A program made the translations under genes and the position numbers. From NCBI GenBank assembly GCA_025353725.1, contig JANXOF010000037.1, positions 310,001 through 374,000 of the forward strand: DNA of 64,000 bases, given 5' to 3'. This DNA is from Polyangiaceae bacterium (GTDB lineage Bacteria; Myxococcota_A; Polyangia; Polyangiales; Polyangiaceae). The stretch's first letter is position 1; each line of letters starts with the position of its first letter. Shown piece by piece: positions 1-64,000 of this stretch. The notes beneath the pieces were generated by a model that made no database searches, was not told the origin of the DNA, and saw only the letters and a list, made by a program, of their open reading frames with translations.

Positions 1-486
1 GCTAAAGAGTGTCAAGCGTCGCCGGGATCTAAAATTGAATTCGTGAGGAACGAAACGAAGCGCGATCTCTTTCTCGCCGGTCGCCAAATCGCGCTCGATT
101 GGAAGAGCTTACCGAAGGTTCTCTCCGGAGTGCCGTATGCGCAGTGGCTTACGGCACGCGAGTGGAATACCTGGGTCCACGAGGGGACGTGGGAGACGTA
201 CTTTGCGAAAGCGGATATCCGAGCGATGGAAATGGACGAAACCGAAAGTGCGTTTCGCACCCCTGCTGTAACGGCGATTCCGGGCGCTGGGGAGCGCGTG
301 TTCCAGCTGCTCGTTCGGGAGTGCAACTTTATTTTTGCGTTTGGCCTTCTCGTCATCGGTCTTCGTTTCGTCTTACGTTCCTTACTTGCTATTGCAGGAT
401 GGATTAACGTCGACCCCGATGCCGCGCACGGCGACGAAGATCTCGAGCACGCTCATGAAGGCGTGAGCCCGACGGAGCTCTCGTGA
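1..486 (+). CDS. TRAP transporter small permease (DctQ-like), 5'-truncated by window edge
   Basis: The frame is open from base 1, so the gene begins upstream; the GTG at 43 is probably internal. What is visible is a long hydrophilic stretch of roughly 115 residues and then one membrane segment (starting NFIFAFGLLVIGLRFVL) before a short acidic tail. Small permeases of tripartite ATP-independent periplasmic transporters end in a single helix like this, and the next gene is a clear large permease that starts inside this gene's stop (4-bp overlap). The assignment therefore rests mainly on context. The soluble stretch is longer than the short loop usual before the last helix. The substrate-binding protein is not in the window and would be expected further upstream. 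The substrate cannot be told. Confidence 0.6.
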   Translation, partial: AKECQASPGSKIEFVRNETKRDLFLAGRQIALDWKSLPKVLSGVPYAQWLTAREWNTWVHEGTWETYFAKADIRAMEMDETESAFRTPAVTAIPGAGERVFQLLVRECNFIFAFGLLVIGLRFVLRSLLAIAGWINVDPDAAHGDEDLEHAHEGVSPTELS

Positions 487-2264
487 GCGTCCCAAGCGGT
501 TTGGAAGCGACGGATGCGAAGGCTGCGCGCCTGACGTTCGGCCTTATTGGAGGAGCGGTGCTGCTGCTCAGCGCTACAGGTGGCCTCCTCGTCGGCGTCG
601 TCGCGCTGCTTGCGTTGCTTGGCACTCCCCTTTTCGCGGTGATGGGAGGTGTTTCCGAGCTCGCTTGGCTGACGGACGCGGACCCGAGCCAGCAATTCTT
701 AAGGCGACTCGCGCCCGAGGTTTTTGGTTCGCGCTTCGCGGGATCGCCGATCCTCACGACGATTCCACTCTTCACGTTTGTTGGCTACACGATGGCCGAG
801 TCCAAAACGCCCGAGCGGCTCGTTCGCGCCGCGAACTCTTGGGTCGGTTGGCTACCCGGCGGTCTTGCGATCGTTTGCGTCCTCGCGAGCGCTGTTTTTA
901 CGCTTTTCACCGGCGGAAGCGGCGTCACCATTATTGCCGTCGGCGGACTACTTTTGCCAGCCTTGAAGCAAAAGGGCTATTCCGACAACTTCGCGCTCGG
1001 GCTGGTCACGACGGGCGGGTCGCTAGGGTTGCTCCTGCCGTACGCGCTGCCGCTCCTTGTTTACGCGATGGTGACAGGACTCGACTTTCAGCTCGTTAAC
1101 AAAGCCGTGCTCGCGCCCGGAGGCCTCGTTCTCGCGCTTTTTGTCGGGTACGCCGGGTACATCGGCGTGAAGGAAAAAATTCCGCGTCAGCCCTTTGCCT
1201 TGAAAGAGGCGGCGCTTGCGACCTGGGCCTTTAAATGGGAGCTCGGGGTCTTCGTGTTGCTCGTTCTTGGCATTAAGACGAACATGACGGACATCGATGA
1301 AGCTGCGGCGCTTGTTGCTCTCTACACGCTCGGCATCGAGTGCTTTGTCTACAAGGACCTTTCGTTCAAGAAGGATCTCGTGCGCGTGGCGAAAGGGGCG
1401 ATGGCTCTCGCGGGCGCGGTCATTCTTATTCTTGCGATGGCTAACGCGCTTACGTACTACATCGTAGACAAGCATATTCCAGAGCGTCTCATCGAGGCGA
1501 TGCTCAAGCTGGGACTCGACAAGACCTGGCAGTTCTTGATTGTCATGAACGTTTTCTTGCTCGTCTTGGGCATGGTGATGGATGGATTTAGCGCGATCCT
1601 CGTCGCTATTCCACTCGTGCTTCCCTTTGCGGCACACTTTGGACTCGGACCCTTCCACGTCGCAATTATGTTCGTGTTGAACCTCGAACTCGCGTTCTCG
1701 TGTCCGCCTCTCGGGCTCAATCTTTTCATTTCGAGCTTTCGGTTCAACCGACCCGTTGTGAGCCTTTATCGCCTTGTGCTGCCATTTATTGGCTTGCTTG
1801 CGATAGCGTTGCTCGTCGTGACGTACGTCCCAAGGATTTCGAATGTCCTTGTTCTTGGTGACATCGCAGAATGGCGTGCCAAAGCCGGGAGGGATGGGCG
1901 CACGCCGCGAGAGGCATGGAGACTCGAGTGCGTGCAGCACGATAATTCGAATCCGTTGCCCTGCTCCGCATCGGACAAGGCGGCCTATCCTCAAGGCCGA
2001 ATGCCCGACGCTGCGGAGAAGAAAGTCGACGAGCACGCGGGGTCGCCGGCTTCGATGAGCGAAGAGGACGCCCTTGACGCGCTCATTCAAGGGAGAGACG
2101 GCGGAGTTTTGCCCTCTAAGCCTAGCCCTGAGCTCAGTAGTGACGACCTCGACAATCTCATCATGGGAAAGCGGAAGGACCGTCCGCCGCCGTCACCGAC
2201 GGGGAAGGAGAGCGACGACGAGATCGAAAGGCTCATTCTCGGGAAAGGGAAAGACGCGGGGTAG
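483..2264 (+). CDS. TRAP transporter large permease (DctM-like) with repeat-bearing C-terminal tail
   Basis: The 593-residue protein is the ion-coupled translocation subunit of a TRAP importer in the inner membrane. About 12 hydrophobic segments fill residues 15-450, with the family's GGSGVTIIAVGGLLLP and GLVTTGGSLGLLLPYALP re-entrant signatures near residues 140-190 and a second set near 345-410. GTG 483 overlaps the stop of the small-permease gene, indicating translational coupling. Large permeases usually end near 430 residues; this one carries about 140 extra hydrophilic residues. Three short repeats near 526-541, 552-566 and 577-591 share the pattern DxLxxLIxGkxkD. The tail follows the last helix. 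Its role is unknown; it could be a docking motif. The substrate is not predictable. Confidence 0.85.
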   Translation: MSVPSGLEATDAKAARLTFGLIGGAVLLLSATGGLLVGVVALLALLGTPLFAVMGGVSELAWLTDADPSQQFLRRLAPEVFGSRFAGSPILTTIPLFTFVGYTMAESKTPERLVRAANSWVGWLPGGLAIVCVLASAVFTLFTGGSGVTIIAVGGLLLPALKQKGYSDNFALGLVTTGGSLGLLLPYALPLLVYAMVTGLDFQLVNKAVLAPGGLVLALFVGYAGYIGVKEKIPRQPFALKEAALATWAFKWELGVFVLLVLGIKTNMTDIDEAAALVALYTLGIECFVYKDLSFKKDLVRVAKGAMALAGAVILILAMANALTYYIVDKHIPERLIEAMLKLGLDKTWQFLIVMNVFLLVLGMVMDGFSAILVAIPLVLPFAAHFGLGPFHVAIMFVLNLELAFSCPPLGLNLFISSFRFNRPVVSLYRLVLPFIGLLAIALLVVTYVPRISNVLVLGDIAEWRAKAGRDGRTPREAWRLECVQHDNSNPLPCSASDKAAYPQGRMPDAAEKKVDEHAGSPASMSEEDALDALIQGRDGGVLPSKPSPELSSDDLDNLIMGKRKDRPPPSPTGKESDDEIERLILGKGKDAG

Positions 2265-2328
2265 TTCGCGACCCGTTTGCCCCGGACGGAAAATCGACAA
2301 AGCCATCTGACGGGAGTAAGCGCAAATC

Positions 2329-3357
2329 ATGCGTTTTCATTCGCTCCTCGCCGCTGCGCTCTTGGTCGGTATGATACCCGCTTGGGCGTGGTTTGCACCG
2401 TCCTCGGCCACTGCGCGCGCTGAGACGGCATCGTCGCACCTCAGGCGAGGCGACGCCGTCGTGGCCCCGCGCGGCGGGAACTTGCCGAGGCCGAACGACG
2501 CCGAAAGATTTCGGATCGACGACGCAGCCACGGAGTCTGTGAAGCCTGCTGACCCTCACGGTTTCCGACTTGCGGCCTCGCTGAGCACGATGCGCGCGAG
2601 TCCTAGTGGCGCGAAGCTGCTCGCCTTACTTCACAGAGCATCGGACCACTTCAAGGTACAGATCGGTGCCTCGCTCGCTGCGGAGGCGGATTGGCTACTT
2701 GTTTACGGGCCGCGTGTTGCCTTCCCAGGGCCAAACGCGTGCGTCGTAAAGCATCATCTCCCCGAACGTGTGCTCGCGACCCTGATCGCCGAACGTGGAT
2801 TCGAGCCGTGGGATGTTGGACCGCCCGCGGTGGGCGGCAGTTCGGGAGCCACCAGCGGCGATCTCTACGGCGCAAGGGAGGTACTGCTGCGACCTCAGCC
2901 GGGCTTACTCGCGTTCGTCCCCGCGGGCCGCGCCCGTGAATTCGTGCCTGTTCTCGCTCGGGCACTCGAGACCGGGTTGAAGCCGGACGAACTCGCTCGA
3001 GTCTTCGTGGCTCAGCCGTGGAAGGTCGCTGGGGCTTTGGCGGCCGACTTCGCAGGAGTTACGCTCTCGGTAACGGCGTCGCCCGACGGTGGACTCGACG
3101 TAAGCGCCCACGCTACCTGCGCGAAACCTAGCTCATGTGCCGAGGCGGTCACGACGCTCGCCGGCGCCGTTCGCCGCGCTAACACGTTCCTTGTTCGCCT
3201 TGCGACCGGCAACGTGCTTGGCGGTCTGGCGCTGCATACAGCGAATGGGAAGGCGACGGCGACGCTGCACGCCACGCCGGAACAGGTCGACGCATCGCTG
3301 AGCGCGATCGACGCAGCCCTGGACCCTTCGACTGCCGGCCAGAGTCCTGAGCCTTAA
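2329..3357 (+). CDS. Hypothetical exported protein
   Basis: I do not recognise this 342-residue protein. It begins with a short basic start and a hydrophobic stretch (LLAAALLVGMIPAWAWF) followed by ATARAE, a likely signal peptide cleaved near residue 31, so it should be periplasmic or surface-exposed. The mature part is soluble, Ala/Leu/Gly-rich, with a few cysteines (a CAKPSSC segment near residue 264). No lipobox or membrane anchor is evident. It lies 64 bp after the TRAP permease gene on the same strand and could be co-transcribed. Its stop is only 3 bp from the stop of the convergent MATE gene. Confidence 0.7.
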   Translation: MRFHSLLAAALLVGMIPAWAWFAPSSATARAETASSHLRRGDAVVAPRGGNLPRPNDAERFRIDDAATESVKPADPHGFRLAASLSTMRASPSGAKLLALLHRASDHFKVQIGASLAAEADWLLVYGPRVAFPGPNACVVKHHLPERVLATLIAERGFEPWDVGPPAVGGSSGATSGDLYGAREVLLRPQPGLLAFVPAGRAREFVPVLARALETGLKPDELARVFVAQPWKVAGALAADFAGVTLSVTASPDGGLDVSAHATCAKPSSCAEAVTTLAGAVRRANTFLVRLATGNVLGGLALHTANGKATATLHATPEQVDASLSAIDAALDPSTAGQSPEP

Positions 3358-3360
3358 GCG

Positions 3361-4779
3361 TTAGAGAACGATCTTTTTCCAGGAGCCGCCGCGAAACTTC
3401 AGCGACATCACGGCCGCGGCACCTATCGCGTAGACGACGGCTCCGACCCACATCCCGGTAAGACCGTTTTGCGTCGTGACGCCGAGCACCCATGCGACCG
3501 GAACGAGCAGCAGGAAAACGAGGCAAAATTGAGCTGCGGCGACGAACTTCGTGTCGCCAGCACCGAAGAGAGCCTCGCTCAGAATCATGGCGACCGCGAT
3601 GATCGGGGTTACCCACGCCATCATTTTCATCGGCATGAGAGCGGCCGTACGGACGGCCTCGGAGTGCGAAATGAGGTGAACGATTTGTTCAGGGAAAACG
3701 ACGCCTTCGAGGAACCCGACGACTCCGAACACGACGAGGCCAAGGCGAACGCTCGCCCAGCCAAACCCGGACGCGACCTCCGGCCGTTTCGCGGCGAGCG
3801 ACTGCGCGACGAGGGTAGCGGTGGCGGTGCCAAATCCGAGGCACGCGGTGAACGTGAGCTTTAGAATCTCAACAATATCCGTAGTCGCGGCACCGTTGAC
3901 CGATTCGCGCTCGCCCGTTGACCCGAGCGCCGCTGCGGCATCCAGTCGCCCTGCGACTTTCGCGAAAAGGCCGAAACCCACCATCATCACGATGGTCGCG
4001 AGCGCCGCGGGAATCGAGAGCTTGAGAATGTCCCACGTCAGGCTCCGCGAGAGATTGCTCCACCGAACGGGTTGGAATTTCGAGCGCTCGCGTGAGGCGT
4101 AGAAGATCATGATCCCGAGTCCGATCCAAGTCGCTACAAAAGCGGCAAACCCCGCGCCCGGCGCGCCCATCGCTCGGATCCCAAGCGCCGGATTGCCAAA
4201 GATGAAGAGCCAACAAAAGAGGATGTTGAACACGTTCATCACGAGCGCCGACACAAGGTGCACCCACGTTTTTCCGATGCCGTCGAAAAACGCTTTGAGC
4301 GCCATCGTCATTCCCATCGACACGACTCCGAGAAGCCGCCACGTGGAGTACGAGTATGCAATCGCGTGCGCTTGTGGCACTGGCAGCATCACGCGAAGCA
4401 AACTATCGATCGTGAGGAATCCGACGACGCTTAGCGCGACGCCCGCGATTAGACAGAAGAACGCGGCATTCGCGAGCACGGCTCCTGCGGCTTCGTAGCG
4501 ACGTTCGGCGAAACGGCGCGCGGTGAAAGCTTGCGTGCCGACACTTATGGCGCTGAGGGATCCGCCGAACAGCCACACGATGAGCAGCGAGGGAAGCAGC
4601 GCCGCTTGCGCGTTTGAGTCTTCGGGGTGCGGCAAACGCGAGAAGAAAAAAACGTCAATCTCGTTCACGAGGCTCTGCGAGAGCATCGCGATGACCGTCG
4701 GCATCGCAAGCCGCAAGATCGTCCTGTAGGGAGGGCCCGAAATGAGCTCCAAGTTGACGTCGCCCGTCGCAGTCGCCAT
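3361..4779 (-). CDS. MATE family efflux transporter
   Basis: This inner-membrane exporter is of the multidrug and toxic compound extrusion type, using a sodium or proton gradient. The reading frame continues upstream to 5043, but that part is basic, non-conserved and would overlap the divergent lipoprotein gene. The ATG at 4779 gives a 472-residue protein starting MATATGDVNLELISGPPY, which fits MATE N-termini. Typical features are LAMPTVIAMLSQSLVNEIDVFF near residue 20 and about 12 membrane segments in two similar halves, the second starting near LKLSIPAALATIVMMVGFG. The loop at about 265-290 is somewhat longer than usual. The substrate cannot be inferred. Confidence 0.88.
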   Translation of the reverse strand: MATATGDVNLELISGPPYRTILRLAMPTVIAMLSQSLVNEIDVFFFSRLPHPEDSNAQAALLPSLLIVWLFGGSLSAISVGTQAFTARRFAERRYEAAGAVLANAAFFCLIAGVALSVVGFLTIDSLLRVMLPVPQAHAIAYSYSTWRLLGVVSMGMTMALKAFFDGIGKTWVHLVSALVMNVFNILFCWLFIFGNPALGIRAMGAPGAGFAAFVATWIGLGIMIFYASRERSKFQPVRWSNLSRSLTWDILKLSIPAALATIVMMVGFGLFAKVAGRLDAAAALGSTGERESVNGAATTDIVEILKLTFTACLGFGTATATLVAQSLAAKRPEVASGFGWASVRLGLVVFGVVGFLEGVVFPEQIVHLISHSEAVRTAALMPMKMMAWVTPIIAVAMILSEALFGAGDTKFVAAAQFCLVFLLLVPVAWVLGVTTQNGLTGMWVGAVVYAIGAAAVMSLKFRGGSWKKIVL

Positions 4780-4907
4780 CGAAGCTTTGGAGTGAGTAGG
4801 CGACGCAGCGGCCCATGGCAAGCACTCGCGTGCCCACGGCACGTGTCGTTCGCTTGCAATTCGCTGGGAAAGCGCGGCGTGATGAGCTTTAAACGCTTCG
4901 AGGCTCG

Positions 4908-5807
4908 ATGAGAAATAGGCTTGCTGTTCGTTTTTTCTTGGGTTCCGCTTTCTCCGGCGCCGCTTTTCGCGGTTCGGCTTTTCGAGTGCCCGGTTTTTTA
5001 GTGCCGAGCGCGGCGGTGGCGCTTGTGGCCGTCGTCGGAGCACTCTCGGGGTGCGTGGTCACCAAGCGCGAACACGATGCGCTCGACGCGAAGACGGGCG
5101 AAGTCGCGAAAGAGGCTGCGCAGGCACGTGCCGACGTTGTTGCGCTCCGTGCCGAGCTCGAGGCGACACGGCAGCGCCTTGATAATGCGCTTCGCGCGAA
5201 CGCGGACTCGAGCGGCGACACGCTGGCGTCCAAGCATCGCATCAACGACCTCGCCGGACGAGTCGAGGAGGTCAGTCATGGTGTCGACGAACTTCGACGT
5301 GACGTAGGCGCGTCGCGCACCGAACTTTACGCGAGGCTTGACGAGGTGAAGCGAGCGCAACAGGCGCCGGTCGCGGCTAACCCTACCCCCATCGCTGCGC
5401 CAGCGGACAAGGCTGCACATTACAAGCAGCTCGAAGAGGCCTTTGCAAAGAGCGATTGGGCCGTCGTGCGCGCGCTCGGCCCGGAGTACGTCAACCGCTA
5501 CCCGGCCGATGAAAAGGCCGACGAGGCTATTTTTTACGTAGGCACAGCCGATCTCCGCGACGGTCGCCCGAGCTCTGCGCTCGGGCACTACAATCGACTA
5601 CTTAAGCTCTTCCCACGTTCAAACGTTCTCGACCGAACGCTTTACGCGATCGGTGACGCGTACCTTCTCATGCACGATTGCGTGAACGCCAAGGTCGCCT
5701 ACGACGCCTGCGAGAAACGGTTTGCTAAAGACAAGATTGGCCTCGATGCCAAAGCGAAAATCGATCAAATCGGTAAGAGTTCGCCCGGGTTGTGCGCGCC
5801 GCAGTAA
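4908..5807 (+). CDS. Lipoprotein with coiled coil and TPR-like domain (CpoB/YbgF-like)
   Basis: The 299-residue protein starts with an unusually long signal region that contains a short internal repeat (SGAAFRGSAFRVPGF). The lipobox is LSGC, with the lipidated Cys near residue 48. Residues 52-150 are predicted coiled coil, rich in Ala/Glu/Arg heptads. After an Ala/Pro linker, residues 170-290 look like tetratricopeptide repeats (EEAFAKSDWAVVRALG, ADEAIFYVGTADLRDG, DRTLYAIGDAYLLM). CpoB/YbgF proteins have this coiled-coil plus TPR layout and coordinate outer-membrane constriction with peptidoglycan synthesis. No tol-pal genes are nearby, so the role is inferred from architecture only. Confidence 0.65.
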   Translation: MRNRLAVRFFLGSAFSGAAFRGSAFRVPGFLVPSAAVALVAVVGALSGCVVTKREHDALDAKTGEVAKEAAQARADVVALRAELEATRQRLDNALRANADSSGDTLASKHRINDLAGRVEEVSHGVDELRRDVGASRTELYARLDEVKRAQQAPVAANPTPIAAPADKAAHYKQLEEAFAKSDWAVVRALGPEYVNRYPADEKADEAIFYVGTADLRDGRPSSALGHYNRLLKLFPRSNVLDRTLYAIGDAYLLMHDCVNAKVAYDACEKRFAKDKIGLDAKAKIDQIGKSSPGLCAPQ

Positions 5808-5839
5808 CTTCGCTGTCACCGTAATTCTCGCGGGCGTTG

Positions 5840-8599
5840 CTACTCTCGCGGGACTTCAGCGCCGCTCGGTGATTCGCCGTGGCTTGGAACGCGTCCGCTT
5901 CGGATGCGTGAGCCTCGGTCGATGACCGCTCCTGACACTAAGCCTAGGCGCGAGAGCGCGCGGCGTGCGTCGGACGAGTCGGGGTGGGTCGTGAGCCATT
6001 CTTCGAGCACAGACCGCGCCTCACGTTTTCGTCCCGCGTGGTCGAGCACGCTCGCGAGAAAGAGTCTTGGCTCCACGCCAGTGTCGTGAAGGGCCCAAGC
6101 TTCGGCGGCGCGCCGAGTCTCGCGTGCGTCGCCTGCCCCGCGAGCCGCGGTTGCCCAAGCGCGTAGCGCACGAGGGTCCGTGCCATGCTCGCGAGCCATG
6201 TGCCGCGCACTTGTCAGTCCTGCGCTGGATTCGCCTTCGTGGTCGGTTGACCGAACGCTTGCCTGAACGAGGAGTGAGTTCGGTCTTTTCAAGGCCGTGA
6301 CAGCGTCGCCCGCACGAGTCCCGCCGCCGCGTGAATCTTGTTTTTCGTTCGTACGAGCTTCTTCGACGACGAGCGTCGCCGTCTTCGCGATGAGGTCACT
6401 TTCCGTAACGCTCGCAGCGGTTCGCTCTGTTTTTGAAGATACTGCGAGAGTGACGATTTCCGTCGGTCGTTCCGCGAACGCTCGCGCCTCAGCGATAGCC
6501 GCGGGTGCGGTCGCACTCGGGTGAGTCTGTTTGAGGCTTGCGGTCGCGATGACGGCAAGGGACGCGATACAGGCCGCACTTACGAAAATCCGCGCACGCG
6601 CTTGCCTGCGATCTCGTGCGACCATCGCGGACTCGAGGGCTTCTCGCATCGCACGAGCGGACGGAAATCGACTCTCTTTCGCCTTTTGGAGGGCCTTCAT
6701 GATGACCCCCTCGAGCTCACCCGGAATGAACGCAGTCGGCGCGCGCGTTCGCGGCCGCTCGGCCTCCTCTCGGAGCTGCTTGCCCATCACGACGACGGGG
6801 GAGCCCTCGAACGGAAGCGTTCCCGTCACCAACTCATAAAGCACGCATCCGAGGGCGTAAAGGTCGCAACGGGCGTCGACCGTTTCGCCCGCGACTTGTT
6901 CGGGAGCCATGTATTCTGGTGTCCCAAAGACCGCGAAACCCTTCTGTTTTTGTTCGCCTTCGCCCGTGTCTGCGAGGGCCATAGCGACGCCGAAGTCGAG
7001 CAGCTTTAGCTCACCATCCGTCGTCAGAAACAAGTTTTGAGGCTTGAGATCGCGATGCACGACGCCGGCGTCGTGCGCCGCTTCGAGCGCGCGGGTCGCT
7101 TGGATGGCGAGCCTGACCGATTCCCGCCATCCCAAGCCTTTTTCGGCGTGAACGTCGAGCGTCTTCCCCGACAAGAGCTCCATGACGAGGAATACGCGCC
7201 CGTCGAGCGATTTTCCGAAATCGTGCAGCTGCACGAGATTCGGATGCGAGAGCTTAGCGACCGCGCGCGCTTCTTTTCGGAATCGGTCGACCGCATCGTG
7301 GGCCGCGGCGTGCGCGGACGTGAGTACTTTCACCGCGTAGCGTCGACCGAGCTCGATGTGCTCGGCCTCGAAGACTTCGCCACTCGCGCCTTCTCCAATC
7401 TTTCGGAGCATGCGATAGTTCGTTCCCGCAAGGATCGCGGGATCTTGTGCCATATGAGCCGCGTGCGCCTCTAACAGGCCGTTCGACGGAGACGTCTCGT
7501 GCTCCTTGCGTAGTTCGCGCGCTTGCTTAAGAAGCTTCGCAAAGTCGGCGCGTGAGCGTGCCGGCTCATGCGGCCACAACGTCTTCATGAGCACTCCGAC
7601 GCGAGCGCGGACGCTGCGTTCGCCGCTCTTGCCGGCGGGAGCTTGAGCAAGGACGCGCGCGAGCTCGGTCGAAGCGGTCGCTGCGTTGACGTAACGCTGG
7701 TCTGGGTCGTTCGCGCACAGCTTTTGGATGATGGCGTCGAGTTCGACGGGAATTCCGCGAATGGGCGCAAGGAGCGGGATGTCGAAATCACCCGCGGCGA
7801 CGTCTTCCAAATGTTTCTGAGGCTCGCCTGAGAGCAAACGCTTCCCCGCGCAAAGCTCCCAAAGCATCACGCCGATGGCGTAAACGTCGATGCGCCCGTC
7901 GCCCACTTGTTGGCGCGCGACCTCGGGGGCGACGTAGCCCGGCTTGGCGAAGACGACACCGGCTACCGTGTGGCAGCGACGGTTGTGGCCACGTGCCGTG
8001 CCAAAGTCGATGAGCTTCACCTCCCCCGCAAAGCCAATCATTACGTTTTGCGGAGAAAGGTCGCGGTGAACAATGCCGAGCGGCGTGCCGTCCGCCCCCG
8101 CGCGTTCGTGAACGTGCGCGAGGGCCATCCCCATCTCGATCGTGAGCGCACACGCTTCGGGCCAACCGATGCGCGCGCCGACTTGAACTGCGCGGCTTCG
8201 GACGTCCGCGAGCGAGCGACCTTCGACGTGTTCGACGATCGTGTACGGTTCGCCATTCTCATCGGTCGACGCTTCAAGGACCTGCGCCACTCCGGGATGG
8301 TTGAGCTGCGATTGAACGCGTGCTTCGTCTAGAAAGCGCGCGAGAAACGACCCGTCGTGGATGTGATCGCGGCGAACGGTTTTGACGACGATCGGGCGTT
8401 CAGCCCCCTCGATGCCCGTCGTGGCCGCGAGATAAACTTCGCCCATCCCGCCGCGTGCGAGCAGTTTGAGCAAAAGCAGTCTTCCGAACGTTCGCGGAAG
8501 CGCGAGCGTTAGTGCCTCGGACGACAATCCGCTCCCAGCGGACGTCGTCCGTGTCGCCTGATCCATCACGCTCGCGGGAGCTCGGTCGGCTTCGCCCAT
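5840..8599 (-). CDS. Tandem-domain Ser/Thr protein kinase with one membrane helix and TPR-like C-terminus
   Basis: The first ATG is at 8749, but the ATG at 8599 is preferred because it clears the divergent carB start; it gives 919 residues. Kinase domain 1 (about 40-320) has the P-loop ARGGMGEVY, Lys73, HRDLSPQN (178-185) and DFG (198-200). Kinase domain 2 (about 395-660) has GEGASGEVF, Lys424, HRDLKPQN (515-522), DFG (535-537) and GTPEYMAPE (559-567). Both keep the catalytic residues. Domain 1's activation segment is atypical, with AKPGYVAPE. A single membrane helix (about 671-689) follows, then a region with Ala-rich helical repeats that is presumably periplasmic. Two kinase domains in one receptor-type chain is uncommon and allows cross-phosphorylation. 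The signal sensed is unknown. Confidence 0.9.
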   Translation of the reverse strand: MGEADRAPASVMDQATRTTSAGSGLSSEALTLALPRTFGRLLLLKLLARGGMGEVYLAATTGIEGAERPIVVKTVRRDHIHDGSFLARFLDEARVQSQLNHPGVAQVLEASTDENGEPYTIVEHVEGRSLADVRSRAVQVGARIGWPEACALTIEMGMALAHVHERAGADGTPLGIVHRDLSPQNVMIGFAGEVKLIDFGTARGHNRRCHTVAGVVFAKPGYVAPEVARQQVGDGRIDVYAIGVMLWELCAGKRLLSGEPQKHLEDVAAGDFDIPLLAPIRGIPVELDAIIQKLCANDPDQRYVNAATASTELARVLAQAPAGKSGERSVRARVGVLMKTLWPHEPARSRADFAKLLKQARELRKEHETSPSNGLLEAHAAHMAQDPAILAGTNYRMLRKIGEGASGEVFEAEHIELGRRYAVKVLTSAHAAAHDAVDRFRKEARAVAKLSHPNLVQLHDFGKSLDGRVFLVMELLSGKTLDVHAEKGLGWRESVRLAIQATRALEAAHDAGVVHRDLKPQNLFLTTDGELKLLDFGVAMALADTGEGEQKQKGFAVFGTPEYMAPEQVAGETVDARCDLYALGCVLYELVTGTLPFEGSPVVVMGKQLREEAERPRTRAPTAFIPGELEGVIMKALQKAKESRFPSARAMREALESAMVARDRRQARARIFVSAACIASLAVIATASLKQTHPSATAPAAIAEARAFAERPTEIVTLAVSSKTERTAASVTESDLIAKTATLVVEEARTNEKQDSRGGGTRAGDAVTALKRPNSLLVQASVRSTDHEGESSAGLTSARHMAREHGTDPRALRAWATAARGAGDARETRRAAEAWALHDTGVEPRLFLASVLDHAGRKREARSVLEEWLTTHPDSSDARRALSRLGLVSGAVIDRGSRIRSGRVPSHGESPSGAEVPRE

Positions 8600-8714
8600 G
8601 TTGATGGAATAAAGATGGACGAAAGCGAGGGCCAAGTTTCGGGCCTGCGGGCCGTGGGTAGGCTCTTCGCGCTGCCTCTTCCGCTCCGCCGCGAGCCCTG
8701 CTAACTCGCGCCTC

Positions 8715-11700
8715 GTGCCGCGCCGTGATGACCTGAAGAAGATCCTCATTATAGGCGCTGGGCCTATCGTTATTGGCCAAGCGTGCGAGTTTGACTACTC
8801 GGGAACGCAGGGCGCAAAGGCGCTTCGCCAAGAGGGCTACGAGGTTATCCTCGTCAACTCGAACCCGGCGACGATTATGACCGACCCGGAGCTCGCGTTT
8901 CGAACCTACGTCGAGCCGCTCGAGCCAAAAACGCTCGAGGCCATCATCGCACGTGAACGCCCGGATGCGATTCTTCCAACACTGGGCGGCCAAACTGCGC
9001 TGAATTTGGCTCTTGCGCTGGATGCGAACGGTGTTTTGAAGAAGTACGGCGTCGAAATGCTAGGCGCGCGGCCTGAATCGATAGCGAAGGCCGAAGACCG
9101 CGCGCTCTTCAAAGCAGCGATGGAAAAAATTGGGCTCACGTGCCCAAAAGCGGGTGCCGCACACTCGGTGGCGGAGGCTTGGGCAATCGTCAAAACTACT
9201 GGATTTCCAGCGATCCTTAGGCCTTCTTTCACGATGGGAGGGTCTGGTGGAGGCATCGCGAAGGATGCCTCCGAGTTCGAGGCGAAAGTGTCATGGGCGC
9301 TTGCTCAGTCACCGACGCGCGAGGTCCTCATTGAGGAGAGCGTGCTTGGGTGGAAGGAGTTCGAACTCGAGGTTATCCGCGATAAGGCTGACAACTTCAT
9401 TGTTGTCTGTTCGATCGAGAACATCGACCCGATGGGCGTGCATACGGGGGATTCGATTACTGTCGCGCCCGCGATGACACTCACGGACAAGGAGTACCAG
9501 CGCCTCCGCGATGCCGCAAAGGCGGTGATGACCGAGATCGGCGTCGAAACTGGCGGTTCGAACGTGCAATTCGCTGTGAGTCCTTATGACGGTACGGTGC
9601 ACGTCATCGAAATGAACCCGCGTGTTTCGCGCTCAAGTGCGCTTGCGTCGAAGGCCACGGGATATCCCATCGCCAAGATCGCCGCAAAGCTCGCTATTGG
9701 GTATACGCTCGACGAGCTCAAGAACGATATCACCGGAACAAGCGCGGCGTTCGAGCCCGTCATCGACTACGTCGTTGTGAAGTGGCCGCGGTTCGCGTTT
9801 GAGAAGTTCCCCGGCGCAGACAACACGCTCGGGACCCAGATGAAGAGCGTCGGCGAGGTGATGAGCATGGGCCGCACGTTCTGCGAAGCTTTGCAGAAGG
9901 CCGCGCGATCGCTCGAGACCGCCCGTGATGGTCTCGAGTCGCTTGTTTCCCGCGTGGATTATCGTTTGCTTGCGGAGCCGAAGAAGAAACGCGACCTCGG
10001 CATGGAGGCGTTGGAATTCGAGGCGCCACGGACCCTTCCGCCCCCGAGTCACGAAGACCTTGTGCGAGCCTTGCGCACGCTTCTCCCGATTCCCGTCGCC
10101 GATCGCCTTTTCTACGTCGCCGATGCCATGCGTGCCGGGCTTGGAAATGACGAGATCCACGAGCTTACGAAGATAGACCCTTGGTTTCTCGCCCAAATGT
10201 CGCGCATCGTGACGGCCGAGTCGCGCATCGCGCATGGTGAGAGCGGGCCCGCCTCGATTCGCGAGTTCAAGCGGCTCGGGTTTTCGGACGCACAGCTCGG
10301 CAAGCTCACGGGAACGACCACCCAAGAGGCGCGCGCGCGGCGGAAGGCAACTGGTGTGTCGCCGGTTTTTGCGCGTGTTGATACATGCGCGGCCGAGTTC
10401 GAGGCGCACACGCCTTATCTCTATTCGACGTACGAGACGTCGAGCGAGGCCAAGCCTGATTCGACCAAGAGGAAAGTCGTCATTCTGGGCGGTGGACCCA
10501 ACCGTATCGGCCAAGGCATCGAGTTCGACTACTGCTGTGTCCACGCCGTGCAGGCGCTTCGCGAGCTGGGGTTCGAGACCATCATGGTCAATTGCAATCC
10601 TGAGACGGTGTCGACGGATTACGATATCTCCGATCGTCTATACTTTGAGCCGCTTACGCTCGAAGATGTCCTCGCTATTTGCGAGGAGGAGACACCTTTA
10701 GGTGTGATTGTGCAATTCGGCGGGCAGACGCCGCTGAAGCTCGCCGTATCGCTCGAAAAGGCCGGCGTGAAGCTCCTCGGGACGACGGCTGACGCCATCG
10801 ACCGAGCCGAAGATCGCGGACGATTCGACGAATTGCTCACGAAGCTCTCCCTGCGGCGACCGCGAAGCGGCATCGCGACGGGAATCGACGGCGCGTACGT
10901 GATTGCTGAGGAGATCGGGTATCCCGTCTTGGTAAGGCCAAGCTACGTGCTCGGCGGGCGCGCCATGACTATCGCTTACACCCGTCAGGAGCTCGAGGCC
11001 TACGTCGCACTCGCGGTCGAGGCTGCGCGCGATGCCGGAACGCAATCTATCTTGATTGACGAGTTTCTGAAGGACGCCATCGAGGTCGATGTTGACTGCG
11101 TCGCCGACGGGAAGCGAGCCATTATTGGTGGTGTGATGCAGCACATCGAGGAGGCAGGCGTTCACTCGGGTGACTCTTCGAGCGTGCTCCCGCCACACTC
11201 TCTCAGCCCTGAGATCGTCGCGTCGATCGAGGAGCAAACGCGCATGCTCGCTCTCGAGCTCGGTGTTGTCGGGTTGATGAACGTGCAATTTGCAGTGAAA
11301 GGCGTCACGGTCTACGTGCTCGAGGTGAACCCGCGCGCGAGTCGAACCGTGCCGTTCGTTTCGAAAGCGACGGGCAGGCCACTTGCGAAGATCGCCGCGA
11401 AGGTCATGGCGGGCAAAACGCTCGAGGAGTTGGGCGCTACGGACGTCGAAGTGCCCCGCCATGTAGCCGTGAAGCAGAGCGTCTTTCCGTTCGCGAAATT
11501 CCCTGGCGTCGACACGATTTTGGGTCCGGAGATGCGCTCGACAGGCGAGGTGATGGGGATCGCCGACACGTTCGCGCGTGCCTTCTACAAGAGCATGATC
11601 GCCGCGGGTCTCCATGTGAAGATTCCTTTGTCGAGCGGGGAGGGGGCCTCACCGGCGGACCGCCCCCGCGTGTTCATCAGCGTGAAGGACGACGATAAGC

Positions 11701-12065
11701 CGGTGGCGTGCATCATCGCGCGTCGTATGCGCGCGGCGGGCTACGAGATCCTTGCGACGCGCGGAACAGCCGCGGCACTTCAGCGCGCCCGCATCCCGGC
11801 AGAGATTATCAACAAGGTCCTTGAGGGGGCTCCGCACGTGGTCGATGCCGTGCGAGGCGGCACTGTCGCGATGGTCATCAACACGACGATTGGCGCGCGC
11901 GAGGTACGCGATAGCTATTCGCTTCGGCGCCAAACACTCCTCGCGAATATCCCTTACTTTACGACTATCGCCGCGGCGATGGCCGCCTGCGACGCCATCG
12001 AGGTCGCGCGTGGCGACGGCGGCACCATTCGCGTTCGATCGCTTCAGGAGTGGGGCACGGCATAG
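8715..12065 (+). CDS. carB: Carbamoyl-phosphate synthase large subunit
   Basis: This 1116-residue enzyme makes carbamoyl phosphate from bicarbonate, two ATP and ammonia supplied by CarA, feeding pyrimidine and arginine synthesis. The N-terminus ([20 protein letters not shown], written here as 20 residues) is the family signature; GTG 8715 gives the canonical beginning. The two homologous ATP-grasp halves are visible: the first has [12 protein letters not shown] and the second, from about residue 585, has [18 protein letters not shown] and [11 protein letters not shown]. From about 980 onward is the MGS-like allosteric domain ([20 protein letters not shown]). Length is slightly above the usual 1070-1080, with an extended linker around 545-585. 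carA is not in the window. Confidence 0.97.
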
Positions 12066-12163
12066 TCACGGCTCCCAATAGATTGCATGGTCGAGCTTGC
12101 TAGTTCGCTCGAGACCTACCAAGACGTGGACGGCTCGACACGACATCGCGCGACGCGAGAAAG

Positions 12164-12175
12164 AGGAGAAGAGGA
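12164..12175 (+). promoter_or_regulatory. Shine-Dalgarno region fixing the start at 12177
   Basis: A purine-rich run with AGGAG at 12164-12168 and GAGGA at 12171-12175 lies directly before the GTG at 12177. It is the reason for preferring that start over the in-frame ATG at 12087. Confidence 0.5.
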
Positions 12176-12176
12176 A

Positions 12177-12410
12177 GTGGCTGCGAAACACGATGGCAAG
12201 CATGCACGTGCAAATATTTGGGTGATGCAACAAAACTTGGCGAAGCAAAAAGGTGGTCGGCCGGGCTATCAGTTCAAGGAACGAGTTCTGCCGAAGGCGG
12301 CCAAAGCGTCCGCAGCATCGGCCGCGTCAGTCTCGCCAGTGCCTTCCGACGCGCCTGCCCTGGCTTCCACGGCGAGCCCTGAGTCCCCCGCCTCCGACGC
12401 GCCGGTTTAG
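12177..12410 (+). CDS. Small basic protein with Ala/Pro/Ser tail, unknown function
   Basis: The open frame begins at an ATG at 12087, but a strong ribosome-binding site sits just before GTG 12177, giving 77 residues. The N-terminal 40 residues are basic (AAKHDGKHARANIWVMQQNL, then AKQKGGRPGYQFKERVLP), and the rest is a disordered Ala/Ser/Pro tail (KAAKASAASAASVSPVPSDA). No membrane segment, Cys or recognisable fold is seen. The compact basic head suggests nucleic-acid or ribosome contact, which is inference only. It lies 111 bp after carB on the same strand. Confidence 0.5.
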   Translation: MAAKHDGKHARANIWVMQQNLAKQKGGRPGYQFKERVLPKAAKASAASAASVSPVPSDAPALASTASPESPASDAPV

Positions 12411-12487
12411 AGCGTTAGCCGATTTCAAGCTCGTAGGGCATTCGGAGTTTTGCGCTGGAGCGTCCGAACGCGACCCTGGCTGGATTC

Positions 12488-12949
12488 TTAGCCGATGCCG
12501 GGAGGTGCAAGGGTCTTTCGCCGCGACCGAGTCTTACGGATATCGAATGCCTCAAGCTCGTCGCTCGACAAGTCGGACTCTTCAATGTCGGCGACGCGCA
12601 TCATTCGCAGCGTAGCCTCGTCGCGAACTGTAGCGATGGCGGCGCCGATACGGGCATGTGTCTCTGTATCTCCCGAACGAACAAGCACACGAACTGCCGC
12701 AGTTCTCAGATCGGCTTCTACCTCTGGATCTTCGAGAAGAGACCACAAATCATCCAGATCAAAAGTTCCGCCGCGGTAACCACCGTGGGCCGCCCGGACC
12801 ATCCTTCCTGCGATGTCAAGACGAGCAAGCCATTTGTACCACTGAACGGCGCGAACCACGCACTCAGCACGAGGGCCATAGGCAACGCGTATGGGGCCGC
12901 TCGCCAAGCGCGCGGCCCGTGAGGGTCGTAGAATCGAACTTGCATACAT
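12488..12949 (-). pseudogene. Internally deleted, frame-shifted copy of the adjacent membrane PH-like gene
   Basis: Two frames of this region each match one end of the intact gene next door (13019-14356). From ATG 12945, about 36 residues (MQVRFYDPHGPRAWR... to FAPFSG) align with that protein's N-terminus (MRVAFSDPEGKRLWR...). Near 12838-12841 the match jumps by one base to another frame, where WLARLDIAGRM, GGYRGGTFDLDDLW and LLEDPEVEADLR align with the intact C-terminal domain. About 280 codons, covering both PH-like and most membrane parts, are missing. An overlapping ATG at 12949 opens a 153-codon frame that would keep the C-terminal domain behind a nonsense N-terminus, so a short product cannot be excluded. 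Confidence 0.8.
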
Positions 12950-13018
12950 GTCGTACTAGCAGCGCCTTACGGCGTCGCAACTCGGCGGGAACCTGCCGCC
13001 CTCTCGATCGGCTGCTTT

Positions 13019-14356
13019 TTAGCGCTGCTGCATGCGTCGCGCGTCGGGTGAAATCTGCTCCTGGGCGTCGAGCATAGCGAGTTCCTCGCTCGCGTTTTCG
13101 ATGTCGTCCCGAATCGCGATCCGAAGCCGACGATGGGTCGACAGATTGCGCACGGCTGCGACGGCCGCGTCGATACGCGTTCGCGTTGCAGGTTTTTGCG
13201 AATGGCGGAGGACGCGAGCGGCGGCGGCTCTTAGATCCGCGTCGGCCTCGGGGTCTTCGAGGACGGTCCAGAGGTCCTCGGAGTCTATGGTGCTCCCGCG
13301 ATAGCCGGATGTCTCTGATTCGAGCATCTGTCCCGCCATGTCGAGCCGAGCAAGCCACACTCGGGGCGCCTCGCCGTTGCGACGAAGAACATCGACCCTT
13401 CCCGTGACGTCGTTCTTCGACGTTCCTAGGCCACGCGCTCGGTCGGCGGCCGACATGATCTGCGTGACGAGCGCCTTGCGTTCGTCGGAGCCGAGGCCCG
13501 TACCGATGAGCGACGCGGACGTCTCGACGTCAACGTATCCGTACGGCGGAGGCACCTTGAAACGTAGCGTGGTTTCTATCGTCTCAATGCCGAGGACGTG
13601 ATCGTAAGGAACCGAGAACCACCCGAGCTTCGTGTTTAATCTGAGTCCCTCAGCGGCCATGACGATGTTCGGTGGCGCGTCCCGTCCGACGTAGCCGACC
13701 AGGCTTAAAACCATGGTGATGAGGGCGAATTGTCCAAGCAATACGCCCACAATGGCGGCGGCGGTGTGACTCCCGAAGAAGCCCGTGCCCGCGATGACGA
13801 CGCCCATCGCGAAGGTGAGGAGACGGCCCCAAAAGCCGGCCTTGGCGGACGACGACGGCATCGTTCGCCACGAGACTTGGCCAAATCCCCCGTGGCCGAT
13901 TCCGAGAGCCTGGCGCACGGCGTCGGCGTCGGCGTCGGTCGCGACTTCGATCGTCAGCGGCTGGTCTCGATTCGCGTGGGAAAGCGTGAAAAGTACCCCA
14001 GACTTGGTCCGCGCGGTCGTCCCTCCAACGATCGACCGAGCCTCGATGCGCTGCGAACGAGTGCCCGCGCCGCTCACTTCGATGACCCCGGGCTTTAGCG
14101 TGAGCTCCGCGGCACGTGCGCTCACTTGGCGAATCGGCATCACCCCCACAAGGTGAAAGAGGGCGACCGCCAGGACCGCAGTGAGCGCGGACTCGGCACC
14201 CTCGAGCGGCCCAGCGCACGCAAAAAGAAACAGCGCTAGGGGTCCCCCATAGGGGATCATGCGCCAAAGTCGCTTACCTTCGGGGTCGGAGAACGCAACC
14301 CGCATTCCTTGTGAGGATACGAGACGTCGGCCCAGCCGCAAGTGTGGTCGGCTCAT
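13019..14356 (-). CDS. Membrane protein with two membrane/PH-like modules and a C-terminal helical domain
   Basis: I do not recognise a named family. The ATG at 14356 (445 residues) has GGGAGG a few bases upstream; the ATG at 14305 is an alternative supported by the truncated neighbour, and the frame extends to 14461. The layout is a membrane pair near residues 35-80, a beta-rich stretch with bacterial PH-like character (PGVIEVSG, SGVLFTLSHANRDQPLTI), a second membrane pair near 175-225 (LLTFAMGVVIAGTGFFG, VLLGQFALITMVLSLVG), then a second similar beta-rich stretch. The C-terminal 110 residues are helical, Ala-rich and HEAT-like (DLWTVLEDPEADADLRAAAA). It is probably an inner-membrane protein. 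The truncated tandem copy lies just downstream. Confidence 0.65.
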   Translation of the reverse strand: MSRPHLRLGRRLVSSQGMRVAFSDPEGKRLWRMIPYGGPLALFLFACAGPLEGAESALTAVLAVALFHLVGVMPIRQVSARAAELTLKPGVIEVSGAGTRSQRIEARSIVGGTTARTKSGVLFTLSHANRDQPLTIEVATDADADAVRQALGIGHGGFGQVSWRTMPSSSAKAGFWGRLLTFAMGVVIAGTGFFGSHTAAAIVGVLLGQFALITMVLSLVGYVGRDAPPNIVMAAEGLRLNTKLGWFSVPYDHVLGIETIETTLRFKVPPPYGYVDVETSASLIGTGLGSDERKALVTQIMSAADRARGLGTSKNDVTGRVDVLRRNGEAPRVWLARLDMAGQMLESETSGYRGSTIDSEDLWTVLEDPEADADLRAAAARVLRHSQKPATRTRIDAAVAAVRNLSTHRRLRIAIRDDIENASEELAMLDAQEQISPDARRMQQR

Positions 14357-14464
14357 CGTCCTCCCGGGCACACATGCAGGGCGTCGGAAGTGCTTGGCGT
14401 GTGGCTTCGCTCTGGGATGGGCTAAGGTCCACGGCTCGTTGCTCAAGGCGCACCATCGCAAGAA

Positions 14465-14953
14465 ATGCCGCGTTCTCCGAAGTACCCGCTCGAGTCTCTA
14501 CGGAAGCACCGAGAGTGTCAGGCTTCTTCTGCGCTCGGCCGGTTTGGAGACGCCATTCGCGAGCGTGAGGCCGCAAGCCTGGCGAAAAGCCTCGCCCAAA
14601 AGGCTCATCTCGAGGTTCAGTCCCGCGCGAGGGCCGTTCGGCGTGCGGAGGCGTGCCGGCTCGGTAAAGGTGAGCTTCGCGCCGGAGACCTTGTGCGTGC
14701 ACAAGCGTGGGAAGACGCCGTGATGCTCGAATTTTCGGACCGTCTGCGCGACGTGCACCAAGCCGAAGCGCAACTCATGAGAGCGCGGGGCGCGGAAGAA
14801 GAGGCCCGCGCTGTGTGGTTACAGAAAAAGGCGGACCGCGATGTTCTCGCAAAAGACGAAGATCGTTTCGAGACCAGCGCGCACCGCGCGAACGAGGCGA
14901 GCGCCGACGACGCTGCTGAGGAGGCCTTTGCCGCGCGCTGGAGCCAAAGATGA
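14465..14953 (+). CDS. Coiled-coil protein, FliJ/SctO-like in shape
   Basis: The 162-residue protein is almost entirely charged alpha-helix with Ala/Glu/Arg heptads from residue 15 to 150, no signal peptide, no membrane segment and a single Cys. The beginning (KYPLESLRKHRE) resembles the start of FliJ-type stalk proteins of flagellar and type III export ATPases, which are about this length and fold as a two-helix coiled coil. No other export genes are in the window, so this is a shape-based suggestion. Its stop overlaps the ATG of the transglycosylase gene by 4 bp, implying coupled translation. Confidence 0.5.
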   Translation: MPRSPKYPLESLRKHRECQASSALGRFGDAIREREAASLAKSLAQKAHLEVQSRARAVRRAEACRLGKGELRAGDLVRAQAWEDAVMLEFSDRLRDVHQAEAQLMRARGAEEEARAVWLQKKADRDVLAKDEDRFETSAHRANEASADDAAEEAFAARWSQR

Positions 14954-17313
14954 ATAGGCTTAGTCGATCACGCTTCGCCATAGGGGCGCTTTTCTGCGGA
15001 CTCGTCGTCGGTGGATGTCGTGGTGGCTCCAAGGCGCCACCTTTGGTGGTGACCCACGTGCCAAGACTCGAAACCAACGAGCCTTTGGAGAGTCCTCTAA
15101 CAGCGCTTCCCGCGCTTCGCGTCGTGTTCGATGACCCGAAGGTCGCCGGCGCGCGCGAGCTTGAGCGAGCCAAGGACTTTACGGGCGCACTTCGCGTCGT
15201 TCACGAGGCTCGAACTCAGTCCCCCGATTTGCCCGCGTCGGAAAGGTGCGCATGGGACTATCTCGAGGGTCGACTCGCGCTCGCCGCGGGGACGCTCGAC
15301 AGCGCGAAAATAGCGTTCGAAGAGGCTCGTAAGCCTCCCTGTCCGCTTATGGGTTACGCGACTTTGCGCTTGGCTCAAGTGCTCGCCCGAGCCGGTCGCG
15401 CGGACGAGGCGCTCGCGGTTGCGAGCGCGGTTCCTGAGGACATCGCGGCTTGTGATGACGGCACGTTAGTCACAGCCGAGGTGCTCGCGGCGAAGAACGA
15501 CCGTGCGAGTGCTCTTCCGCTGTGGCGCTTGTGGCTCGCGGCGAATCCTTACGGAAGCCGCTGGGTTGACACTTCGGTAAGGATCGCGAACGCGCTCCTC
15601 GATGGCGTTGATGGCCTGCCTGAGGCTCATGCACGCGTGGCCTGCGACGTCGTCACGAAGGTCATTGTCGAGGCACCAAAACTCGCCGAGACTTCAGGGG
15701 CCGCGCTCGCTCGTGGCCGAGCCATGGCGCTTCTGCGTTTACGTGATGCTTCCCTTAGGGACGAACTGTCGGACTCTGAGCGAGCGAGGCAAGCGCAGGC
15801 ATGGCTCGAGGTTAATGAGCCGAACAAGGCGTTCGAGAGCGCAAGCACCATCCTAGCGTCGAAAAAGACCGGCGAGGTCGCTTGTCGGGCCGCGATCACG
15901 CGGGCGAACGCGGCCGTGAAAGCGAAAGGCGTCAAGCTGAACGGCTGGCCAGACGCCGTAGTCGCGTGCGCGAACGATGATCAGCTGGTTGTGGCCCTCT
16001 ACTCTGGAGCGAAGTCGTACGCGGGCAAGGACCCAACCCTCGCGATCGATTGGTTCGCGCAAGTCGAGCGACGCTTTCCTCTCCACCGCCTTGCGGATGA
16101 CGCGCGCTATCGTGGCGCGCTCGTTGTAGCGAACTCCGCTGAAGTCGGTCACGAAGCCCATGCCGAGCAGATGCTGCGTTCGCTACCGGATGACTATCCC
16201 GCCGGTGATATGGGCACGGAGGCGCTGTTTCAGCTCGCGCTCCGTCGCATGCAGCACGCCGAATGGACAGCCGCAATGCCGCTCCTCGAACGTATCGCCT
16301 CGCGTTCACCTGACGATCATCACTGGGCGACGTCTGGCCGCGCCGAATATTTTGGAGCGCGAGCGGCCGCGGCGACTGGCGATCGCATCGGTGCGCGCGA
16401 GCGGCTCGTCCGCGTGATTCAACACTACCCCCTCTCGTTTTATATGCTTCTCGCGCAGTCCCGCCTGGCCGAGGAGGATCCCGCTCTGGCCAAACGGACT
16501 CTTAGAGACGCCGCATCGGGCGACGCCGACGGGGCGTTTCCCTCAAAAGTGCACGCACTTTTAAGCTCGACTCCGATTGTGAGGGCGAGGCTTCTTCTCG
16601 AGGTTGGTGAGAGCGACGCCGCGCGGCGCGAGATCGCGATGTCCGGTGCGCTCGCGGACGGCGTCGACAGCGAGGTCTTGTGGGCGGTTGGCTCCCTCTA
16701 TAACCAGGCTGGGCTCCCCGAGTTAGGGCACGCGTTTTCGCGTGGAAGACTCACAGATCACCTCGCTCACTACCCGGAAGGAAAATGGCGTCTCCCATGG
16801 CAAGTCGCGTATCCGCGCGCGTTCGACGCGTTTGTGGTTAGGGCGTGCGCGGAAAATGGGCTTCCGACTCCTCTCGCTTGGGCCATCATGCGTGAAGAGT
16901 CGAGCTTCGTCGCGGATGTCCGGAGTCACGCGAACGCTATCGGGCTGATGCAGCTCATCCCACCTACGGCTAAATGGGTCGCTGCAGGCACGGGTTTTCC
17001 TTCGGATGACGCTTCACTCAAGCGCCCTGAGGTGTCGATCGAGTTGGGAACGCGCCTCCTTGCAAAGCTCCGCGCGACTCATGGGCATCCGGCTTTGGCG
17101 ATCGGTGCCTATAACGGCGGTGGGGGCGCTGTTGAGAGGTGGGTGGCTGCGCGCACCACCGACGACACAGACCTCTTCATCGAGCTCGTTCCGTATGACG
17201 AGACTCGCAACTACATCAAACGAGTATTGTCGAGTCAGGGAGCATATGCCTACCTCTACGATCCCGACGCACTCAAAGAGCCTCTCGGCCTAGCCGTGCG
17301 ACTCGGGCGCTGA
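14950..17313 (+). CDS. Soluble lytic murein transglycosylase-type lipoprotein (SLT domain)
   Basis: The 787-residue protein begins with a signal peptide and a lipobox (VVGGC, Cys near 24), so it should be a periplasm-facing lipoprotein. A long helical superhelix of TPR-like repeats (about 60-620) precedes the C-terminal catalytic domain. Catalytic motifs are AWAIMREESSF (Glu near 650), ANAIGLMQLIPPTA and AIGAYNGGGGAV (near 720), the pattern of family-1 lytic transglycosylases that cleave the glycan strand to 1,6-anhydro-MurNAc. It matches the Slt70 layout of a helical ring plus catalytic domain, and is somewhat longer. It may open the wall for envelope machinery or recycle it. It is coupled to the coiled-coil gene upstream. 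Confidence 0.88.
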   Translation: MNRLSRSRFAIGALFCGLVVGGCRGGSKAPPLVVTHVPRLETNEPLESPLTALPALRVVFDDPKVAGARELERAKDFTGALRVVHEARTQSPDLPASERCAWDYLEGRLALAAGTLDSAKIAFEEARKPPCPLMGYATLRLAQVLARAGRADEALAVASAVPEDIAACDDGTLVTAEVLAAKNDRASALPLWRLWLAANPYGSRWVDTSVRIANALLDGVDGLPEAHARVACDVVTKVIVEAPKLAETSGAALARGRAMALLRLRDASLRDELSDSERARQAQAWLEVNEPNKAFESASTILASKKTGEVACRAAITRANAAVKAKGVKLNGWPDAVVACANDDQLVVALYSGAKSYAGKDPTLAIDWFAQVERRFPLHRLADDARYRGALVVANSAEVGHEAHAEQMLRSLPDDYPAGDMGTEALFQLALRRMQHAEWTAAMPLLERIASRSPDDHHWATSGRAEYFGARAAAATGDRIGARERLVRVIQHYPLSFYMLLAQSRLAEEDPALAKRTLRDAASGDADGAFPSKVHALLSSTPIVRARLLLEVGESDAARREIAMSGALADGVDSEVLWAVGSLYNQAGLPELGHAFSRGRLTDHLAHYPEGKWRLPWQVAYPRAFDAFVVRACAENGLPTPLAWAIMREESSFVADVRSHANAIGLMQLIPPTAKWVAAGTGFPSDDASLKRPEVSIELGTRLLAKLRATHGHPALAIGAYNGGGGAVERWVAARTTDDTDLFIELVPYDETRNYIKRVLSSQGAYAYLYDPDALKEPLGLAVRLGR

Positions 17314-17327
17314 GCGAGCTGTCGCAC

Positions 17328-20300
17328 GTGAAAGATCTCGAACTTTTTGTGGTTCCGAGCGAGCGCCAAGTCGAGCGTTTGTCTCTTGATTGTCGGCGCG
17401 CCGAGACGCGAACTTCGCTGCGAACGCGCTTAGCATCCGCGCTGCTGCCCGATGTTGTCTTTGTCGATGCGCAAACGTGTCGGCTGGTGCTTGGCATCGC
17501 TCTCGCGAAGGAGGGAAGACCCGAGGCTACTGGCCAACTCGGTCTCTCTGGCACGGTCGTCGTGGACGCCGCGAACGATACTCTGTTGGCAGCGCTACGG
17601 CAGCGTGGAGGCGCATCGTGGGGGAGGGTTATTTCCGCGCTCGATGAGGCGCTCGCACTTCTCCGCGCGAGGGGGGCTACGGCGGAGCACCTCGACCGCG
17701 TGGCGGGGTCGAATGGCTTCCTTGGCGCGCGCGCACGTACTCTGGCGACAGCCATGCGTTCGCTCGACGCAACCCTTGCGAGGGCGGGCGTTTGCGACGC
17801 TCGGCTCCTCGGCTCCCTGCTTGCCGGAGCGCTTGCTGAAGCCGCGCCGGGAGAGATCGAAGCCCTCGTCGGCGCTCGCCTTCTGCAAGCGAGATGGTTG
17901 CTCGCGTGGGAGCCGTCTGACGTTGCATGGTGGCGAGCGCTTGACGACAAACTTGCGCCTCGTGGCGGTGGCGCAAGGGTCGTGTTGCCGACGTTTGACG
18001 CACCGCTTGCCGCCGGCCGCGCGCGCGATCCGCTTGAGGCGCTTGCGGACGACCTGACGCGCCTTCTCGATGCGCCTGCCGAGACTGAACCAATCACGCC
18101 GGTGCTCGGCGACCTGACGGGGGCAGCTCCGGCGGACGGTGGGCCGCCTATCGATACGGATAGAGTCCGGGTCGTCGTCGCGAGTGATCCGTTGGGCCAG
18201 GCACGGTTCGTCGCTCACGCGGTTTCGGAGGCGCTTGCACAAGGAGCTTGCGTGGAGAAGGTCGTGATCGCCCTTCCGACGATGGCCCCTCGTACCCTGG
18301 CGCCCCTCCGCCGCGCTCTGGATGAGGAGGGTATCGTCTGGCACGAGCCGCACGGGGCGGTTCCTTCTCACACGCCGGTGGTCACGGCGGCTTTTGATGC
18401 GCTCCAAGCGGCCGTCTCGCTCGACCGTCACGCTGTCGCGAAGCTTCTCCGAAGTGGTTGGATTGACGCGGCGCGCGTTGCGGGAGGCGAGCGCCGCGAA
18501 GCTGAACGGCGCGTCTTGAAGATGGCCCGCACGCTCGAGATGTCGGTGACCGCCGCGGGGGCAGACGCAGAGGAACGATTTCTCCGTACAGCGCAGACGG
18601 GCGAGGGGGGCGCTGGTCGCAGGCTTGACGACACCGACGAAGATCGCGCGCGCGACGCCGCCATGGCTTCGCAACTTTTGTCGATGCTTGCCGGTGCTCG
18701 ATGCGCGTCGACGCGCATCGAGCACATTCGTGCTGCTCGCCTCCTGTGGTCGGATTTGGGCCTACGTGCGCGCGCCGGACGCGGTGCGCTCGCTTCGTTC
18801 ACCAGTGATTCTGCTCCGACAGGCGTTTTACGCGCGGAGCGACTTGCGGTTGCGCGCGACGCACGCGCTTGGGAAGCCCTTGATTTCGCGCTCGACCTCT
18901 ACGAGAGCACTGCGGATCGCGTGGACGCGCTCGACGACGCGCTCGACGCGGCCGCGTTTCGCGTCGAGCTTATCGAGCTTATTGACGCGATAGCGCCGAC
19001 CCCGAATGCGGGACGCGCTGGGTCCGTGCGCATCGCGCGCTTGAGCGATGTCGTTGGTGAGCTCACCGATTTTCTTGTCGTGGTCGACGCGAGCGAAGGC
19101 GTATTGCCTCGTGATGACTCACACAATGCGCTCGTGTCGGAGACGCTCTTCGACAGGATCGCAATCGCCAGTGGCGGCGCCTTTATCGTCCCTGTCGCCC
19201 ACGTGCGGAGGCACCGCGAGCTTACCGCTCTCGCGATGGCAGCCTCGGACGCGAGCGCAGTAACCCTTGTTTTCGCTCGTGAAGATGAGACCGGCGCACC
19301 GCTCGCACCCTCCATGGTCATTGATGCTCTCGAACGCGGAGGAGTCGTCGTGGAGACTGCATTCGGCTCTCCCCTGAAGGCGTCCGGCCTTGAGCTTTCC
19401 TTGCGTGTGGCGCGAGAGCGTGAACGCGAGGGTTTTTTCCTCAACCCTTTGCGTCCGCGAACCGAAGTCGTGGGTGACCTGGTGCTCAGAAGTCGAGCGG
19501 CCCAGCTGCTCGCGAGCGAAACCGGCGGTGCGGGTCGAGCGCTCGCCGTGACGAGCCTCGAACGTTTCGCGCGATGCGCGTTCATGGGCTTTGCGCAGGT
19601 CGTTTTGGGCGTTCGCGAGACCGACCAACGGCACGAGCTTCCTGATGCTCGCGAAGAAGGCACGCTGGTTCACGAAACACTTGCCGCGGCGTTCCTCGCA
19701 AGCGTCGACCTTTGGCACCGTCGTCCGCGCCCTGGTGACGACATCCTTTCCCGCGGAACGTTGGCGGCGAATGGGGTTCTCGACCGCTGGCAGGGGCATG
19801 CGCCACTGCGTGCGATGGTCCGGCTTCGTGTTTTTGACTCGATGCGCGCGGTCCTCAGAGTCGCCATTGAGGACGAATCGTGGGACTTCGCCTTTGCTGA
19901 GCAGCCGTTCGGGGCGAAGAGTCTTGGCGCTTGGAGAGCTTTGGATATCGTCAGTGACGACGTTTTCCTGTCCCTGCGTGGGTCCATCGATCGCGTCGAT
20001 CGCGAGCACGACGGGCAGCGTGTTCGCGTTATTGACTATAAACTCCGAAAGACCACCGTCGCCGACGCCGGTCGTTCTCTCGGCGAGACCGCCTTACAGG
20101 TCCCACTCTACGCACGGGTCGCCGCTACCGCGCTCGGGTTATCTGCGACGGGGGCCTACAGGCCGACGCAAGCAAGCGACGTTGGCCTCGACGTGAAGCC
20201 AAGCAAGCAAGCGGCCCAACGTATGAATGATTTAGTGGCATGTCGTGGAAGTGGGCTCTCGGAGATTGAGCGCCGCGCTCTCGCGATCGTCGCAAGCGCT

Positions 20301-20456
20301 CGCTCCGGCGCTCTCGCGCCTGTCCCGGCGCAGGAAGGTCAATGCCGTTTGTGCGCGATAAGCGGGGCCTGCCGTAAGCCGCGCTTTGCCATGTCGCCGC
20401 TCGACGACGACTTGGATGACGGAGATGGGCAAGGTTCGGCTCCCTCGGCGTCCTGA
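17328..20456 (+). CDS. AddB-like subunit with PD-(D/E)XK nuclease and Fe-S cysteines
   Basis: The 1042-residue protein resembles the AddB/RecC-like partner of a double-strand-break resection complex. The N-terminal helicase-like part has no recognisable GxGKT P-loop, as in many inactivated partners. The C-terminal third is a RecB-type nuclease: GTLVHETLAAAF near 785, and VIDYKLRKT near 902 with the catalytic Asp and Lys. Cysteines at about 749 (RCAF) and the cluster QCRLCAISGAC (about 1006-1015) match the four-Cys iron-sulphur staple of AddB nucleases. GTG 17328 starts 14 bp after the transglycosylase stop. The following gene, 27 bp downstream, encodes the helicase subunit. Confidence 0.82.
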   Translation: MKDLELFVVPSERQVERLSLDCRRAETRTSLRTRLASALLPDVVFVDAQTCRLVLGIALAKEGRPEATGQLGLSGTVVVDAANDTLLAALRQRGGASWGRVISALDEALALLRARGATAEHLDRVAGSNGFLGARARTLATAMRSLDATLARAGVCDARLLGSLLAGALAEAAPGEIEALVGARLLQARWLLAWEPSDVAWWRALDDKLAPRGGGARVVLPTFDAPLAAGRARDPLEALADDLTRLLDAPAETEPITPVLGDLTGAAPADGGPPIDTDRVRVVVASDPLGQARFVAHAVSEALAQGACVEKVVIALPTMAPRTLAPLRRALDEEGIVWHEPHGAVPSHTPVVTAAFDALQAAVSLDRHAVAKLLRSGWIDAARVAGGERREAERRVLKMARTLEMSVTAAGADAEERFLRTAQTGEGGAGRRLDDTDEDRARDAAMASQLLSMLAGARCASTRIEHIRAARLLWSDLGLRARAGRGALASFTSDSAPTGVLRAERLAVARDARAWEALDFALDLYESTADRVDALDDALDAAAFRVELIELIDAIAPTPNAGRAGSVRIARLSDVVGELTDFLVVVDASEGVLPRDDSHNALVSETLFDRIAIASGGAFIVPVAHVRRHRELTALAMAASDASAVTLVFAREDETGAPLAPSMVIDALERGGVVVETAFGSPLKASGLELSLRVAREREREGFFLNPLRPRTEVVGDLVLRSRAAQLLASETGGAGRALAVTSLERFARCAFMGFAQVVLGVRETDQRHELPDAREEGTLVHETLAAAFLASVDLWHRRPRPGDDILSRGTLAANGVLDRWQGHAPLRAMVRLRVFDSMRAVLRVAIEDESWDFAFAEQPFGAKSLGAWRALDIVSDDVFLSLRGSIDRVDREHDGQRVRVIDYKLRKTTVADAGRSLGETALQVPLYARVAATALGLSATGAYRPTQASDVGLDVKPSKQAAQRMNDLVACRGSGLSEIERRALAIVASARSGALAPVPAQEGQCRLCAISGACRKPRFAMSPLDDDLDDGDGQGSAPSAS

Positions 20457-20483
20457 GGCTCAACGGTGGTATAGCAAGCACCC

Positions 20484-23400
20484 GTGATTCTCGATCAGGA
20501 CAGAGTCTACGCCATGCCCCGAAACCTTGTGCTCGCTGCGAGTGCCGGGACCGGAAAGACGCACGCGCTTGTGGGCGTTGTCGTGAATCTTGTTATCCGA
20601 GATCGACCTCTCAAACTGAGCGATCGCGATCCGGCCACACCTCTCGATCCATCCCGCATTGTGGCGACCACGTTCAGTCGTAAGGCGGCCGCAGAGATCC
20701 GGACGCGCGTAACGCAGGAGCTCGAGCGGCTTGCGCTGGCGCCTGAGACGTCTGCCTACGCGGCCAGTCTTCGCGGCGACGGCATCCCGGCGAACCTTGG
20801 AGTGACCACCCTTTCATCGGAGGAGATACGTCTGCGCGCCGGACGTGCGCTAACGGGTCTTCGGTCAGCTCGGATAGGTACGCTTCATAGCTTCGCGACC
20901 GGCATCGTGCGGGCTCACGCGATCGAGCTCGGTCTCGGACCAGGGTTCGAGCTTGCGAGTGAGGCTGATGCTCGCGCGCGTGCCGACGACGCGATAGCGC
21001 GCGCCCTCGAGGCTTCGCTCGTAGCCTCGCCCTTCGTGGTCCGCAGCCTCGCCGAGGCCGCCGGCGGAATTGGAGCGCTCGTCGATCAGCTCCGCTGGAT
21101 TCTCTCGCGACTCGAAGAGGACGGTCGCGCGGCGAAAGACCTCGCGCTCCCCACCACGGATGTGGAGCAACTCGAGGCGTCGATGACTACGCTCACGGAG
21201 CACGCGAGGTCACTCGCGTCGACACCGCGCTTTGAGGCCGCAGCGCGAGATCTCGTCGCGGCTTGGCATCGCGGCGACGAAGCTGCCGTCGAGCTTGCTG
21301 CTGTCGCTTTCTGTTCGTTGCCTGCGACGGGAAAGAAGTCCCCCGAACTCGATGCGTTCGCCGAATTCCGCAGGGCGCTCGTCGGCACTACGAACGACGA
21401 AAAGGGCCGCCGCCTCGCTCGTGCCTTTGGTATCCGCCACTCTTTTGTCGCTCATGCAAGCGTCGTTCGTGACGTTCTTGGTGCTGCCGAGACCGAAATC
21501 GAACGAGCCAGTCGTGCTGAGGCTTCGGTAGGCTTTGGCGAGGTCTTGCGCGCAGCGCGTGAGCTCCTCCGCGATCGACCTGACGTCGCAGAGGAAATCG
21601 GTGCTTCCGTTGATGCGCTTTTGGTCGACGAGTTCCAAGATACGTCGCGCGTTCAGCGCGACCTCGTTCAGCTCCTCTGGGCGAGAAGCGATGAACGAAA
21701 GGTCGGAGTGATTCCTTCTCTCGCGGCCGTGCGCGATGGCGGCCTTCTCGTTGTCGGCGACCGCAAGCAATCGATCTACGGCTTTCGTGGGGCGGATGTC
21801 GGTGTCTTTGCGGAGCTCGCGGTCGGTCTTGCAGGAGCACCCGCGCGCGAGGCACTCGGAATTCCGGACGGCATCACGTGGGAGCCCCGAGAACCGCTCG
21901 CCGACTTCTGCGCACTTCGCCACAACCGACGGAGCGTTCCCGAAGTGCTGGCTTTCGCGAACGCCTTTAGCCCGCGAAGGTTTTGCCCAGGTGCCACTTC
22001 CGCCGAACTCTACGAAATAGTCTACGTTCCATCGACGGAGGACCTCCTTACGCCACCCGAACGTGAGAGCGCTGCAGCTGGTGCCTCCGAGGCACACACG
22101 ACTTGGCTGCGCATTCGCTCGAAGGGGGCTTCGTCGTCTCGATTGGAGGAGGCCCTGGTCATCTCCGAGCGCATTCGTGCAATTTGCATGGGAACGCTCC
22201 GAATCGGCGACGAGCTCAGGCCTGTCCTCTGGCGCGACGTCGCCGTCCTCGCCACGACGAACGGAATGCTCGATGCCGTCGCGTTCGCTCTCGCTCAGGC
22301 GGATATCCCCTATGTCGTTGCTGGCAAGAGCTTCTTTCTCACGCGTGAGGTCCGAGATCTCGCTGCGATGCTCTCGTTCGTGCTCGAGCCGTCCGATAGA
22401 CTCGCCATGCTCGAAGTTTTGCGTGGGCCGTGGGTGGGTGTTCACGACGAAACACTTCTTGGTTTGACACTCGCCGGCGCCGGAATCGTCCCGCCCTATG
22501 CGTGGTCCGCCCCGCCTCAGCCCGACTTGGTGCGGGTCGAGGACCGCGCGAGGCTCAACGAGATGGCGTCTCTCGTCACCGAGCTCGCTCGATGCGCCAG
22601 CCGTATCGGGCCGGGTGCAATCTTGCGCGAGGCCGTCCGCGCGAGCGGATTCGAGGAAGTCCTTGCGTTGCTTCCGCGCGGCGCGCAGCGCGTCGCGAAC
22701 GTGCGCAAGCTCCTTGCTATCGCCGACAGCCACCATGACGCTCGCGCCTTCCGGAAGTGGTTGGTCGATGCGTCCGAGCAAGAGCTCGCCGAATCGGAGG
22801 CGGCGACTTTTTCGAAGGACGATGACGCCGTGAGGTTGCTCACGGTGCACGCGAGCAAGGGCTTGGACTTTCCAGTCGTGTTCGTGCCCGAGATCGGGGC
22901 TGCGCTGCCGCGTTCGTCGAAAGGCGCCGTGCGGATTTTGCTCGGGGCTGGAAATGACGCGAACGTCGTCACCGTGCGCGCCGCCGACGCGACTGGAATT
23001 GTCCTCGAGTCCCCCTCGTTCGCGCATGCGTACGCGACTGCACGGAGGCGTGACCGCGCGGAACGTCAGCGGCTGGCGTACGTTGCCATTACGCGGGCCG
23101 CTGACGCCATGTTTTTGGTCGGCGGGAAGGCCCGTGTCAGCAAGAGCGACGTGGGCTCGTCGACGCTCGCCGTCCTCGATGACATCGCTCTCGACGCGGG
23201 CGCGCTCGCGTTGGCATCGCTCGCAGTGGAGGATGTCGACGTGCCTGCGCCGACCCTCCGCGGCGGTGAGCCGACGTTCGATGAACTCGCCATTGCCCAC
23301 GTGCCGCGGCCTTCGTTCGTTCCTGCCTGGCGACACCTTTCGATCGCTCCGACCGCGCTTGCCGATTTCAGTCACTGTGCTCGGCGCTTTGAACTCGTTC

Positions 23401-24188
23401 ACCTCCTCGGACTTCCCGAACACGTTCGTGGTGCGCGCGCGGTGGGCGCTATCCGGATCGCGAGTACACTCGACGCCCGCACTCAAGGAACCCTTGCGCA
23501 CGCCGTGCTCGAACGCGTTGACGCAAGCGCCTTTGGTGGACACGACGCAGAGGCCGCCGCGAGCCGAGCCCTCGTCGCAGAGGGGGTGCCGGTGGAGCAC
23601 TCTTCTCATGCCCTCATCGTCGCGCGTGTGGCTCGATTTCTCGGTAGTTCGTACGCGCAGTCCATTGCCCGAGTCGGGGCCGAGGTTCGGCGTGAGGTCG
23701 CGTTCGTCCTTTCGCAAGGCGACGCGGAGGGGCGACAGGTCGTCTTGCGCGGGAGTGTGGACTTGGTTGTCGCGTGGCCCGATGGCGCCGTCGATGTCGT
23801 CGACTATAAAAGCGCGCGCCGCGGAGCAGACGAGGCCTACGCATTTCAGCTCGACGTTTACGCGCGGGCGATGCGCGAGATGTTTCCGAGCTCCGCAAGG
23901 CTCCGTGCTGGTCTGATCTACCTTGGCGGAGAAGGGGCTACGGGCGACCCGATGTGGCGCATCTTGCCCGATGAACGGGTCGTTGCGGCGAGGCTCGCTT
24001 CGCTTGGGGATCGCCTCGTGCGTGCGAGGTGGGAGGACACCTTCCCGCGCGTTCCGCTCGATCGCTGCGCGTCGATTCACTGCGGATTTATCGGCCGCTG
24101 TCATGCGTCCACAGTCCTCGCGGGGATTCGTGAAGAGCCTTCGGAGAATGGGACGGAAGAAAATCCCTCACGTGCGACAACGACGTGA
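20484..24188 (+). CDS. AddA-like UvrD/Rep helicase-nuclease subunit
   Basis: The 1234-residue protein is the ATP-driven helicase-nuclease partner for double-strand-break resection. Walker A is ASAGTGKT at about 19-26; the Walker B-like DALLVDEFQDTSR is near 380; GDRKQSIYGFRGAD near 425 and LTVHASKGLDFPVVFVPE near 785 are UvrD-family motifs. The C-terminal nuclease has VVDYKSARRG near 1109 followed by AYAFQLDVYA. Unusually for the helicase subunit, four cysteines are placed as in Fe-S nucleases: one near 965 (HCARRFEL) and three in DRCASIHCGFIGRC near 1194-1206. Its last 88 bp overlap radC on the opposite strand. Confidence 0.87.
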   Translation: MILDQDRVYAMPRNLVLAASAGTGKTHALVGVVVNLVIRDRPLKLSDRDPATPLDPSRIVATTFSRKAAAEIRTRVTQELERLALAPETSAYAASLRGDGIPANLGVTTLSSEEIRLRAGRALTGLRSARIGTLHSFATGIVRAHAIELGLGPGFELASEADARARADDAIARALEASLVASPFVVRSLAEAAGGIGALVDQLRWILSRLEEDGRAAKDLALPTTDVEQLEASMTTLTEHARSLASTPRFEAAARDLVAAWHRGDEAAVELAAVAFCSLPATGKKSPELDAFAEFRRALVGTTNDEKGRRLARAFGIRHSFVAHASVVRDVLGAAETEIERASRAEASVGFGEVLRAARELLRDRPDVAEEIGASVDALLVDEFQDTSRVQRDLVQLLWARSDERKVGVIPSLAAVRDGGLLVVGDRKQSIYGFRGADVGVFAELAVGLAGAPAREALGIPDGITWEPREPLADFCALRHNRRSVPEVLAFANAFSPRRFCPGATSAELYEIVYVPSTEDLLTPPERESAAAGASEAHTTWLRIRSKGASSSRLEEALVISERIRAICMGTLRIGDELRPVLWRDVAVLATTNGMLDAVAFALAQADIPYVVAGKSFFLTREVRDLAAMLSFVLEPSDRLAMLEVLRGPWVGVHDETLLGLTLAGAGIVPPYAWSAPPQPDLVRVEDRARLNEMASLVTELARCASRIGPGAILREAVRASGFEEVLALLPRGAQRVANVRKLLAIADSHHDARAFRKWLVDASEQELAESEAATFSKDDDAVRLLTVHASKGLDFPVVFVPEIGAALPRSSKGAVRILLGAGNDANVVTVRAADATGIVLESPSFAHAYATARRRDRAERQRLAYVAITRAADAMFLVGGKARVSKSDVGSSTLAVLDDIALDAGALALASLAVEDVDVPAPTLRGGEPTFDELAIAHVPRPSFVPAWRHLSIAPTALADFSHCARRFELVHLLGLPEHVRGARAVGAIRIASTLDARTQGTLAHAVLERVDASAFGGHDAEAAASRALVAEGVPVEHSSHALIVARVARFLGSSYAQSIARVGAEVRREVAFVLSQGDAEGRQVVLRGSVDLVVAWPDGAVDVVDYKSARRGADEAYAFQLDVYARAMREMFPSSARLRAGLIYLGGEGATGDPMWRILPDERVVAARLASLGDRLVRARWEDTFPRVPLDRCASIHCGFIGRCHASTVLAGIREEPSENGTEENPSRATTT

Positions 24189-24796
24189 TCGAGTAGCGGC
24201 ATTCCGACGACTGCTGCAGCCAACGCTACGCGTCGGGTAAATTCGATGTCTTCTACGCTAGGCGTTGAGTCGCCACTCGGATGGTTGTGTACGAGGACGA
24301 ACGCGCTCGCGGAAGCACGTAACGCAAGGCGCAGCGGATCGGCCGGGCGCACGCCCATTCCGTGAAGGCCTCCCTTGGCGACGCACCGTACCGCGCGAAG
24401 GCGACTTCGCCCGTCGAGCGCAAGCAACCAAAGTTCTTCGTGGTCAAGCGCTGACAATCGATTGGACGCCCAGAGGGCAACGTCCGCGCTGTTCGCAATG
24501 GACACCGGGGCTGCGGTGTCGCACGCCGCGCGCCGTCCAAGCTCGAAAGCTGCCGCGACCCGTCGTGCGCAAGCGTTCGGCGTAAGTCGCAAGCGGCGCG
24601 CGCTCGTAAGCCGTTCTTCGAGTTCATCGAGGGTTGCTCGCGCGACGCCGCCGATTCCGCCTAGGCCGCTAAGAAGGGACGCGCCTACCTCCGTCGTGCC
24701 GACCTCCCTTGGTCCGCGGGTTGGAGCCGCGTCGAGCAGTGCGGCGAGAAGCCGTTCGCTCGGCCAATTATCAAGATCGACAGCGGAATTTATCAT
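24101..24796 (-). CDS. radC: RadC-type JAB1/MPN domain protein
   Basis: The 231-residue protein has the RadC layout: an N-terminal helix-hairpin-helix-like region (about 35-100, with GGIGGVARATLDEL), then a JAB1/MPN metalloprotease-like domain. The metal site motif HNHPSGDSTPSVEDIEF (about 173-189) is complete, and an upstream acidic residue lies in the EELWLLALDGRS strand. RadC proteins were first linked to DNA repair, but their biochemical role is unsettled. The gene is convergent with the helicase-nuclease gene and shares 88 bp with it, so its last 29 codons are read antisense to that gene's end. Confidence 0.9.
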   Translation of the reverse strand: MINSAVDLDNWPSERLLAALLDAAPTRGPREVGTTEVGASLLSGLGGIGGVARATLDELEERLTSARRLRLTPNACARRVAAAFELGRRAACDTAAPVSIANSADVALWASNRLSALDHEELWLLALDGRSRLRAVRCVAKGGLHGMGVRPADPLRLALRASASAFVLVHNHPSGDSTPSVEDIEFTRRVALAAAVVGMPLLDHVVVAREGFSSVPFSEGSSRIPARTVDA

Positions 24797-24920
24797 GTTA
24801 GCGCTGGAGCAATCCGTGTGCCGCTAACCGACGGCTCGTAATTTCACGTAGCCTCGCGAGTGACCCACGTGTCTCGGACACCGCCGCCCTTGGCCACGCA
24901 CAACCGTTCACCGTACTTGG

Positions 24921-25889
24921 CTAGAGGTCCAGGCAGATTCCGAACTTGGGATCGCTGAAAACTGTACTGGTCCGGCAAACCTGCATAGGCCCGCATGCCG
25001 TTCCGTCCGCTTTGCAAAGCGCAAAGCATTTTCTATTACCAGGCTGGCCGAGGCACGTGAGCCGATTCGAACAGCGAACGTCGTCGCAGGCGCTACCCGC
25101 CTGCCTGTCGCCGAGGCCAACGCACCCCGTAGTACCCGTTTCCGTGACGACAGCGCACGTTTCGTTGGCCCCGCAGTCACCTTCTCGAAGTAGCTCGCAA
25201 GGTTTTAACGGCATGCATACGGGCGCTGTGGTGCCACTGCCCGCCAGCGTTTGGATGTCGCAAAACGTCGCACCGCCGGAGCCTGATGTCTGCGCTTTGC
25301 AAGTTCCGTTGCAGCAATAGTGGCGGCATCTCTTCGCCCCGCTCTCTTCCAGAATGCAATCCAGTCCGGCCCCACAGTCGGCACTTACTTCACATGCGTC
25401 GCTCCCGCCGGCCTTCCCGGCTCCGTTTACCTCGCATGTTGCGATTCGTTGGCCGTCCTTCTGGACGATGCGGCAAGCGTTCCGCGCCGTGCCCTCGCCC
25501 GCGTCAGGCTCGCTCGAGGCCGACGCGCATTCGAATGCACCGGTCGTTTGCGTGCGCCGATCGTCATCCGGCATGCAGGTTTCACGCACGCGGCACAACG
25601 GATTGCCTCGATACAGAGACGGAAGAGTGGCTCCCGAGTCGGTAAGCTGGGTGGTTGGCGAGCCTCCGCTTGTGTCGCCTGGAGAGTTGGGCCGCTCGCT
25701 CTTTTCGTCGCCCACCGCGCCATGACTCGAGCAACCGCCACTGGATAGCGGGCCGACAAGACCCAAAAGCGCTGCGAGCCTCAGAACGATGGCTGTGTGG
25801 GTACGGTTTTTAAGCAGCAACAAGGAAGGCCGCCAAGGCGAAGGAGAAAAGGCCGAACGCGGTCGCCGATCCGTGCTCCTGCTTTTCAC
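24921..25889 (-). CDS. Cys-rich lipoprotein with Dickkopf-like repeats
   Basis: The 322-residue protein has a basic N-terminus of about 33 residues before the hydrophobic core (VLRLAALLGLVGPL) and a lipobox-like SGGC near residue 53, so the true start may be somewhat downstream. The mature protein is Ser/Gly-rich and then Cys-rich. Repeated units such as CEVSADCGAGLDCI, CELLREGDCGANETC and CGPMQVCRTS show the disulphide spacing of secreted proteins common in myxobacteria. It is expected at the cell surface, stabilised by disulphides. The function is unknown. It reads in the same direction as the envelope operon upstream but is separated from it by 142 bp. Confidence 0.7.
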   Translation of the reverse strand: MKSRSTDRRPRSAFSPSPWRPSLLLLKNRTHTAIVLRLAALLGLVGPLSSGGCSSHGAVGDEKSERPNSPGDTSGGSPTTQLTDSGATLPSLYRGNPLCRVRETCMPDDDRRTQTTGAFECASASSEPDAGEGTARNACRIVQKDGQRIATCEVNGAGKAGGSDACEVSADCGAGLDCILEESGAKRCRHYCCNGTCKAQTSGSGGATFCDIQTLAGSGTTAPVCMPLKPCELLREGDCGANETCAVVTETGTTGCVGLGDRQAGSACDDVRCSNRLTCLGQPGNRKCFALCKADGTACGPMQVCRTSTVFSDPKFGICLDL

Positions 25890-26031
25890 ACGTTATGCCA
25901 ACAATCGCGGACTTTAGCATGGCTTGTAAATGTGCCTATAACTCCACATTAAACTCTCGCCAAAGCGCGACAATGCTGGGTCCGCCATGACTGCGGTGTC
26001 GCGGTGAGCCAGAACCGTGCGCCGCCAGGAC

Positions 26032-28086
26032 CTACCTCGTTTCGATGTCCCGCGTAGACGCGTTGCCTGCCGCATCAAAGGCGCGCACCACGACAATGTG
26101 TGATCCAGGAGGAACGAGGCTGCTGATTTCGGAATCGACGTGTTCGTCCCGCGTGTCGAACACTCCGTCTGCGGGGCCGAGGGGTCTCCATTCGAGCTTG
26201 CCGTCGATAGCAATCTCTACCTGGGAAATGGGCGACGTCGAATCGACCACGTGAGCCCTGAGACGTCGACCGTTGACCTCTAGCGTTTCGATTCGTGGCG
26301 GTGTGTTGTCAACGACAACAGTCTCCGATTCACGGGCATGCCTCTGTACCTGCTCGGGCGTATTCGACGACTCGTCGCTCGCCTCAACGCGAATACGGTA
26401 CTTCCCCTCAGGTAGGGCGGCGGTGTCCCAGTCCATTTCGGTTTTCGCTTGGACTTCGTCGGGCTTCAGCAAGTCTCGCCAGTGCGTCTGACCCTCACGT
26501 TTGAAAGCGACGCGGTAGCGAAGTGAGTCGCTGTCGGGGTTGTCGACCTTCCAGCTGAGTTTCACAACGCTCTCGTGCTTGCCGACGTCACCACCGCTCG
26601 GCGGTATCGTGCCGGCGGCTAGAGGTTCCTTGCTCGCCGCGCCCTTCGGGATGGCACTAACCTCGGTGACGACGGGCCGAAGGTTTTCCGTAACGAACGG
26701 GAGCGTAACTTCGCTAAGCACGGTATTCGGATCGCGCGTCCATCGAGCTCGCACTTGAACGAAGCGCCCTGTCGCGCTCGGAAGTGCACCGGCTGATGTC
26801 AGTGGGGGACTCCACGCGGTCCACGTCCCATCCGGGACGGCGGTATGTCCGACCCTTGTGGACAGTTCGAGCTGTCCTGTCGCGCGCCAAGTCAGCGTGC
26901 CGAAGCGTGCTCGTAAGCTCGTGTCGAGGACCTTGCTCGTCCAGATGGCATTGGGGCCGCCATGGCCGACGATGCGGTGAACCACGGGGGGATCGCTCGT
27001 GGCAACGAAGCCTCCCCCCGCAGCGACGACGAGCGCACCAACTTGTCGTTCATCTGTGTCTGCGAGGAGCGTCACCACGTGAGCGTCGTCAACCGTATAA
27101 ACACGTCCATCCGCGCCGGTACCCACATAGGCTCGCCCGAGTTCGTCGACGGCGAGGGACATGTAGTGGGTATCGTCGTGCTTCATCATCCGTTCGGGGC
27201 GGCCCTCAGCGTCGAACCGATAAACGACACCCTTGCCGGCCTTTGCATGCGTGTTTGAGGCTGGGCCTGCTGGCGTTCGGCTAGTGGCAGAGGTCCGCTT
27301 TGGAGGCTCGGGAGGCTCGGCGTATTCGTTCCCGATGGCCCAAATCATGCCCTTCGATACCGCGATGGATTTGACCTCTTCGCCGGGAAGGGTCGCGAGT
27401 ACGGTGGCCCGACCGGGGCCCGAAATCCGATAGAGATTTCCCGTCCCGCTTGAGCCCGCAAGGAGGTCTCCGTTTTCGGCAATGGCGAGCGACACGAGAT
27501 GGCTTTCGGACGTGCGGTAGTAGACCGAATTCGCGCCAGTAGGCTCGATTCGAAACACTTTTCCTCCGGGGCCGGTGGCCGCAAAGAGGCCAGCGTTTTG
27601 CCTATTAAGCACAAGTGCCCATACGTGACTCGCTTCTGGCAACGTCGTGAAGAGCTCGGCCTTTCCCGCAACGAGTTTGAAGACCTTGCCGTCGGGAATT
27701 GTGGCCGCGAAAACGGCGCCGTTTTTCGCTTGCACCATCGAGGTCACGGCGAGGGCGCCAGTCTCGGCAAAAAGCGAGAGCGTTTCTCCGACGAGTTTGT
27801 AGATTCGCCCTTGAGGGCTGGTTCCGACGAGCATCGAGCCATCGGTGAGTGCGAGTGCCGAGAAGGATGCCCCCGCGTCGGGAATAGGGACGTTTGAGAG
27901 CGTGAGGCCCGCGCGAACCGAACCATCGGAGCTCACGGCAACTCCGCTTAGGTCGCCGCCCGAAAGCTTTTCTAGCGTATCGAGTACAAAAGTGCGTGCG
28001 CCGACCGCGGTGGCATCGCTCACCACGGCCAGAGAGAGAGAGACGACGGCAGCCACGATGGCCGCGCGCGCGCGCGAGAAACTCAT
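26032..28086 (-). CDS. Exported beta-propeller protein with C-terminal Ig/FnIII-like domains
   Basis: The frame is open to 28320, but the ATG at 28086 starts a proper signal peptide (SFSRARAAIVAAVVSLSLA), giving 684 residues. About residues 45-390 form repeated blades with patterns such as GSMLVGTSPQGRIYKL, GAVFAATIPDGKVFKL, AGLFAATGPGGKVFRI and GDLLAGSSGTGNLYRI, six or more units. A laminin/lectin-like strand region follows (LELSTRVGHTAVPDGTWTAW), then Ig/FnIII-like segments (WKVDNPDSDSLRYRVAF and VVVDNTPPRIETLEVNG). It is probably a secreted adhesin or scaffold. It is the last gene of the minus-strand operon, 94 bp after the beta-barrel gene. Confidence 0.72.
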   Translation of the reverse strand: MSFSRARAAIVAAVVSLSLAVVSDATAVGARTFVLDTLEKLSGGDLSGVAVSSDGSVRAGLTLSNVPIPDAGASFSALALTDGSMLVGTSPQGRIYKLVGETLSLFAETGALAVTSMVQAKNGAVFAATIPDGKVFKLVAGKAELFTTLPEASHVWALVLNRQNAGLFAATGPGGKVFRIEPTGANSVYYRTSESHLVSLAIAENGDLLAGSSGTGNLYRISGPGRATVLATLPGEEVKSIAVSKGMIWAIGNEYAEPPEPPKRTSATSRTPAGPASNTHAKAGKGVVYRFDAEGRPERMMKHDDTHYMSLAVDELGRAYVGTGADGRVYTVDDAHVVTLLADTDERQVGALVVAAGGGFVATSDPPVVHRIVGHGGPNAIWTSKVLDTSLRARFGTLTWRATGQLELSTRVGHTAVPDGTWTAWSPPLTSAGALPSATGRFVQVRARWTRDPNTVLSEVTLPFVTENLRPVVTEVSAIPKGAASKEPLAAGTIPPSGGDVGKHESVVKLSWKVDNPDSDSLRYRVAFKREGQTHWRDLLKPDEVQAKTEMDWDTAALPEGKYRIRVEASDESSNTPEQVQRHARESETVVVDNTPPRIETLEVNGRRLRAHVVDSTSPISQVEIAIDGKLEWRPLGPADGVFDTRDEHVDSEISSLVPPGSHIVVVRAFDAAGNASTRDIETR

Positions 28087-28180
28087 AGTCCGGAGCTTAC
28101 CTCTCAACTCGCGGGCGCCATAGAAAACGAAGTGCGGCTGGCCCTCACCAAGTTTCGGCCGCGCTCGGCTGCGCTGCTGG

Positions 28181-28960
28181 CTAAAAGGAAAGTGCGAGCC
28201 CCGTGCGCAAAAAAGCGCCCCCGACCGAAAGCCTTCGAAGTTGCGTCGGTTCGTCCGACCCCAGCACGTCGCTCGCGTCGCGGTTTGGAGCCGGACTAGG
28301 GTCTGCACTCGAGGTGGCACCGTAACCTAACTCCGTAGTGAGCCAGATCCGCCCTCGGCGTGGATCGTAGTCCTTACCTCCACCCAACAAACGGACACCG
28401 GCGCCTACGCTGATATCGACCGCAAGTCCCCAAGGCGCGCGCGTTAGCGGTTGCGTCGACGACGCGTCGTCGACGCGAACCTTGTAGGCCACGGCACCTG
28501 GAGCAACTTTTCCGGACACATGGAGCCAAGGTGCGAAGTACCAGCGAGCCTCGATCGGGATGCTCAATCGATGGACTGCAAGACGTGTCGATTGCCCACG
28601 GGCGTTCGACGAACGTTCTCCGAAGTCCCATGCGATCCCGGACGCGACGGCGAGTCTCCCAGGGGTGTAAAACGCATAGGTCGCGTCGAGCGACAGCTGA
28701 GCGAGCCAATCGTTATCGGCGAATGCGTCGAAGCCGGCGCTATCGACACGGTTCAAACGAACACCTGCGCCGACGCGAAGCGAATCAAATCGAGGCGCAA
28801 GCGTCAACGCAGGCATTCGCTCCGAATCGATGACATCTGACTCTCGTTGCTCTACGATTTGCGGCTCTGTTGCGGGTCTAGCCGGTTCGGATGTGGCGTC
28901 TGCAAGCGATGATGACGCTAAAACTATGGGCGCCACGAACGAGGACAAGAAAGCTGACAT
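28181..28960 (-). CDS. Outer-membrane beta-barrel-like protein
   Basis: The ATG at 28960 is preferred because it touches the upstream gene's stop (TGACATG) and has GAGG upstream; an ATG at 28987 is in frame. The 259-residue product has a signal peptide ending near SLADA. The rest alternates polar and hydrophobic residues in strands (TLAPRFDSLRVGAGVRL, LSLDATYAFYTPGRLAVASG, RIWLTTELGYGATSS) and ends LRTGLALSF. A C-terminal Phe is the usual Bam recognition signal of outer-membrane barrels. Eight to ten strands are plausible. It sits between two lipoprotein genes and one propeller gene in the same operon. Confidence 0.65.
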   Translation of the reverse strand: MSAFLSSFVAPIVLASSSLADATSEPARPATEPQIVEQRESDVIDSERMPALTLAPRFDSLRVGAGVRLNRVDSAGFDAFADNDWLAQLSLDATYAFYTPGRLAVASGIAWDFGERSSNARGQSTRLAVHRLSIPIEARWYFAPWLHVSGKVAPGAVAYKVRVDDASSTQPLTRAPWGLAVDISVGAGVRLLGGGKDYDPRRGRIWLTTELGYGATSSADPSPAPNRDASDVLGSDEPTQLRRLSVGGAFLRTGLALSF

Positions 28961-28961
28961 G

Positions 28962-30575
28962 TCAGAGGTCCTCGAGGAGAAGGCCATAGTAGGAGCGCGA
29001 CGCAGCCGTATCGGGTGCCCCTGCGTCTAGCACCGTGGCACCGACGGCGCCGCGAGCATCAAGGGCAATGAGCGAGCGCCCACCTCCGATACGCGCGACG
29101 TCGAACACCGCATCGATAGGTCGATCGAGCGGCACCGGGAGCGGATGCAGGTCCGAGAGACTCACTTGAGCGAGGCTCGTTCGCCCGCGTTCGAAAGCCC
29201 AAAGGCGTTCACCGTCGCGTGAGACGACAAGCGAGGCTGCTGCGAGCGTAGTGAGCGGCGATGCGGTTCTAGTGACGAGGTTTAATCCGTAAAATGAGTT
29301 TGCCGTCGTGCCTTGAAGGATCTTGAGTTCGGGGCGTGGAGGAGGAACGTCGAGCACGCTGGCGACCGGCGTAGCAAGCGAGATGACCTCTACGGAGCGG
29401 TACGGTTGTCCAGCTGCGCGACCAAGCGACCAAAACGCAACTCCTCGCGCGCCGCCAGAACCGTAGAGGAGTGCCGTGTCACCTCCGCTGCCGCCTACGA
29501 CATTGGTGATGAGCGCGAACTTCGCGTAAGCTTCCGGTAAGTCGACCGTCGTCGTCACGCTCGTGTCGAGGTCGACGAGCACGGCTCTCTTCATGCTCGG
29601 CACGACGGCTGCTAGGCGAAGGCCGGCGTTGGTGCGCACGAAGACAATGTCGCCAGGAATGCCGCCGACGTCGGCGAGATTGACGTCGGCTCGAAAGTCA
29701 TTGGGGACTTGGCTCGGATCTTCTGTCGTGGCGCCAAGCGCGCTTGCTACGAGCGTAAGCGAAACCACGTTCGGGCTATTTTCAAGGCGAATTCCAAGGC
29801 GTGCGTCGTCGTTTCGCGTCGGGTCACCGTCGTCGACAACGAAGCCGCCCGGCCTGTTTGGGATCGCGCTCGTCCCGCCTGCGAGGCGCACGGTAATTTC
29901 CGGACGCCGCGGCGTTGCGCGAACGTTATCGAGGTCGAGAAGCGCTACGTCTTGGTCGGTCTCTACGACCATCAAGCGTCGCGGGCCACCAGGCAAGAGT
30001 AGTTGCGGAGTGAACGAAACGCGTTGCGGCAATCCCCCGAAGCTTCGCAAAGTCCGGGGAGTAACCGCCGTTTCGCCGGGAGCTGTGAGGTCGACCAAGA
30101 CGATCTCGTTCGGGTTTTCGACGAACGAAGCCTGGACGGGGGCGCTGGTCACGACGGGTGCTGCAAAGATAGCCACCCAGCGCCCGAGAGGGTCTATCGA
30201 GAGCCCTGAATGCGGGGACTCAAGGGGAAAAATGCGCGCGGCCCCGTTTTCGATGACCGTTAGACTTGGCTTTTCGTCGCTCTCTCGCTTACGCGTCGTG
30301 TCGCCCCTGGAAAGGACGAAGAGGCGCTGCCCGTCCGCCGACGCTTCGGCCTTGAGGACGCCCTTTCCAAGCGGAAGTGCGCTTCGGCCGAGGCCCTGGT
30401 CCGTGAGAGCGGAGAGCACGACCGCGCGATGTGCGTTGTCATCCACTACGACCACAGATTCGCTGAGGCCGTAGGCGCGGACCTGGCCGATGGAGGCGTC
30501 GTAGATGCTCGGGCGCGCGCCGCATGCGACGAGCGATGAAAAAACGCACACCGCAACGAAGGCTCCGCGAGTCAT
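28962..30575 (-). CDS. Lipoprotein with beta-propeller-like repeats (copy 2)
   Basis: The 537-residue protein has a signal peptide with lipobox LVAC (Cys near 18) and then all-beta repeats. Examples are VVVVDDNAHRAVVLSAL, EASADGQRLFVLSRGD, SIDPLGRWVAIFAAP and SRDGERLWAFERGRTSL, similar to YVTN-type propeller blades. Its ATG overlaps the stop of the preceding lipoprotein gene (ATGA), and its stop abuts the start of the beta-barrel gene. It resembles the preceding gene's product in length and layout, so the two are probably paralogues. The role is unknown; a surface scaffold or sensor is plausible. Confidence 0.68.
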   Translation of the reverse strand: MTRGAFVAVCVFSSLVACGARPSIYDASIGQVRAYGLSESVVVVDDNAHRAVVLSALTDQGLGRSALPLGKGVLKAEASADGQRLFVLSRGDTTRKRESDEKPSLTVIENGAARIFPLESPHSGLSIDPLGRWVAIFAAPVVTSAPVQASFVENPNEIVLVDLTAPGETAVTPRTLRSFGGLPQRVSFTPQLLLPGGPRRLMVVETDQDVALLDLDNVRATPRRPEITVRLAGGTSAIPNRPGGFVVDDGDPTRNDDARLGIRLENSPNVVSLTLVASALGATTEDPSQVPNDFRADVNLADVGGIPGDIVFVRTNAGLRLAAVVPSMKRAVLVDLDTSVTTTVDLPEAYAKFALITNVVGGSGGDTALLYGSGGARGVAFWSLGRAAGQPYRSVEVISLATPVASVLDVPPPRPELKILQGTTANSFYGLNLVTRTASPLTTLAAASLVVSRDGERLWAFERGRTSLAQVSLSDLHPLPVPLDRPIDAVFDVARIGGGRSLIALDARGAVGATVLDAGAPDTAASRSYYGLLLEDL

Positions 30576-32167
30576 GGCTTGCTCCCATCCACGACGCGAG
30601 ACGAAAGCTCGAATCCCGTCAACGTGCGTGCTAACCCGGTTTCGAGATCAATGAACGTCAGTCGCCCCTCGGGGTGCTGCTGTGCGATAAACGCGCGCTT
30701 AGCGCCGTCGACGATGCCGACCGCCAGGGGCGGACTTGCCAGTGGGTAGCGTTCCACCATCAGTTGGGGCATGCGCGCGAGGTAAGCGCCGAACACGTTC
30801 GTCTTGTCATCGCGCTCGGCGACGATCGCACGGTCATTCGTGACGGCTACCGCAAACGGTGGCGCGAATGTCGCGACGATTTTTGGTGGAAGCGCCTTCG
30901 CGACCGGAAGAATGCTGAAGGCGCCGGGGCTCCCCGGTTCCCCAGCGGTCCCGGCCGTTTTCTCGTGCAAAATTACCGCGTGGCGTGCGTCGGGCGCGCT
31001 AAAGACGGCAAGTACAGGTGAGTACAGTCGGACGGCGCGAACGGTTGGCGGAGCGGGCAAAAGATCGAGGATGCTGACCCGCTGCACGTCCGACGCATTG
31101 GTATAAAGAAGTCCTCGTTGGCCTCCGGGCGCGAGAGAGACTGACCCTATCGTTTCTCCGGAAACCGTGACCGTCGCGAAGGTCGTCGGCGCGATGAGAA
31201 TGGCGGGGATGGGGAGCACGGCGACTTGGGACGTCGCGCGCACCACGGCGACGGCTTGGTCCCCTGCCTCGTTCAAGTCGAGATCGGTTACCGGACCGGG
31301 TAGGACGATGCTGGAGCGCAGGCCGGTGTCGAGTGCGACCGCGGTAATTGTCGACGAGCCGTCACGCCTTATCAACGCGACGTTGCCATTCGGTGTCACT
31401 GAGACGTCGCGCGACCCTGGGTCGTCGTTCGGTGTGTCCGATACCGCAACGTTCTTTATGACTTGAGGATCGCTCGTCAGGTCGAGAATCGCAATTCCAT
31501 CTTGGCTTATGGCAAAAGCGCGCGCCTGACCTGCGGCAAACCCAACTGCGACAGGGCGGTAGCCCACCGCGAGAACGGTGGACGTCCCGGTAACAAGGTT
31601 CATCACCGTGAGGTCTTGAAAGCCGTCAGGCTTCGGGGCTTTTGGTACTTTGCGCGAGTCTCCCCAGGCTATAGCGAAGTGACCGTCTGCGGAGAAGACC
31701 AAGCTATTTGCGAGAGGAGCAACCTTGAACGTTGTCGTGGTGATTTCAGCTTTCGAAACACGGAGCAGTGTGGCGTCGTTTGAAAGAACGTTTAAGACAA
31801 GCGTCGTGTCGACTCCCTGTCCCGGAACGCGCCCAAGGAACGTAGGTCCATTTCCTGCCTCTACGGTTTTAACGCGGAGTGTTGTAGCATCAACGAAAGC
31901 GACCTGGCCGCTTTTTGGATTTGTGATCCAAACGAAGTTTCCTGTAGCGACGGGCGCCCCATAGTCTGATTCTACTTCTCGTTCGGGGGTCGCCTCGGCC
32001 GGGGCGGCACCGCCAGCCGTCTCAGGTCCGGATTCATCGTTCGCGCTCGGAGCAGCCCTTCCCGCGGCGAGCGTGCCTTCCGCTGAAATGTTGCTGCACC
32101 CACACGCGAATGTGAAAAACGCAGGAGCTACGCTCTCCAGGAGAGACCTTGGCTTCATAATTGACAT
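30572..32167 (-). CDS. Lipoprotein with beta-propeller-like repeats (copy 1), first gene of the operon
   Basis: The 531-residue protein begins with a short signal peptide and a lipobox in TFACGC (lipidated Cys near 22-24). A low-complexity Ala/Gly/Glu linker follows to about residue 65. The remainder is beta-strand repeats resembling propeller blades: GNFVWITNPKSGQVAFVD, VFSADGHFAIAWGDSRK, LTVMNLVTGTSTVLAVG and VTPNGNVALIRRDGSS. It overlaps the next lipoprotein gene by 4 bp, and the two look like tandem paralogues that have diverged. Upstream is a 265-bp region shared with the divergent dCMP deaminase gene. Confidence 0.68.
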   Translation of the reverse strand: MSIMKPRSLLESVAPAFFTFACGCSNISAEGTLAAGRAAPSANDESGPETAGGAAPAEATPEREVESDYGAPVATGNFVWITNPKSGQVAFVDATTLRVKTVEAGNGPTFLGRVPGQGVDTTLVLNVLSNDATLLRVSKAEITTTTFKVAPLANSLVFSADGHFAIAWGDSRKVPKAPKPDGFQDLTVMNLVTGTSTVLAVGYRPVAVGFAAGQARAFAISQDGIAILDLTSDPQVIKNVAVSDTPNDDPGSRDVSVTPNGNVALIRRDGSSTITAVALDTGLRSSIVLPGPVTDLDLNEAGDQAVAVVRATSQVAVLPIPAILIAPTTFATVTVSGETIGSVSLAPGGQRGLLYTNASDVQRVSILDLLPAPPTVRAVRLYSPVLAVFSAPDARHAVILHEKTAGTAGEPGSPGAFSILPVAKALPPKIVATFAPPFAVAVTNDRAIVAERDDKTNVFGAYLARMPQLMVERYPLASPPLAVGIVDGAKRAFIAQQHPEGRLTFIDLETGLARTLTGFELSSRVVDGSKP

Positions 32168-32432
32168 GCAGATGCAGTGCCCGTGCCAGATCTTATTTGA
32201 TTCGAAACGCCGTGGTTGGAAGAAACGAGTGGGTTACAGCTATGATCTAGCTGTCGCCTCCGAGCTCGGTCTCCGCGAAGGCGCGCCAATAGGCCGACGT
32301 TTAGGGCGCCATGGCTCCTCGTTGAGCCGCGAGCGCTTGGTTCGCGTTCTGCGTTCGCTCTGCTAAGCGAGAATCTCCGAAGTCGCTCTATCTCCGATTG
32401 CGTCGGAGGCGGTGGCGTTTTAAACGCTTGCC
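32168..32432. other. Divergent intergenic region between the envelope operon and dCMP deaminase
   Basis: These 265 bp separate two divergent genes and should hold both promoters. A TATGAT at 32241-32246 has a TTGGAA 19 bp before it (32216-32221), a weak sigma-70-like match on the plus strand. A short open frame on the same strand runs through the region to 32366, but it has no ribosome-binding site I trust. No clear operator palindrome is visible. Confidence 0.3.
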
Positions 32433-32888
32433 ATGATGAGAGCCCGCGCTTCCTGGGACGAGTACTTCATGAATATCGCAGGTGAGGTCTCTACGCGATC
32501 CACGTGCGACCGTAAGCACGTAGGCGCCGTTGTTGTTCGCGATAGATCGATCCTCGCAACGGGCTACAACGGGTCGGTAAAGGGGCTTGGCCACTGCGAC
32601 GATGACGGTCACCTCATGGAGGATGGTCACTGCGTACGGACCGTTCACGCCGAAGCGAACGCTATCGTGCAGGCGGCTCGCAACGGCGTCCGCATCGAGG
32701 GCGCAGGAATCTACGTTACCGCGTCCCCGTGCTGGGGGTGTTTTCGCCTTATCGCGAATGGGGGAATCGTACGTATCGTTTTCGGCGAATTTTATCGCGA
32801 CGAAAAGATTTTTGATGTTTCCCAGACCCTCGGAATCGAGTTGGTAGATTTTTCGCCCAAGGTCGGCTCAATCGAAACGTCGGTCTGA
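32433..32888 (+). CDS. dCMP deaminase family protein (ComEB-like)
   Basis: The 151-residue zinc enzyme is predicted to convert dCMP to dUMP for thymidylate synthesis. The catalytic zinc motifs are HAEANAI (about residues 72-78) and PCWGC (about 99-103). The family's substrate and second-zinc region is present as CDRKHVGAVVV, GYNGSVKG and HCDDDGHLMEDGHCVRTV. Length fits ComEB/dCMP deaminases. Two adjacent ATGs (32433 and 32436) are possible starts. It is transcribed alone, divergent from the envelope operon. Confidence 0.93.
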   Translation: MMRARASWDEYFMNIAGEVSTRSTCDRKHVGAVVVRDRSILATGYNGSVKGLGHCDDDGHLMEDGHCVRTVHAEANAIVQAARNGVRIEGAGIYVTASPCWGCFRLIANGGIVRIVFGEFYRDEKIFDVSQTLGIELVDFSPKVGSIETSV

Positions 32889-33029
32889 CATCGGGCTACA
32901 CGGAACAGTGGCCGTAACATCAGCCAGCAGCGGACTTTGACGAAAACCGAACAGGAAGCAGCAGGGAAGCGTCATGGAAACGCCAATGCGCATTCCATAA
33001 CGTCCCTGCCATCGCTCGACGAAACGTGA

Positions 33030-33680
33030 TTAGAAAGAAAGTTGAGTAAACGTGAAAAGCAAGTATTTCGGAGATGACGTGTCAGCGTCGATGACGATGG
33101 CCCCATCATGACCCCCGCTGTGCCCTCGGTGAATTAGGTGGCCACCAGAATGACTAAAGGGCGACATAAAAACCGACACTCGTTGTCCTACGTTCAGTTC
33201 GCGCTCGAGAGCCGTCTCCGAGGTTGGCCTGAACAGGTTTGAGTGGACGCTCAGGTCACGGACGTAGTCGAGCGACGAGGCGCCGTGCCAGCCTTCACTC
33301 CACGCGCCTGCCTTGAGCGGTGCGCTCAGGGAAAGGGATTGCCCATCGAGATTGACGGCCGCGTCGTAAACCGCGCCATTGCTCTGAATTTGAACGTGCA
33401 GGTGCGATGAGTCACTGTTACACACATGGGTTTTCGCAGGCACAAGAGCGAATACAGTTCCGTCAAGTCTGCCGAAGCCGCCCGAGATCGCGTTTCCGAG
33501 CGCGCTCGTACATTGTCCGTTCACGGATAGGGAGGCCGTACTTTCGACCGCTGTCGAACCGACGGTCGCCGCTTCTTCGCTGAAACAGCCAGCGAGAACC
33601 ACGAGAGCGATGCAGGACAAAGAGTAAGGGAGCTTGGTGATCTGACCGACAGCTGCACGACGCAATTTGAATGGGCTCAT
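33030..33680 (-). CDS. Hypothetical lipoprotein with His-rich C-terminus
   Basis: The frame opens at a TTG at 33701; the ATG at 33680 (216 residues) is more likely. A signal peptide ends in lipobox LAGC (Cys near 32). The mature protein has two cysteines (QCTSALG and HVCNSDSS) that could pair. A Gly/His-rich stretch near the C-terminus (SHSGGHLIHRGHSGGHDG) might bind metal, and the end is beta-rich (KYLLFTFTQLSF). I do not recognise a family. It stands alone, convergent with the dCMP deaminase gene. Confidence 0.6.
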   Translation of the reverse strand: MSPFKLRRAAVGQITKLPYSLSCIALVVLAGCFSEEAATVGSTAVESTASLSVNGQCTSALGNAISGGFGRLDGTVFALVPAKTHVCNSDSSHLHVQIQSNGAVYDAAVNLDGQSLSLSAPLKAGAWSEGWHGASSLDYVRDLSVHSNLFRPTSETALERELNVGQRVSVFMSPFSHSGGHLIHRGHSGGHDGAIVIDADTSSPKYLLFTFTQLSF

Positions 33681-34019
33681 AAGGCGAAGATTCCTAGTCA
33701 ACCGATGTCTAAGAAACGAAGTTCAAGCCCCCCCGCTGAACACGGGCACCGTACTCGCGGCTTGGATTCTGGCAAGCATTGAAACGTTACGATTGCGCAA
33801 CATCCCTTCGTCGAGCAAAGGCGTAAGAAGCGATTTCTAAGGCTCGACCCACGTTGCTCGAGCGAAGCACGAGTGCCGCGAGGTGCGCGAGGTCGGCTGC
33901 GTGCTTACATGTCTTACATATTTTGAGACCATCCGCGAACGGTGACGTCATCTGTTGCCGGACGACAACCGGCGGTCTCAGAAACCCGACGGATCGAACG
34001 CATACTGAGGAGCGCTTTC
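33681..34019. other. Intergenic region, no gene seen
   Basis: These 339 bp lie between two divergently transcribed orphan lipoprotein-type genes. I see only a short inverted repeat (GCCGG and CCGGC around a 7-base loop, near 33956-33972) and a short direct repeat (CTTACAT, twice near 33904-33919). No convincing RNA gene, promoter pair or coding frame is visible. Confidence 0.4.
34007..34012 (+). promoter_or_regulatory. Shine-Dalgarno GAGGAG fixing the start at 34020
   Basis: GAGGAG ends 7 bases before ATG 34020. It selects this start over an in-frame ATG 78 bp upstream and places a signal-peptide-like sequence at the N-terminus. Confidence 0.6.
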
Positions 34020-35060
34020 ATGAAGCACACGCCCTGGCAAACGGTGAACATTACGGTCGTAGCGTGCGCGATCTCGCTCTCGTGCCCGGCTTGCGCCAAT
34101 CGCGCCAGCGAAGATATTCAGAGTGGTGGCGAACAGCAATCGGCGAGTCGCCCTCGAGCTGAAAATGAAAAGACAGTATCGGCCACCACCGCCGAAGGTC
34201 CCCGAGCGACGCTAGCAGACACAACCTCACCCATTGATCTTCGCTTGTACTTCCCTAAAGAAGCGTTGACGACCGCGCACCGGCGCGCGGACGCAAGTAG
34301 CTACTCTACGTACTCCTACTTTCCTGCGAACGACGCCTTTCAATCCATGTATGGAAGCCTTTTTACGTTAGGAAATCCTGGAGATCTCTACGTTTGGTCC
34401 AAGGGGTACAATGCAGGTTGTGTGACAACCTATGCGCAGCTTTTTCTCGGTGAAGACAAGAGTTTTACCGAAGTTGGTGACTATCTTGCCAACGACCAAT
34501 GTAAACCATCAGTCGCACTTGGTTACGGAAATTATCTTTCTGGAAACGACGGGCTAGCATGGTCAGCTCCGGGCGGGCTGCCCCGACCTGGGGGCACGGG
34601 GACCACGGCCGAAAAGTACGGTTTGTCTGTACGACGACAGAATCTTGCCGGCGACGCGTATCTCTCCGCTGGTGCACTCGCGTGGAACCAGACTCGAATC
34701 GTCGAGGTTTTGCCTTCGTATCAGCCTCCGTATGGTCGATCGCAGGGAGTCTGGGGAGCGGGACTCGCAAAAACCTATTCGAATGTTGTGCGACTCGTTC
34801 TTTACCACGGAACCTACGTTCCGAAACAGAAGGCGATTGCGTCGTGTAAGGTCGACCCGTCATGGGCGTATTCAAGGTTTTACTACTCCCTATCAGGTTA
34901 CCATACGTACGCTTCCGAGTACTACGTAGCCGAGGGAAAGTGGATAATCCAAGAGTCTACGCTGTACATTGAAGACGGTGGGTATTGGGGTTTGTCTGAT
35001 TGCATAGGGCTCTCGCTCGACAAGCGCGCGGACTGGGTAAGCTATATCGACGAAATTTAA
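34020..35060 (+). CDS. Orphan exported protein, Tyr/Gly-rich
   Basis: The 346-residue protein starts at the ATG with a good ribosome-binding site. A hydrophobic segment (VNITVVACAISLSCPACA) with a Cys near 26 suggests a lipoprotein signal. A Ser/Glu/Thr-rich linker follows, then from about residue 70 a Tyr-rich, probably beta-structured domain (TYSYFPANDAFQSMYGSLF, LFLGEDKSFTEVGDYLAN, WAYSRFYYSLSGYHTYA). A few cysteines (NAGC, DQC, SCK, DC) could form disulphides. No family is recognised. By eye the gene is less GC-rich than its surroundings, which would fit recent acquisition. Confidence 0.65.
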   Translation: MKHTPWQTVNITVVACAISLSCPACANRASEDIQSGGEQQSASRPRAENEKTVSATTAEGPRATLADTTSPIDLRLYFPKEALTTAHRRADASSYSTYSYFPANDAFQSMYGSLFTLGNPGDLYVWSKGYNAGCVTTYAQLFLGEDKSFTEVGDYLANDQCKPSVALGYGNYLSGNDGLAWSAPGGLPRPGGTGTTAEKYGLSVRRQNLAGDAYLSAGALAWNQTRIVEVLPSYQPPYGRSQGVWGAGLAKTYSNVVRLVLYHGTYVPKQKAIASCKVDPSWAYSRFYYSLSGYHTYASEYYVAEGKWIIQESTLYIEDGGYWGLSDCIGLSLDKRADWVSYIDEI

Positions 35061-35432
35061 TTTCCTCCCTGGCCACGGATGTTTCGCGTCAATGCTCGTA
35101 CGAGCGCAGAGCCTCCTCGCTACATCGGAAGCGTATGCAATCGATTCGTAACGAAAGGCTGGGCTCGAAGGCATCGCGGAGTACGGGCTGAGGTAAGACT
35201 CAGCGATGCTGACATCCCGACCGCGTTACCGCGTCGAGTTTGCGCGGTAGCGCGCCGCGTTCTCGCGGACTGTTCGGCCGCGTCCCCGCAAGGACTGGAC
35301 AATTGAATCTTCGACCCCATCAACCGAGCGTGGGCGAAACGTAAAGCCGGTCGAGGCGTTCTCAGTAGAGGGAATGCCTGTGCTGGTCGGCTCGCTTCTG
35401 CCTGCAAAACCAACGAGTAGGGAACCTTTCAA
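35061..35432. other. Intergenic region, no gene seen
   Basis: This 372-bp stretch holds only short overlapping frames on both strands with basic, low-complexity translations and no ribosome-binding sites. I see no terminator hairpin or RNA gene. It should contain the promoter of the fasciclin gene. Confidence 0.4.
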
Positions 35433-35846
35433 ATGCATGATATTATCGATACCGCTGTTGCTGCAGGTTCGTTCAAGACGCTCGCTGCTGCAGCGACTGC
35501 CGCTGGCTTAGTTCCCACGCTTAAAGGCAACGGACCATTCACCGTTTTCGCGCCCACGGATGAGGCTTTCGCGAAGCTTCCACCGGGCACGGTCGACGCT
35601 CTCTTGAAGGACATTCCAAAGTTGACCGCTATTCTGACGTACCACGTCGTGTCTGGCAAAGTGATGGCAGCAGACGTGGTTAGCATGGACGGAAAGTCCG
35701 CCAAGACGGTAAACGGTGCCGACGTGAAGATCAGTACCAAAGGCGGCGTCAAGCTCAATGGTACATCAAACGTCGTGAAAACCGACATCGAGTGCACGAA
35801 CGGCGTCATTCACGTTTTGGACGCAGTCATTCTTCCGCCTGGCTGA
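35433..35846 (+). CDS. Fasciclin (FAS1) domain protein
   Basis: The 137-residue protein is a single FAS1 domain. The conserved H1 box reads [15 protein letters not shown] (about residues 32-46) and the YH motif is [16 protein letters not shown] (about 68-83); the end ([16 protein letters not shown]) completes the fold. FAS1 domains usually mediate adhesion outside the cell, yet no signal peptide is present here, so it is either cytoplasmic or exported by another route. AGGGAA lies upstream of the ATG. It is flanked by orphans. Confidence 0.9.
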
Positions 35847-35936
35847 CTAGACTACTGAATCGATAGACAGCGTAACGGTTCTTGCGTTGAAGATTAATTC
35901 CTCACAGAGAGGGCGACGGCGTAAGAACTGTTTTTA

Positions 35937-36338
35937 ATGAAATTCGATAACAAACAAGCTCTTCCGACCCGATCGGCAAAAAATGTTCTCGGCGGCAAGC
36001 TGGAGGAATGCGGTCGCGACCCATTGACTGGATTTTTCAGAGATGGTTGCTGTCACACCGTCACTGAAGACTGGGGGTCGCACACCCTGTGTGCGCGGAT
36101 GACCACTGAATTTCTCGCATTTTCAAAGCTTCGCGGTAATGACCTAACAACGGCGAGGCCGGAGGATGCCTTCCATGGCCTCCGCGAGGGTGATATGTGG
36201 TGCCTTTGCGTTAGCCGCTGGAAGGAGGCTTACGAGTTTGGAGTTGCACCTTGCGTTCGCCTCGCGGCAACCCACGAGCGTGCGCTCGAAACTGTTACTA
36301 TCGAAATGCTCATGCGTCGCGCGACAGACTTCAATTGA
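35937..36338 (+). CDS. DUF2237 family protein
   Basis: The 133-residue protein matches the DUF2237 pattern closely from my knowledge of the family: NVLGGKLEECGRDPLTGFF, RDGCCHTVTEDWGSHTLCA, MTTEFLAFSKLRGNDLTT, GDMWCLCVSRWKEAYEFG and APCVRLAATHERALE. The many conserved Cys (about 25, 38, 39, 52, 89, 91) suggest metal or redox chemistry, but the family's function is not established. No signal peptide is present, so it is likely cytoplasmic. No clear Shine-Dalgarno precedes the ATG, which follows a short T-run. Its stop is 54 bp from the stop of the convergent S55 gene. Confidence 0.88.
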   Translation: MKFDNKQALPTRSAKNVLGGKLEECGRDPLTGFFRDGCCHTVTEDWGSHTLCARMTTEFLAFSKLRGNDLTTARPEDAFHGLREGDMWCLCVSRWKEAYEFGVAPCVRLAATHERALETVTIEMLMRRATDFN

Positions 36339-36392
36339 GCGAAACTCCAAGTGCTTTTCGCCGTTCCAGCAGGCGCCATCGTTGGTCTTATG

Positions 36393-38285
36393 TCAACGCA
36401 GCACGCTTCTGACTCTTACGTGCACCCGGTCGGAACCCTCGACGTACCGCTCAAGCGCTGCAACGACGCGCGAGTAGGCGAGAAAGGCATCGGGAGCGAC
36501 GTCTGAACTCCAAGGGCGAAGTGCGTCGAGTGCGAATGACGGCAATCGGTCGGCCACGTGGCCGAGGAAAGCGACTCCTTGCGCACGGATCCGATACTGG
36601 GCGACGAGACTTTTCGGAAGAACGGTTTGCTTGATCGAATTGGTGAGAAGATCGTCCAGACTTTGTGGCGCTGCTAGTTCTGAAAGAACCATATACCCAG
36701 GAGAGATCTCCACTTCCACATCTTTCCCTGCGAGGTCTGCCGGGAAACGAACCTCGAGAACTTGAGTGACTTCAGGTCCTGCGAAGGGAACGAGGTGCAC
36801 TCGAAGGCGGGCGGGGTCGCCTACGTCGACGATCGGATCGAGGACATCAACGCCTCGGAGCTTCCACAGCTCGCGTTTGTAATCGACGGTGATGGTTCCC
36901 TCAATTTTCTCGATATGCGTAGGTTCCCAGGGGTTGTTTAAGACCTCGCCGACCGCGCGACCAATCTTCGATTGAGCGAAGTCGCCCGCATCCGGCATTC
37001 CCCCGACGGCCACGCCGAAGTCCTCGAGAGCAATGGTGCCGTGTCCTCTCACTGAAAGCTTGGTTCTCAAGTGCCACGTTACGTCTCGGCGTTCGTTGAC
37101 GGATGCGTCGACCACGGACCCAATGACCGATGCCACGAGCGAGGCGCTCATGAAGCGGTCGTCTGCGATTTTCACGTTCCAAGCTGTCTTCAAAAGGCCC
37201 GGTGCTCCGCGAATCTCCAAAGACATCGGGAACATCGGTGCAATTTTCGACGTGTCAATGACGACCGCGCTTTGCCGATCTTGCACTAGCGTGCCGAGCG
37301 GTCGAGCGGCCTCGCCAATCTTCGATGAGTGCTGATCACTCGCGAAAATCCAATGCACTTTCCCGATCGCGGCGGGAAGCGCGCTGACGCCTGCCTCCAT
37401 CATTGGATGCCCGAATCCGCAGAGCTTGCTTCCCTCGACGTGGGTCACCGTCCCCAGACCCATGAACGACACGTCACCGCTCGCCATCTGCACACCCAGC
37501 GCGCCGCCGTCGACGTAGTGCGTCGGAGCGTTCGGGTCTTGCGTGCCATCGCCACCTCCGCCCGCCTGCACAGGCTCGAGCCCGAGTGGTCCAAACAGCT
37601 TTTGGACGAGTGCCATGGAACGATCGCTCATTCCGGAAAGGAGAAGCGGCGTCGCGGCCGGTCGCAGGGGTTTCGTCGGGTCGGTGCCCATCGCGAGGCG
37701 CGACGCGACCTGCGCCGCATGGGTCGTGAGGTCATAGGCGCCCGGCAAACCGTCGAAGGCGGTCGCTCCGCTTCCCGGACCGCGTGGCACGTACGCCGCG
37801 TGCTCTGCCCTCAGGCTTGCACCAGGGAGCGGTGTGGCGCCTTCGAGTGGCCAAAAGCCCGACGGAATCGGCCGTCGCATCTCGGAGAGCATAGGAGCTA
37901 TGGGGGTCACACCGGCCACCGGCTCCACCTGAAACGCGGCCCACGAGTACGCGTAAGCCCCGGCTAGTCGACCGTCGAGGTAGATCGGGCTCCCGCTCAT
38001 ACCGCGCACGTTCTTTGTCACGTTCAACCTTGGATGCGGCGTTTTGACGAGGATGAGATCCTGCGACGGCCGGAAGTTCCGAAGAACGCCCACGACCTCG
38101 ACGTCGAATCGCTCGGGGAGCGTTCCTTTGAACACGGTGAGGCCGTAGCCTTTCATCCCGTCTTTGATCTCCTCCACCGAAATCGTGGACGGCTTCGCGT
38201 CGCCGCGGGCGAGCGGTATCGTTACACCTAAGCCTGCAAGGAGTCCGATGGCGAGCGCGCCTACGGGAAGAAATTCGTTGCGCAC
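36393..38285 (-). CDS. SpoIVB-type (S55) peptidase domain protein, exported
   Basis: The 630-residue protein begins at GTG 38285 with a hydrophobic signal segment (VGALAIGLLAGLGVTIPLA). The beginning of the mature part (EEIKDGMKGYGLTVFKGT, VEVVGVLRNF) and the serine motif VRGMSGSPIYLDGRLAGAY (about 93-111) match S55 peptidases, the Ser of GMSGSP being the nucleophile. The histidine motif GFGHPMM lies much later (near 290), the reverse of the order in B. subtilis SpoIVB, as in other non-sporulating bacteria. The C-terminal half is beta-rich and may be a regulatory or propeptide region. Periplasmic proteolytic signalling is likely; the target is unknown. Confidence 0.78.
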   Translation of the reverse strand: MRNEFLPVGALAIGLLAGLGVTIPLARGDAKPSTISVEEIKDGMKGYGLTVFKGTLPERFDVEVVGVLRNFRPSQDLILVKTPHPRLNVTKNVRGMSGSPIYLDGRLAGAYAYSWAAFQVEPVAGVTPIAPMLSEMRRPIPSGFWPLEGATPLPGASLRAEHAAYVPRGPGSGATAFDGLPGAYDLTTHAAQVASRLAMGTDPTKPLRPAATPLLLSGMSDRSMALVQKLFGPLGLEPVQAGGGGDGTQDPNAPTHYVDGGALGVQMASGDVSFMGLGTVTHVEGSKLCGFGHPMMEAGVSALPAAIGKVHWIFASDQHSSKIGEAARPLGTLVQDRQSAVVIDTSKIAPMFPMSLEIRGAPGLLKTAWNVKIADDRFMSASLVASVIGSVVDASVNERRDVTWHLRTKLSVRGHGTIALEDFGVAVGGMPDAGDFAQSKIGRAVGEVLNNPWEPTHIEKIEGTITVDYKRELWKLRGVDVLDPIVDVGDPARLRVHLVPFAGPEVTQVLEVRFPADLAGKDVEVEISPGYMVLSELAAPQSLDDLLTNSIKQTVLPKSLVAQYRIRAQGVAFLGHVADRLPSFALDALRPWSSDVAPDAFLAYSRVVAALERYVEGSDRVHVRVRSVLR

Positions 38286-38413
38286 ATCCCGAAGGTTACG
38301 CGCGGGCTAACTCCCGTAAAGCTTTCTGAGGGGTTTTCGCTCACGTTGAACAGGCTGGAGGTTTGTCCCCGAGCCGATCGCGTGCTTTGCGGTACTTGCG
38401 GTAGAAGAGCTCG

Positions 38414-40192
38414 ATGCACGCAGCTTGGTGGATGCTCGGAGCGCTTGCGGTCCTCGCGATCGCGTATCGCTACTACTCGGCGTTTCTCGCTGCGAAAGTG
38501 CTCTGTCTCGATGATCGGCGTGTGACTCCTGCGCATCGCTTGGAAGACGGACAAAACTTCCACCCCACGAACAGGGTGGTTCTCTTCGGTCACCATTTTG
38601 CCGCCATTACGGGGGCCGGGCCTCTGATAGGGCCTGTGCTTGCGGCACAGTTCGGCTTTTACCCTGGTTTCCTCTGGATCTTGTTCGGCGTCGTGCTTGC
38701 TGGGGGAGTCCATGATTTTGTGATCCTCGTCGCGAGCACGCGGCGTGACGGTCGCTCACTCGCGGAGATCGCGCGTGACGAGCTTGGTCCGACGCTCGGT
38801 GTCGTAACCGCAGTCGCGGTTCTCTTTATCGTGATTATCGCGCTCGCGGGCCTCGGCAACGTCGTCGTAAGTGCCCTCGCGGAGAGTGCATGGGGAGTCT
38901 TCACTGTCAGCGCGTCGATCCCCATCGCCTTCGTGATGGGTCTCTATACGCATCATGTTCGCCGTGGTTCGATTCGAGGAATTCACGGCGGCGGCCCCAT
39001 CGTCAAAGGTCCGCTCTTTCCATTCATTTTTATTACGATCGCATGCGGAGCGATTAGCGGCTTTCACGCGCTCGTGTCGAGCGGGACGACGCCGAAGATG
39101 GTCGATAGAGAGCGCGACTGTCGCTCCATTGGTTATGGGGCGATGCTTATGGAGGGCCTCGTCGGCATCACCGCACTCATTGCTGCGTGCGCGATGCCGC
39201 AGGAGGATTACGTCGCGATCAACACAAACCCACAAGTCGCGATTGTCGCGACTGAGAGCACGCACGGGGAAGGACTTGCCCGTGATGCGGCACAGCTTGC
39301 TTCGATAGATGCCATTCTCACCGCGCATGACCGCGAACTGTTGGGCGTAGAATCCAGTGACCATGTGTCCTCTCGCGGCGGTTATAAGGTCGCGTTGGGA
39401 CATGCGCTCGCACTGTCGAACGGGACTCTTGCCGCATTGGGCTATCACGTAGACCTCACGGCTCCGCGCGCGACGATGCTCGATGACTCAGACTTTGCTC
39501 GTTTGGGCGTACACGTGAAAGAGCTACCCTCCATGCAGAGTCAAGCCAACGAGGTCGTCGCAGCTCGAACCGGGGGCGGCGTGTCGCTTGCAGTCGGTAT
39601 GGCTCGCGTGTTCAGCGGACTACCAGGAATGAGTACGCTGCTCGCGTACTGGTATCACTTCGCGATTATGTTCGAGGCGCTGTTTATCCTTACGACCATC
39701 GATACGGGAACGCGCATCGGCCGATTTTTGGTACAGGAATTCATCGGCCGAGTGTCACCGCAGCTTGGCAAACCAAGCAGCAAGGCTGGCGCGTTCATCG
39801 CGACGACGATTATCGTTGCCGGATGGAGCTATTTCATCCTGACAGGCAATATATCCACGTTATGGCCAATGTTTGGAATTGCGAATCAGCTCTTGGCGTG
39901 CACTGCGCTGTGTGTCGCCACAACCATCCTTCTTCGAGAGGCAACGAACAAGCGTTACGCGCTTGTCACGGCGCTTCCGCTAGTCTTCGTGACGGGCACG
40001 ACGGTGGCTGCCGGCGCCGAGAGCATTCGGCTCATCTTCCTGCCCCTTGTCAAAAACCCTACGACTAGGACGCTTGGAATCGTCAACGTGACGGTTACGA
40101 GCCTCTTGCTCGCATGCATCGCCATGGTTGTCGCCGGCAGCTTACGACGCTGGCTCCGCACCCTGACCGAGACGGAGAGCAATGAAACTTAG
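38414..40192 (+). CDS. cstA: Carbon starvation protein A family transporter
   Basis: The 592-residue inner-membrane protein carries the CstA signature RLEDGQNFHPTNRVVLFGHH and AGPLIGPVLAAQFG near residues 36-80, then LWILFGVVLAGGVHDFVIL. CstA-family members take up pyruvate or peptides and are induced on starvation. About 14 hydrophobic segments are visible. The central hydrophilic part (about 275-400) contains a non-membrane insertion between membrane groups. Short CstA forms are near 560-600 residues and E. coli CstA is about 700, so the length is normal for the short class. It is transcribed alone. A convergent small gene and a repeat-rich gap lie downstream. Confidence 0.92.
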   Translation: MHAAWWMLGALAVLAIAYRYYSAFLAAKVLCLDDRRVTPAHRLEDGQNFHPTNRVVLFGHHFAAITGAGPLIGPVLAAQFGFYPGFLWILFGVVLAGGVHDFVILVASTRRDGRSLAEIARDELGPTLGVVTAVAVLFIVIIALAGLGNVVVSALAESAWGVFTVSASIPIAFVMGLYTHHVRRGSIRGIHGGGPIVKGPLFPFIFITIACGAISGFHALVSSGTTPKMVDRERDCRSIGYGAMLMEGLVGITALIAACAMPQEDYVAINTNPQVAIVATESTHGEGLARDAAQLASIDAILTAHDRELLGVESSDHVSSRGGYKVALGHALALSNGTLAALGYHVDLTAPRATMLDDSDFARLGVHVKELPSMQSQANEVVAARTGGGVSLAVGMARVFSGLPGMSTLLAYWYHFAIMFEALFILTTIDTGTRIGRFLVQEFIGRVSPQLGKPSSKAGAFIATTIIVAGWSYFILTGNISTLWPMFGIANQLLACTALCVATTILLREATNKRYALVTALPLVFVTGTTVAAGAESIRLIFLPLVKNPTTRTLGIVNVTVTSLLLACIAMVVAGSLRRWLRTLTETESNET

Positions 40193-40228
40193 GGCTCGGC
40201 AAGTAACCCTGCTCACGAGCTAAGCAGC

Positions 40229-40254
40229 CAGCTGTCTCGACCAGCTGTGTCGAC
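40229..40254. repeat. 13-bp direct repeat, two copies
   Basis: CAGCTGTCTCGAC at 40229-40241 is followed at once by CAGCTGTGTCGAC at 40242-40254, differing at one base. It lies 36 bp after the cstA stop, in the convergent intergenic region. Confidence 0.7.
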
Positions 40255-40267
40255 GAGGTTTTCCTCG
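40254..40267. terminator. Small hairpin downstream of cstA
   Basis: CGAGG, loop TTTT, CCTCG forms a 5-bp stem about 60 bp after the cstA stop. There is no T-tract after it, so an intrinsic terminator role is only possible. Confidence 0.3.
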
Positions 40268-40303
40268 CTCAAACGCCTAATCAGGCACTCTCCTGCACAC
40301 TCT

Positions 40304-40366
40304 ACAGCGTACAGGCGTACAGGCGTACAGGCGTACAGGCGTGAAGACGTGAAGACGTGAAGTGCG
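40304..40366. repeat. 8-bp tandem repeat tract (ACAGGCGT, then GAAGACGT)
   Basis: Four perfect copies of ACAGGCGT run from 40311 to 40342, preceded by a 7-base partial copy (40304-40310). Two copies of GAAGACGT (40343-40358) and a diverged GAAGTGCG (40359-40366) follow without a break, keeping the 8-base period. The tract sits between the convergent 3' ends of cstA and a small basic-protein gene. Copy number probably varies by slippage. Confidence 0.9.
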
Positions 40367-40405
40367 TTTCGCTTTCGCTATCCTCACGTCATCACGGAAT
40401 CAGTC

Positions 40406-40570
40406 TCAAACGTCAGACTTCTTCGCGTCGGCAGCTTTGAGGTCGTAACCGTCCTGGTGAATGGGAAAAACCGGGGTTCCGAGGCGGCGTTTGTCGCGTT
40501 TGTTGCGCTTGCCTGCCGTCGTCGCCTTGCGCTTACGAATCCGATCGAACTGCTGGGTAGAAGAGACCAT
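40406..40570 (-). CDS. Small basic protein of 54 residues
   Basis: The ATG at 40570 has GAGGA at 40575-40579 (minus strand) at good spacing; an earlier in-frame ATG at 40615 lacks one. The product is very rich in Arg/Lys (DRIRKRKATTAGKRNKRDKR) with a hydrophobic-polar tail (RLGTPVFPIHQDGYDL). Its size and charge resemble small ribosome- or nucleic-acid-binding proteins. I recall similar short basic proteins in myxobacteria but cannot name a family. It reads in the same direction as the sigma/anti-sigma-like pair, 72 bp after it. Confidence 0.6.
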   Translation of the reverse strand: MVSSTQQFDRIRKRKATTAGKRNKRDKRRLGTPVFPIHQDGYDLKAADAKKSDV

Positions 40571-40574
40571 TTTT

Positions 40575-40579
40575 TCCTC
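40575..40579 (-). promoter_or_regulatory. Shine-Dalgarno GAGGA before 40570
   Basis: On the minus strand GAGGA precedes an A-run and ATG 40570 at ideal spacing. It is the main evidence that this 54-codon frame is translated. Confidence 0.55.
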
Positions 40580-40642
40580 GCGAAGCCGCGCAACATGGCG
40601 AAAGAACGCGCCCAAGTCAAGACGCGTCTCCCGGAAGTCAGC

Positions 40643-42061
40643 TCAGTGACGAACCGTGACGGTGGCCGAGAAGGTTGGCTCTGCGAACGGCGTGACCTTG
40701 GCTTTGCTTAGCGCAGACCGAATACACGCCTCTGCAGGTTTGCCTGCGGCGCCTCCGCTTACGGTGACGCTTTCGACCGTCCCCGCCGAGACGAATGTGA
40801 TTGAAGCGCGCGACACGGGGTCGTCCGGACCGAGACATGCGCGTGCGCCAGGCAAGGCTACCCCAATGGCGCCGGTAACCGCGCCCTGTGATGGCTTTTG
40901 AGGCACGCTCCCGGCTGAAAATTGAAGCCCCCCGGGACCGGCCGCGGGCGCGACTTGAACCACGTCTCCATTCTCGCCGACGGCAGCACCCATCGCTTTG
41001 CCGAGACCGGATTCTTGCGACGACGTTGGCAAGTCTTTCGCGGAAAGTGTCGTGACCTCCGCCTTTGGAACGGGCACAGCCTTCGCGATTTGCAAAATCG
41101 GGGCTACCAGAGCAGCTGGCCGTTTCGGTGTGACGACTGAATCTGTCGTCGTCTCCGGAAGAGCGTGGGTGCCGACGAGGCTTTCGGCAACCGGCGGGAG
41201 GGCGCTCGCGTGGGCACCCTCGGCCAGAACGGGCGCTGCTAGCGAGTCCTTCGGTAGCGTTGTTACGGCCGTTGGGCCTGTGTTCAACGGACTAGTTTTG
41301 GAGGCTAAAATCCCACCCAGTGTCGCTGTAACCGCGACGAACAACCCGCCTAGTACCAACAGGCTCGCTCGACTGCGGCCGGTCGTCGCGGGCACGCGTT
41401 GCCCCGTGCCCGTCAGCACTCTCGCCGCCGCCAACGCGTCGATCGTAGGAATGGACGGCGCAGGCTGCCGGACCTCTGCCAACAAAAGGTGCGGAATCGC
41501 CTCCGAGTGAGCGTCATCGTCGAGCGCTGACATCGCCGCGCGGAGCGTCGACCTGCCTTGGGGAGGAGGCGCGGCATCCTCGCGAAGAGCCCGCGCGAGG
41601 TCGATAAGTCCTGAATCTTCGCGTTCACGGCCAGCGGCCCGTGGCATGTTCTGCTCCCGTGAAGGCGCGCCGCGCGACTCGGGGGGCCCCGGAAGTTGTC
41701 CGCTCAGTGGACCCCGCGCGAGTTTGGCGAGGTCTTGGAGGCTCTTTCGGTCCCGCTCACGGTTCACCGGCGTCGTCATGGCATTACCCTTCGCAATGGG
41801 GGTTCCTTGGGCTTGCCCTCGGACGTCCTCCAAGCCCTTGGAAATACTACCTTCGCCTGCACTCTGTCCAAGGGGGGCTACGAGAAGCTCCTCATCGGAC
41901 AGCGCGCAAAAGGAAGATTCGACCAGTCCGTGACGTAGGCGATCCTCGAAGTGTTCCGGCCAGGGGTCGCTCGCTAGGCTTGTTTCCTTGAGCGGCGCTT
42001 CCGGTTGCGGCCAATCACGCAGGACGGCGTCGAGGTTCAGGAGCTTCCGTGTCTCACTCAC
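40643..42061 (-). CDS. Single-pass membrane protein with TonB-C/AgmX-like C-terminus, likely ECF sigma partner
   Basis: The 472-residue protein starts 4 bp inside the sigma factor gene, so the two are translationally coupled; that position is typical of anti-sigma factors. The N-terminal 230 residues are cytoplasmic, acidic and partly disordered. One membrane helix spans about 233-253 (SLLVLGGLFVAVTATLGG). A Pro/Ala-rich linker leads to a C-terminal domain (about 400-472) with two Cys (ACLGPDDP and EACIRSAL) and a beta pattern like TonB C-terminal or AgmX-type domains. No zinc-finger ZAS motif is seen at the N-terminus, so if it binds the sigma factor it does so by another mode. Confidence 0.6.
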   Translation of the reverse strand: MSETRKLLNLDAVLRDWPQPEAPLKETSLASDPWPEHFEDRLRHGLVESSFCALSDEELLVAPLGQSAGEGSISKGLEDVRGQAQGTPIAKGNAMTTPVNRERDRKSLQDLAKLARGPLSGQLPGPPESRGAPSREQNMPRAAGREREDSGLIDLARALREDAAPPPQGRSTLRAAMSALDDDAHSEAIPHLLLAEVRQPAPSIPTIDALAAARVLTGTGQRVPATTGRSRASLLVLGGLFVAVTATLGGILASKTSPLNTGPTAVTTLPKDSLAAPVLAEGAHASALPPVAESLVGTHALPETTTDSVVTPKRPAALVAPILQIAKAVPVPKAEVTTLSAKDLPTSSQESGLGKAMGAAVGENGDVVQVAPAAGPGGLQFSAGSVPQKPSQGAVTGAIGVALPGARACLGPDDPVSRASITFVSAGTVESVTVSGGAAGKPAEACIRSALSKAKVTPFAEPTFSATVTVRH

Positions 42062-42660
42062 GTCCCATCTCCTGCGGAGTCAAAACCCCGATCGCTCAAA
42101 AACTCTCTAAGCTTGCGCCGAGCTTCGTGGATCCGCCACGCGATTGTTCCCTCCGGGGCACCTAAAATCACGGCCACATCTTCATGGGAGCGGCCGTCGA
42201 TGCAAACCAGGATGAGCGTGGTGCGGAGCGTTTCGCTGAGGCTGTCGACCCCTTTGCACAAAAGTAGGTAGAGCTCACGACGCTGCGCGGCGCTCGCAGG
42301 GTTGCATGTCGCCGGTCGATCGTCAGCGAGTTGGCTCCCGAGTCGTGGATCATCCGTATCGTGAGAGATGCGTGAACTCTTCCGCGAACGGATGCGATTC
42401 AGGCAGAGATTTACTGCGATCCGATAGATCCACGTGTAAAACTCGCTGCGTCCGTCAAATCGCGAGAGAGAGCGGAAAGCGCGCAAAAACGTCTCCTGCG
42501 TCACGTCCTCGGCGTCGGTTCGGCTGCGAAGCATGTGCAGCGCAAGCCCTTGAATGCGCTTCTCATGGCGCCGCACGAGCTCACGAAACGCGGACTTGTC
42601 ACCACCGCATGCGCGGTCGACAAGCTCATCGTCGTCAGGCTTTTGCAGCGAAGGCGTCAC
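42058..42660 (-). CDS. ECF-type RNA polymerase sigma factor
   Basis: Sigma-70 region 2 is seen in FRELVRRHEKRIQGLALHML and EDVTQETFLRAFRSL followed by FYTWIYRIAVNLCLNRIR. Region 4 is SLSETLRTTLILVCIDGRS followed by VAVILGAPEGTIAWRIHEAR. GTG 42660 gives 200 residues starting MTPSLQKPDDDELVDRA, the usual ECF length, with GAGGAC upstream; an ATG at 42798 would add 46 non-conserved residues. The next gene overlaps by 4 bp and encodes its probable membrane regulator. The divergent MacA-like gene starts 244 bp away, so the efflux system is a possible target. Confidence 0.92.
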   Translation of the reverse strand: MTPSLQKPDDDELVDRACGGDKSAFRELVRRHEKRIQGLALHMLRSRTDAEDVTQETFLRAFRSLSRFDGRSEFYTWIYRIAVNLCLNRIRSRKSSRISHDTDDPRLGSQLADDRPATCNPASAAQRRELYLLLCKGVDSLSETLRTTLILVCIDGRSHEDVAVILGAPEGTIAWRIHEARRKLREFLSDRGFDSAGDGT

Positions 42661-42904
42661 GAACTCGGGTCCTCGCTTGCGTGCGCCCTGCGTGTCGTGC
42701 GAACTGTCAGCGAAGGCGATACCAACTCCGAATGACCCACGTGACAATACCGCGACCACGCTTCTTCGACCAACGGTGTTGCGCATCCTTGGGTGCAACT
42801 CGGAGAGAAGTGCCGAATCGAATCCGCGTAGGAATCGTCGTGCGGGCGTTTGCCCGATGGCGGGGAATACCTATGCTCCCTCCGACCTTGGAGCACCTGC
42901 CCAA

Positions 42905-44173
42905 ATGAGCGAACACGCAGCGATCACGGAAGATGTCCGGCGAGCCCTCGCGGCCGAAGAGGGAGGCCGTCGTTGGCTACGGCGAGCGGCGGCTTTGGGA
43001 GTCGTCGCTTCGCTCGTCGGAGGAGGGCTCGTCTTTCGAGCAAAGAATCGACCTCCTCCTCCTGCGCGCTACGTCACCACTTCTCCAACGATGGGCGATG
43101 TCGCCGAGAAGGTCCAGGCGACTGGCGCCGTGCAGCCGGTCCTTCAGGTGAATGTCGGATCGCAGGTCAACGGGCGCGTGGCCAAGGTCTACGTCGACTT
43201 CAACTCAACTGTGAAGAAGGGAGACTTGCTTGCTGAGCTAGACCCGATTCAGTACGGCGCCCAAGTGACGCAAGCCTCCGCTCAAGTTGCGGGGCAACGG
43301 GCGAACCTCGAAAGTTCGAAAGCGAACGCGACGGCCGCAAAAGCTGCCTTTGAGCGCGCACAGAGGCTGTTCCAGCAAAATCTAGCAAGCAAGGGCGAGC
43401 TCGATACCCTCTCGGGTCAGTTCGAGGTTGCGAAAGCGCAGGTCTCCGCGGCCGAAGCGCAGATAGGGGCGATTCAAGCGCAGCTTTCGCAATCCCAGAC
43501 CAACGTTGGGTGGACGAAGATTTATTCGCCCGTCGATGGCGTTGTCGTCTCCCGCGCCATCGACCCAGGCGCAACGGTCGTGGCAAGCTTTCAGTCCGCG
43601 GTCCTTTTTATCATCGCGCAGGACCTACGAAAAATGCGCGTGATGGCGGATGTCGATGAAGCCGACGTCGGGAAGTTGAAAGAGACGATGGAGGCTGAAG
43701 CTGTCGTTGACGCGTTTCCGGGCGAGTCGTTCCGAGGCAAAGTCGAGCAGGTTCGGTTCAGCCCGAACAACGTGCAGGGGGTCGTGACGTATTCCGCGGT
43801 CGTCGAGGTTGAAAATCCGGACGCGAAGTTGAGACCTGGGATGACGGCTACCGTCACGATCAAAACGCGCGAGGTCAAAGACGCCATTCGCGTTCCGAAT
43901 GCGGCACTCCGTTACAAGCCGACGCCGCCGATGGGGCCGAACGGCAAGCCCGTTCCGCAGGCGCCCGAAGCGCCACTCACGAAGGGCACCGGCCGCGTGT
44001 ATGTCGTCACAAGCGAGAAGCTTGGCGACGAAAAGTCGGAGCCCCGTGTTGTCCAGATCGGCATTACCGACGGATTAACGACCGAAATCATCGGTGGGCT
44101 TGCGGTCTCCGCGAAGATCGTCACGGACGAGTTGGATGACACGGAGAAAAAGAAGAAGGGAAAGATGTTTTAG
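42905..44173 (+). CDS. MacA-like periplasmic adaptor (HlyD/RND membrane-fusion family)
   Basis: The frame is open from 42554, but the conserved protein begins near ATG 42905 (or 42857), giving 422 residues. An N-terminal membrane anchor (about 25-42, LGVVASLVGGGLVF) is followed by a lipoyl half (VQATGAVQPVLQVNVGSQVN), a long coiled-coil hairpin (about 110-215, rich in Ala/Gln/Lys), the second lipoyl half (IYSPVDGVVVSRAIDPGATV) and beta-barrel and membrane-proximal domains. A Pro-rich insert (about 340-365, PTPPMGPNGKPVPQAPEAP) precedes a basic end. It should link the ABC pump downstream to an outer-membrane channel that is not in the window. The next gene starts 4 bp after its stop. Confidence 0.88.
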   Translation: MSEHAAITEDVRRALAAEEGGRRWLRRAAALGVVASLVGGGLVFRAKNRPPPPARYVTTSPTMGDVAEKVQATGAVQPVLQVNVGSQVNGRVAKVYVDFNSTVKKGDLLAELDPIQYGAQVTQASAQVAGQRANLESSKANATAAKAAFERAQRLFQQNLASKGELDTLSGQFEVAKAQVSAAEAQIGAIQAQLSQSQTNVGWTKIYSPVDGVVVSRAIDPGATVVASFQSAVLFIIAQDLRKMRVMADVDEADVGKLKETMEAEAVVDAFPGESFRGKVEQVRFSPNNVQGVVTYSAVVEVENPDAKLRPGMTATVTIKTREVKDAIRVPNAALRYKPTPPMGPNGKPVPQAPEAPLTKGTGRVYVVTSEKLGDEKSEPRVVQIGITDGLTTEIIGGLAVSAKIVTDELDDTEKKKKGKMF

Positions 44174-44177
44174 CGCC

Positions 44178-45443
44178 ATGGAGTCAGCGCTCATCACCTT
44201 GCGACGTGTGGAGAAGGACTACGAGTCAGGCGCGGGTACCGTGCGCGCGCTGCGCGAGGTCGATCTCGAGATTAAGCAGGGCGAGTTCGTCGCCATTGTC
44301 GGGACGAGCGGGTCCGGCAAGAGCACGCTGATGAACATTCTCGGTTGCCTCGACCGCCCGACACGGGGCGTCTACGAGCTTGGGGGATTTGATGTCGGCG
44401 CGAGGGGGAGCGACGCCCGTGCCATCCTGCGCAATCGGTTGATCGGCTTCATCTTTCAAGGGTTTAACCTTCTGCCGCGTACTACCGCGCTCGAGAACGT
44501 CGAACTGCCTCTCGTTTATCGAGGGGTTGGAACGCGAGAACGCCGTCAGTGGGCGACAGAGGCGCTGGCGGCTGTCGGGCTCGGCGATCGCGTGCATCAT
44601 ACACCAAATCAGCTTTCCGGTGGACAGCAGCAGCGTGTCGCCATCGCGCGCGCGCTTGTCACGCGGCCCCCCATGCTCCTCGCCGACGAGCCTACGGGCA
44701 ACCTGGATACGCGAACGAGCCTCGAAGTGCTCGCGCTGCTCCAGAACCTTAATCGAGAGCGAGGGATTACTATCATCCTCGTTACACACGAGCACGATAT
44801 CGCCGCGTGCGCGTCACGGGTCATCACGTTCCGCGACGGGCGGATCGTTACCGACGTTGTGCAGACGGTTCCTCTTGACGCCGCTGTTGAACTCAAGGCG
44901 CTGCCACCGCCCGACCAGGGTGGTGCTCAGGGGTCGGAGGATGCTGACCCAGCGCTCGCGGCGCGGCGTCGGCTCGGCGGACCCATCCCGGCAGTCCTTT
45001 ATGTCACGATGGCGGTTGCCGGAATCGGCGGCGTCGGTCTCGGCGTCGCTTACGCGAGCCTGGTTTTGGGCGTCCCGTCTACGTGGGTGCCCGCGGGCTT
45101 CGGCTTCGCGCTCGAGACCGTCTTCGGCGCGTGGTTCGGAGGGAAACGCTTTGGTCGACCACTGACCAGTGACCAACGAACACGGGTCGCACTTACGTAC
45201 ACGCTCCTTGCGGCGTGCGTGCTCGGACCCATGTTCGCCGTCGGAGTGCTGCCCGGAAGCAAGCCGCTGCTCAATCGACTCGCTGAACTCTCGTCGGGCG
45301 GCGTGCTTGCGGCGCTCGGCGTGACGGCGTTCGGTCTCGCCGCCGTGGCACTCGCGCGGTACCTCCTGATTTCTCTCGTTTCACCGCTCGTCGCGCCTGT
45401 TGCGGTGCCGTCAAAACCTGGAGCTGCAGGGGGTCACGCGTGA
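44178..45443 (+). CDS. MacB-type ABC ATPase with an extra C-terminal membrane domain
   Basis: ATG 44178 follows the adaptor's stop by 4 bp. Residues 1-235 are a LolD/MacB-type nucleotide-binding domain: Walker A GTSGSGKST (about 39-47), Q-loop FIFQGFNLLPRT, signature LSGGQQQRVAIARAL and Walker B MLLADEPTGNLD. Stand-alone ATPases of this class end here. This 421-residue protein adds a charged linker and four membrane helices (about 275-410): IPAVLYVTMAVAGIGGVGLG, TWVPAGFGFALETVFGAWFG, LLAACVLGPMFAVGVLP and VLAALGVTAFGLAAVALARY. They do not look like the FtsX-type permease domain, which is supplied by two separate genes downstream. The role of the extra domain is unknown. Confidence 0.88.
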   Translation: MESALITLRRVEKDYESGAGTVRALREVDLEIKQGEFVAIVGTSGSGKSTLMNILGCLDRPTRGVYELGGFDVGARGSDARAILRNRLIGFIFQGFNLLPRTTALENVELPLVYRGVGTRERRQWATEALAAVGLGDRVHHTPNQLSGGQQQRVAIARALVTRPPMLLADEPTGNLDTRTSLEVLALLQNLNRERGITIILVTHEHDIAACASRVITFRDGRIVTDVVQTVPLDAAVELKALPPPDQGGAQGSEDADPALAARRRLGGPIPAVLYVTMAVAGIGGVGLGVAYASLVLGVPSTWVPAGFGFALETVFGAWFGGKRFGRPLTSDQRTRVALTYTLLAACVLGPMFAVGVLPGSKPLLNRLAELSSGGVLAALGVTAFGLAAVALARYLLISLVSPLVAPVAVPSKPGAAGGHA

Positions 45444-46669
45444 GCGGATTTGCCCTCTTGCTCAGTGCGGTTCGCCTCGCACTGTCCGCGATTGTGCGGA
45501 ACAAGCTGCGGGCCGCGCTTACGGTGCTCGGTATCCTTATTGGCGTGACCGCGGTCGTCATCGTGACGGCCTTGGCGGGTGGCGCTTCGGAGAGCGTCGG
45601 CAGCCAGATTGACAGCTTTGGGGCGAATCTACTCTTCATTAATCCCGAGAGCGTTCAGTCTTCGGGGGCTCGCGGTAAAGTAACCGGACGGCTCACGGAA
45701 AACGACGCGAAGGCGGTCGCGCGTGAGGCTGTAAGTGTTGAGCGCGTAGCGCCGTTTCTCTCGACATCCGCGCAGGTCGTCTACGGTGACAAAAACGCAT
45801 CGACCATGGTGGCGGGCACGACCGTTCCTTACTTTCCTATTCGTCGCTTCCTCGTCAGCAAAGGTGAGGTTTGGACGGAAGCTGACGAGACGCTTAAAAC
45901 CAAAGTCTGCGTGGTGGGCACGACAGTTGCTGAAAAGCTTTTCGGGACGGACGACCCCATCGGTCGCACGATTCGCATTAATCGATCGCCGTACCGCATC
46001 GTTGGAATGCTCGAGCCCAAGGGTAATTCGCCGTTCGGCGAGGACCAAGACGACCGTATTCTCATGCCGATTGGCAGCTTCCGGGCGCGTATCGTTCACA
46101 CGGCGCCTGGGCGCGTGGATATGTTTATGGCGAGCTCCACGTCGGACCAAACCACCTCGCGCGCACAAGACCAAATTACGTCGATTCTTCGTCAGCGCCA
46201 TCGTATCGCCGAGGGAAAGGACGCTGATTTTGTTGTCAACACGCAAGCCGAATTTCGAGAAGCGCAGCGTGCCATTACGGGCGTGCTCTCAGCACTGCTA
46301 CTTTCTGTTGCCGCGGTTAGTCTAGTTGTCGGCGGTATTGGCGTGATGAACATCATGCTTGTGAGCGTCGCCGAGCGGACTCGCGAAATTGGGATTCGCC
46401 TTTCGATCGGCGCCCGCGAGCGAGATATTCTTACTCAGTTTCTCGTCGAAGCTATTGTCCTAAGCTTGGTGGGCGGATTGCTTGGCATCGTCGTCGGGTC
46501 GGGGGCAACCTACGGGCTCGGGCGCGCGCTCGGCTGGAACGCCGTGCCGAGTGCCGAGTCCGTCGGTGTCGCGGTGGCGACAAGCGCCATTATCGGCGTC
46601 ATTTTTGGGTTCTTACCCGCGCGCCGCGCTGCGAAGCTCGACCCCATCGAAGCACTGAGGCAAGAATAG
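45440..46669 (+). CDS. MacB-like ABC permease, FtsX family (first copy)
   Basis: The 409-residue inner-membrane protein has one N-terminal helix (ALTVLGILIGVTAVVIVTAL), a periplasmic MacB-type core domain (about 45-285) and three C-terminal helices within an FtsX domain (SVAAVSLVVGGIGVMNIMLV, LVEAIVLSLVGGLLGIVVG). The conserved AERTREIGIRLSIGAR coupling region and the C-terminal ARRAAKLDPIEALR are present. It overlaps the ATPase gene by 4 bp. With the next gene it forms a pair of similar permeases that may heterodimerise. Such pumps move substrates by transmitting force across the periplasm. Confidence 0.9.
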   Translation: MSGFALLLSAVRLALSAIVRNKLRAALTVLGILIGVTAVVIVTALAGGASESVGSQIDSFGANLLFINPESVQSSGARGKVTGRLTENDAKAVAREAVSVERVAPFLSTSAQVVYGDKNASTMVAGTTVPYFPIRRFLVSKGEVWTEADETLKTKVCVVGTTVAEKLFGTDDPIGRTIRINRSPYRIVGMLEPKGNSPFGEDQDDRILMPIGSFRARIVHTAPGRVDMFMASSTSDQTTSRAQDQITSILRQRHRIAEGKDADFVVNTQAEFREAQRAITGVLSALLLSVAAVSLVVGGIGVMNIMLVSVAERTREIGIRLSIGARERDILTQFLVEAIVLSLVGGLLGIVVGSGATYGLGRALGWNAVPSAESVGVAVATSAIIGVIFGFLPARRAAKLDPIEALRQE

Positions 46670-46671
46670 CG

Positions 46672-47901
46672 ATGCTTGGCGCGTTTCTCACCGGGGCTCG
46701 GCTCGCCATCCGGTCGATTGTGCGGAGCACGCTTCGCGCGTCGCTCACGATCCTTGGCATTCTGATTGGGGTGGCTGCGGTCGTCACGGTGACAGCCCTC
46801 GGTGCCGGCGCGCGTGACCAGGTGTCGGACCAAATTCAAGGTATGGGGTCCAACGTCATTATGGTCGCGCCGCAGAGCGCAGCTGCTTCCGGCGCTCGCG
46901 GTGCGCTTGGTGCGGGCGCACGTCTTACGGAAGATGACGGAAAGTCGATCGTCCGCGAGGCGGTGAGCGTCGCCGCTGTCGCGCCTGCATTGCGCGCTCG
47001 TGCTCAATTCGTCGCTGGCGAGCGAAATTGGTCAGCGCAGGTGATTGGCTCCAATCGTTCATTCTTTACGGTTCGCAACTGGGGCGTGCGAAGCGGCGCA
47101 GAGTGGGATGACCACGACGAAGCGACGAAATCGAAGGTGTGCCTCCTTGGCTCGACAGTGGCGACCAAGCTTTTCGGTGATCAAGACCCCGTGGGCCGCA
47201 CCGTGCGCACGGGCCGTTATACGTTTCGCGTCCTTGGGGTCCTCGAGTCGAAAGGTGAAGCGCCATTTGGCGGTGACCAAGACAACATGGTTCTCATGCC
47301 CATCGGAACGATGCGCGGCCGTATCATGAGAACGGCTCCGGGCTTTGCCGGTGTGCTCCTGACTTCGGCTACGTCGGCAGACACGACGCAGCGGGCAGTG
47401 AAGCAAATCGAAAGCATCCTTCGTCAGCGCCATCGTATCGCCGAAGATCGCGAGCCCGATTTTTGGATTCGTACGCAGCAAGAGTTTCAGGCGACGCAAG
47501 GCGCTATCTACTCCTTGCTCACGGTGCTCCTTGTCTGCGTAGCGGCGGTAAGCCTTATCGTCGGCGGTATCGGCGTGATGAACATCATGCTTGTGAGTGT
47601 CACGGAGCGGACCCGCGAGATAGGGATTCGTATGGCGATCGGCGCCCGCGCTGCCGACATCATGATGCAGTTTCTGGTCGAGGCTGTCGTGCTTGCGTTG
47701 ATCGGAGGGGTTGCGGGGGCATTGACTGGCATCGCCGCTATCGCTGTCCTCGGTGGAACATTAGGCTGGCCCATGAAACTCGACCCCATCGCGCTTGGCG
47801 TCGCGGTAGCCACCAGCGCCGCGACCGGGATTGCTTTCGGGTTCTTTCCGGCTCGTCGTGCGGCGAAGCTAGACCCGATCGTCGCGCTTCGACACGAGTG
47901 A
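46672..47901 (+). CDS. MacB-like ABC permease, FtsX family (second copy)
   Basis: This protein has the same length (409) and layout as the preceding permease, beginning 2 bp after its stop. Shared segments include ILIGVAAVVTVTALGAGAR, SILRQRHRIAEDREPDFW, IVGGIGVMNIMLVSVTERTR and AKLDPIVALRHE. The two genes share long stretches of nearly identical DNA around the SILRQRHRIAE region, so they arose by tandem duplication. Differences concentrate in the periplasmic core (about 60-250), consistent with subunit specialisation. The operon is adaptor, ATPase, permease A, permease B; no outer-membrane factor is included. Confidence 0.9.
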   Translation: MLGAFLTGARLAIRSIVRSTLRASLTILGILIGVAAVVTVTALGAGARDQVSDQIQGMGSNVIMVAPQSAAASGARGALGAGARLTEDDGKSIVREAVSVAAVAPALRARAQFVAGERNWSAQVIGSNRSFFTVRNWGVRSGAEWDDHDEATKSKVCLLGSTVATKLFGDQDPVGRTVRTGRYTFRVLGVLESKGEAPFGGDQDNMVLMPIGTMRGRIMRTAPGFAGVLLTSATSADTTQRAVKQIESILRQRHRIAEDREPDFWIRTQQEFQATQGAIYSLLTVLLVCVAAVSLIVGGIGVMNIMLVSVTERTREIGIRMAIGARAADIMMQFLVEAVVLALIGGVAGALTGIAAIAVLGGTLGWPMKLDPIALGVAVATSAATGIAFGFFPARRAAKLDPIVALRHE

Positions 47902-48058
47902 GACACGTCGCTCGTCCGTTCAGCACGTCGAAAACTGCGCCGCGTGAGCCCGCGTGACCGCACCTACCGCAATCACTCGATGACTGGAAACGCTCGGGAT
48001 GGCTCCGACTTTATCTGTGGGCGAACCGGTCGTGATGGTCTTCGGCTAACGTCTCGCT

Positions 48059-49093
48059 ATGCCGCGCGTGTTACATATCTCTGCGACGAACCCCGAGCCC
48101 GAGCGGATAGCTGAGGCCGCGGCGGTCCTTACGGCTGGCGGCCTCGTAGCCTTTCCGACGGAAACCGTTTACGGCCTTGGCGCGCGTGGGCTTCGTTCGG
48201 CGGATGTCCTTCGGATCTTCGAGGCAAAGGGGCGACCGCACGGGCACCCGCTTATTCTTCACGTGGAAAATGAGGCTATGGCGAAAGGGCACGCGAGCGT
48301 GTGGTCAGAAACGGCCGCGACGCTTGCACGCGCGTTTTGGCCTGGACCGCTCACGCTCGTTGTTGAGCGCGCGGCGCACGTTCCTCTCGAGGTGACGGGC
48401 GGACTTGGGACGGTCGGCTTGCGCGCGCCGCGTCATCCTGTCGCGATGGCGTTGATCCGAGCGGTCGGCGAACCGCTGGCCGCCCCGAGCGCGAACGCAC
48501 ACACGCACGTTTCGCCGACGACGGCGGCGCACGTTGTGCGGTCGCTCGGCGACCGCGTGGACCTCGTCATCGATGCGGGACCCTGCGCACACGGCATTGA
48601 ATCGACCGTCATCGACGTCGCCCGCGAGTTACCGCGCGTTCTCCGCGCCGGTGCGACAAGCCTCGACGCACTTCGCCATGTCGTACCTGGCGTGAGCTAT
48701 GGCGCAATGACTGTCTCAGGAGACGGCGCGCGTGCCTCCCCGGGCCTTGCGTCGAAGCATTATGCTCCGCATACGCGGGTCACTGTAGGACCCCGTGAAG
48801 CTGGGTTTATTGAATGTATTCGTGTAGTTGCGGGGCCTTCGGCGCGGATTGGTGTCATCGCCTGGAGTGACGAGGCAAAACGCGCGGTCGATGCGGCACT
48901 GAAAGCCAAAGCGCTCACGCTCGCGACGTTTGCGCGCCTACCGAACACCGCCGAAGGCTACGGCCCTGAGATCTTCGCGGCACTGCACGACGCGGACGAT
49001 GCCAAGCTGGATGTACTCATCGTCGAGGACGTGCCGAGTGACCCTGCTTGGTGGGCCATCCAAGATCGCCTGCGTCGGGCTGCCGAGACGTAG
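48059..49093 (+). CDS. L-threonylcarbamoyladenylate synthase (TsaC/Sua5 family)
   Basis: The 344-residue enzyme makes threonylcarbamoyl-AMP from threonine, bicarbonate and ATP for the tRNA t6A37 modification. The YrdC fold is clear: GGLVAFPTETVYGLGARG (about 28-45), KGRPHGHPLILHV, FWPGPLTLVVE and APSANAHTHVSPTTAAHV. The C-terminal third (about 220-344) is the Sua5-specific domain (SPGLASKHYAPHTRV), which separates this long form from TsaC. It is 157 bp after the permease operon and the first gene of a plus-strand run, but is probably unrelated in function to the catabolic genes that follow. Confidence 0.92.
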   Translation: MPRVLHISATNPEPERIAEAAAVLTAGGLVAFPTETVYGLGARGLRSADVLRIFEAKGRPHGHPLILHVENEAMAKGHASVWSETAATLARAFWPGPLTLVVERAAHVPLEVTGGLGTVGLRAPRHPVAMALIRAVGEPLAAPSANAHTHVSPTTAAHVVRSLGDRVDLVIDAGPCAHGIESTVIDVARELPRVLRAGATSLDALRHVVPGVSYGAMTVSGDGARASPGLASKHYAPHTRVTVGPREAGFIECIRVVAGPSARIGVIAWSDEAKRAVDAALKAKALTLATFARLPNTAEGYGPEIFAALHDADDAKLDVLIVEDVPSDPAWWAIQDRLRRAAET

Positions 49094-49164
49094 CCGGCGT
49101 ATTGCACCGCGGGCTTTACCTGTCGAAGGTTCGCGCTTAACGTCGCGCGCGTCGGAGGCGGTTC

Positions 49165-49575
49165 ATGGATCACAGAGTCATTCATCCTTCTCACTTTCCG
49201 AGGTCGCGCGGCTACGCGAACGGCATTCTTGCCGAGATCCCGGGTGGCCGTCCGTTGCATATTTCGGGTCAGATCGCGTGGGACAAGGACGCTCGCATCG
49301 TCAGCCCCGACTTCGCAGTCCAGTTCCTCCAGGCACTAGACAACGTCATTGACGTTGTGCGCGAGGCCGGCGGAGCCACAAGGCACATTGTCAAACTCGT
49401 GACCTACGTAACGGATCTCGAGGCCTATCGTGCGTCCACCGGCGCTATCGGCGAGGGATGGCGCGAGCGCCTTGGAACCTACTATCCGGCGATGAGTCTC
49501 GTGAAAGTAGCGGGGCTTCTCGAGCCCGGCGCGCTTGTCGAGATTGAAGGCGTTGCGATTTTGCCGGCCGTATAA
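49165..49575 (+). CDS. Rid (YjgF/YER057c/UK114) family protein lacking the usual active-site arginine
   Basis: The 136-residue protein has the trimeric Rid fold signatures LHISGQIAWDKDARIV (about 31-46), FLQALDNVIDVVREAGG and LVEIEGVAILPAV near the end. RidA hydrolyses reactive enamine/imine intermediates with an Arg (E. coli Arg105, in a PAR motif). Here the aligned position reads YYPAMSL, with Met110, so it belongs to an Arg-less Rid subgroup. It is 2 bp from a crotonase gene and 3 bp from coupled transcription into the acyl-CoA genes. Related Rid genes are known to me beside 2-aminobenzoyl-CoA genes, suggesting a catabolic role here. Confidence 0.85.
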   Translation: MDHRVIHPSHFPRSRGYANGILAEIPGGRPLHISGQIAWDKDARIVSPDFAVQFLQALDNVIDVVREAGGATRHIVKLVTYVTDLEAYRASTGAIGEGWRERLGTYYPAMSLVKVAGLLEPGALVEIEGVAILPAV

Positions 49576-49577
49576 CG

Positions 49578-50453
49578 ATGGCGCGCCCCCCCATCGCTCC
49601 CAAGACGTTTGACTTCGCGCTTTCTACTTTTGGTGTGGCGGAAATCACGCTTCGTCGTCCAGAGACTCTAAATTCGCTGACCTTCGAGATTTACGAAGAG
49701 CTGCGCGACACGTTTGCCGCGCTCGACCATGATGCCGCGGTCCGCGCCGTCGTCATTACGGGAGAAGGCCGGGCATTTTGCTCCGGAGGTGACGTAGACA
49801 CGATTATCGGCGAGCTGTTCGCTCGCGACATGGAAGGGCTCGTCGCGTTCACGCGCGTGACCGGCTCACTTATCCGAAACATGCGAGCGCTGCGCCGCCC
49901 TGTCGTGGCTGCGGTCAACGGCCTTGCCGTCGGCGCCGGGGCCGTTCTTGCGCTCGCTTGTGATTTTCGCGTGGTGAGCTCCTCGGCGAAATTCGGATTC
50001 ATCTTCCCGCGCGTGGGGCTCTGCGGAGCCGACATGGGAGCAACGTACTTGCTACCGCGCGTCGTGGGGCTTGCGCGCGCAAGCGAGCTTCTCTTCCTCG
50101 GAGACGTTATCGACTCTGACGAAGCCTACCGAATCGGCCTTGCCAACAAAGTCGTTTCGCCCGAAACGTGCGTCCAGGAAGCGCGCGCGCTCGCGGAGCG
50201 ACTTGCTTCGGGACCCGCCTTCGCGCACGCGATGACGAAGCAAATGCTTGAATCGGAGCACACCATGACGCTCGATCAAGCGATCGAAGCCGAGGCGCAG
50301 GCACAAGCCCTGTGCATGCAGCATTCGGACTTTCGGGTCGCGTATGACGCATGGAAAGAAAAAGCACCCTGTACATTCAAGGGGGCAGGCCGTCCGTTCC
50401 TCAAGACGCCGCCTGAAGGTTTAGCACTCAGCTCCTCGACTGCGAAGGTTTAA
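49578..50453 (+). CDS. Crotonase (enoyl-CoA hydratase) family protein with atypical active site
   Basis: The 291-residue protein has the crotonase fold: AVVITGEGRAFCSGGDVD (about 57-73), the oxyanion region VAAVNGLAVGAGAVLALACD and FPRVGLCGADMGATYLLPR. In rat enoyl-CoA hydratase the catalytic glutamates are 144 and 164; the aligned positions here are Val123 and Arg145, so it is unlikely to be a normal hydratase. Asp152 lies in the active-site loop and could act instead. The chain is part of an operon with Rid and acyl-CoA dehydrogenase genes and probably acts on an aryl- or ring-derived CoA thioester. ATG 50454 of the next gene follows its stop with no gap. Confidence 0.86.
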   Translation: MARPPIAPKTFDFALSTFGVAEITLRRPETLNSLTFEIYEELRDTFAALDHDAAVRAVVITGEGRAFCSGGDVDTIIGELFARDMEGLVAFTRVTGSLIRNMRALRRPVVAAVNGLAVGAGAVLALACDFRVVSSSAKFGFIFPRVGLCGADMGATYLLPRVVGLARASELLFLGDVIDSDEAYRIGLANKVVSPETCVQEARALAERLASGPAFAHAMTKQMLESEHTMTLDQAIEAEAQAQALCMQHSDFRVAYDAWKEKAPCTFKGAGRPFLKTPPEGLALSSSTAKV

Positions 50454-51665
50454 ATGGTTCACCCGCATACGCCCGCATCCTGGTCGGCGCTGCCGATGTT
50501 TTTCAATGATTCCCACCGCGACCTCGGAGCGCTGTGTAGTCGCGTTCTGACAGATGGCGACGTAGCCTTGCACGAGCCCGCGCGAGTTATTCCTCGCCTA
50601 GCAGAACTCGGGCTTCTCAGGGTTTTGGTTCCCGACAGCTACGTTAGTCTCACTCGCAAGCCTGTTGCACCTCGTATCGATGTTCGCGCGCTTTCGATCG
50701 CACGCGAATCACTTGCCTACGTATCTCCGCTCGCAGATTCAATTTTCGCAGTGCAAGGGCTTGGGTCCTACCCCCTTCTTCTTGCAGGCGAAGCCGTCCA
50801 ACGTAGGGCGTTTCTTGACGAGGTCGTGCGAGGTTCGCGCGTTTGCGCGTTCGCGCTTACGGAGCCTGAGGCGGGCACCGACGTGGCATCGTTACGCACG
50901 ACGGCGTTCCGCGATGGCGAAGCGTGGGTGCTCGACGGTGAAAAAGTCTACATCTCAAACGTCGGGATTGCCGATTCCTATATCGTTTTCGCCAATGCTG
51001 CCCCCGAAAAAGGTAAGAAGGGAATTACGGCTTTCCTTGTCGACGCGAAAACGGAAGGCCTCACCACCGAACCTATTGCGATGAGCGTAGATCACCCGCT
51101 CGGGCGCATTCGAATGGATGGATGCCGCGTGCCTGGAAGTAGCCTTGTCGGTGAGGTCGGACACGGACTTCGCCTTGCGCTTGGTACACTCGATATGTTT
51201 CGCACCTCTGTGGGGGCCGCAGCAGTTGGTATGGCTCGTCGTGCGCTTGATGAGGCCTTGGCGCGTACAAAAACGCGCGTCCAGTTTGGCAAGCCCCTCG
51301 CAGAATTCCAGCTTACGCAGGCGGCACTTGCAGACATGGCGACGGAGCTCGATGCTTCGCGGTTACTTGTCTATCGTGCAGCTTGGGAGAAAGATCAGCC
51401 CGGTGCGGAGACCGACGCTGCACGACGAGCGAGTGCTGTCAGCGTCGCCATGGCAAAGATGTACGCGACCGAGGCCGCGCAGCGGATTATTGATCGCGCG
51501 GTGCAGCTTTTTGGCGGCCTCGGCGTTACCGATCGATGCATCGTTGATAGGCTTTACCGAGAGATTCGCCCACTCAGGATTTATGAGGGCACGACCGAGA
51601 TTCAAAAACTTATTATCGGTGCAGCGCTCGTTGCTCCCGCGGTATTGGCGACCTCACGCGACTGA
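50454..51665 (+). CDS. Acyl-CoA dehydrogenase family flavoprotein
   Basis: The 403-residue FAD enzyme oxidises an acyl-CoA between alpha and beta carbons. Flavin and substrate motifs are [20 protein letters not shown] (about 131-150), [44 protein letters not shown] and YEGTTEIQ with the catalytic Glu at about 378. The N-terminal helical part is a little short. Its start immediately follows the crotonase stop, so expression is coupled. It may oxidise a reduced or ring-opened intermediate of the aromatic pathway suggested by the neighbouring ligase. Electron acceptors such as ETF are not in the window. Confidence 0.93.
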
Positions 51666-51894
51666 AGTGCGACCCTACCGTGGTGGTAAAGGGATCCATG
51701 GTTACTCGTTTCCAGCCGTCGTGAACGAGCCGTCTCCGGGTGATGCGCGAAAGGTGCGAGTTTGCGCGGGCGAGTTTGGTTTCGCGGCTTCGTCCGATGT
51801 TATCGGGGACCTCGGTTTGCGCCTACACGTCATGCTTTGTCGCGCGTATTTCTCGGGGTGAATCGGTGCGATTGGTGCAGCTAACCTTGGTCCT

Positions 51895-53232
51895 ATGGGA
51901 TCCAACTTGGTTCGCTCGCGCGCTTCGGTATCGTTCGTTCTTGTCGCCGCAGGTGCACTGACCGTCGCTGTCTTCGCGGCGTGTTCGAGTGCGACGGAGG
52001 TTACGCCCGACGAGGCGCTCGTTCTCACCGCTACTCCCACCGACGGAAAAAAATCGGGTGATGAGACCGACGTCGATTGCGGGGGGACACGCGCCGCCAA
52101 GTGCGCCGACGGGAAAAAGTGCTCGGTTGGAGGCGATTGCGCGAACGCCGTCTGCGCAGCCGGTACGTGTACTTTGCCCTCACCGACAGATGGCGCCAAG
52201 AATGCCGACGAGACTGATGTCGACTGCGGCGGAACAAAGGCTCCAAAGTGCCCACCGACGAAAGGCTGCTCGACGAATGGCGATTGCGCCTCTGACGCCT
52301 GCTCCTATGACAAGAAGTGCGTCACGGCGAAGGGGTGTACGGCTCACTTCGGCGGTGACACGTGCGGTGCTGGAGAAGCCGGCGCACCCGACGAAAAGCA
52401 TGAAAGCTGCTGCACGGTGATAGACATCGCGGAACAAGGTGCGCCCGGCGGCGGTTTCAAGATGGATAAGTACCATGTCACCGCTGGCCGAATGCGCGCC
52501 TTCGCGGAGCGGTACCAAGGCAACTTAAAAACGTGGGCGTCGGAAAAGCCAAAGGGATGGGATGAGTCTCTCACCGATTCGTTGCCAGAGACGATGGAAG
52601 ACGTGAATGCGCTGCTCGGTCCGAACGGTAAGAGAGGCTGTAGTGTGAAGGAGCAAGGCGGAAGAACATTTTTTCAGGCTCCTGTCGGCGGCGATTCGGC
52701 GGAAAGGTCCGATTTTTCCAAAGATGTCCTCGACGAGAAAGCCCTCAATTGCGTGCCGTGGAATCTGGCTGCCGCCGTCTGCTCGTTCGATGGCGGTCAC
52801 CTTGCTAGTTCCGCAGAGATTCAATGGGTCTTCAGAAATGGCTCGAAGAAAACGAACTACCCATGGCAGTTCGCCGACACCACCCCCTACAACCCAGCTA
52901 TGCAGGATGAGCGCGTCGTGCATATGTTCAGCTATGCGACGCCCAATCCGCCGAATGATATGCGCCTTGTGGGCAGTGGGGACAGCGCCTACCCCCTCGA
53001 CCACGCGTTCTATATAGCGCGGCCGGGTAGCCGTCCGAAAGGCGCAAATGTGCACGGTATCCAGGACGCGGCGGGCAACTTGATGCCGTGGGTGCGCGAC
53101 AAAGACCGCGCCTTCTCGTGGACGCAGTCGTGGGAAAAGCACGAAAAGAAGCCGACAACGTCAAACTGGGTGGACCAGGCGCCAGAGACGCCGGACGGGT
53201 ACTACGGCATCGGCGTGCGTTGCACTTACTGA
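51895..53232 (+). CDS. Lipoprotein with DVDCGG repeats and SUMF1/FGE-like domain
   Basis: The 445-residue protein starts with a signal peptide and lipobox (FAACSS, Cys near 30). Two 45-residue repeats (about 50-95 and 98-140) each contain DETDVDCGG and a run of paired Cys, a motif often seen in myxobacterial surface proteins. From about 175 it matches the formylglycine-generating-enzyme-like (SUMF1) fold: KMDKYHVTAGRMRAFAE, LNCVPWNLAAAVCSFDGGHL, SAEIQWVFRNGSKKTNYPW, GNLMPWV and GVRCTY at the end. I do not see the paired catalytic Cys arrangement of true FGE, so it may bind rather than modify. It separates the two halves of the aryl-CoA cluster. Confidence 0.78.
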   Translation: MGSNLVRSRASVSFVLVAAGALTVAVFAACSSATEVTPDEALVLTATPTDGKKSGDETDVDCGGTRAAKCADGKKCSVGGDCANAVCAAGTCTLPSPTDGAKNADETDVDCGGTKAPKCPPTKGCSTNGDCASDACSYDKKCVTAKGCTAHFGGDTCGAGEAGAPDEKHESCCTVIDIAEQGAPGGGFKMDKYHVTAGRMRAFAERYQGNLKTWASEKPKGWDESLTDSLPETMEDVNALLGPNGKRGCSVKEQGGRTFFQAPVGGDSAERSDFSKDVLDEKALNCVPWNLAAAVCSFDGGHLASSAEIQWVFRNGSKKTNYPWQFADTTPYNPAMQDERVVHMFSYATPNPPNDMRLVGSGDSAYPLDHAFYIARPGSRPKGANVHGIQDAAGNLMPWVRDKDRAFSWTQSWEKHEKKPTTSNWVDQAPETPDGYYGIGVRCTY

Positions 53233-53265
53233 CAGGGAGAACGCTTTCCAGGTAAAACACGTGGC

Positions 53266-54903
53266 GTGATCGCCTTCCCCGACGACCTCAATCTCGCGCG
53301 CTACTTCTTGTTCGATCGCCAGCGCGAGGGGCTCGGCGCAAAAGCCGCGGTTCGTTTCGGTGACCGCGTCTGGACGTACGACGTCGTCGCGGAAAACGCC
53401 CGACGCGTCGCGAGTCTCCTGGCATCTCGCGGCGTGCGTCGAGGCGAACGCGTGCTCCTGATACTCCCCGACGCTCCGCCCTTTGTGTGGACGTTTTTCG
53501 GAGTACTTACGCGCGGTGCCGTGGTCGCGATGGGAAATCCTCACGCGCCTCTCGAAAGCCTCGCGTACCTTGTTGCGTATACGCGTGCGACGGCGATCAT
53601 CACGACTCCGTTCGTTGCGGAAGGCCTGCGTGCGTATGTCGAGTCGGCGGGCAGCGAGGTGCAGGTCGTCTTCGTTGTCGCGGACCTTGCGACGGGCGAC
53701 GACCCCGCGCAGCGCTTGGACGTTCCCGTTGGCGGTTGGGGTAGCGATTTTGTAGACCTCTCCCTCGAACTCGAGGGTGCGGCCCCCGCGGAGATTACGG
53801 TTACCCACCGTGACGAGCCTGCGATCTGGCTTTTTACGAGCGGTTCGACCGGCGAGCCCAAAGCGAACGTCCACTCCGCGTGTGACTTTGCGTCGAGCAC
53901 CGAGGCCTACGCCAAGCGCACGGTCGGTTATCGACGTGACGACGTGACTGTAAGTGTGCCGCGCCTCTTCTTTGGTTATGCGACAGGCACCAATCTGATG
54001 TTTCCTTTTGCCGTAGGAGCCACCGTTGCGCTTTTCAGCGAGCGACCGACGCCGCAGAGTCTCGCGAACGCGATCACGAAGCACCGCCCAACGGTGATAA
54101 CGAACGTACCGACGATGCTGGGAAAGCTGCTGGAGTACGACGCGGAGCTCACGCGCGCGGGGGCGTCCGGCCTCGACCTTTCGAGCGTGCGGTTTTCGCT
54201 CTCCGCGGGCGAGGCTCTTCCCGGACCGTTGCTTTCGCGCTGGCTCACGCGCTTCCGCAGCGACGTTTACGACGGAATCGGCTCGGCGGAGATGTTTCAT
54301 ATCTATGCCTCGAACCGGCCTGGCGACGTCAAGGTCGGTTCTCTCGGTAAAGCCGTTGAGGGCTATGAATTACGCGTGCTGCCCGAAGAGGCCGACAGCG
54401 CTGGGGCCACGCCCTGCGCGCCCGGGGAGATTGGCATTCTCTGGGTGAGGGGAGACAGCATTAGTCAGGGCTATTGGCTTGATCGCGAGAGAAGCTTTAG
54501 GACGTTTCATGGTTCCTGGTGCCGTACGGGCGACCTCTTTCACGTCGATGAGGACGGTTACTTGTACTTTGCAGGTCGGAATGACGATCTCCTCAAAGTG
54601 GGTGGGCAATGGGTCGCTCCGCTGCAGGTCGAGGAGTGTCTCTTCGGGCATCCCGCTGTTGCCGCGTGCGCCGTGATCGGCGTTGAACACGACGGTCTCG
54701 TGAAGTCGAAAGCGTTCGTCGTGCTCAGGGCGGGCTACGCGAAAACCTCTTCGATGAGCGTCGCGCTGCAAGAGTACGTGCGCGAAAATCTTGCTAAATA
54801 CAAGTACCCGCGCGTGGTCGAATTTGTCGACGATTTGCCGAAGAACGACCGCGGCAAGGTCGACAAGAAGGCGCTCCGCGCGCGCGTTCACGTGAGCCCG
54901 TAA
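53266..54903 (+). CDS. Benzoate-CoA ligase family enzyme (ANL superfamily)
   Basis: The 545-residue enzyme activates a carboxylic acid to its CoA thioester through an acyl-AMP. The AMP-binding motif is WLFTSGSTGEPKANVHS (about 188-204); the A5 motif is VYDGIGSAEMFHIYASN, A7 is WCRTGDLFHVDEDGYLYFAGR and A10 is PKNDRGKVDKKALRA with the catalytic Lys. Sequence style (FSLSAGEALPGPLL, DDLLKVGGQWVAPLQVEE) is that of benzoate and aminobenzoate ligases. The gene begins at GTG 53266, 33 bp after the SUMF1-like gene, and ends 1 bp before the creatininase-family gene. An aromatic acid such as 2-aminobenzoate is the likely substrate; this is inference. Confidence 0.88.
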   Translation: MIAFPDDLNLARYFLFDRQREGLGAKAAVRFGDRVWTYDVVAENARRVASLLASRGVRRGERVLLILPDAPPFVWTFFGVLTRGAVVAMGNPHAPLESLAYLVAYTRATAIITTPFVAEGLRAYVESAGSEVQVVFVVADLATGDDPAQRLDVPVGGWGSDFVDLSLELEGAAPAEITVTHRDEPAIWLFTSGSTGEPKANVHSACDFASSTEAYAKRTVGYRRDDVTVSVPRLFFGYATGTNLMFPFAVGATVALFSERPTPQSLANAITKHRPTVITNVPTMLGKLLEYDAELTRAGASGLDLSSVRFSLSAGEALPGPLLSRWLTRFRSDVYDGIGSAEMFHIYASNRPGDVKVGSLGKAVEGYELRVLPEEADSAGATPCAPGEIGILWVRGDSISQGYWLDRERSFRTFHGSWCRTGDLFHVDEDGYLYFAGRNDDLLKVGGQWVAPLQVEECLFGHPAVAACAVIGVEHDGLVKSKAFVVLRAGYAKTSSMSVALQEYVRENLAKYKYPRVVEFVDDLPKNDRGKVDKKALRARVHVSP

Positions 54904-54904
54904 C

Positions 54905-55669
54905 GTGACGTACGAACTTGCCGGAATGACCTACGACGAGCTCGCGTCGCTCCTCGCCACGAGGCGTGTGGTTGCCCTCGTTCCCGTGGGAAGCGTTGAG
55001 CCGCACGGCCCACATCTACCCCTCAGTACCGATACGGCCATTAGCGTGACGTGTGCCTTGCGTGCGGCCGAGAGGCTTTCGAGCGAAGGCGTCTCTGCCG
55101 TGGTCGCGCCCTCCGTTTCGTATGGCGTGACCGATTATGCGAGCGGCTTCGCAGGCGCGGTCGGAGTGCCGGCCGACGTGCTTACCGCGTTGCTACGTGC
55201 AATTGCGTCGAGCTTGTACGAGACGGGGATTTCCCACGTGTGTTTTATCAACAATCATTTGGAACCTGCGCACGATGCGGCCGTACGCGCGGCGACCACG
55301 TGTTTCCCGACGGGTTCGGCTTCGGTCGCTTGCCCGCTGACGCGTCGTTGGGGTCGCACGCTTAGCGATGAGTTCAAGCGTGGTGAGTGCCATGCAGGTC
55401 GTTACGAGACGTCGCTCGTCCTTGCCGCGGGTTTGCCCGTGCGCGCCTCGTTTGAAGCGCTTCCCTCTCTTTCTCTGAGTCTATCGGCGGCCATTCGCGA
55501 CGGTAAAACCACGTTTAGCGAAATCGGCATGGACCGCGCCTACACGGGAGCCCCGAGCGAAGCGACACGTGACGAGGGCTACGCGCTCTTCGAGAAGCTC
55601 GTCACGATGGTCGTGACCGAGGTTCGTGAGGGACTAGCTGAGCTCAACGCTCTCAGCGAGGCGACGTGA
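54905..55669 (+). CDS. Creatininase-family metal-dependent amidohydrolase
   Basis: The 254-residue protein has the family's metal site VGSVEPHGPHLPLSTDT (Glu32, His34, Asp43). The second site reads FINNHLEPAHD, like the His/Glu pair of creatininase rather than the NGHGGN of most relatives, and GRYETSLVLA supplies a further Glu. Family members hydrolyse cyclic amides or small amides (creatinine, dealkylated riboflavin precursors, mycofactocin peptide). It is tightly linked to the aryl-CoA ligase (1-bp gap) and to an LEA-2 lipoprotein (7-bp gap). A role in opening a lactam or amide in the same pathway is inference. Confidence 0.85.
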   Translation: MTYELAGMTYDELASLLATRRVVALVPVGSVEPHGPHLPLSTDTAISVTCALRAAERLSSEGVSAVVAPSVSYGVTDYASGFAGAVGVPADVLTALLRAIASSLYETGISHVCFINNHLEPAHDAAVRAATTCFPTGSASVACPLTRRWGRTLSDEFKRGECHAGRYETSLVLAAGLPVRASFEALPSLSLSLSAAIRDGKTTFSEIGMDRAYTGAPSEATRDEGYALFEKLVTMVVTEVREGLAELNALSEAT

Positions 55670-55676
55670 CAGTGCT

Positions 55677-56204
55677 ATGGGATTGGCTATGACGCTTCGC
55701 CGCGCCTTTGGTGCCCTCGGTCTGACGTTCCTGCTCGTGGGTTCGCCTTCCTGCGCGAAACCGAAAGCGCCGCAGCTCACTCCGAAGGAGGCGACATTCA
55801 GCTCCATCGATCTCGCCGGCTTCAACCTCCGCGTGAAGATGGACGCGTTCAACCCCAACAGCTTCGCACTCTCGGTGCGTGCGATCTCGGCGCGCGTCGT
55901 CATTGATGGTACTCAGGACCTCGGCCTGGTGACCGTGTCGTCGCCGATGAGCCTCGCCGCGAACTCACACACGGCACTTGATGTGCCCCTCGCGGTCAAG
56001 TGGACCAGTCTCGGCACGCTCGCGAGCCTCGCCGCGGCTCGGCGTTCCGTGCCTTATGCCATCGACGGAACGGCGACGGTGGGCGGTGAGAGTCTTAACC
56101 TGGACGTACCGTTCAAGTTCGCCGGCACGCTCACGGAGCGGCAGCTTGCGGAAGTCGCGGCGAAGTCAATGCAAGGCATTCCCGGCTTGTTCCTGCCGAA
56201 GTGA
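55677..56204 (+). CDS. LEA-2 (water stress/WHy) domain lipoprotein
   Basis: The 175-residue protein has a signal peptide with lipobox-like GSPSC (Cys near 27). The mature part is an LEA type 2 fold: FSSIDLAGFNLRVKMDAFNP, NSFALSVRAISARVVIDG, then ANSHTALDVPLAVKW and LNLDVPFKFAGTL. LEA-2 domains are found in periplasmic and surface proteins of many Gram-negatives and are linked to desiccation, but the bacterial function is not settled. It follows the creatininase gene by 7 bp. An ATG at 55689 is an alternative start. Confidence 0.8.
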   Translation: MGLAMTLRRAFGALGLTFLLVGSPSCAKPKAPQLTPKEATFSSIDLAGFNLRVKMDAFNPNSFALSVRAISARVVIDGTQDLGLVTVSSPMSLAANSHTALDVPLAVKWTSLGTLASLAAARRSVPYAIDGTATVGGESLNLDVPFKFAGTLTERQLAEVAAKSMQGIPGLFLPK

Positions 56205-56333
56205 CTTTGCCGGATTGCCCGGCGATTGTCTGACCCTTTAGGAACGCGAGGAGGCGTTTGGGGCATGGCGGTCGTCACTTTATTTCGAGCGGACAGACGC
56301 GGCGCGGCGGATCCGCTTTAGATTCACCGACGC

Positions 56334-57452
56334 TCAAGGCACCGAAAACATAGACCGTACGGAGAATTCGCTCACGCTCCACGTCGGGTCTTTGTCGGCA
56401 AAAATAGTCGCCGCGACTCCCATCGCGCCCGGTGCAGCCGACAAGCTGCTCTGGAGAGCGTCGGTCAACGCGGCGCAGGCGCCAAGGTCACTCGGGCTAC
56501 ACTTTGTAGCCCCGAGCAAGCTGTCGACGACGGACCACGCTTTGTTCGAAAGCACATCGACTCTAAGCTCGACGCCCTCACGAATCAAAAGTCGCTGAAT
56601 TTCTGCTCGCTTCGCGTCGTCGAAGATGGAGTCAGCAAGCCCCGGCCTGTTGCCCAGTTTCGGGTTCCGAAGAATCGCGGGAACGCCTAAAATGTCGGCT
56701 ACGGCCCCGACCGCGCAATCGTCAGGGAAGGTCGCCGTCATTTGAAAAGCTGCGAACCGCGACGCTGGAATATGGAACACGAACAAGGATGCCTTGTCGT
56801 TGGGGGCCGACGCCATCCGGGTTTCCGACGCGAGCGACCAGCCCATGCTTCGGTGCGCGACCGATCCTCCGTAGCTAAGACGTTTGGCCGAGGGCTGCGT
56901 CGCATCGACCCACAGTTGAAGTGCGCTCTTGTCTCCCACGTGTACCTGAAAGTTATCGCGCTGTTGGTTTCCAAGCTCGGTAGCGGCACTAAGGCCGCCC
57001 GCGAGGTTCAAGTCCGGTCCCACCGTTCCGCTCCCTGTAAGGCCGTTTCCTAACAGTTCAGGACTGCCCTCGACCCACCTTTGCGAGCTTGGCGCGCCGT
57101 TTAGGAATGCCGCTCCGAGGGTCACCGAATTGACGCGCGGGATTGCTTTCGAGATGCGGAGCGGCTTCGCCGTGCCGATCGCGCGTCCGCACTCTCGAAC
57201 ACGTTTGTCGGCGTTGGGCGCGGGGCGGTCCGCCTTGCTGCCGTCTGCCGCAAGCGCGGGAGGCGGGCTATCGTCGATGACGGGAGGCGGTGTCTCGGCC
57301 GTTGCCGTTTCTGGTTTCTCCTGACCTCCGCCGGGTGAGGCCGGGGCGACCGGCGCAGTTTCGACAGGGTCACCGCCCGCGCTCGAGCAGCCGTCGAGCA
57401 GAAGAGCGGTCTGGATGAGAAACGGGACCATCAGGCGAGGGGAGATTCGCAT
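56334..57452 (-). CDS. Hypothetical lipoprotein
   Basis: The 372-residue protein has a signal peptide and lipobox LLDGC (Cys near 22). A Pro/Ala/Thr-rich linker extends to about residue 80. The remainder is a mixed domain without a recognised family: GNGLTGSGTVGPDLNLAGGL, FVFHIPASRFAAFQMTATF and EGVELRVDVLSNKAWSVVD are characteristic. Cys pairs (KCSPSDLGAC) may form a disulphide near residue 310. It stands alone on the minus strand between plus-strand genes. Confidence 0.65.
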   Translation of the reverse strand: MRISPRLMVPFLIQTALLLDGCSSAGGDPVETAPVAPASPGGGQEKPETATAETPPPVIDDSPPPALAADGSKADRPAPNADKRVRECGRAIGTAKPLRISKAIPRVNSVTLGAAFLNGAPSSQRWVEGSPELLGNGLTGSGTVGPDLNLAGGLSAATELGNQQRDNFQVHVGDKSALQLWVDATQPSAKRLSYGGSVAHRSMGWSLASETRMASAPNDKASLFVFHIPASRFAAFQMTATFPDDCAVGAVADILGVPAILRNPKLGNRPGLADSIFDDAKRAEIQRLLIREGVELRVDVLSNKAWSVVDSLLGATKCSPSDLGACAALTDALQSSLSAAPGAMGVAATIFADKDPTWSVSEFSVRSMFSVP

Positions 57453-57718
57453 GATTCAGAAGGTAGCAAGGTCCGAGCCGTCCTTTCATATCGCCCCATG
57501 TAAGCATTTGTGGCGACAAGCGTTGCACTGCCTGAGCATCGGCCTCGAACCGTGAACGCCTCGCGATCCACCCGTGCCCTGGAGCCAGCGGGCGGTGGTG
57601 GATGCCGGCGTTAGGCGGCGTCGCTTTCGACTCGTGTTGCGCCTCACGGACGAGGCAAGACCGGCATTCGTTCTCGCAAGGCTTTACGTGGGCGCCCGCA
57701 AAGGGTTCTCATAGACAC

Positions 57719-59362
57719 GTGCCTGCACCGATTTTCGACTTCAACGCGGCTCGCTCCTCGATTGTGGCGGAGGTCGTGCATCGCGTAACGTCGCATACGC
57801 GCGACCCACTTTTCGTGCTGAACGAGGCAGCTTATCTCGAAACGCGTCGTCTCCAGGGCTCGAGCAGCGCTGAGCTCTCCGAGTGGCGCGGGCTCGCCGG
57901 ACACCTGGGTCGGATGACCGACGCCGAGCTGCGCGAGAAACTGCGCGCTTATGCGGAGCGCTATGCGTGGGACGTCGCAGGGAACTTCGATACGCGCGTC
58001 TACAAGTTCGCCTCGAAAGCGATAGCTCCTCTTATCGGCGCTCTCATTTCGCCGCGCGCGACGCTCAAGAATTTCACGCACTCGTTTGACTTAACCGCGC
58101 TTGACGGGCGCGTTCTTGTCCAAGGACCACGCGAGCACATTCGAAAGCTCTCCGAGATCGGAACCGTGGTCTACACGCCCACGCACTTATCGAACTTCGA
58201 TTCCGTCGTCTTCGGCTTTGCGATGGAGCGCGCGGGCCTCCCACCTGCCGTTTATGGCGCAGGAAAGAATCTGTTCACCAATCCCGTGCTGAGCTTTTTC
58301 ATGCACAACCTCGGCGCCTACCGCGTCGACCGACGCCTTCGCCATTCGCTCTATAAAGACGTTCTCAAGACGTACTCGACGGTCATGCTCGAGCGCGGCT
58401 ACCACTCACTCTTTTTCGCCGGCGGAACACGCTCGCGCTCGGGCGGAGTTGAGCGAAAGCTAAAGCTCGGGCTCGCCGGAACCGGCATCGAGGCGTTCGT
58501 TCGGACGACGGTGAGAGGACGTTCGCAGCCCGTGTTCTTCGTCCCCGCCACGATCAATTACCTCCTCACACTCGAGGCCGAGACTCTTATCGACGACTTT
58601 CTCCAAGAGGAGGGGAAAGCTCGCTACATCATCGAGGATGACGAATCGACGCGCTGGGCGCGGGTCGCGACCTTCGCCAACAAGCTCCTCGGCCTCGACG
58701 GCGCCTGCGTGGTTCGATTTTCGCGGCCTCTCGATTGTTTTGGCAACTACGTCGACGACGAGGGGCGCAGCCACGACAACCAAGGCCGCATCGTTGACGC
58801 CACCACCTATGTGAGCGGACGCGACGGAAAGCCGGCCGTCGATAGTGTGCGCGACGCGGAGTACACGCGTGAGCTAGGCGAGCGAATCGTGGACGCGTTC
58901 AAGCGCGACACCGTCGTGATGACGACGCACGTGGTGGCCGCGTGCGCCTTCGAACGCCTTCGCAGGGCCGTGGGCGAGGCAGATTTATTCGCCGTGCTTC
59001 GTCATCGCGACGACGTGGCCGTCCCGCGGGAGGAGCTTGCCGAGGACGTCGAAGTGATGCTCAGTCGGGTGGCCGCGCTCGAAGACCGTGGCGAGATCGT
59101 CATGGCGCCAGGGCTTCGTGGAAAAAAGGGCGAGACAGTTCTCGATGAGGCGCTGCGTGCGTTTGCGGGCTATCACACGCAAGAGGTCCTTGCGCCACGC
59201 GGAAGCCAGCTCGTGCTTCGCGACACGCGACTGCTCTTTTACTATCAAAACAGGCTCTCGGCTCACGGGCTCGGGTTCGACGTCACGGCCCCAAAACGAG
59301 CGCCCGCGGCGAGGACGCTCAAGGCTACCCCGGCCGTCGCAGACGACCCTGTCGTCAACTAA
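57719..59362 (+). CDS. PlsB-like glycerol-3-phosphate acyltransferase family protein
   Basis: The frame starts at 57602, but the conserved protein begins at GTG 57719 (547 residues). The acyltransferase motifs are HLSNFDSVVFG (block I, HX4D, about 155), GAGKNLFTNPVLSFFMHNLG and YRVDRR (block II), FFAGGTRSRSGG (block III) and VFFVPATINY (block IV), as in membrane-bound acyltransferases that make phosphatidate precursors. E. coli PlsB is about 800 residues, so this is a shorter relative. The C-terminal part (about 400-547) is helical and unassigned. An alternative role is a lyso-lipid acyltransferase. The gene is followed 63 bp later by the S1 protein gene. Confidence 0.82.
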   Translation: MPAPIFDFNAARSSIVAEVVHRVTSHTRDPLFVLNEAAYLETRRLQGSSSAELSEWRGLAGHLGRMTDAELREKLRAYAERYAWDVAGNFDTRVYKFASKAIAPLIGALISPRATLKNFTHSFDLTALDGRVLVQGPREHIRKLSEIGTVVYTPTHLSNFDSVVFGFAMERAGLPPAVYGAGKNLFTNPVLSFFMHNLGAYRVDRRLRHSLYKDVLKTYSTVMLERGYHSLFFAGGTRSRSGGVERKLKLGLAGTGIEAFVRTTVRGRSQPVFFVPATINYLLTLEAETLIDDFLQEEGKARYIIEDDESTRWARVATFANKLLGLDGACVVRFSRPLDCFGNYVDDEGRSHDNQGRIVDATTYVSGRDGKPAVDSVRDAEYTRELGERIVDAFKRDTVVMTTHVVAACAFERLRRAVGEADLFAVLRHRDDVAVPREELAEDVEVMLSRVAALEDRGEIVMAPGLRGKKGETVLDEALRAFAGYHTQEVLAPRGSQLVLRDTRLLFYYQNRLSAHGLGFDVTAPKRAPAARTLKATPAVADDPVVN

Positions 59363-59425
59363 TGACCGTTGGGGGTGGCGCGCCCTGCAATCCATGCGCT
59401 ATCGTGCCCGCCCTTTCGAGCCGTC

Positions 59426-61606
59426 ATGAACCAACCTTCCGACTCCTCAGTCTCACTCTCTTCCGCGGGCACCTTTTCTGAGGCCGCCGAACCCACATCC
59501 GTGACAGGTGCGACTCCGCACGCACTGCCGGATGCTTCACCGGCCGCCGCAGCTGACGTGGCCCACGCAGGACACGCGCCGGCGTCGTCAGCTCGCCAAA
59601 CGTCCGACGCGGCAGCGGCGGAACCTGGCGCACCGACGGCGGTTGCCGATTCCGACGACGGTGGCGACGAAGCCGAAGCTGGCTCCGAGGTCACCACGGG
59701 AGGCGGAGGCACAGAGGCGTCTGGCGAAGACGGGGGCGCGCTCAAGCGCAAGCGCCGTCGTCGTCGCAAGAAGAAGAGCGGCGAAGGCATCGATGGGGCG
59801 ACCGAAGCCACGGCGAGCGGCGACGCTCCTGCGGGTGCCGATGGCGTCGTGGCACCGGGAGGCGGCGGCCAGCGGCAGCGACCCCAGCACGCGAAGAAGG
59901 ATCGTCCAGAGCGCGAGCGACCGGCGTTCAACGTCGGCGATGTCGTGTTCGGTAAAGTGCTTCAGGTCACTGAAGATTGCCTTTTTGCCGACCTTTCCGG
60001 GAAGGCAACGGCCATCTTCGACCTTCGCGAGCTCCTGATTACGGAGGAGGAGGCAGAGGAATATAACCGCGCGCACAAGGCCGACCGTAAGGCCGCTCAG
60101 GCTGAGCCGAGCGACACCCCTGAGACCGACGCCGCACCTGCCGACGTCGCGTCGACACTTGCGGAGCACGTGGTTGCTGAAGGCGAGAGCGCGACGGCGG
60201 ACGTGGTGGGCGCGACCGTGTCGGCTGAAGCCGATGGCGAAGCGGCACCCGTCGAACCCACGGTAGCGAAGTCGGAAAGCGACGAAGCGACGGCCGCGGT
60301 TCCACCCGCCGCCGAAAGTGCAGTCGCACTTGACGAAAAGGGCCCGCAGCTTCCTCGCGTGATTCTCGAGCCTGGCGCGCCGTTCGTCGGTCTCGTGCAC
60401 AACGACGGAGGCCGCGGTGGTCTCGTTGTTCTCACGCACCACCCGAAGCGCGTGTCGAAAACCAAGCCCATGGTCGGCGAGGCCTCGCGCTCGGGCGCGC
60501 TTGTCTTCGGTCTTGTCACGGGAACGATCAAAGGCGGCGTCGAGGTCGACATCGACGGCCTTCGCGCCTTCGCGCCGGCGTCTCACGTTGAGCTTCGTCC
60601 AGGGGCCGATCTTTCCGCCCTCGTGGGCAAGCGCCTTGCCTTTGCCGTCACGCAGTACACCAAGCGCGGGCGCGATGTGGTCGTGTCACGTCGGTCGCTT
60701 CTCGAGGCGGAAGCCAAGATTAAGCGTGAAGAGGCACTGAAAAACATCAAGTTCGGCGAAGTCGTCGACGGCATCGTTCGGACGGTTGTGCCGTTCGGTG
60801 CGTTCATCGACATCGGCGGCATCGAAGGTCTCGTTCCGCTCAGTGAAATGAGCCACAACCGAGCGGACGGCCCGAGAGATGTCTTCGCCATCAATGACAC
60901 CGTCAGGGTCAAGATTCAGCGCGTGGACGAGCGCGGCAAGCTCTGGCTATCTCGGCGAGCCGCAATTGAAGATCCCTGGGCCGCCGTAGCTCAAAAGTAT
61001 GCCCAGGGAACGAGGCATACGGGCAAAGTTGTGCGGCTTCAGCCTTTCGGCGCGTTCGTCGAGCTCGAACCCGGAATCGACGGGCTCATTCATTCGATCG
61101 ACTTGTCGATCAAGCGCATTGAGCATGCCGAAGAGGTAGTGAAACTTGGAGACGAGCTCGAACTTGTCGTCGCGAGCGTCGACTCGAGTCAGCACCGCAT
61201 CGCGCTTCACCCGGCACCGACGGGTGACGCGGCCAACGAAGAGGTTCAGCGCGTTCAGCTCGGAAAGATGCTCAAGGTTGTTGTGGTGCTTGCCGAGACC
61301 GGAGGGCTCACGGTGCGCGTGCGCGGAGCTACGGGCCGTCATGCTCGCGGTTTCATCACGGCGTCTGCGACAGGCACCGCGCGCGGAACTGAGTTGCGTA
61401 AGCTCTTCCCTGTCGGAAAAGAGCTCGAGGCGAAGGTCGTCGAGATGGATCCCCGCCGCGGTGAAATCAAGCTTTCGATAAAGGCCCTCGCGGAGGAGAC
61501 CGAGCGCAATGCCTATCAGCAGTATCGCGCCCAGGTGAAGCGAGAAGCGAAGTTCGGGACCCTCGCGGACTTGCTTCAAAAGCGGAACATTACGCCAAGC
61601 AAGTAA
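59426..61606 (+). CDS. S1 RNA-binding domain protein with disordered N-terminus and split first S1 fold
   Basis: ATG 59426 gives 726 residues (an upstream in-frame ATG at 59369 precedes it). The first 165 residues are disordered and contain a very basic run (ALKRKRRRRRKKKSG, about 106-120). The first S1 fold begins FNVGDVVFGKVLQVTEDCLF at about 168 and is interrupted at about 205-315 by an acidic Ala/Glu-rich insert before resuming as GAPFVGLVHNDGGRGGLVVL. Four more S1-type units start near 357, 444 (VVPFGAFIDIGGIEGLVPLS), 528 (LQPFGAFVELEPGIDGLIHS) and 612. The last two central units are the best conserved. It resembles ribosomal S1/RpsA in repeat style but differs in layout, so a translation or RNA-chaperone role is inferred. 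Confidence 0.87.
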   Translation: MNQPSDSSVSLSSAGTFSEAAEPTSVTGATPHALPDASPAAAADVAHAGHAPASSARQTSDAAAAEPGAPTAVADSDDGGDEAEAGSEVTTGGGGTEASGEDGGALKRKRRRRRKKKSGEGIDGATEATASGDAPAGADGVVAPGGGGQRQRPQHAKKDRPERERPAFNVGDVVFGKVLQVTEDCLFADLSGKATAIFDLRELLITEEEAEEYNRAHKADRKAAQAEPSDTPETDAAPADVASTLAEHVVAEGESATADVVGATVSAEADGEAAPVEPTVAKSESDEATAAVPPAAESAVALDEKGPQLPRVILEPGAPFVGLVHNDGGRGGLVVLTHHPKRVSKTKPMVGEASRSGALVFGLVTGTIKGGVEVDIDGLRAFAPASHVELRPGADLSALVGKRLAFAVTQYTKRGRDVVVSRRSLLEAEAKIKREEALKNIKFGEVVDGIVRTVVPFGAFIDIGGIEGLVPLSEMSHNRADGPRDVFAINDTVRVKIQRVDERGKLWLSRRAAIEDPWAAVAQKYAQGTRHTGKVVRLQPFGAFVELEPGIDGLIHSIDLSIKRIEHAEEVVKLGDELELVVASVDSSQHRIALHPAPTGDAANEEVQRVQLGKMLKVVVVLAETGGLTVRVRGATGRHARGFITASATGTARGTELRKLFPVGKELEAKVVEMDPRRGEIKLSIKALAEETERNAYQQYRAQVKREAKFGTLADLLQKRNITPSK

Positions 61607-61653
61607 GTCTCTGAGTCGGAGCCGAGGGCATCGCATCTGATACAGTCCTCTGG

Positions 61654-62946
61654 ATGGATCAGGTGCGAACGCTTGTCGTTGGGGCTGGAATTACGGGGCT
61701 AGCGACGGCCGCCGCGCTCGCGGAGCGTGGCGACGACGATTACCTTGTCCTGGAGGCCGACTCGGCCATCGGCGGCTACTGCAAGACGGTTGAGCGAGAA
61801 GGATTTGTCTGGGATTACTCAGGTCACTTCTTCCACTTCAAGCATCCCGAAATCGAGGCTTGGCTTCGCGATCGTATGCGCGGGGAACAAATTCGCACGG
61901 TTGAGAAAGTGTCGCGCGTCGACTTCAAGCGACAGATCATCGACTTTCCGTTTCAAAAGAACATCCACCAGCTCCTTCGTGAGGACTTTATCGAATGCCT
62001 CCACGATCTGGTCGTGGCCTTAGTGCCGGATGGTCAACGGACGGCGACCTCATCTGAAGCTGCGGCGGAAGAGAGCTTCAAAGGGATGCTCTACGCGCGC
62101 TTCGGACGTGCAATCGCCGAGCGCTTTCTCGTGCCGTACAACGAAAAGCTCTACGCGACGGACCTTGCCACGCTCGATAAAGAGGCCATGGGGCGGTTTT
62201 TTCCCCACGCGAACCTGCTCGACATTGTCCGCAACATGAAGCTCGCGAACAACGCGAGCTACAACGCCACCTTTACGTATCCGCAAGGCGGCGCCATCCG
62301 TTACGTCAACGCCCTCGCGAGTGCGGTCCGAGGCTCGGCCATCGGCTTGAACGAGCCCGTGCTTGCTCTCGACATCGAGCGACGAGTCGCACGCACGTCA
62401 ACGCGTGAGATTCACTTCGAGCGATTCGTTTCCTCGGCGCCCTTCAATCGGTTGCTCGCGATGGCTCGGATTCCCCATGACGACGACATTTTCTCGTGGA
62501 ACCAGGTTCTCGTTTTTAACCTTGGCTTCGACAAACAAGGAAAAAAAGACGTTCACTGGATGTACTACCCCGACCGCGATGTCTCGTTCTATCGCGTAGG
62601 CTTCTACGACACTATCTATGACGCTCCGCGTCTCAGTCTCTACGTCGAAGTGGGCTTTGCGAAGGATGCCGTGATTGACGTGCCCGCCGTTCGCGCACGA
62701 GTCCTCGAAGACCTGAAGCGCGTCGGTATTGTCGCCGACCATCGCTTGATCGCGGAGCATTTCGTGGTGATGGATCCCGCGTATGTGCACATTACAAAAC
62801 GCTCGCTGGCGGAGCACGCGCGTATCACTGCCGACCTTCGCGCTCGGGGTATTTACTCGATCGGCCGATATGGTGGATGGACGTATTGCAGTATCGAAGA
62901 CAACATCGTCGAAGCGCGCGGGCTCGTCGCGGCTCTCCCCCTCTAG
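61654..62946 (+). CDS. FAD-dependent oxidoreductase, UDP-galactopyranose mutase / protoporphyrinogen oxidase-like
   Basis: The 430-residue flavoprotein has the Rossmann motif VVGAGITGLATAAALAERG (about 8-26) and the IGGYCKTVEREGFVWDYSGH continuation seen in UGM-like and PPO-like enzymes. Further marks are VPYNEKLYATDLATLDKEA, FPQGG-like TYPQGGAIRYVNALASAV and the end YSIGRYGGWTYCSIEDNIVE. Proteins with this ending are often found beside glycosyltransferase and surface polysaccharide genes. The exact substrate cannot be assigned. It is 47 bp after the S1 gene, and its stop lies 3 bp from that of the convergent lipoprotein gene. Confidence 0.8.
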   Translation: MDQVRTLVVGAGITGLATAAALAERGDDDYLVLEADSAIGGYCKTVEREGFVWDYSGHFFHFKHPEIEAWLRDRMRGEQIRTVEKVSRVDFKRQIIDFPFQKNIHQLLREDFIECLHDLVVALVPDGQRTATSSEAAAEESFKGMLYARFGRAIAERFLVPYNEKLYATDLATLDKEAMGRFFPHANLLDIVRNMKLANNASYNATFTYPQGGAIRYVNALASAVRGSAIGLNEPVLALDIERRVARTSTREIHFERFVSSAPFNRLLAMARIPHDDDIFSWNQVLVFNLGFDKQGKKDVHWMYYPDRDVSFYRVGFYDTIYDAPRLSLYVEVGFAKDAVIDVPAVRARVLEDLKRVGIVADHRLIAEHFVVMDPAYVHITKRSLAEHARITADLRARGIYSIGRYGGWTYCSIEDNIVEARGLVAALPL

Positions 62947-62949
62947 TCG

Positions 62950-63870
62950 CTACTCTGTCCAGGCAGCGAGGTTGTCCACTCGGAGTTCCACGTCGCTCGT
63001 ACCCCCGAAGCAGAAAAATCCGACGGTGACGGTTTGAAGGCGGCCGTACTTGCATAGCAGGGAAGCAGGAATCGGAGCGTTCGCGAGCGCGACGTTGCCG
63101 TCGATCACGACATTGACTTGCGGAGGCGAGCCCATCGGGCTTCTGATCTCGAGAGCCACGTGCGTCCATGTTCGCGCTTGAACCAAGACTGACAGCGGAA
63201 ACGCTTTCGTCTTCGTTCGGTCCGTTTCCGAATCAAAAATGAGATTTGAGCCCCCCGGTCGGACATCGAAATAGACCTGGCAGGGACCCGTGCCGTCTGG
63301 CGCGGAGACCGTGATGCTGTTGAGAGCTGTACCAAGCGGAAATCCGGTCGTGTCGTCGAGGTGTCCCAAGAGAAGATCGTGTTCGACGCGCACGCGGGTT
63401 GCGTACACTTTACCTACGGAATGCTGCTCGTTGATGTACCGGCATGGCGTTCCTCTTGGCGCTCCGGCGACAGTTACGCGACGGGACGACGGGCGCGACA
63501 CGGCGGACGCGTCGTCCATGGCAAGCGTTCCTTCGCCTTCCACCTCGGAGACCCACCCGGCACCAAACGGCGTGTGGTCGAAGTCTTCACAGAACGTCGG
63601 CGCCTCTTGAAGTCCGGAGCAAAAAGGTCTGCTCGCGCCATCGTTGACGTCGCCTGCGTCGTTTAGCGAACCGTCGGCATTCGTGGCGCTGCCGTCTCCC
63701 GTGGACATGACGTCATCCTCCTCGGCGCCCCCCTCGCGGGTCCCTTTCCACGGTCCGGCGAGGCCGTCGATGCCTACAAGAAGGGTGCAGCTTGCAGTCG
63801 TTGCGAGGACCCCCGCGGCAAGGAGTTTCCTTGCGAACGAACGGGTCGCCGCGACGGATGAACTCGCCAT
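62950..63870 (-). CDS. Lipoprotein with LamG/concanavalin-like domain
   Basis: The 306-residue protein has a signal peptide and a lipobox (TTASC, Cys near 28), then an acidic, Asp/Gly/Asn-rich linker to about 80. The rest is all-beta with the opening CEDFDHTPFGAGWVSEVEG, and VLVQARTWTHVALEIR and VNVVIDGNVALANAPI near the end, consistent with a lectin-like jelly roll. Several Cys (PFCSGL, FCEDF, PCRY, PCQVYF, LCKYG, FFCFG) suggest disulphides. Such domains are common in myxobacterial surface proteins. A binding function is likely; the ligand is unknown. Confidence 0.7.
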   Translation of the reverse strand: MASSSVAATRSFARKLLAAGVLATTASCTLLVGIDGLAGPWKGTREGGAEEDDVMSTGDGSATNADGSLNDAGDVNDGASRPFCSGLQEAPTFCEDFDHTPFGAGWVSEVEGEGTLAMDDASAVSRPSSRRVTVAGAPRGTPCRYINEQHSVGKVYATRVRVEHDLLLGHLDDTTGFPLGTALNSITVSAPDGTGPCQVYFDVRPGGSNLIFDSETDRTKTKAFPLSVLVQARTWTHVALEIRSPMGSPPQVNVVIDGNVALANAPIPASLLCKYGRLQTVTVGFFCFGGTSDVELRVDNLAAWTE

Positions 63871-63918
63871 AAGTTCAACGTTATCACTGCCGGTGCGCGC
63901 GGATAGAAGCCAGAGCTC

Positions 63919-64000
63919 ATGGAAAAGCCGGTCCTCATCGTTCCTCCGCGGTCGACTCGGAACAATTCGGTCATGTGGACTCGCACACTCGCCGACGTGT
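63919..64000 (+). CDS. 5' end of a gene running off the window
   Basis: An ATG at 63919 opens a frame that stays open to the last base and reads MEKPVLIVPPRSTRNNSVMW and then TRTLADV. The VPPR...W pattern resembles the start of ATP-grasp-type proteins of unknown pathway that I recall, but 27 codons are too few for a call. It is divergent from the LamG-like lipoprotein gene, with 48 bp between the starts. Confidence 0.45.
   Translation, partial: MEKPVLIVPPRSTRNNSVMWTRTLADV

Follow-up and report, generated by a model that had tools for sequence, protein, structure and literature searches.

Four genes on the minus strand, in the order A-B-C-D, occupy positions 26032-32167 of the 64,000-nucleotide stretch of Polyangiaceae DNA analysed here (the window). 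Their tight packing raises the question of whether the four products work together. The preliminary description had read them as one envelope operon encoding a four-part surface assembly. Comparison with 38 relatives and with a phylum sample of 188 genomes indicates that the array is very probably a chance juxtaposition of two units, an A-B-C operon that was relocated in a Labilithrix-like lineage and a pair formed by D and an S55 (SpoIVB-like) peptidase.

Gene layout and predicted proteins

An ORF check of the window recovered the four same-strand genes with the spacings described before. Genes A (30572..32167; 531 aa) and B (28962..30575; 537 aa) overlap by 4 bp (ATGA), B and C (28181..28960; 259 aa) lie one base apart (TGACATG, that is TGA-C-ATG), and a 94-bp gap separates C from D (26032..28086; 684 aa). 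The start of D was placed at the ATG at 28086, from which the relatives align; a longer in-frame ORF (to 28320) would overlap C. No above-cut-off family was found for A, B, C or D in Pfam and NCBIfam. The S55 peptidase gene (36393..38285, minus strand) lies ∼8.3 kb from D here. The lineage-specific segment between them (28087..36392) carries A-B-C and genes for a deaminase (32433-32888, plus), two unassigned ORFs (33030-33701, minus; 33942-35060, plus), a fasciclin protein (35433-35846, plus) and a DUF2237 protein (35937-36338, plus). Downstream of D are the gene for F2, a Cys-rich exported protein (24921..25889, minus), and a RadC-family gene (24101..24796, minus; PF04002, E 1.9e-29).

A and B each have a signal peptide ending in a lipobox, the Cys of which is invariant (Cys22 in 23 relatives of A, Cys18 in 20 relatives of B). 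The residue at +2 is Gly in both window proteins, which is compatible with outer membrane sorting under the E. coli rule, and we predict that these two lipoproteins are anchored in the outer membrane. The two are barely related by BLAST. Profile-profile comparison of the families (hhalign) gave a probability of 98.8% (E 7e-17, 421 columns), so the earlier claim of paralogous lipoproteins holds, with B as a distant full-length paralogue of A. The structural model of A (m5e73ea8ca970; pLDDT 84.7, pTM 0.80) starts with ∼55 disordered residues past the lipobox region, followed by one large propeller region of about 40 strands over residues 73-517. Its best whole-length structural matches were the nine-bladed eIF2A/eIF3b propellers (358-373 residues, Z 16-18.6, rmsd 4-5), from which nine or ten blades are predicted for A. 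In profile searches against the PDB, A matched the propeller of 5c2v at E 5e-8 and that of 1l0q at E 2e-7. The latter, an archaeal surface-layer YVTN propeller, is also similar in structure (Z 15.6); A differs from it in being a lipoprotein, in the larger size of its propeller and in lacking a PKD domain. B gave no match in the PDB sequence and profile search and, from its full-length profile homology to A, is a putative propeller. Neither A nor B matched D by profile, so the three propellers do not belong to one family.

In several genomes A is duplicated, either in tandem or beyond C as A-B-C-A' (L040, 8181-13775; L046, L047, L048). Some tblastn-style A matches (L047, L048, L049, L050) contain one TGA inside the aligned range, which may be explained by read-through of a stop in the match or by real frameshifts.

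Conceivably, A and B have an enzymatic (lactonase-like or YVTN-type) function and do not serve as binding or scaffold propellers. In profile comparison, A weakly resembles the lactonase-like structures 3scy and 3fgb as well as the beta subunit of hydrazine synthase, and isolated Lactonase and Cytochrom_D1 matches were seen in its family. However, each of these Pfam entries matched one of 23 members, below the cut-offs, and the signal common to A and the enzyme matches is that of the generic propeller fold. We consider an enzymatic role doubtful. As scaffold or binding proteins, A and B would be tethered to the outer membrane by lipid (A also by its flexible linker) and would offer their large propellers as surfaces.

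The C protein has a signal-peptide-like N-terminus and ends in LALSF. Its C-terminal residue is Phe in 13 of the 14 relatives and Tyr in the other; a weak, sub-threshold match to OMP_b-brl was found in 2/14, and the PDB sequence search gave no match. The terminal Phe of the preliminary description thus stands, while its outer-membrane barrel is better called probable: C is a probable small outer-membrane beta-barrel.

The model of D (pLDDT 84.2) shows a propeller followed by C-terminal beta-sandwich (Ig/Y_Y_Y-like) domains, and the propeller matches seven-bladed proteins at Z 32-34. Structure prediction therefore bore out the propeller folds proposed for A and D, together with the reading of D as an exported propeller with Ig-like domains. 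Virginiamycin B lyase (streptogramin lyase; 2z2o and 2qc5) has the same seven-bladed propeller (VIA Z 32-33, rmsd 2.3-2.4, 287-288 residues), but the identity is 10% and D has extra beta-sandwich domains. The top Foldseek matches of D were the periplasmic sensor domains of HTCS proteins (BT4663 and BT4673 of Bacteroides; Reg_prop and Y_Y_Y), in which a propeller likewise precedes an Ig-like domain, and Reg_prop matches were found in 8 of 20 D relatives. Unlike these sensors, D has one propeller and is a free exported protein with neither kinase nor transmembrane part, and the global TM-scores are low (0.15-0.35). Membership of D in the HTCS sensor family was rejected, since Y_Y_Y is sub-threshold in the window D (14.1 vs. 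26.6 bits) and there is no kinase; the two resemble each other only.

Linkage of D to an S55 peptidase

Of the 38 relatives, 37 carry D, almost always as a single copy, and in every one of them it lies apart from A-B-C. D and B are both present in 26 genomes, somewhat above chance expectation (odds ratio 3.2, p 0.0008, relatedness ignored). The two genes share a contig only in G000 and G130, at a distance of 1.48 Mb in the latter; most comparison genomes are draft MAGs, in which location on another contig shows non-adjacency and not a large distance. Apart from the window, D and B were never near each other among these 26 genomes.

The conserved neighbor of D is the S55 peptidase. In the phylum sample of 188 genomes, 56 have a strong D match, and these 56 are also the ones with a strong S55 match; ten further D matches, weak domain-level ones of 43 bits or less, were set aside. 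The two genes are adjacent, on one strand and within 400 bp in 48 of the 56 (median gap 47 bp). The rest comprise three drafts in which the genes are on separate contigs, three genomes where the profile hits were partial (476-1268 bp), G008 with 2504 bp and the window with 8312 bp between the two. Among 21 D loci (20 relatives and the window), an S55 family member was found in 18, F2, adjoining D downstream, in 15, and RadC near D in 10. Seven sister species have 20-223 bp between S55 and D, vs. ∼8.3 kb in the window. The S55 peptidase is the conserved partner of D and the pairing is obligate; the two genes are normally adjacent and probably co-transcribed. G008 carries a second, independent interruption of the pair, with a plus-strand ORF of 737 aa in between (L064, 12012-14380).

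The window peptidase matches PF05580 above the cut-off and contains the motif GMSGSP; all 17 relatives match PF05580 as well, and the motif is invariant among them. The match to SpoIVB (9lnf, E 7e-8) is centered on the catalytic-Ser segment. Only this Ser half aligns with SpoIVB, and the His-like motif GxGTVT...GFGHP follows the Ser instead of preceding it. GMSGSP is located at residues 95-100 and the invariant GxGTVT...GFGHP near 277-295 (alignment A5 of the relatives); the order in 9lnf is the reverse, with GIGTMT...GALGH at 118-141 and the Ser segment at 222-318. The His half gave no Pfam match, either alone or in rotated order. With the rotated sequence, Pfam and PDB matches were not significantly extended into the His half, where one motif match, with the order reversed, stayed below significance. 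No PDZ match was found in the window peptidase. From the order of its motifs, the window S55 domain is possibly circularly permuted.

In Bacillus, SpoIVB is described as a protease with a PDZ domain by which pro-sigmaK processing is set off (PMC6581720, PMC12502668). By analogy, the S55-D pair may be guessed to act in signalling. We propose that D is the exported (periplasmic or secreted) partner of the peptidase, and it may act as its sensor, adaptor or substrate.

The A-B-C operon and its probable former site

A and B were each found in 22 of the 38 relatives and C in 15. In the loci read out the three genes stand together in order, at times with a second A. A and B are spaced by -4 bp at 10 of 18 loci, and 17 of the 18 fall between -4 and +20; the corresponding counts for B/C are 7 and 11 of 14. 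In Polyangiales, C follows B directly in every case. Across the phylum sample, 95 genomes carry an A-like gene and 60 a B-like one. Where B is strong (54 genomes), A is present in 52, and in 51 of these both lie on one contig and strand. Distant members keep the order A(-A')-B-C, as in G044 and G176, both single-contig genomes, and in contigs named as Kofleriaceae or Nannocystineae, with C recognizable there only weakly or by position. In much of Myxococcota, A-B-C forms a conserved module whose genes are often translationally coupled. On the co-occurrence check in Myxococcota proposed earlier, the families rarely occur together where D is concerned, and A, B and C do occur together. The envelope operon of the preliminary description is therefore retained for A-B-C and given up for D, which is near-universal in the order without A, B or C.

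We propose that A, B and C assemble into a single envelope complex, with the propellers held at the outer membrane around C. In BamB-type systems, a propeller lipoprotein occurs together with an outer-membrane barrel. A/B and C would resemble this arrangement in pairing propeller lipoprotein(s) with a probable barrel, but BamA is much larger than C, which also lacks a POTRA region. No sequence relation of A-B-C to any named system was found.

In five sister species A-B-C lies between the gene for a PrsW-family protease (PF13367) and an M66-like peptidase (PF10462)-F9-acyl-CoA dehydrogenase series. More widely in the genus, the genes for the PrsW-family intramembrane protease and the M66-like lipoprotein metallopeptidase flank A-B-C (L037-L041 and other congeners). 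The orthologous slot in the window's genome, on contig C2, reads PrsW (77% identical)-F9-acyl-CoA dehydrogenase (90%), and A, B, C and M66 are all absent from it. Since the PrsW slot of this genome is without A-B-C and A-B-C stands upstream of D, the module appears to have moved as a unit. The closest relatives of A, B and C are those of congener G009 (70, 69, and 53%, respectively), and descent within the genus followed by relocation is therefore the simplest reading. A-B-C would have left its ancestral PrsW/M66/acyl-CoA dehydrogenase slot and entered, together with other genes, the gap between S55 and D, the segment presumably moving in one event. The insert ends showed no mobile element or flanking direct repeat, and direct or inverted repeats there were short, chance-like pairs. 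The A-B-C transcript may now extend into D, which would be incidental.

Weighing the alternatives

The tight spacing, common strand and predicted export of all four genes in this genome, with D possibly co-transcribed with A-B-C, are what one functional surface assembly would lead one to expect. It would not lead one to expect D in 37 of 38 close relatives against 22 for A and B, nor D adjacent to A or B nowhere else and bound to the S55 peptidase as its fixed neighbor; the single four-part assembly is highly improbable and we have abandoned it. An artificial A-B-C/D junction is also very unlikely. The source genome is a draft of 98 contigs with 3.43% estimated contamination and the A-B-C-D arrangement was seen in it alone, but both flanks of the inserted segment keep the sister-species order and rejoin one conserved locus, with SLT-PDDEXK-UvrD-RadC-F2-D on one side and S55-CstA on the other, as in G009, which argues against a chimeric assembly. 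In addition, the ancestral slot in the same genome is closed without the module.

The insertion could also have come about by loss of A-B-C from the old site and its regain through horizontal transfer. The GC content over about 31-36.5 kb of the segment is 0.54-0.59, compared with 0.60-0.67 in the flanks, and the accompanying genes (deaminase, fasciclin, DUF2237 and the two unassigned ORFs) were not found in sister D loci. The stretch at 32168-36392, which holds the deaminase, fasciclin and DUF2237 genes beside the operon, has a GC content of 0.54-0.58. However, the GC content over most of A-B-C itself is 0.61-0.64, and all three genes are nearest to the congener G009, as vertical descent predicts. 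We regard transfer as unlikely and favor relocation within the lineage.

A search of titles and abstracts recovered no recognizable paper on the A-B-C or S55-D families. Both envelope units are, as far as the searches show, uncharacterized but ordinary-looking. A bolder and quite tentative interpretation is that two undescribed envelope systems adjoin here: a Myxococcota-wide outer-membrane complex of A, B and C that moves as a cassette, and an obligate pair in which D regulates an S55 peptidase of reversed, possibly circularly permuted catalytic order, which would be a periplasmic signalling protease of a new type.

The tempting four-gene system is thus replaced by two testable units. In the sample, S55 and D co-occur in 56 of 56 genomes, which strongly predicts that they function jointly and identifies the peptidase as the partner of D. 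Old and widespread within Myxococcota, the A-B-C operon is without an assigned function. Its move to the D locus is a clean case in which contiguity in one genome misleads operon-based guesses at function.
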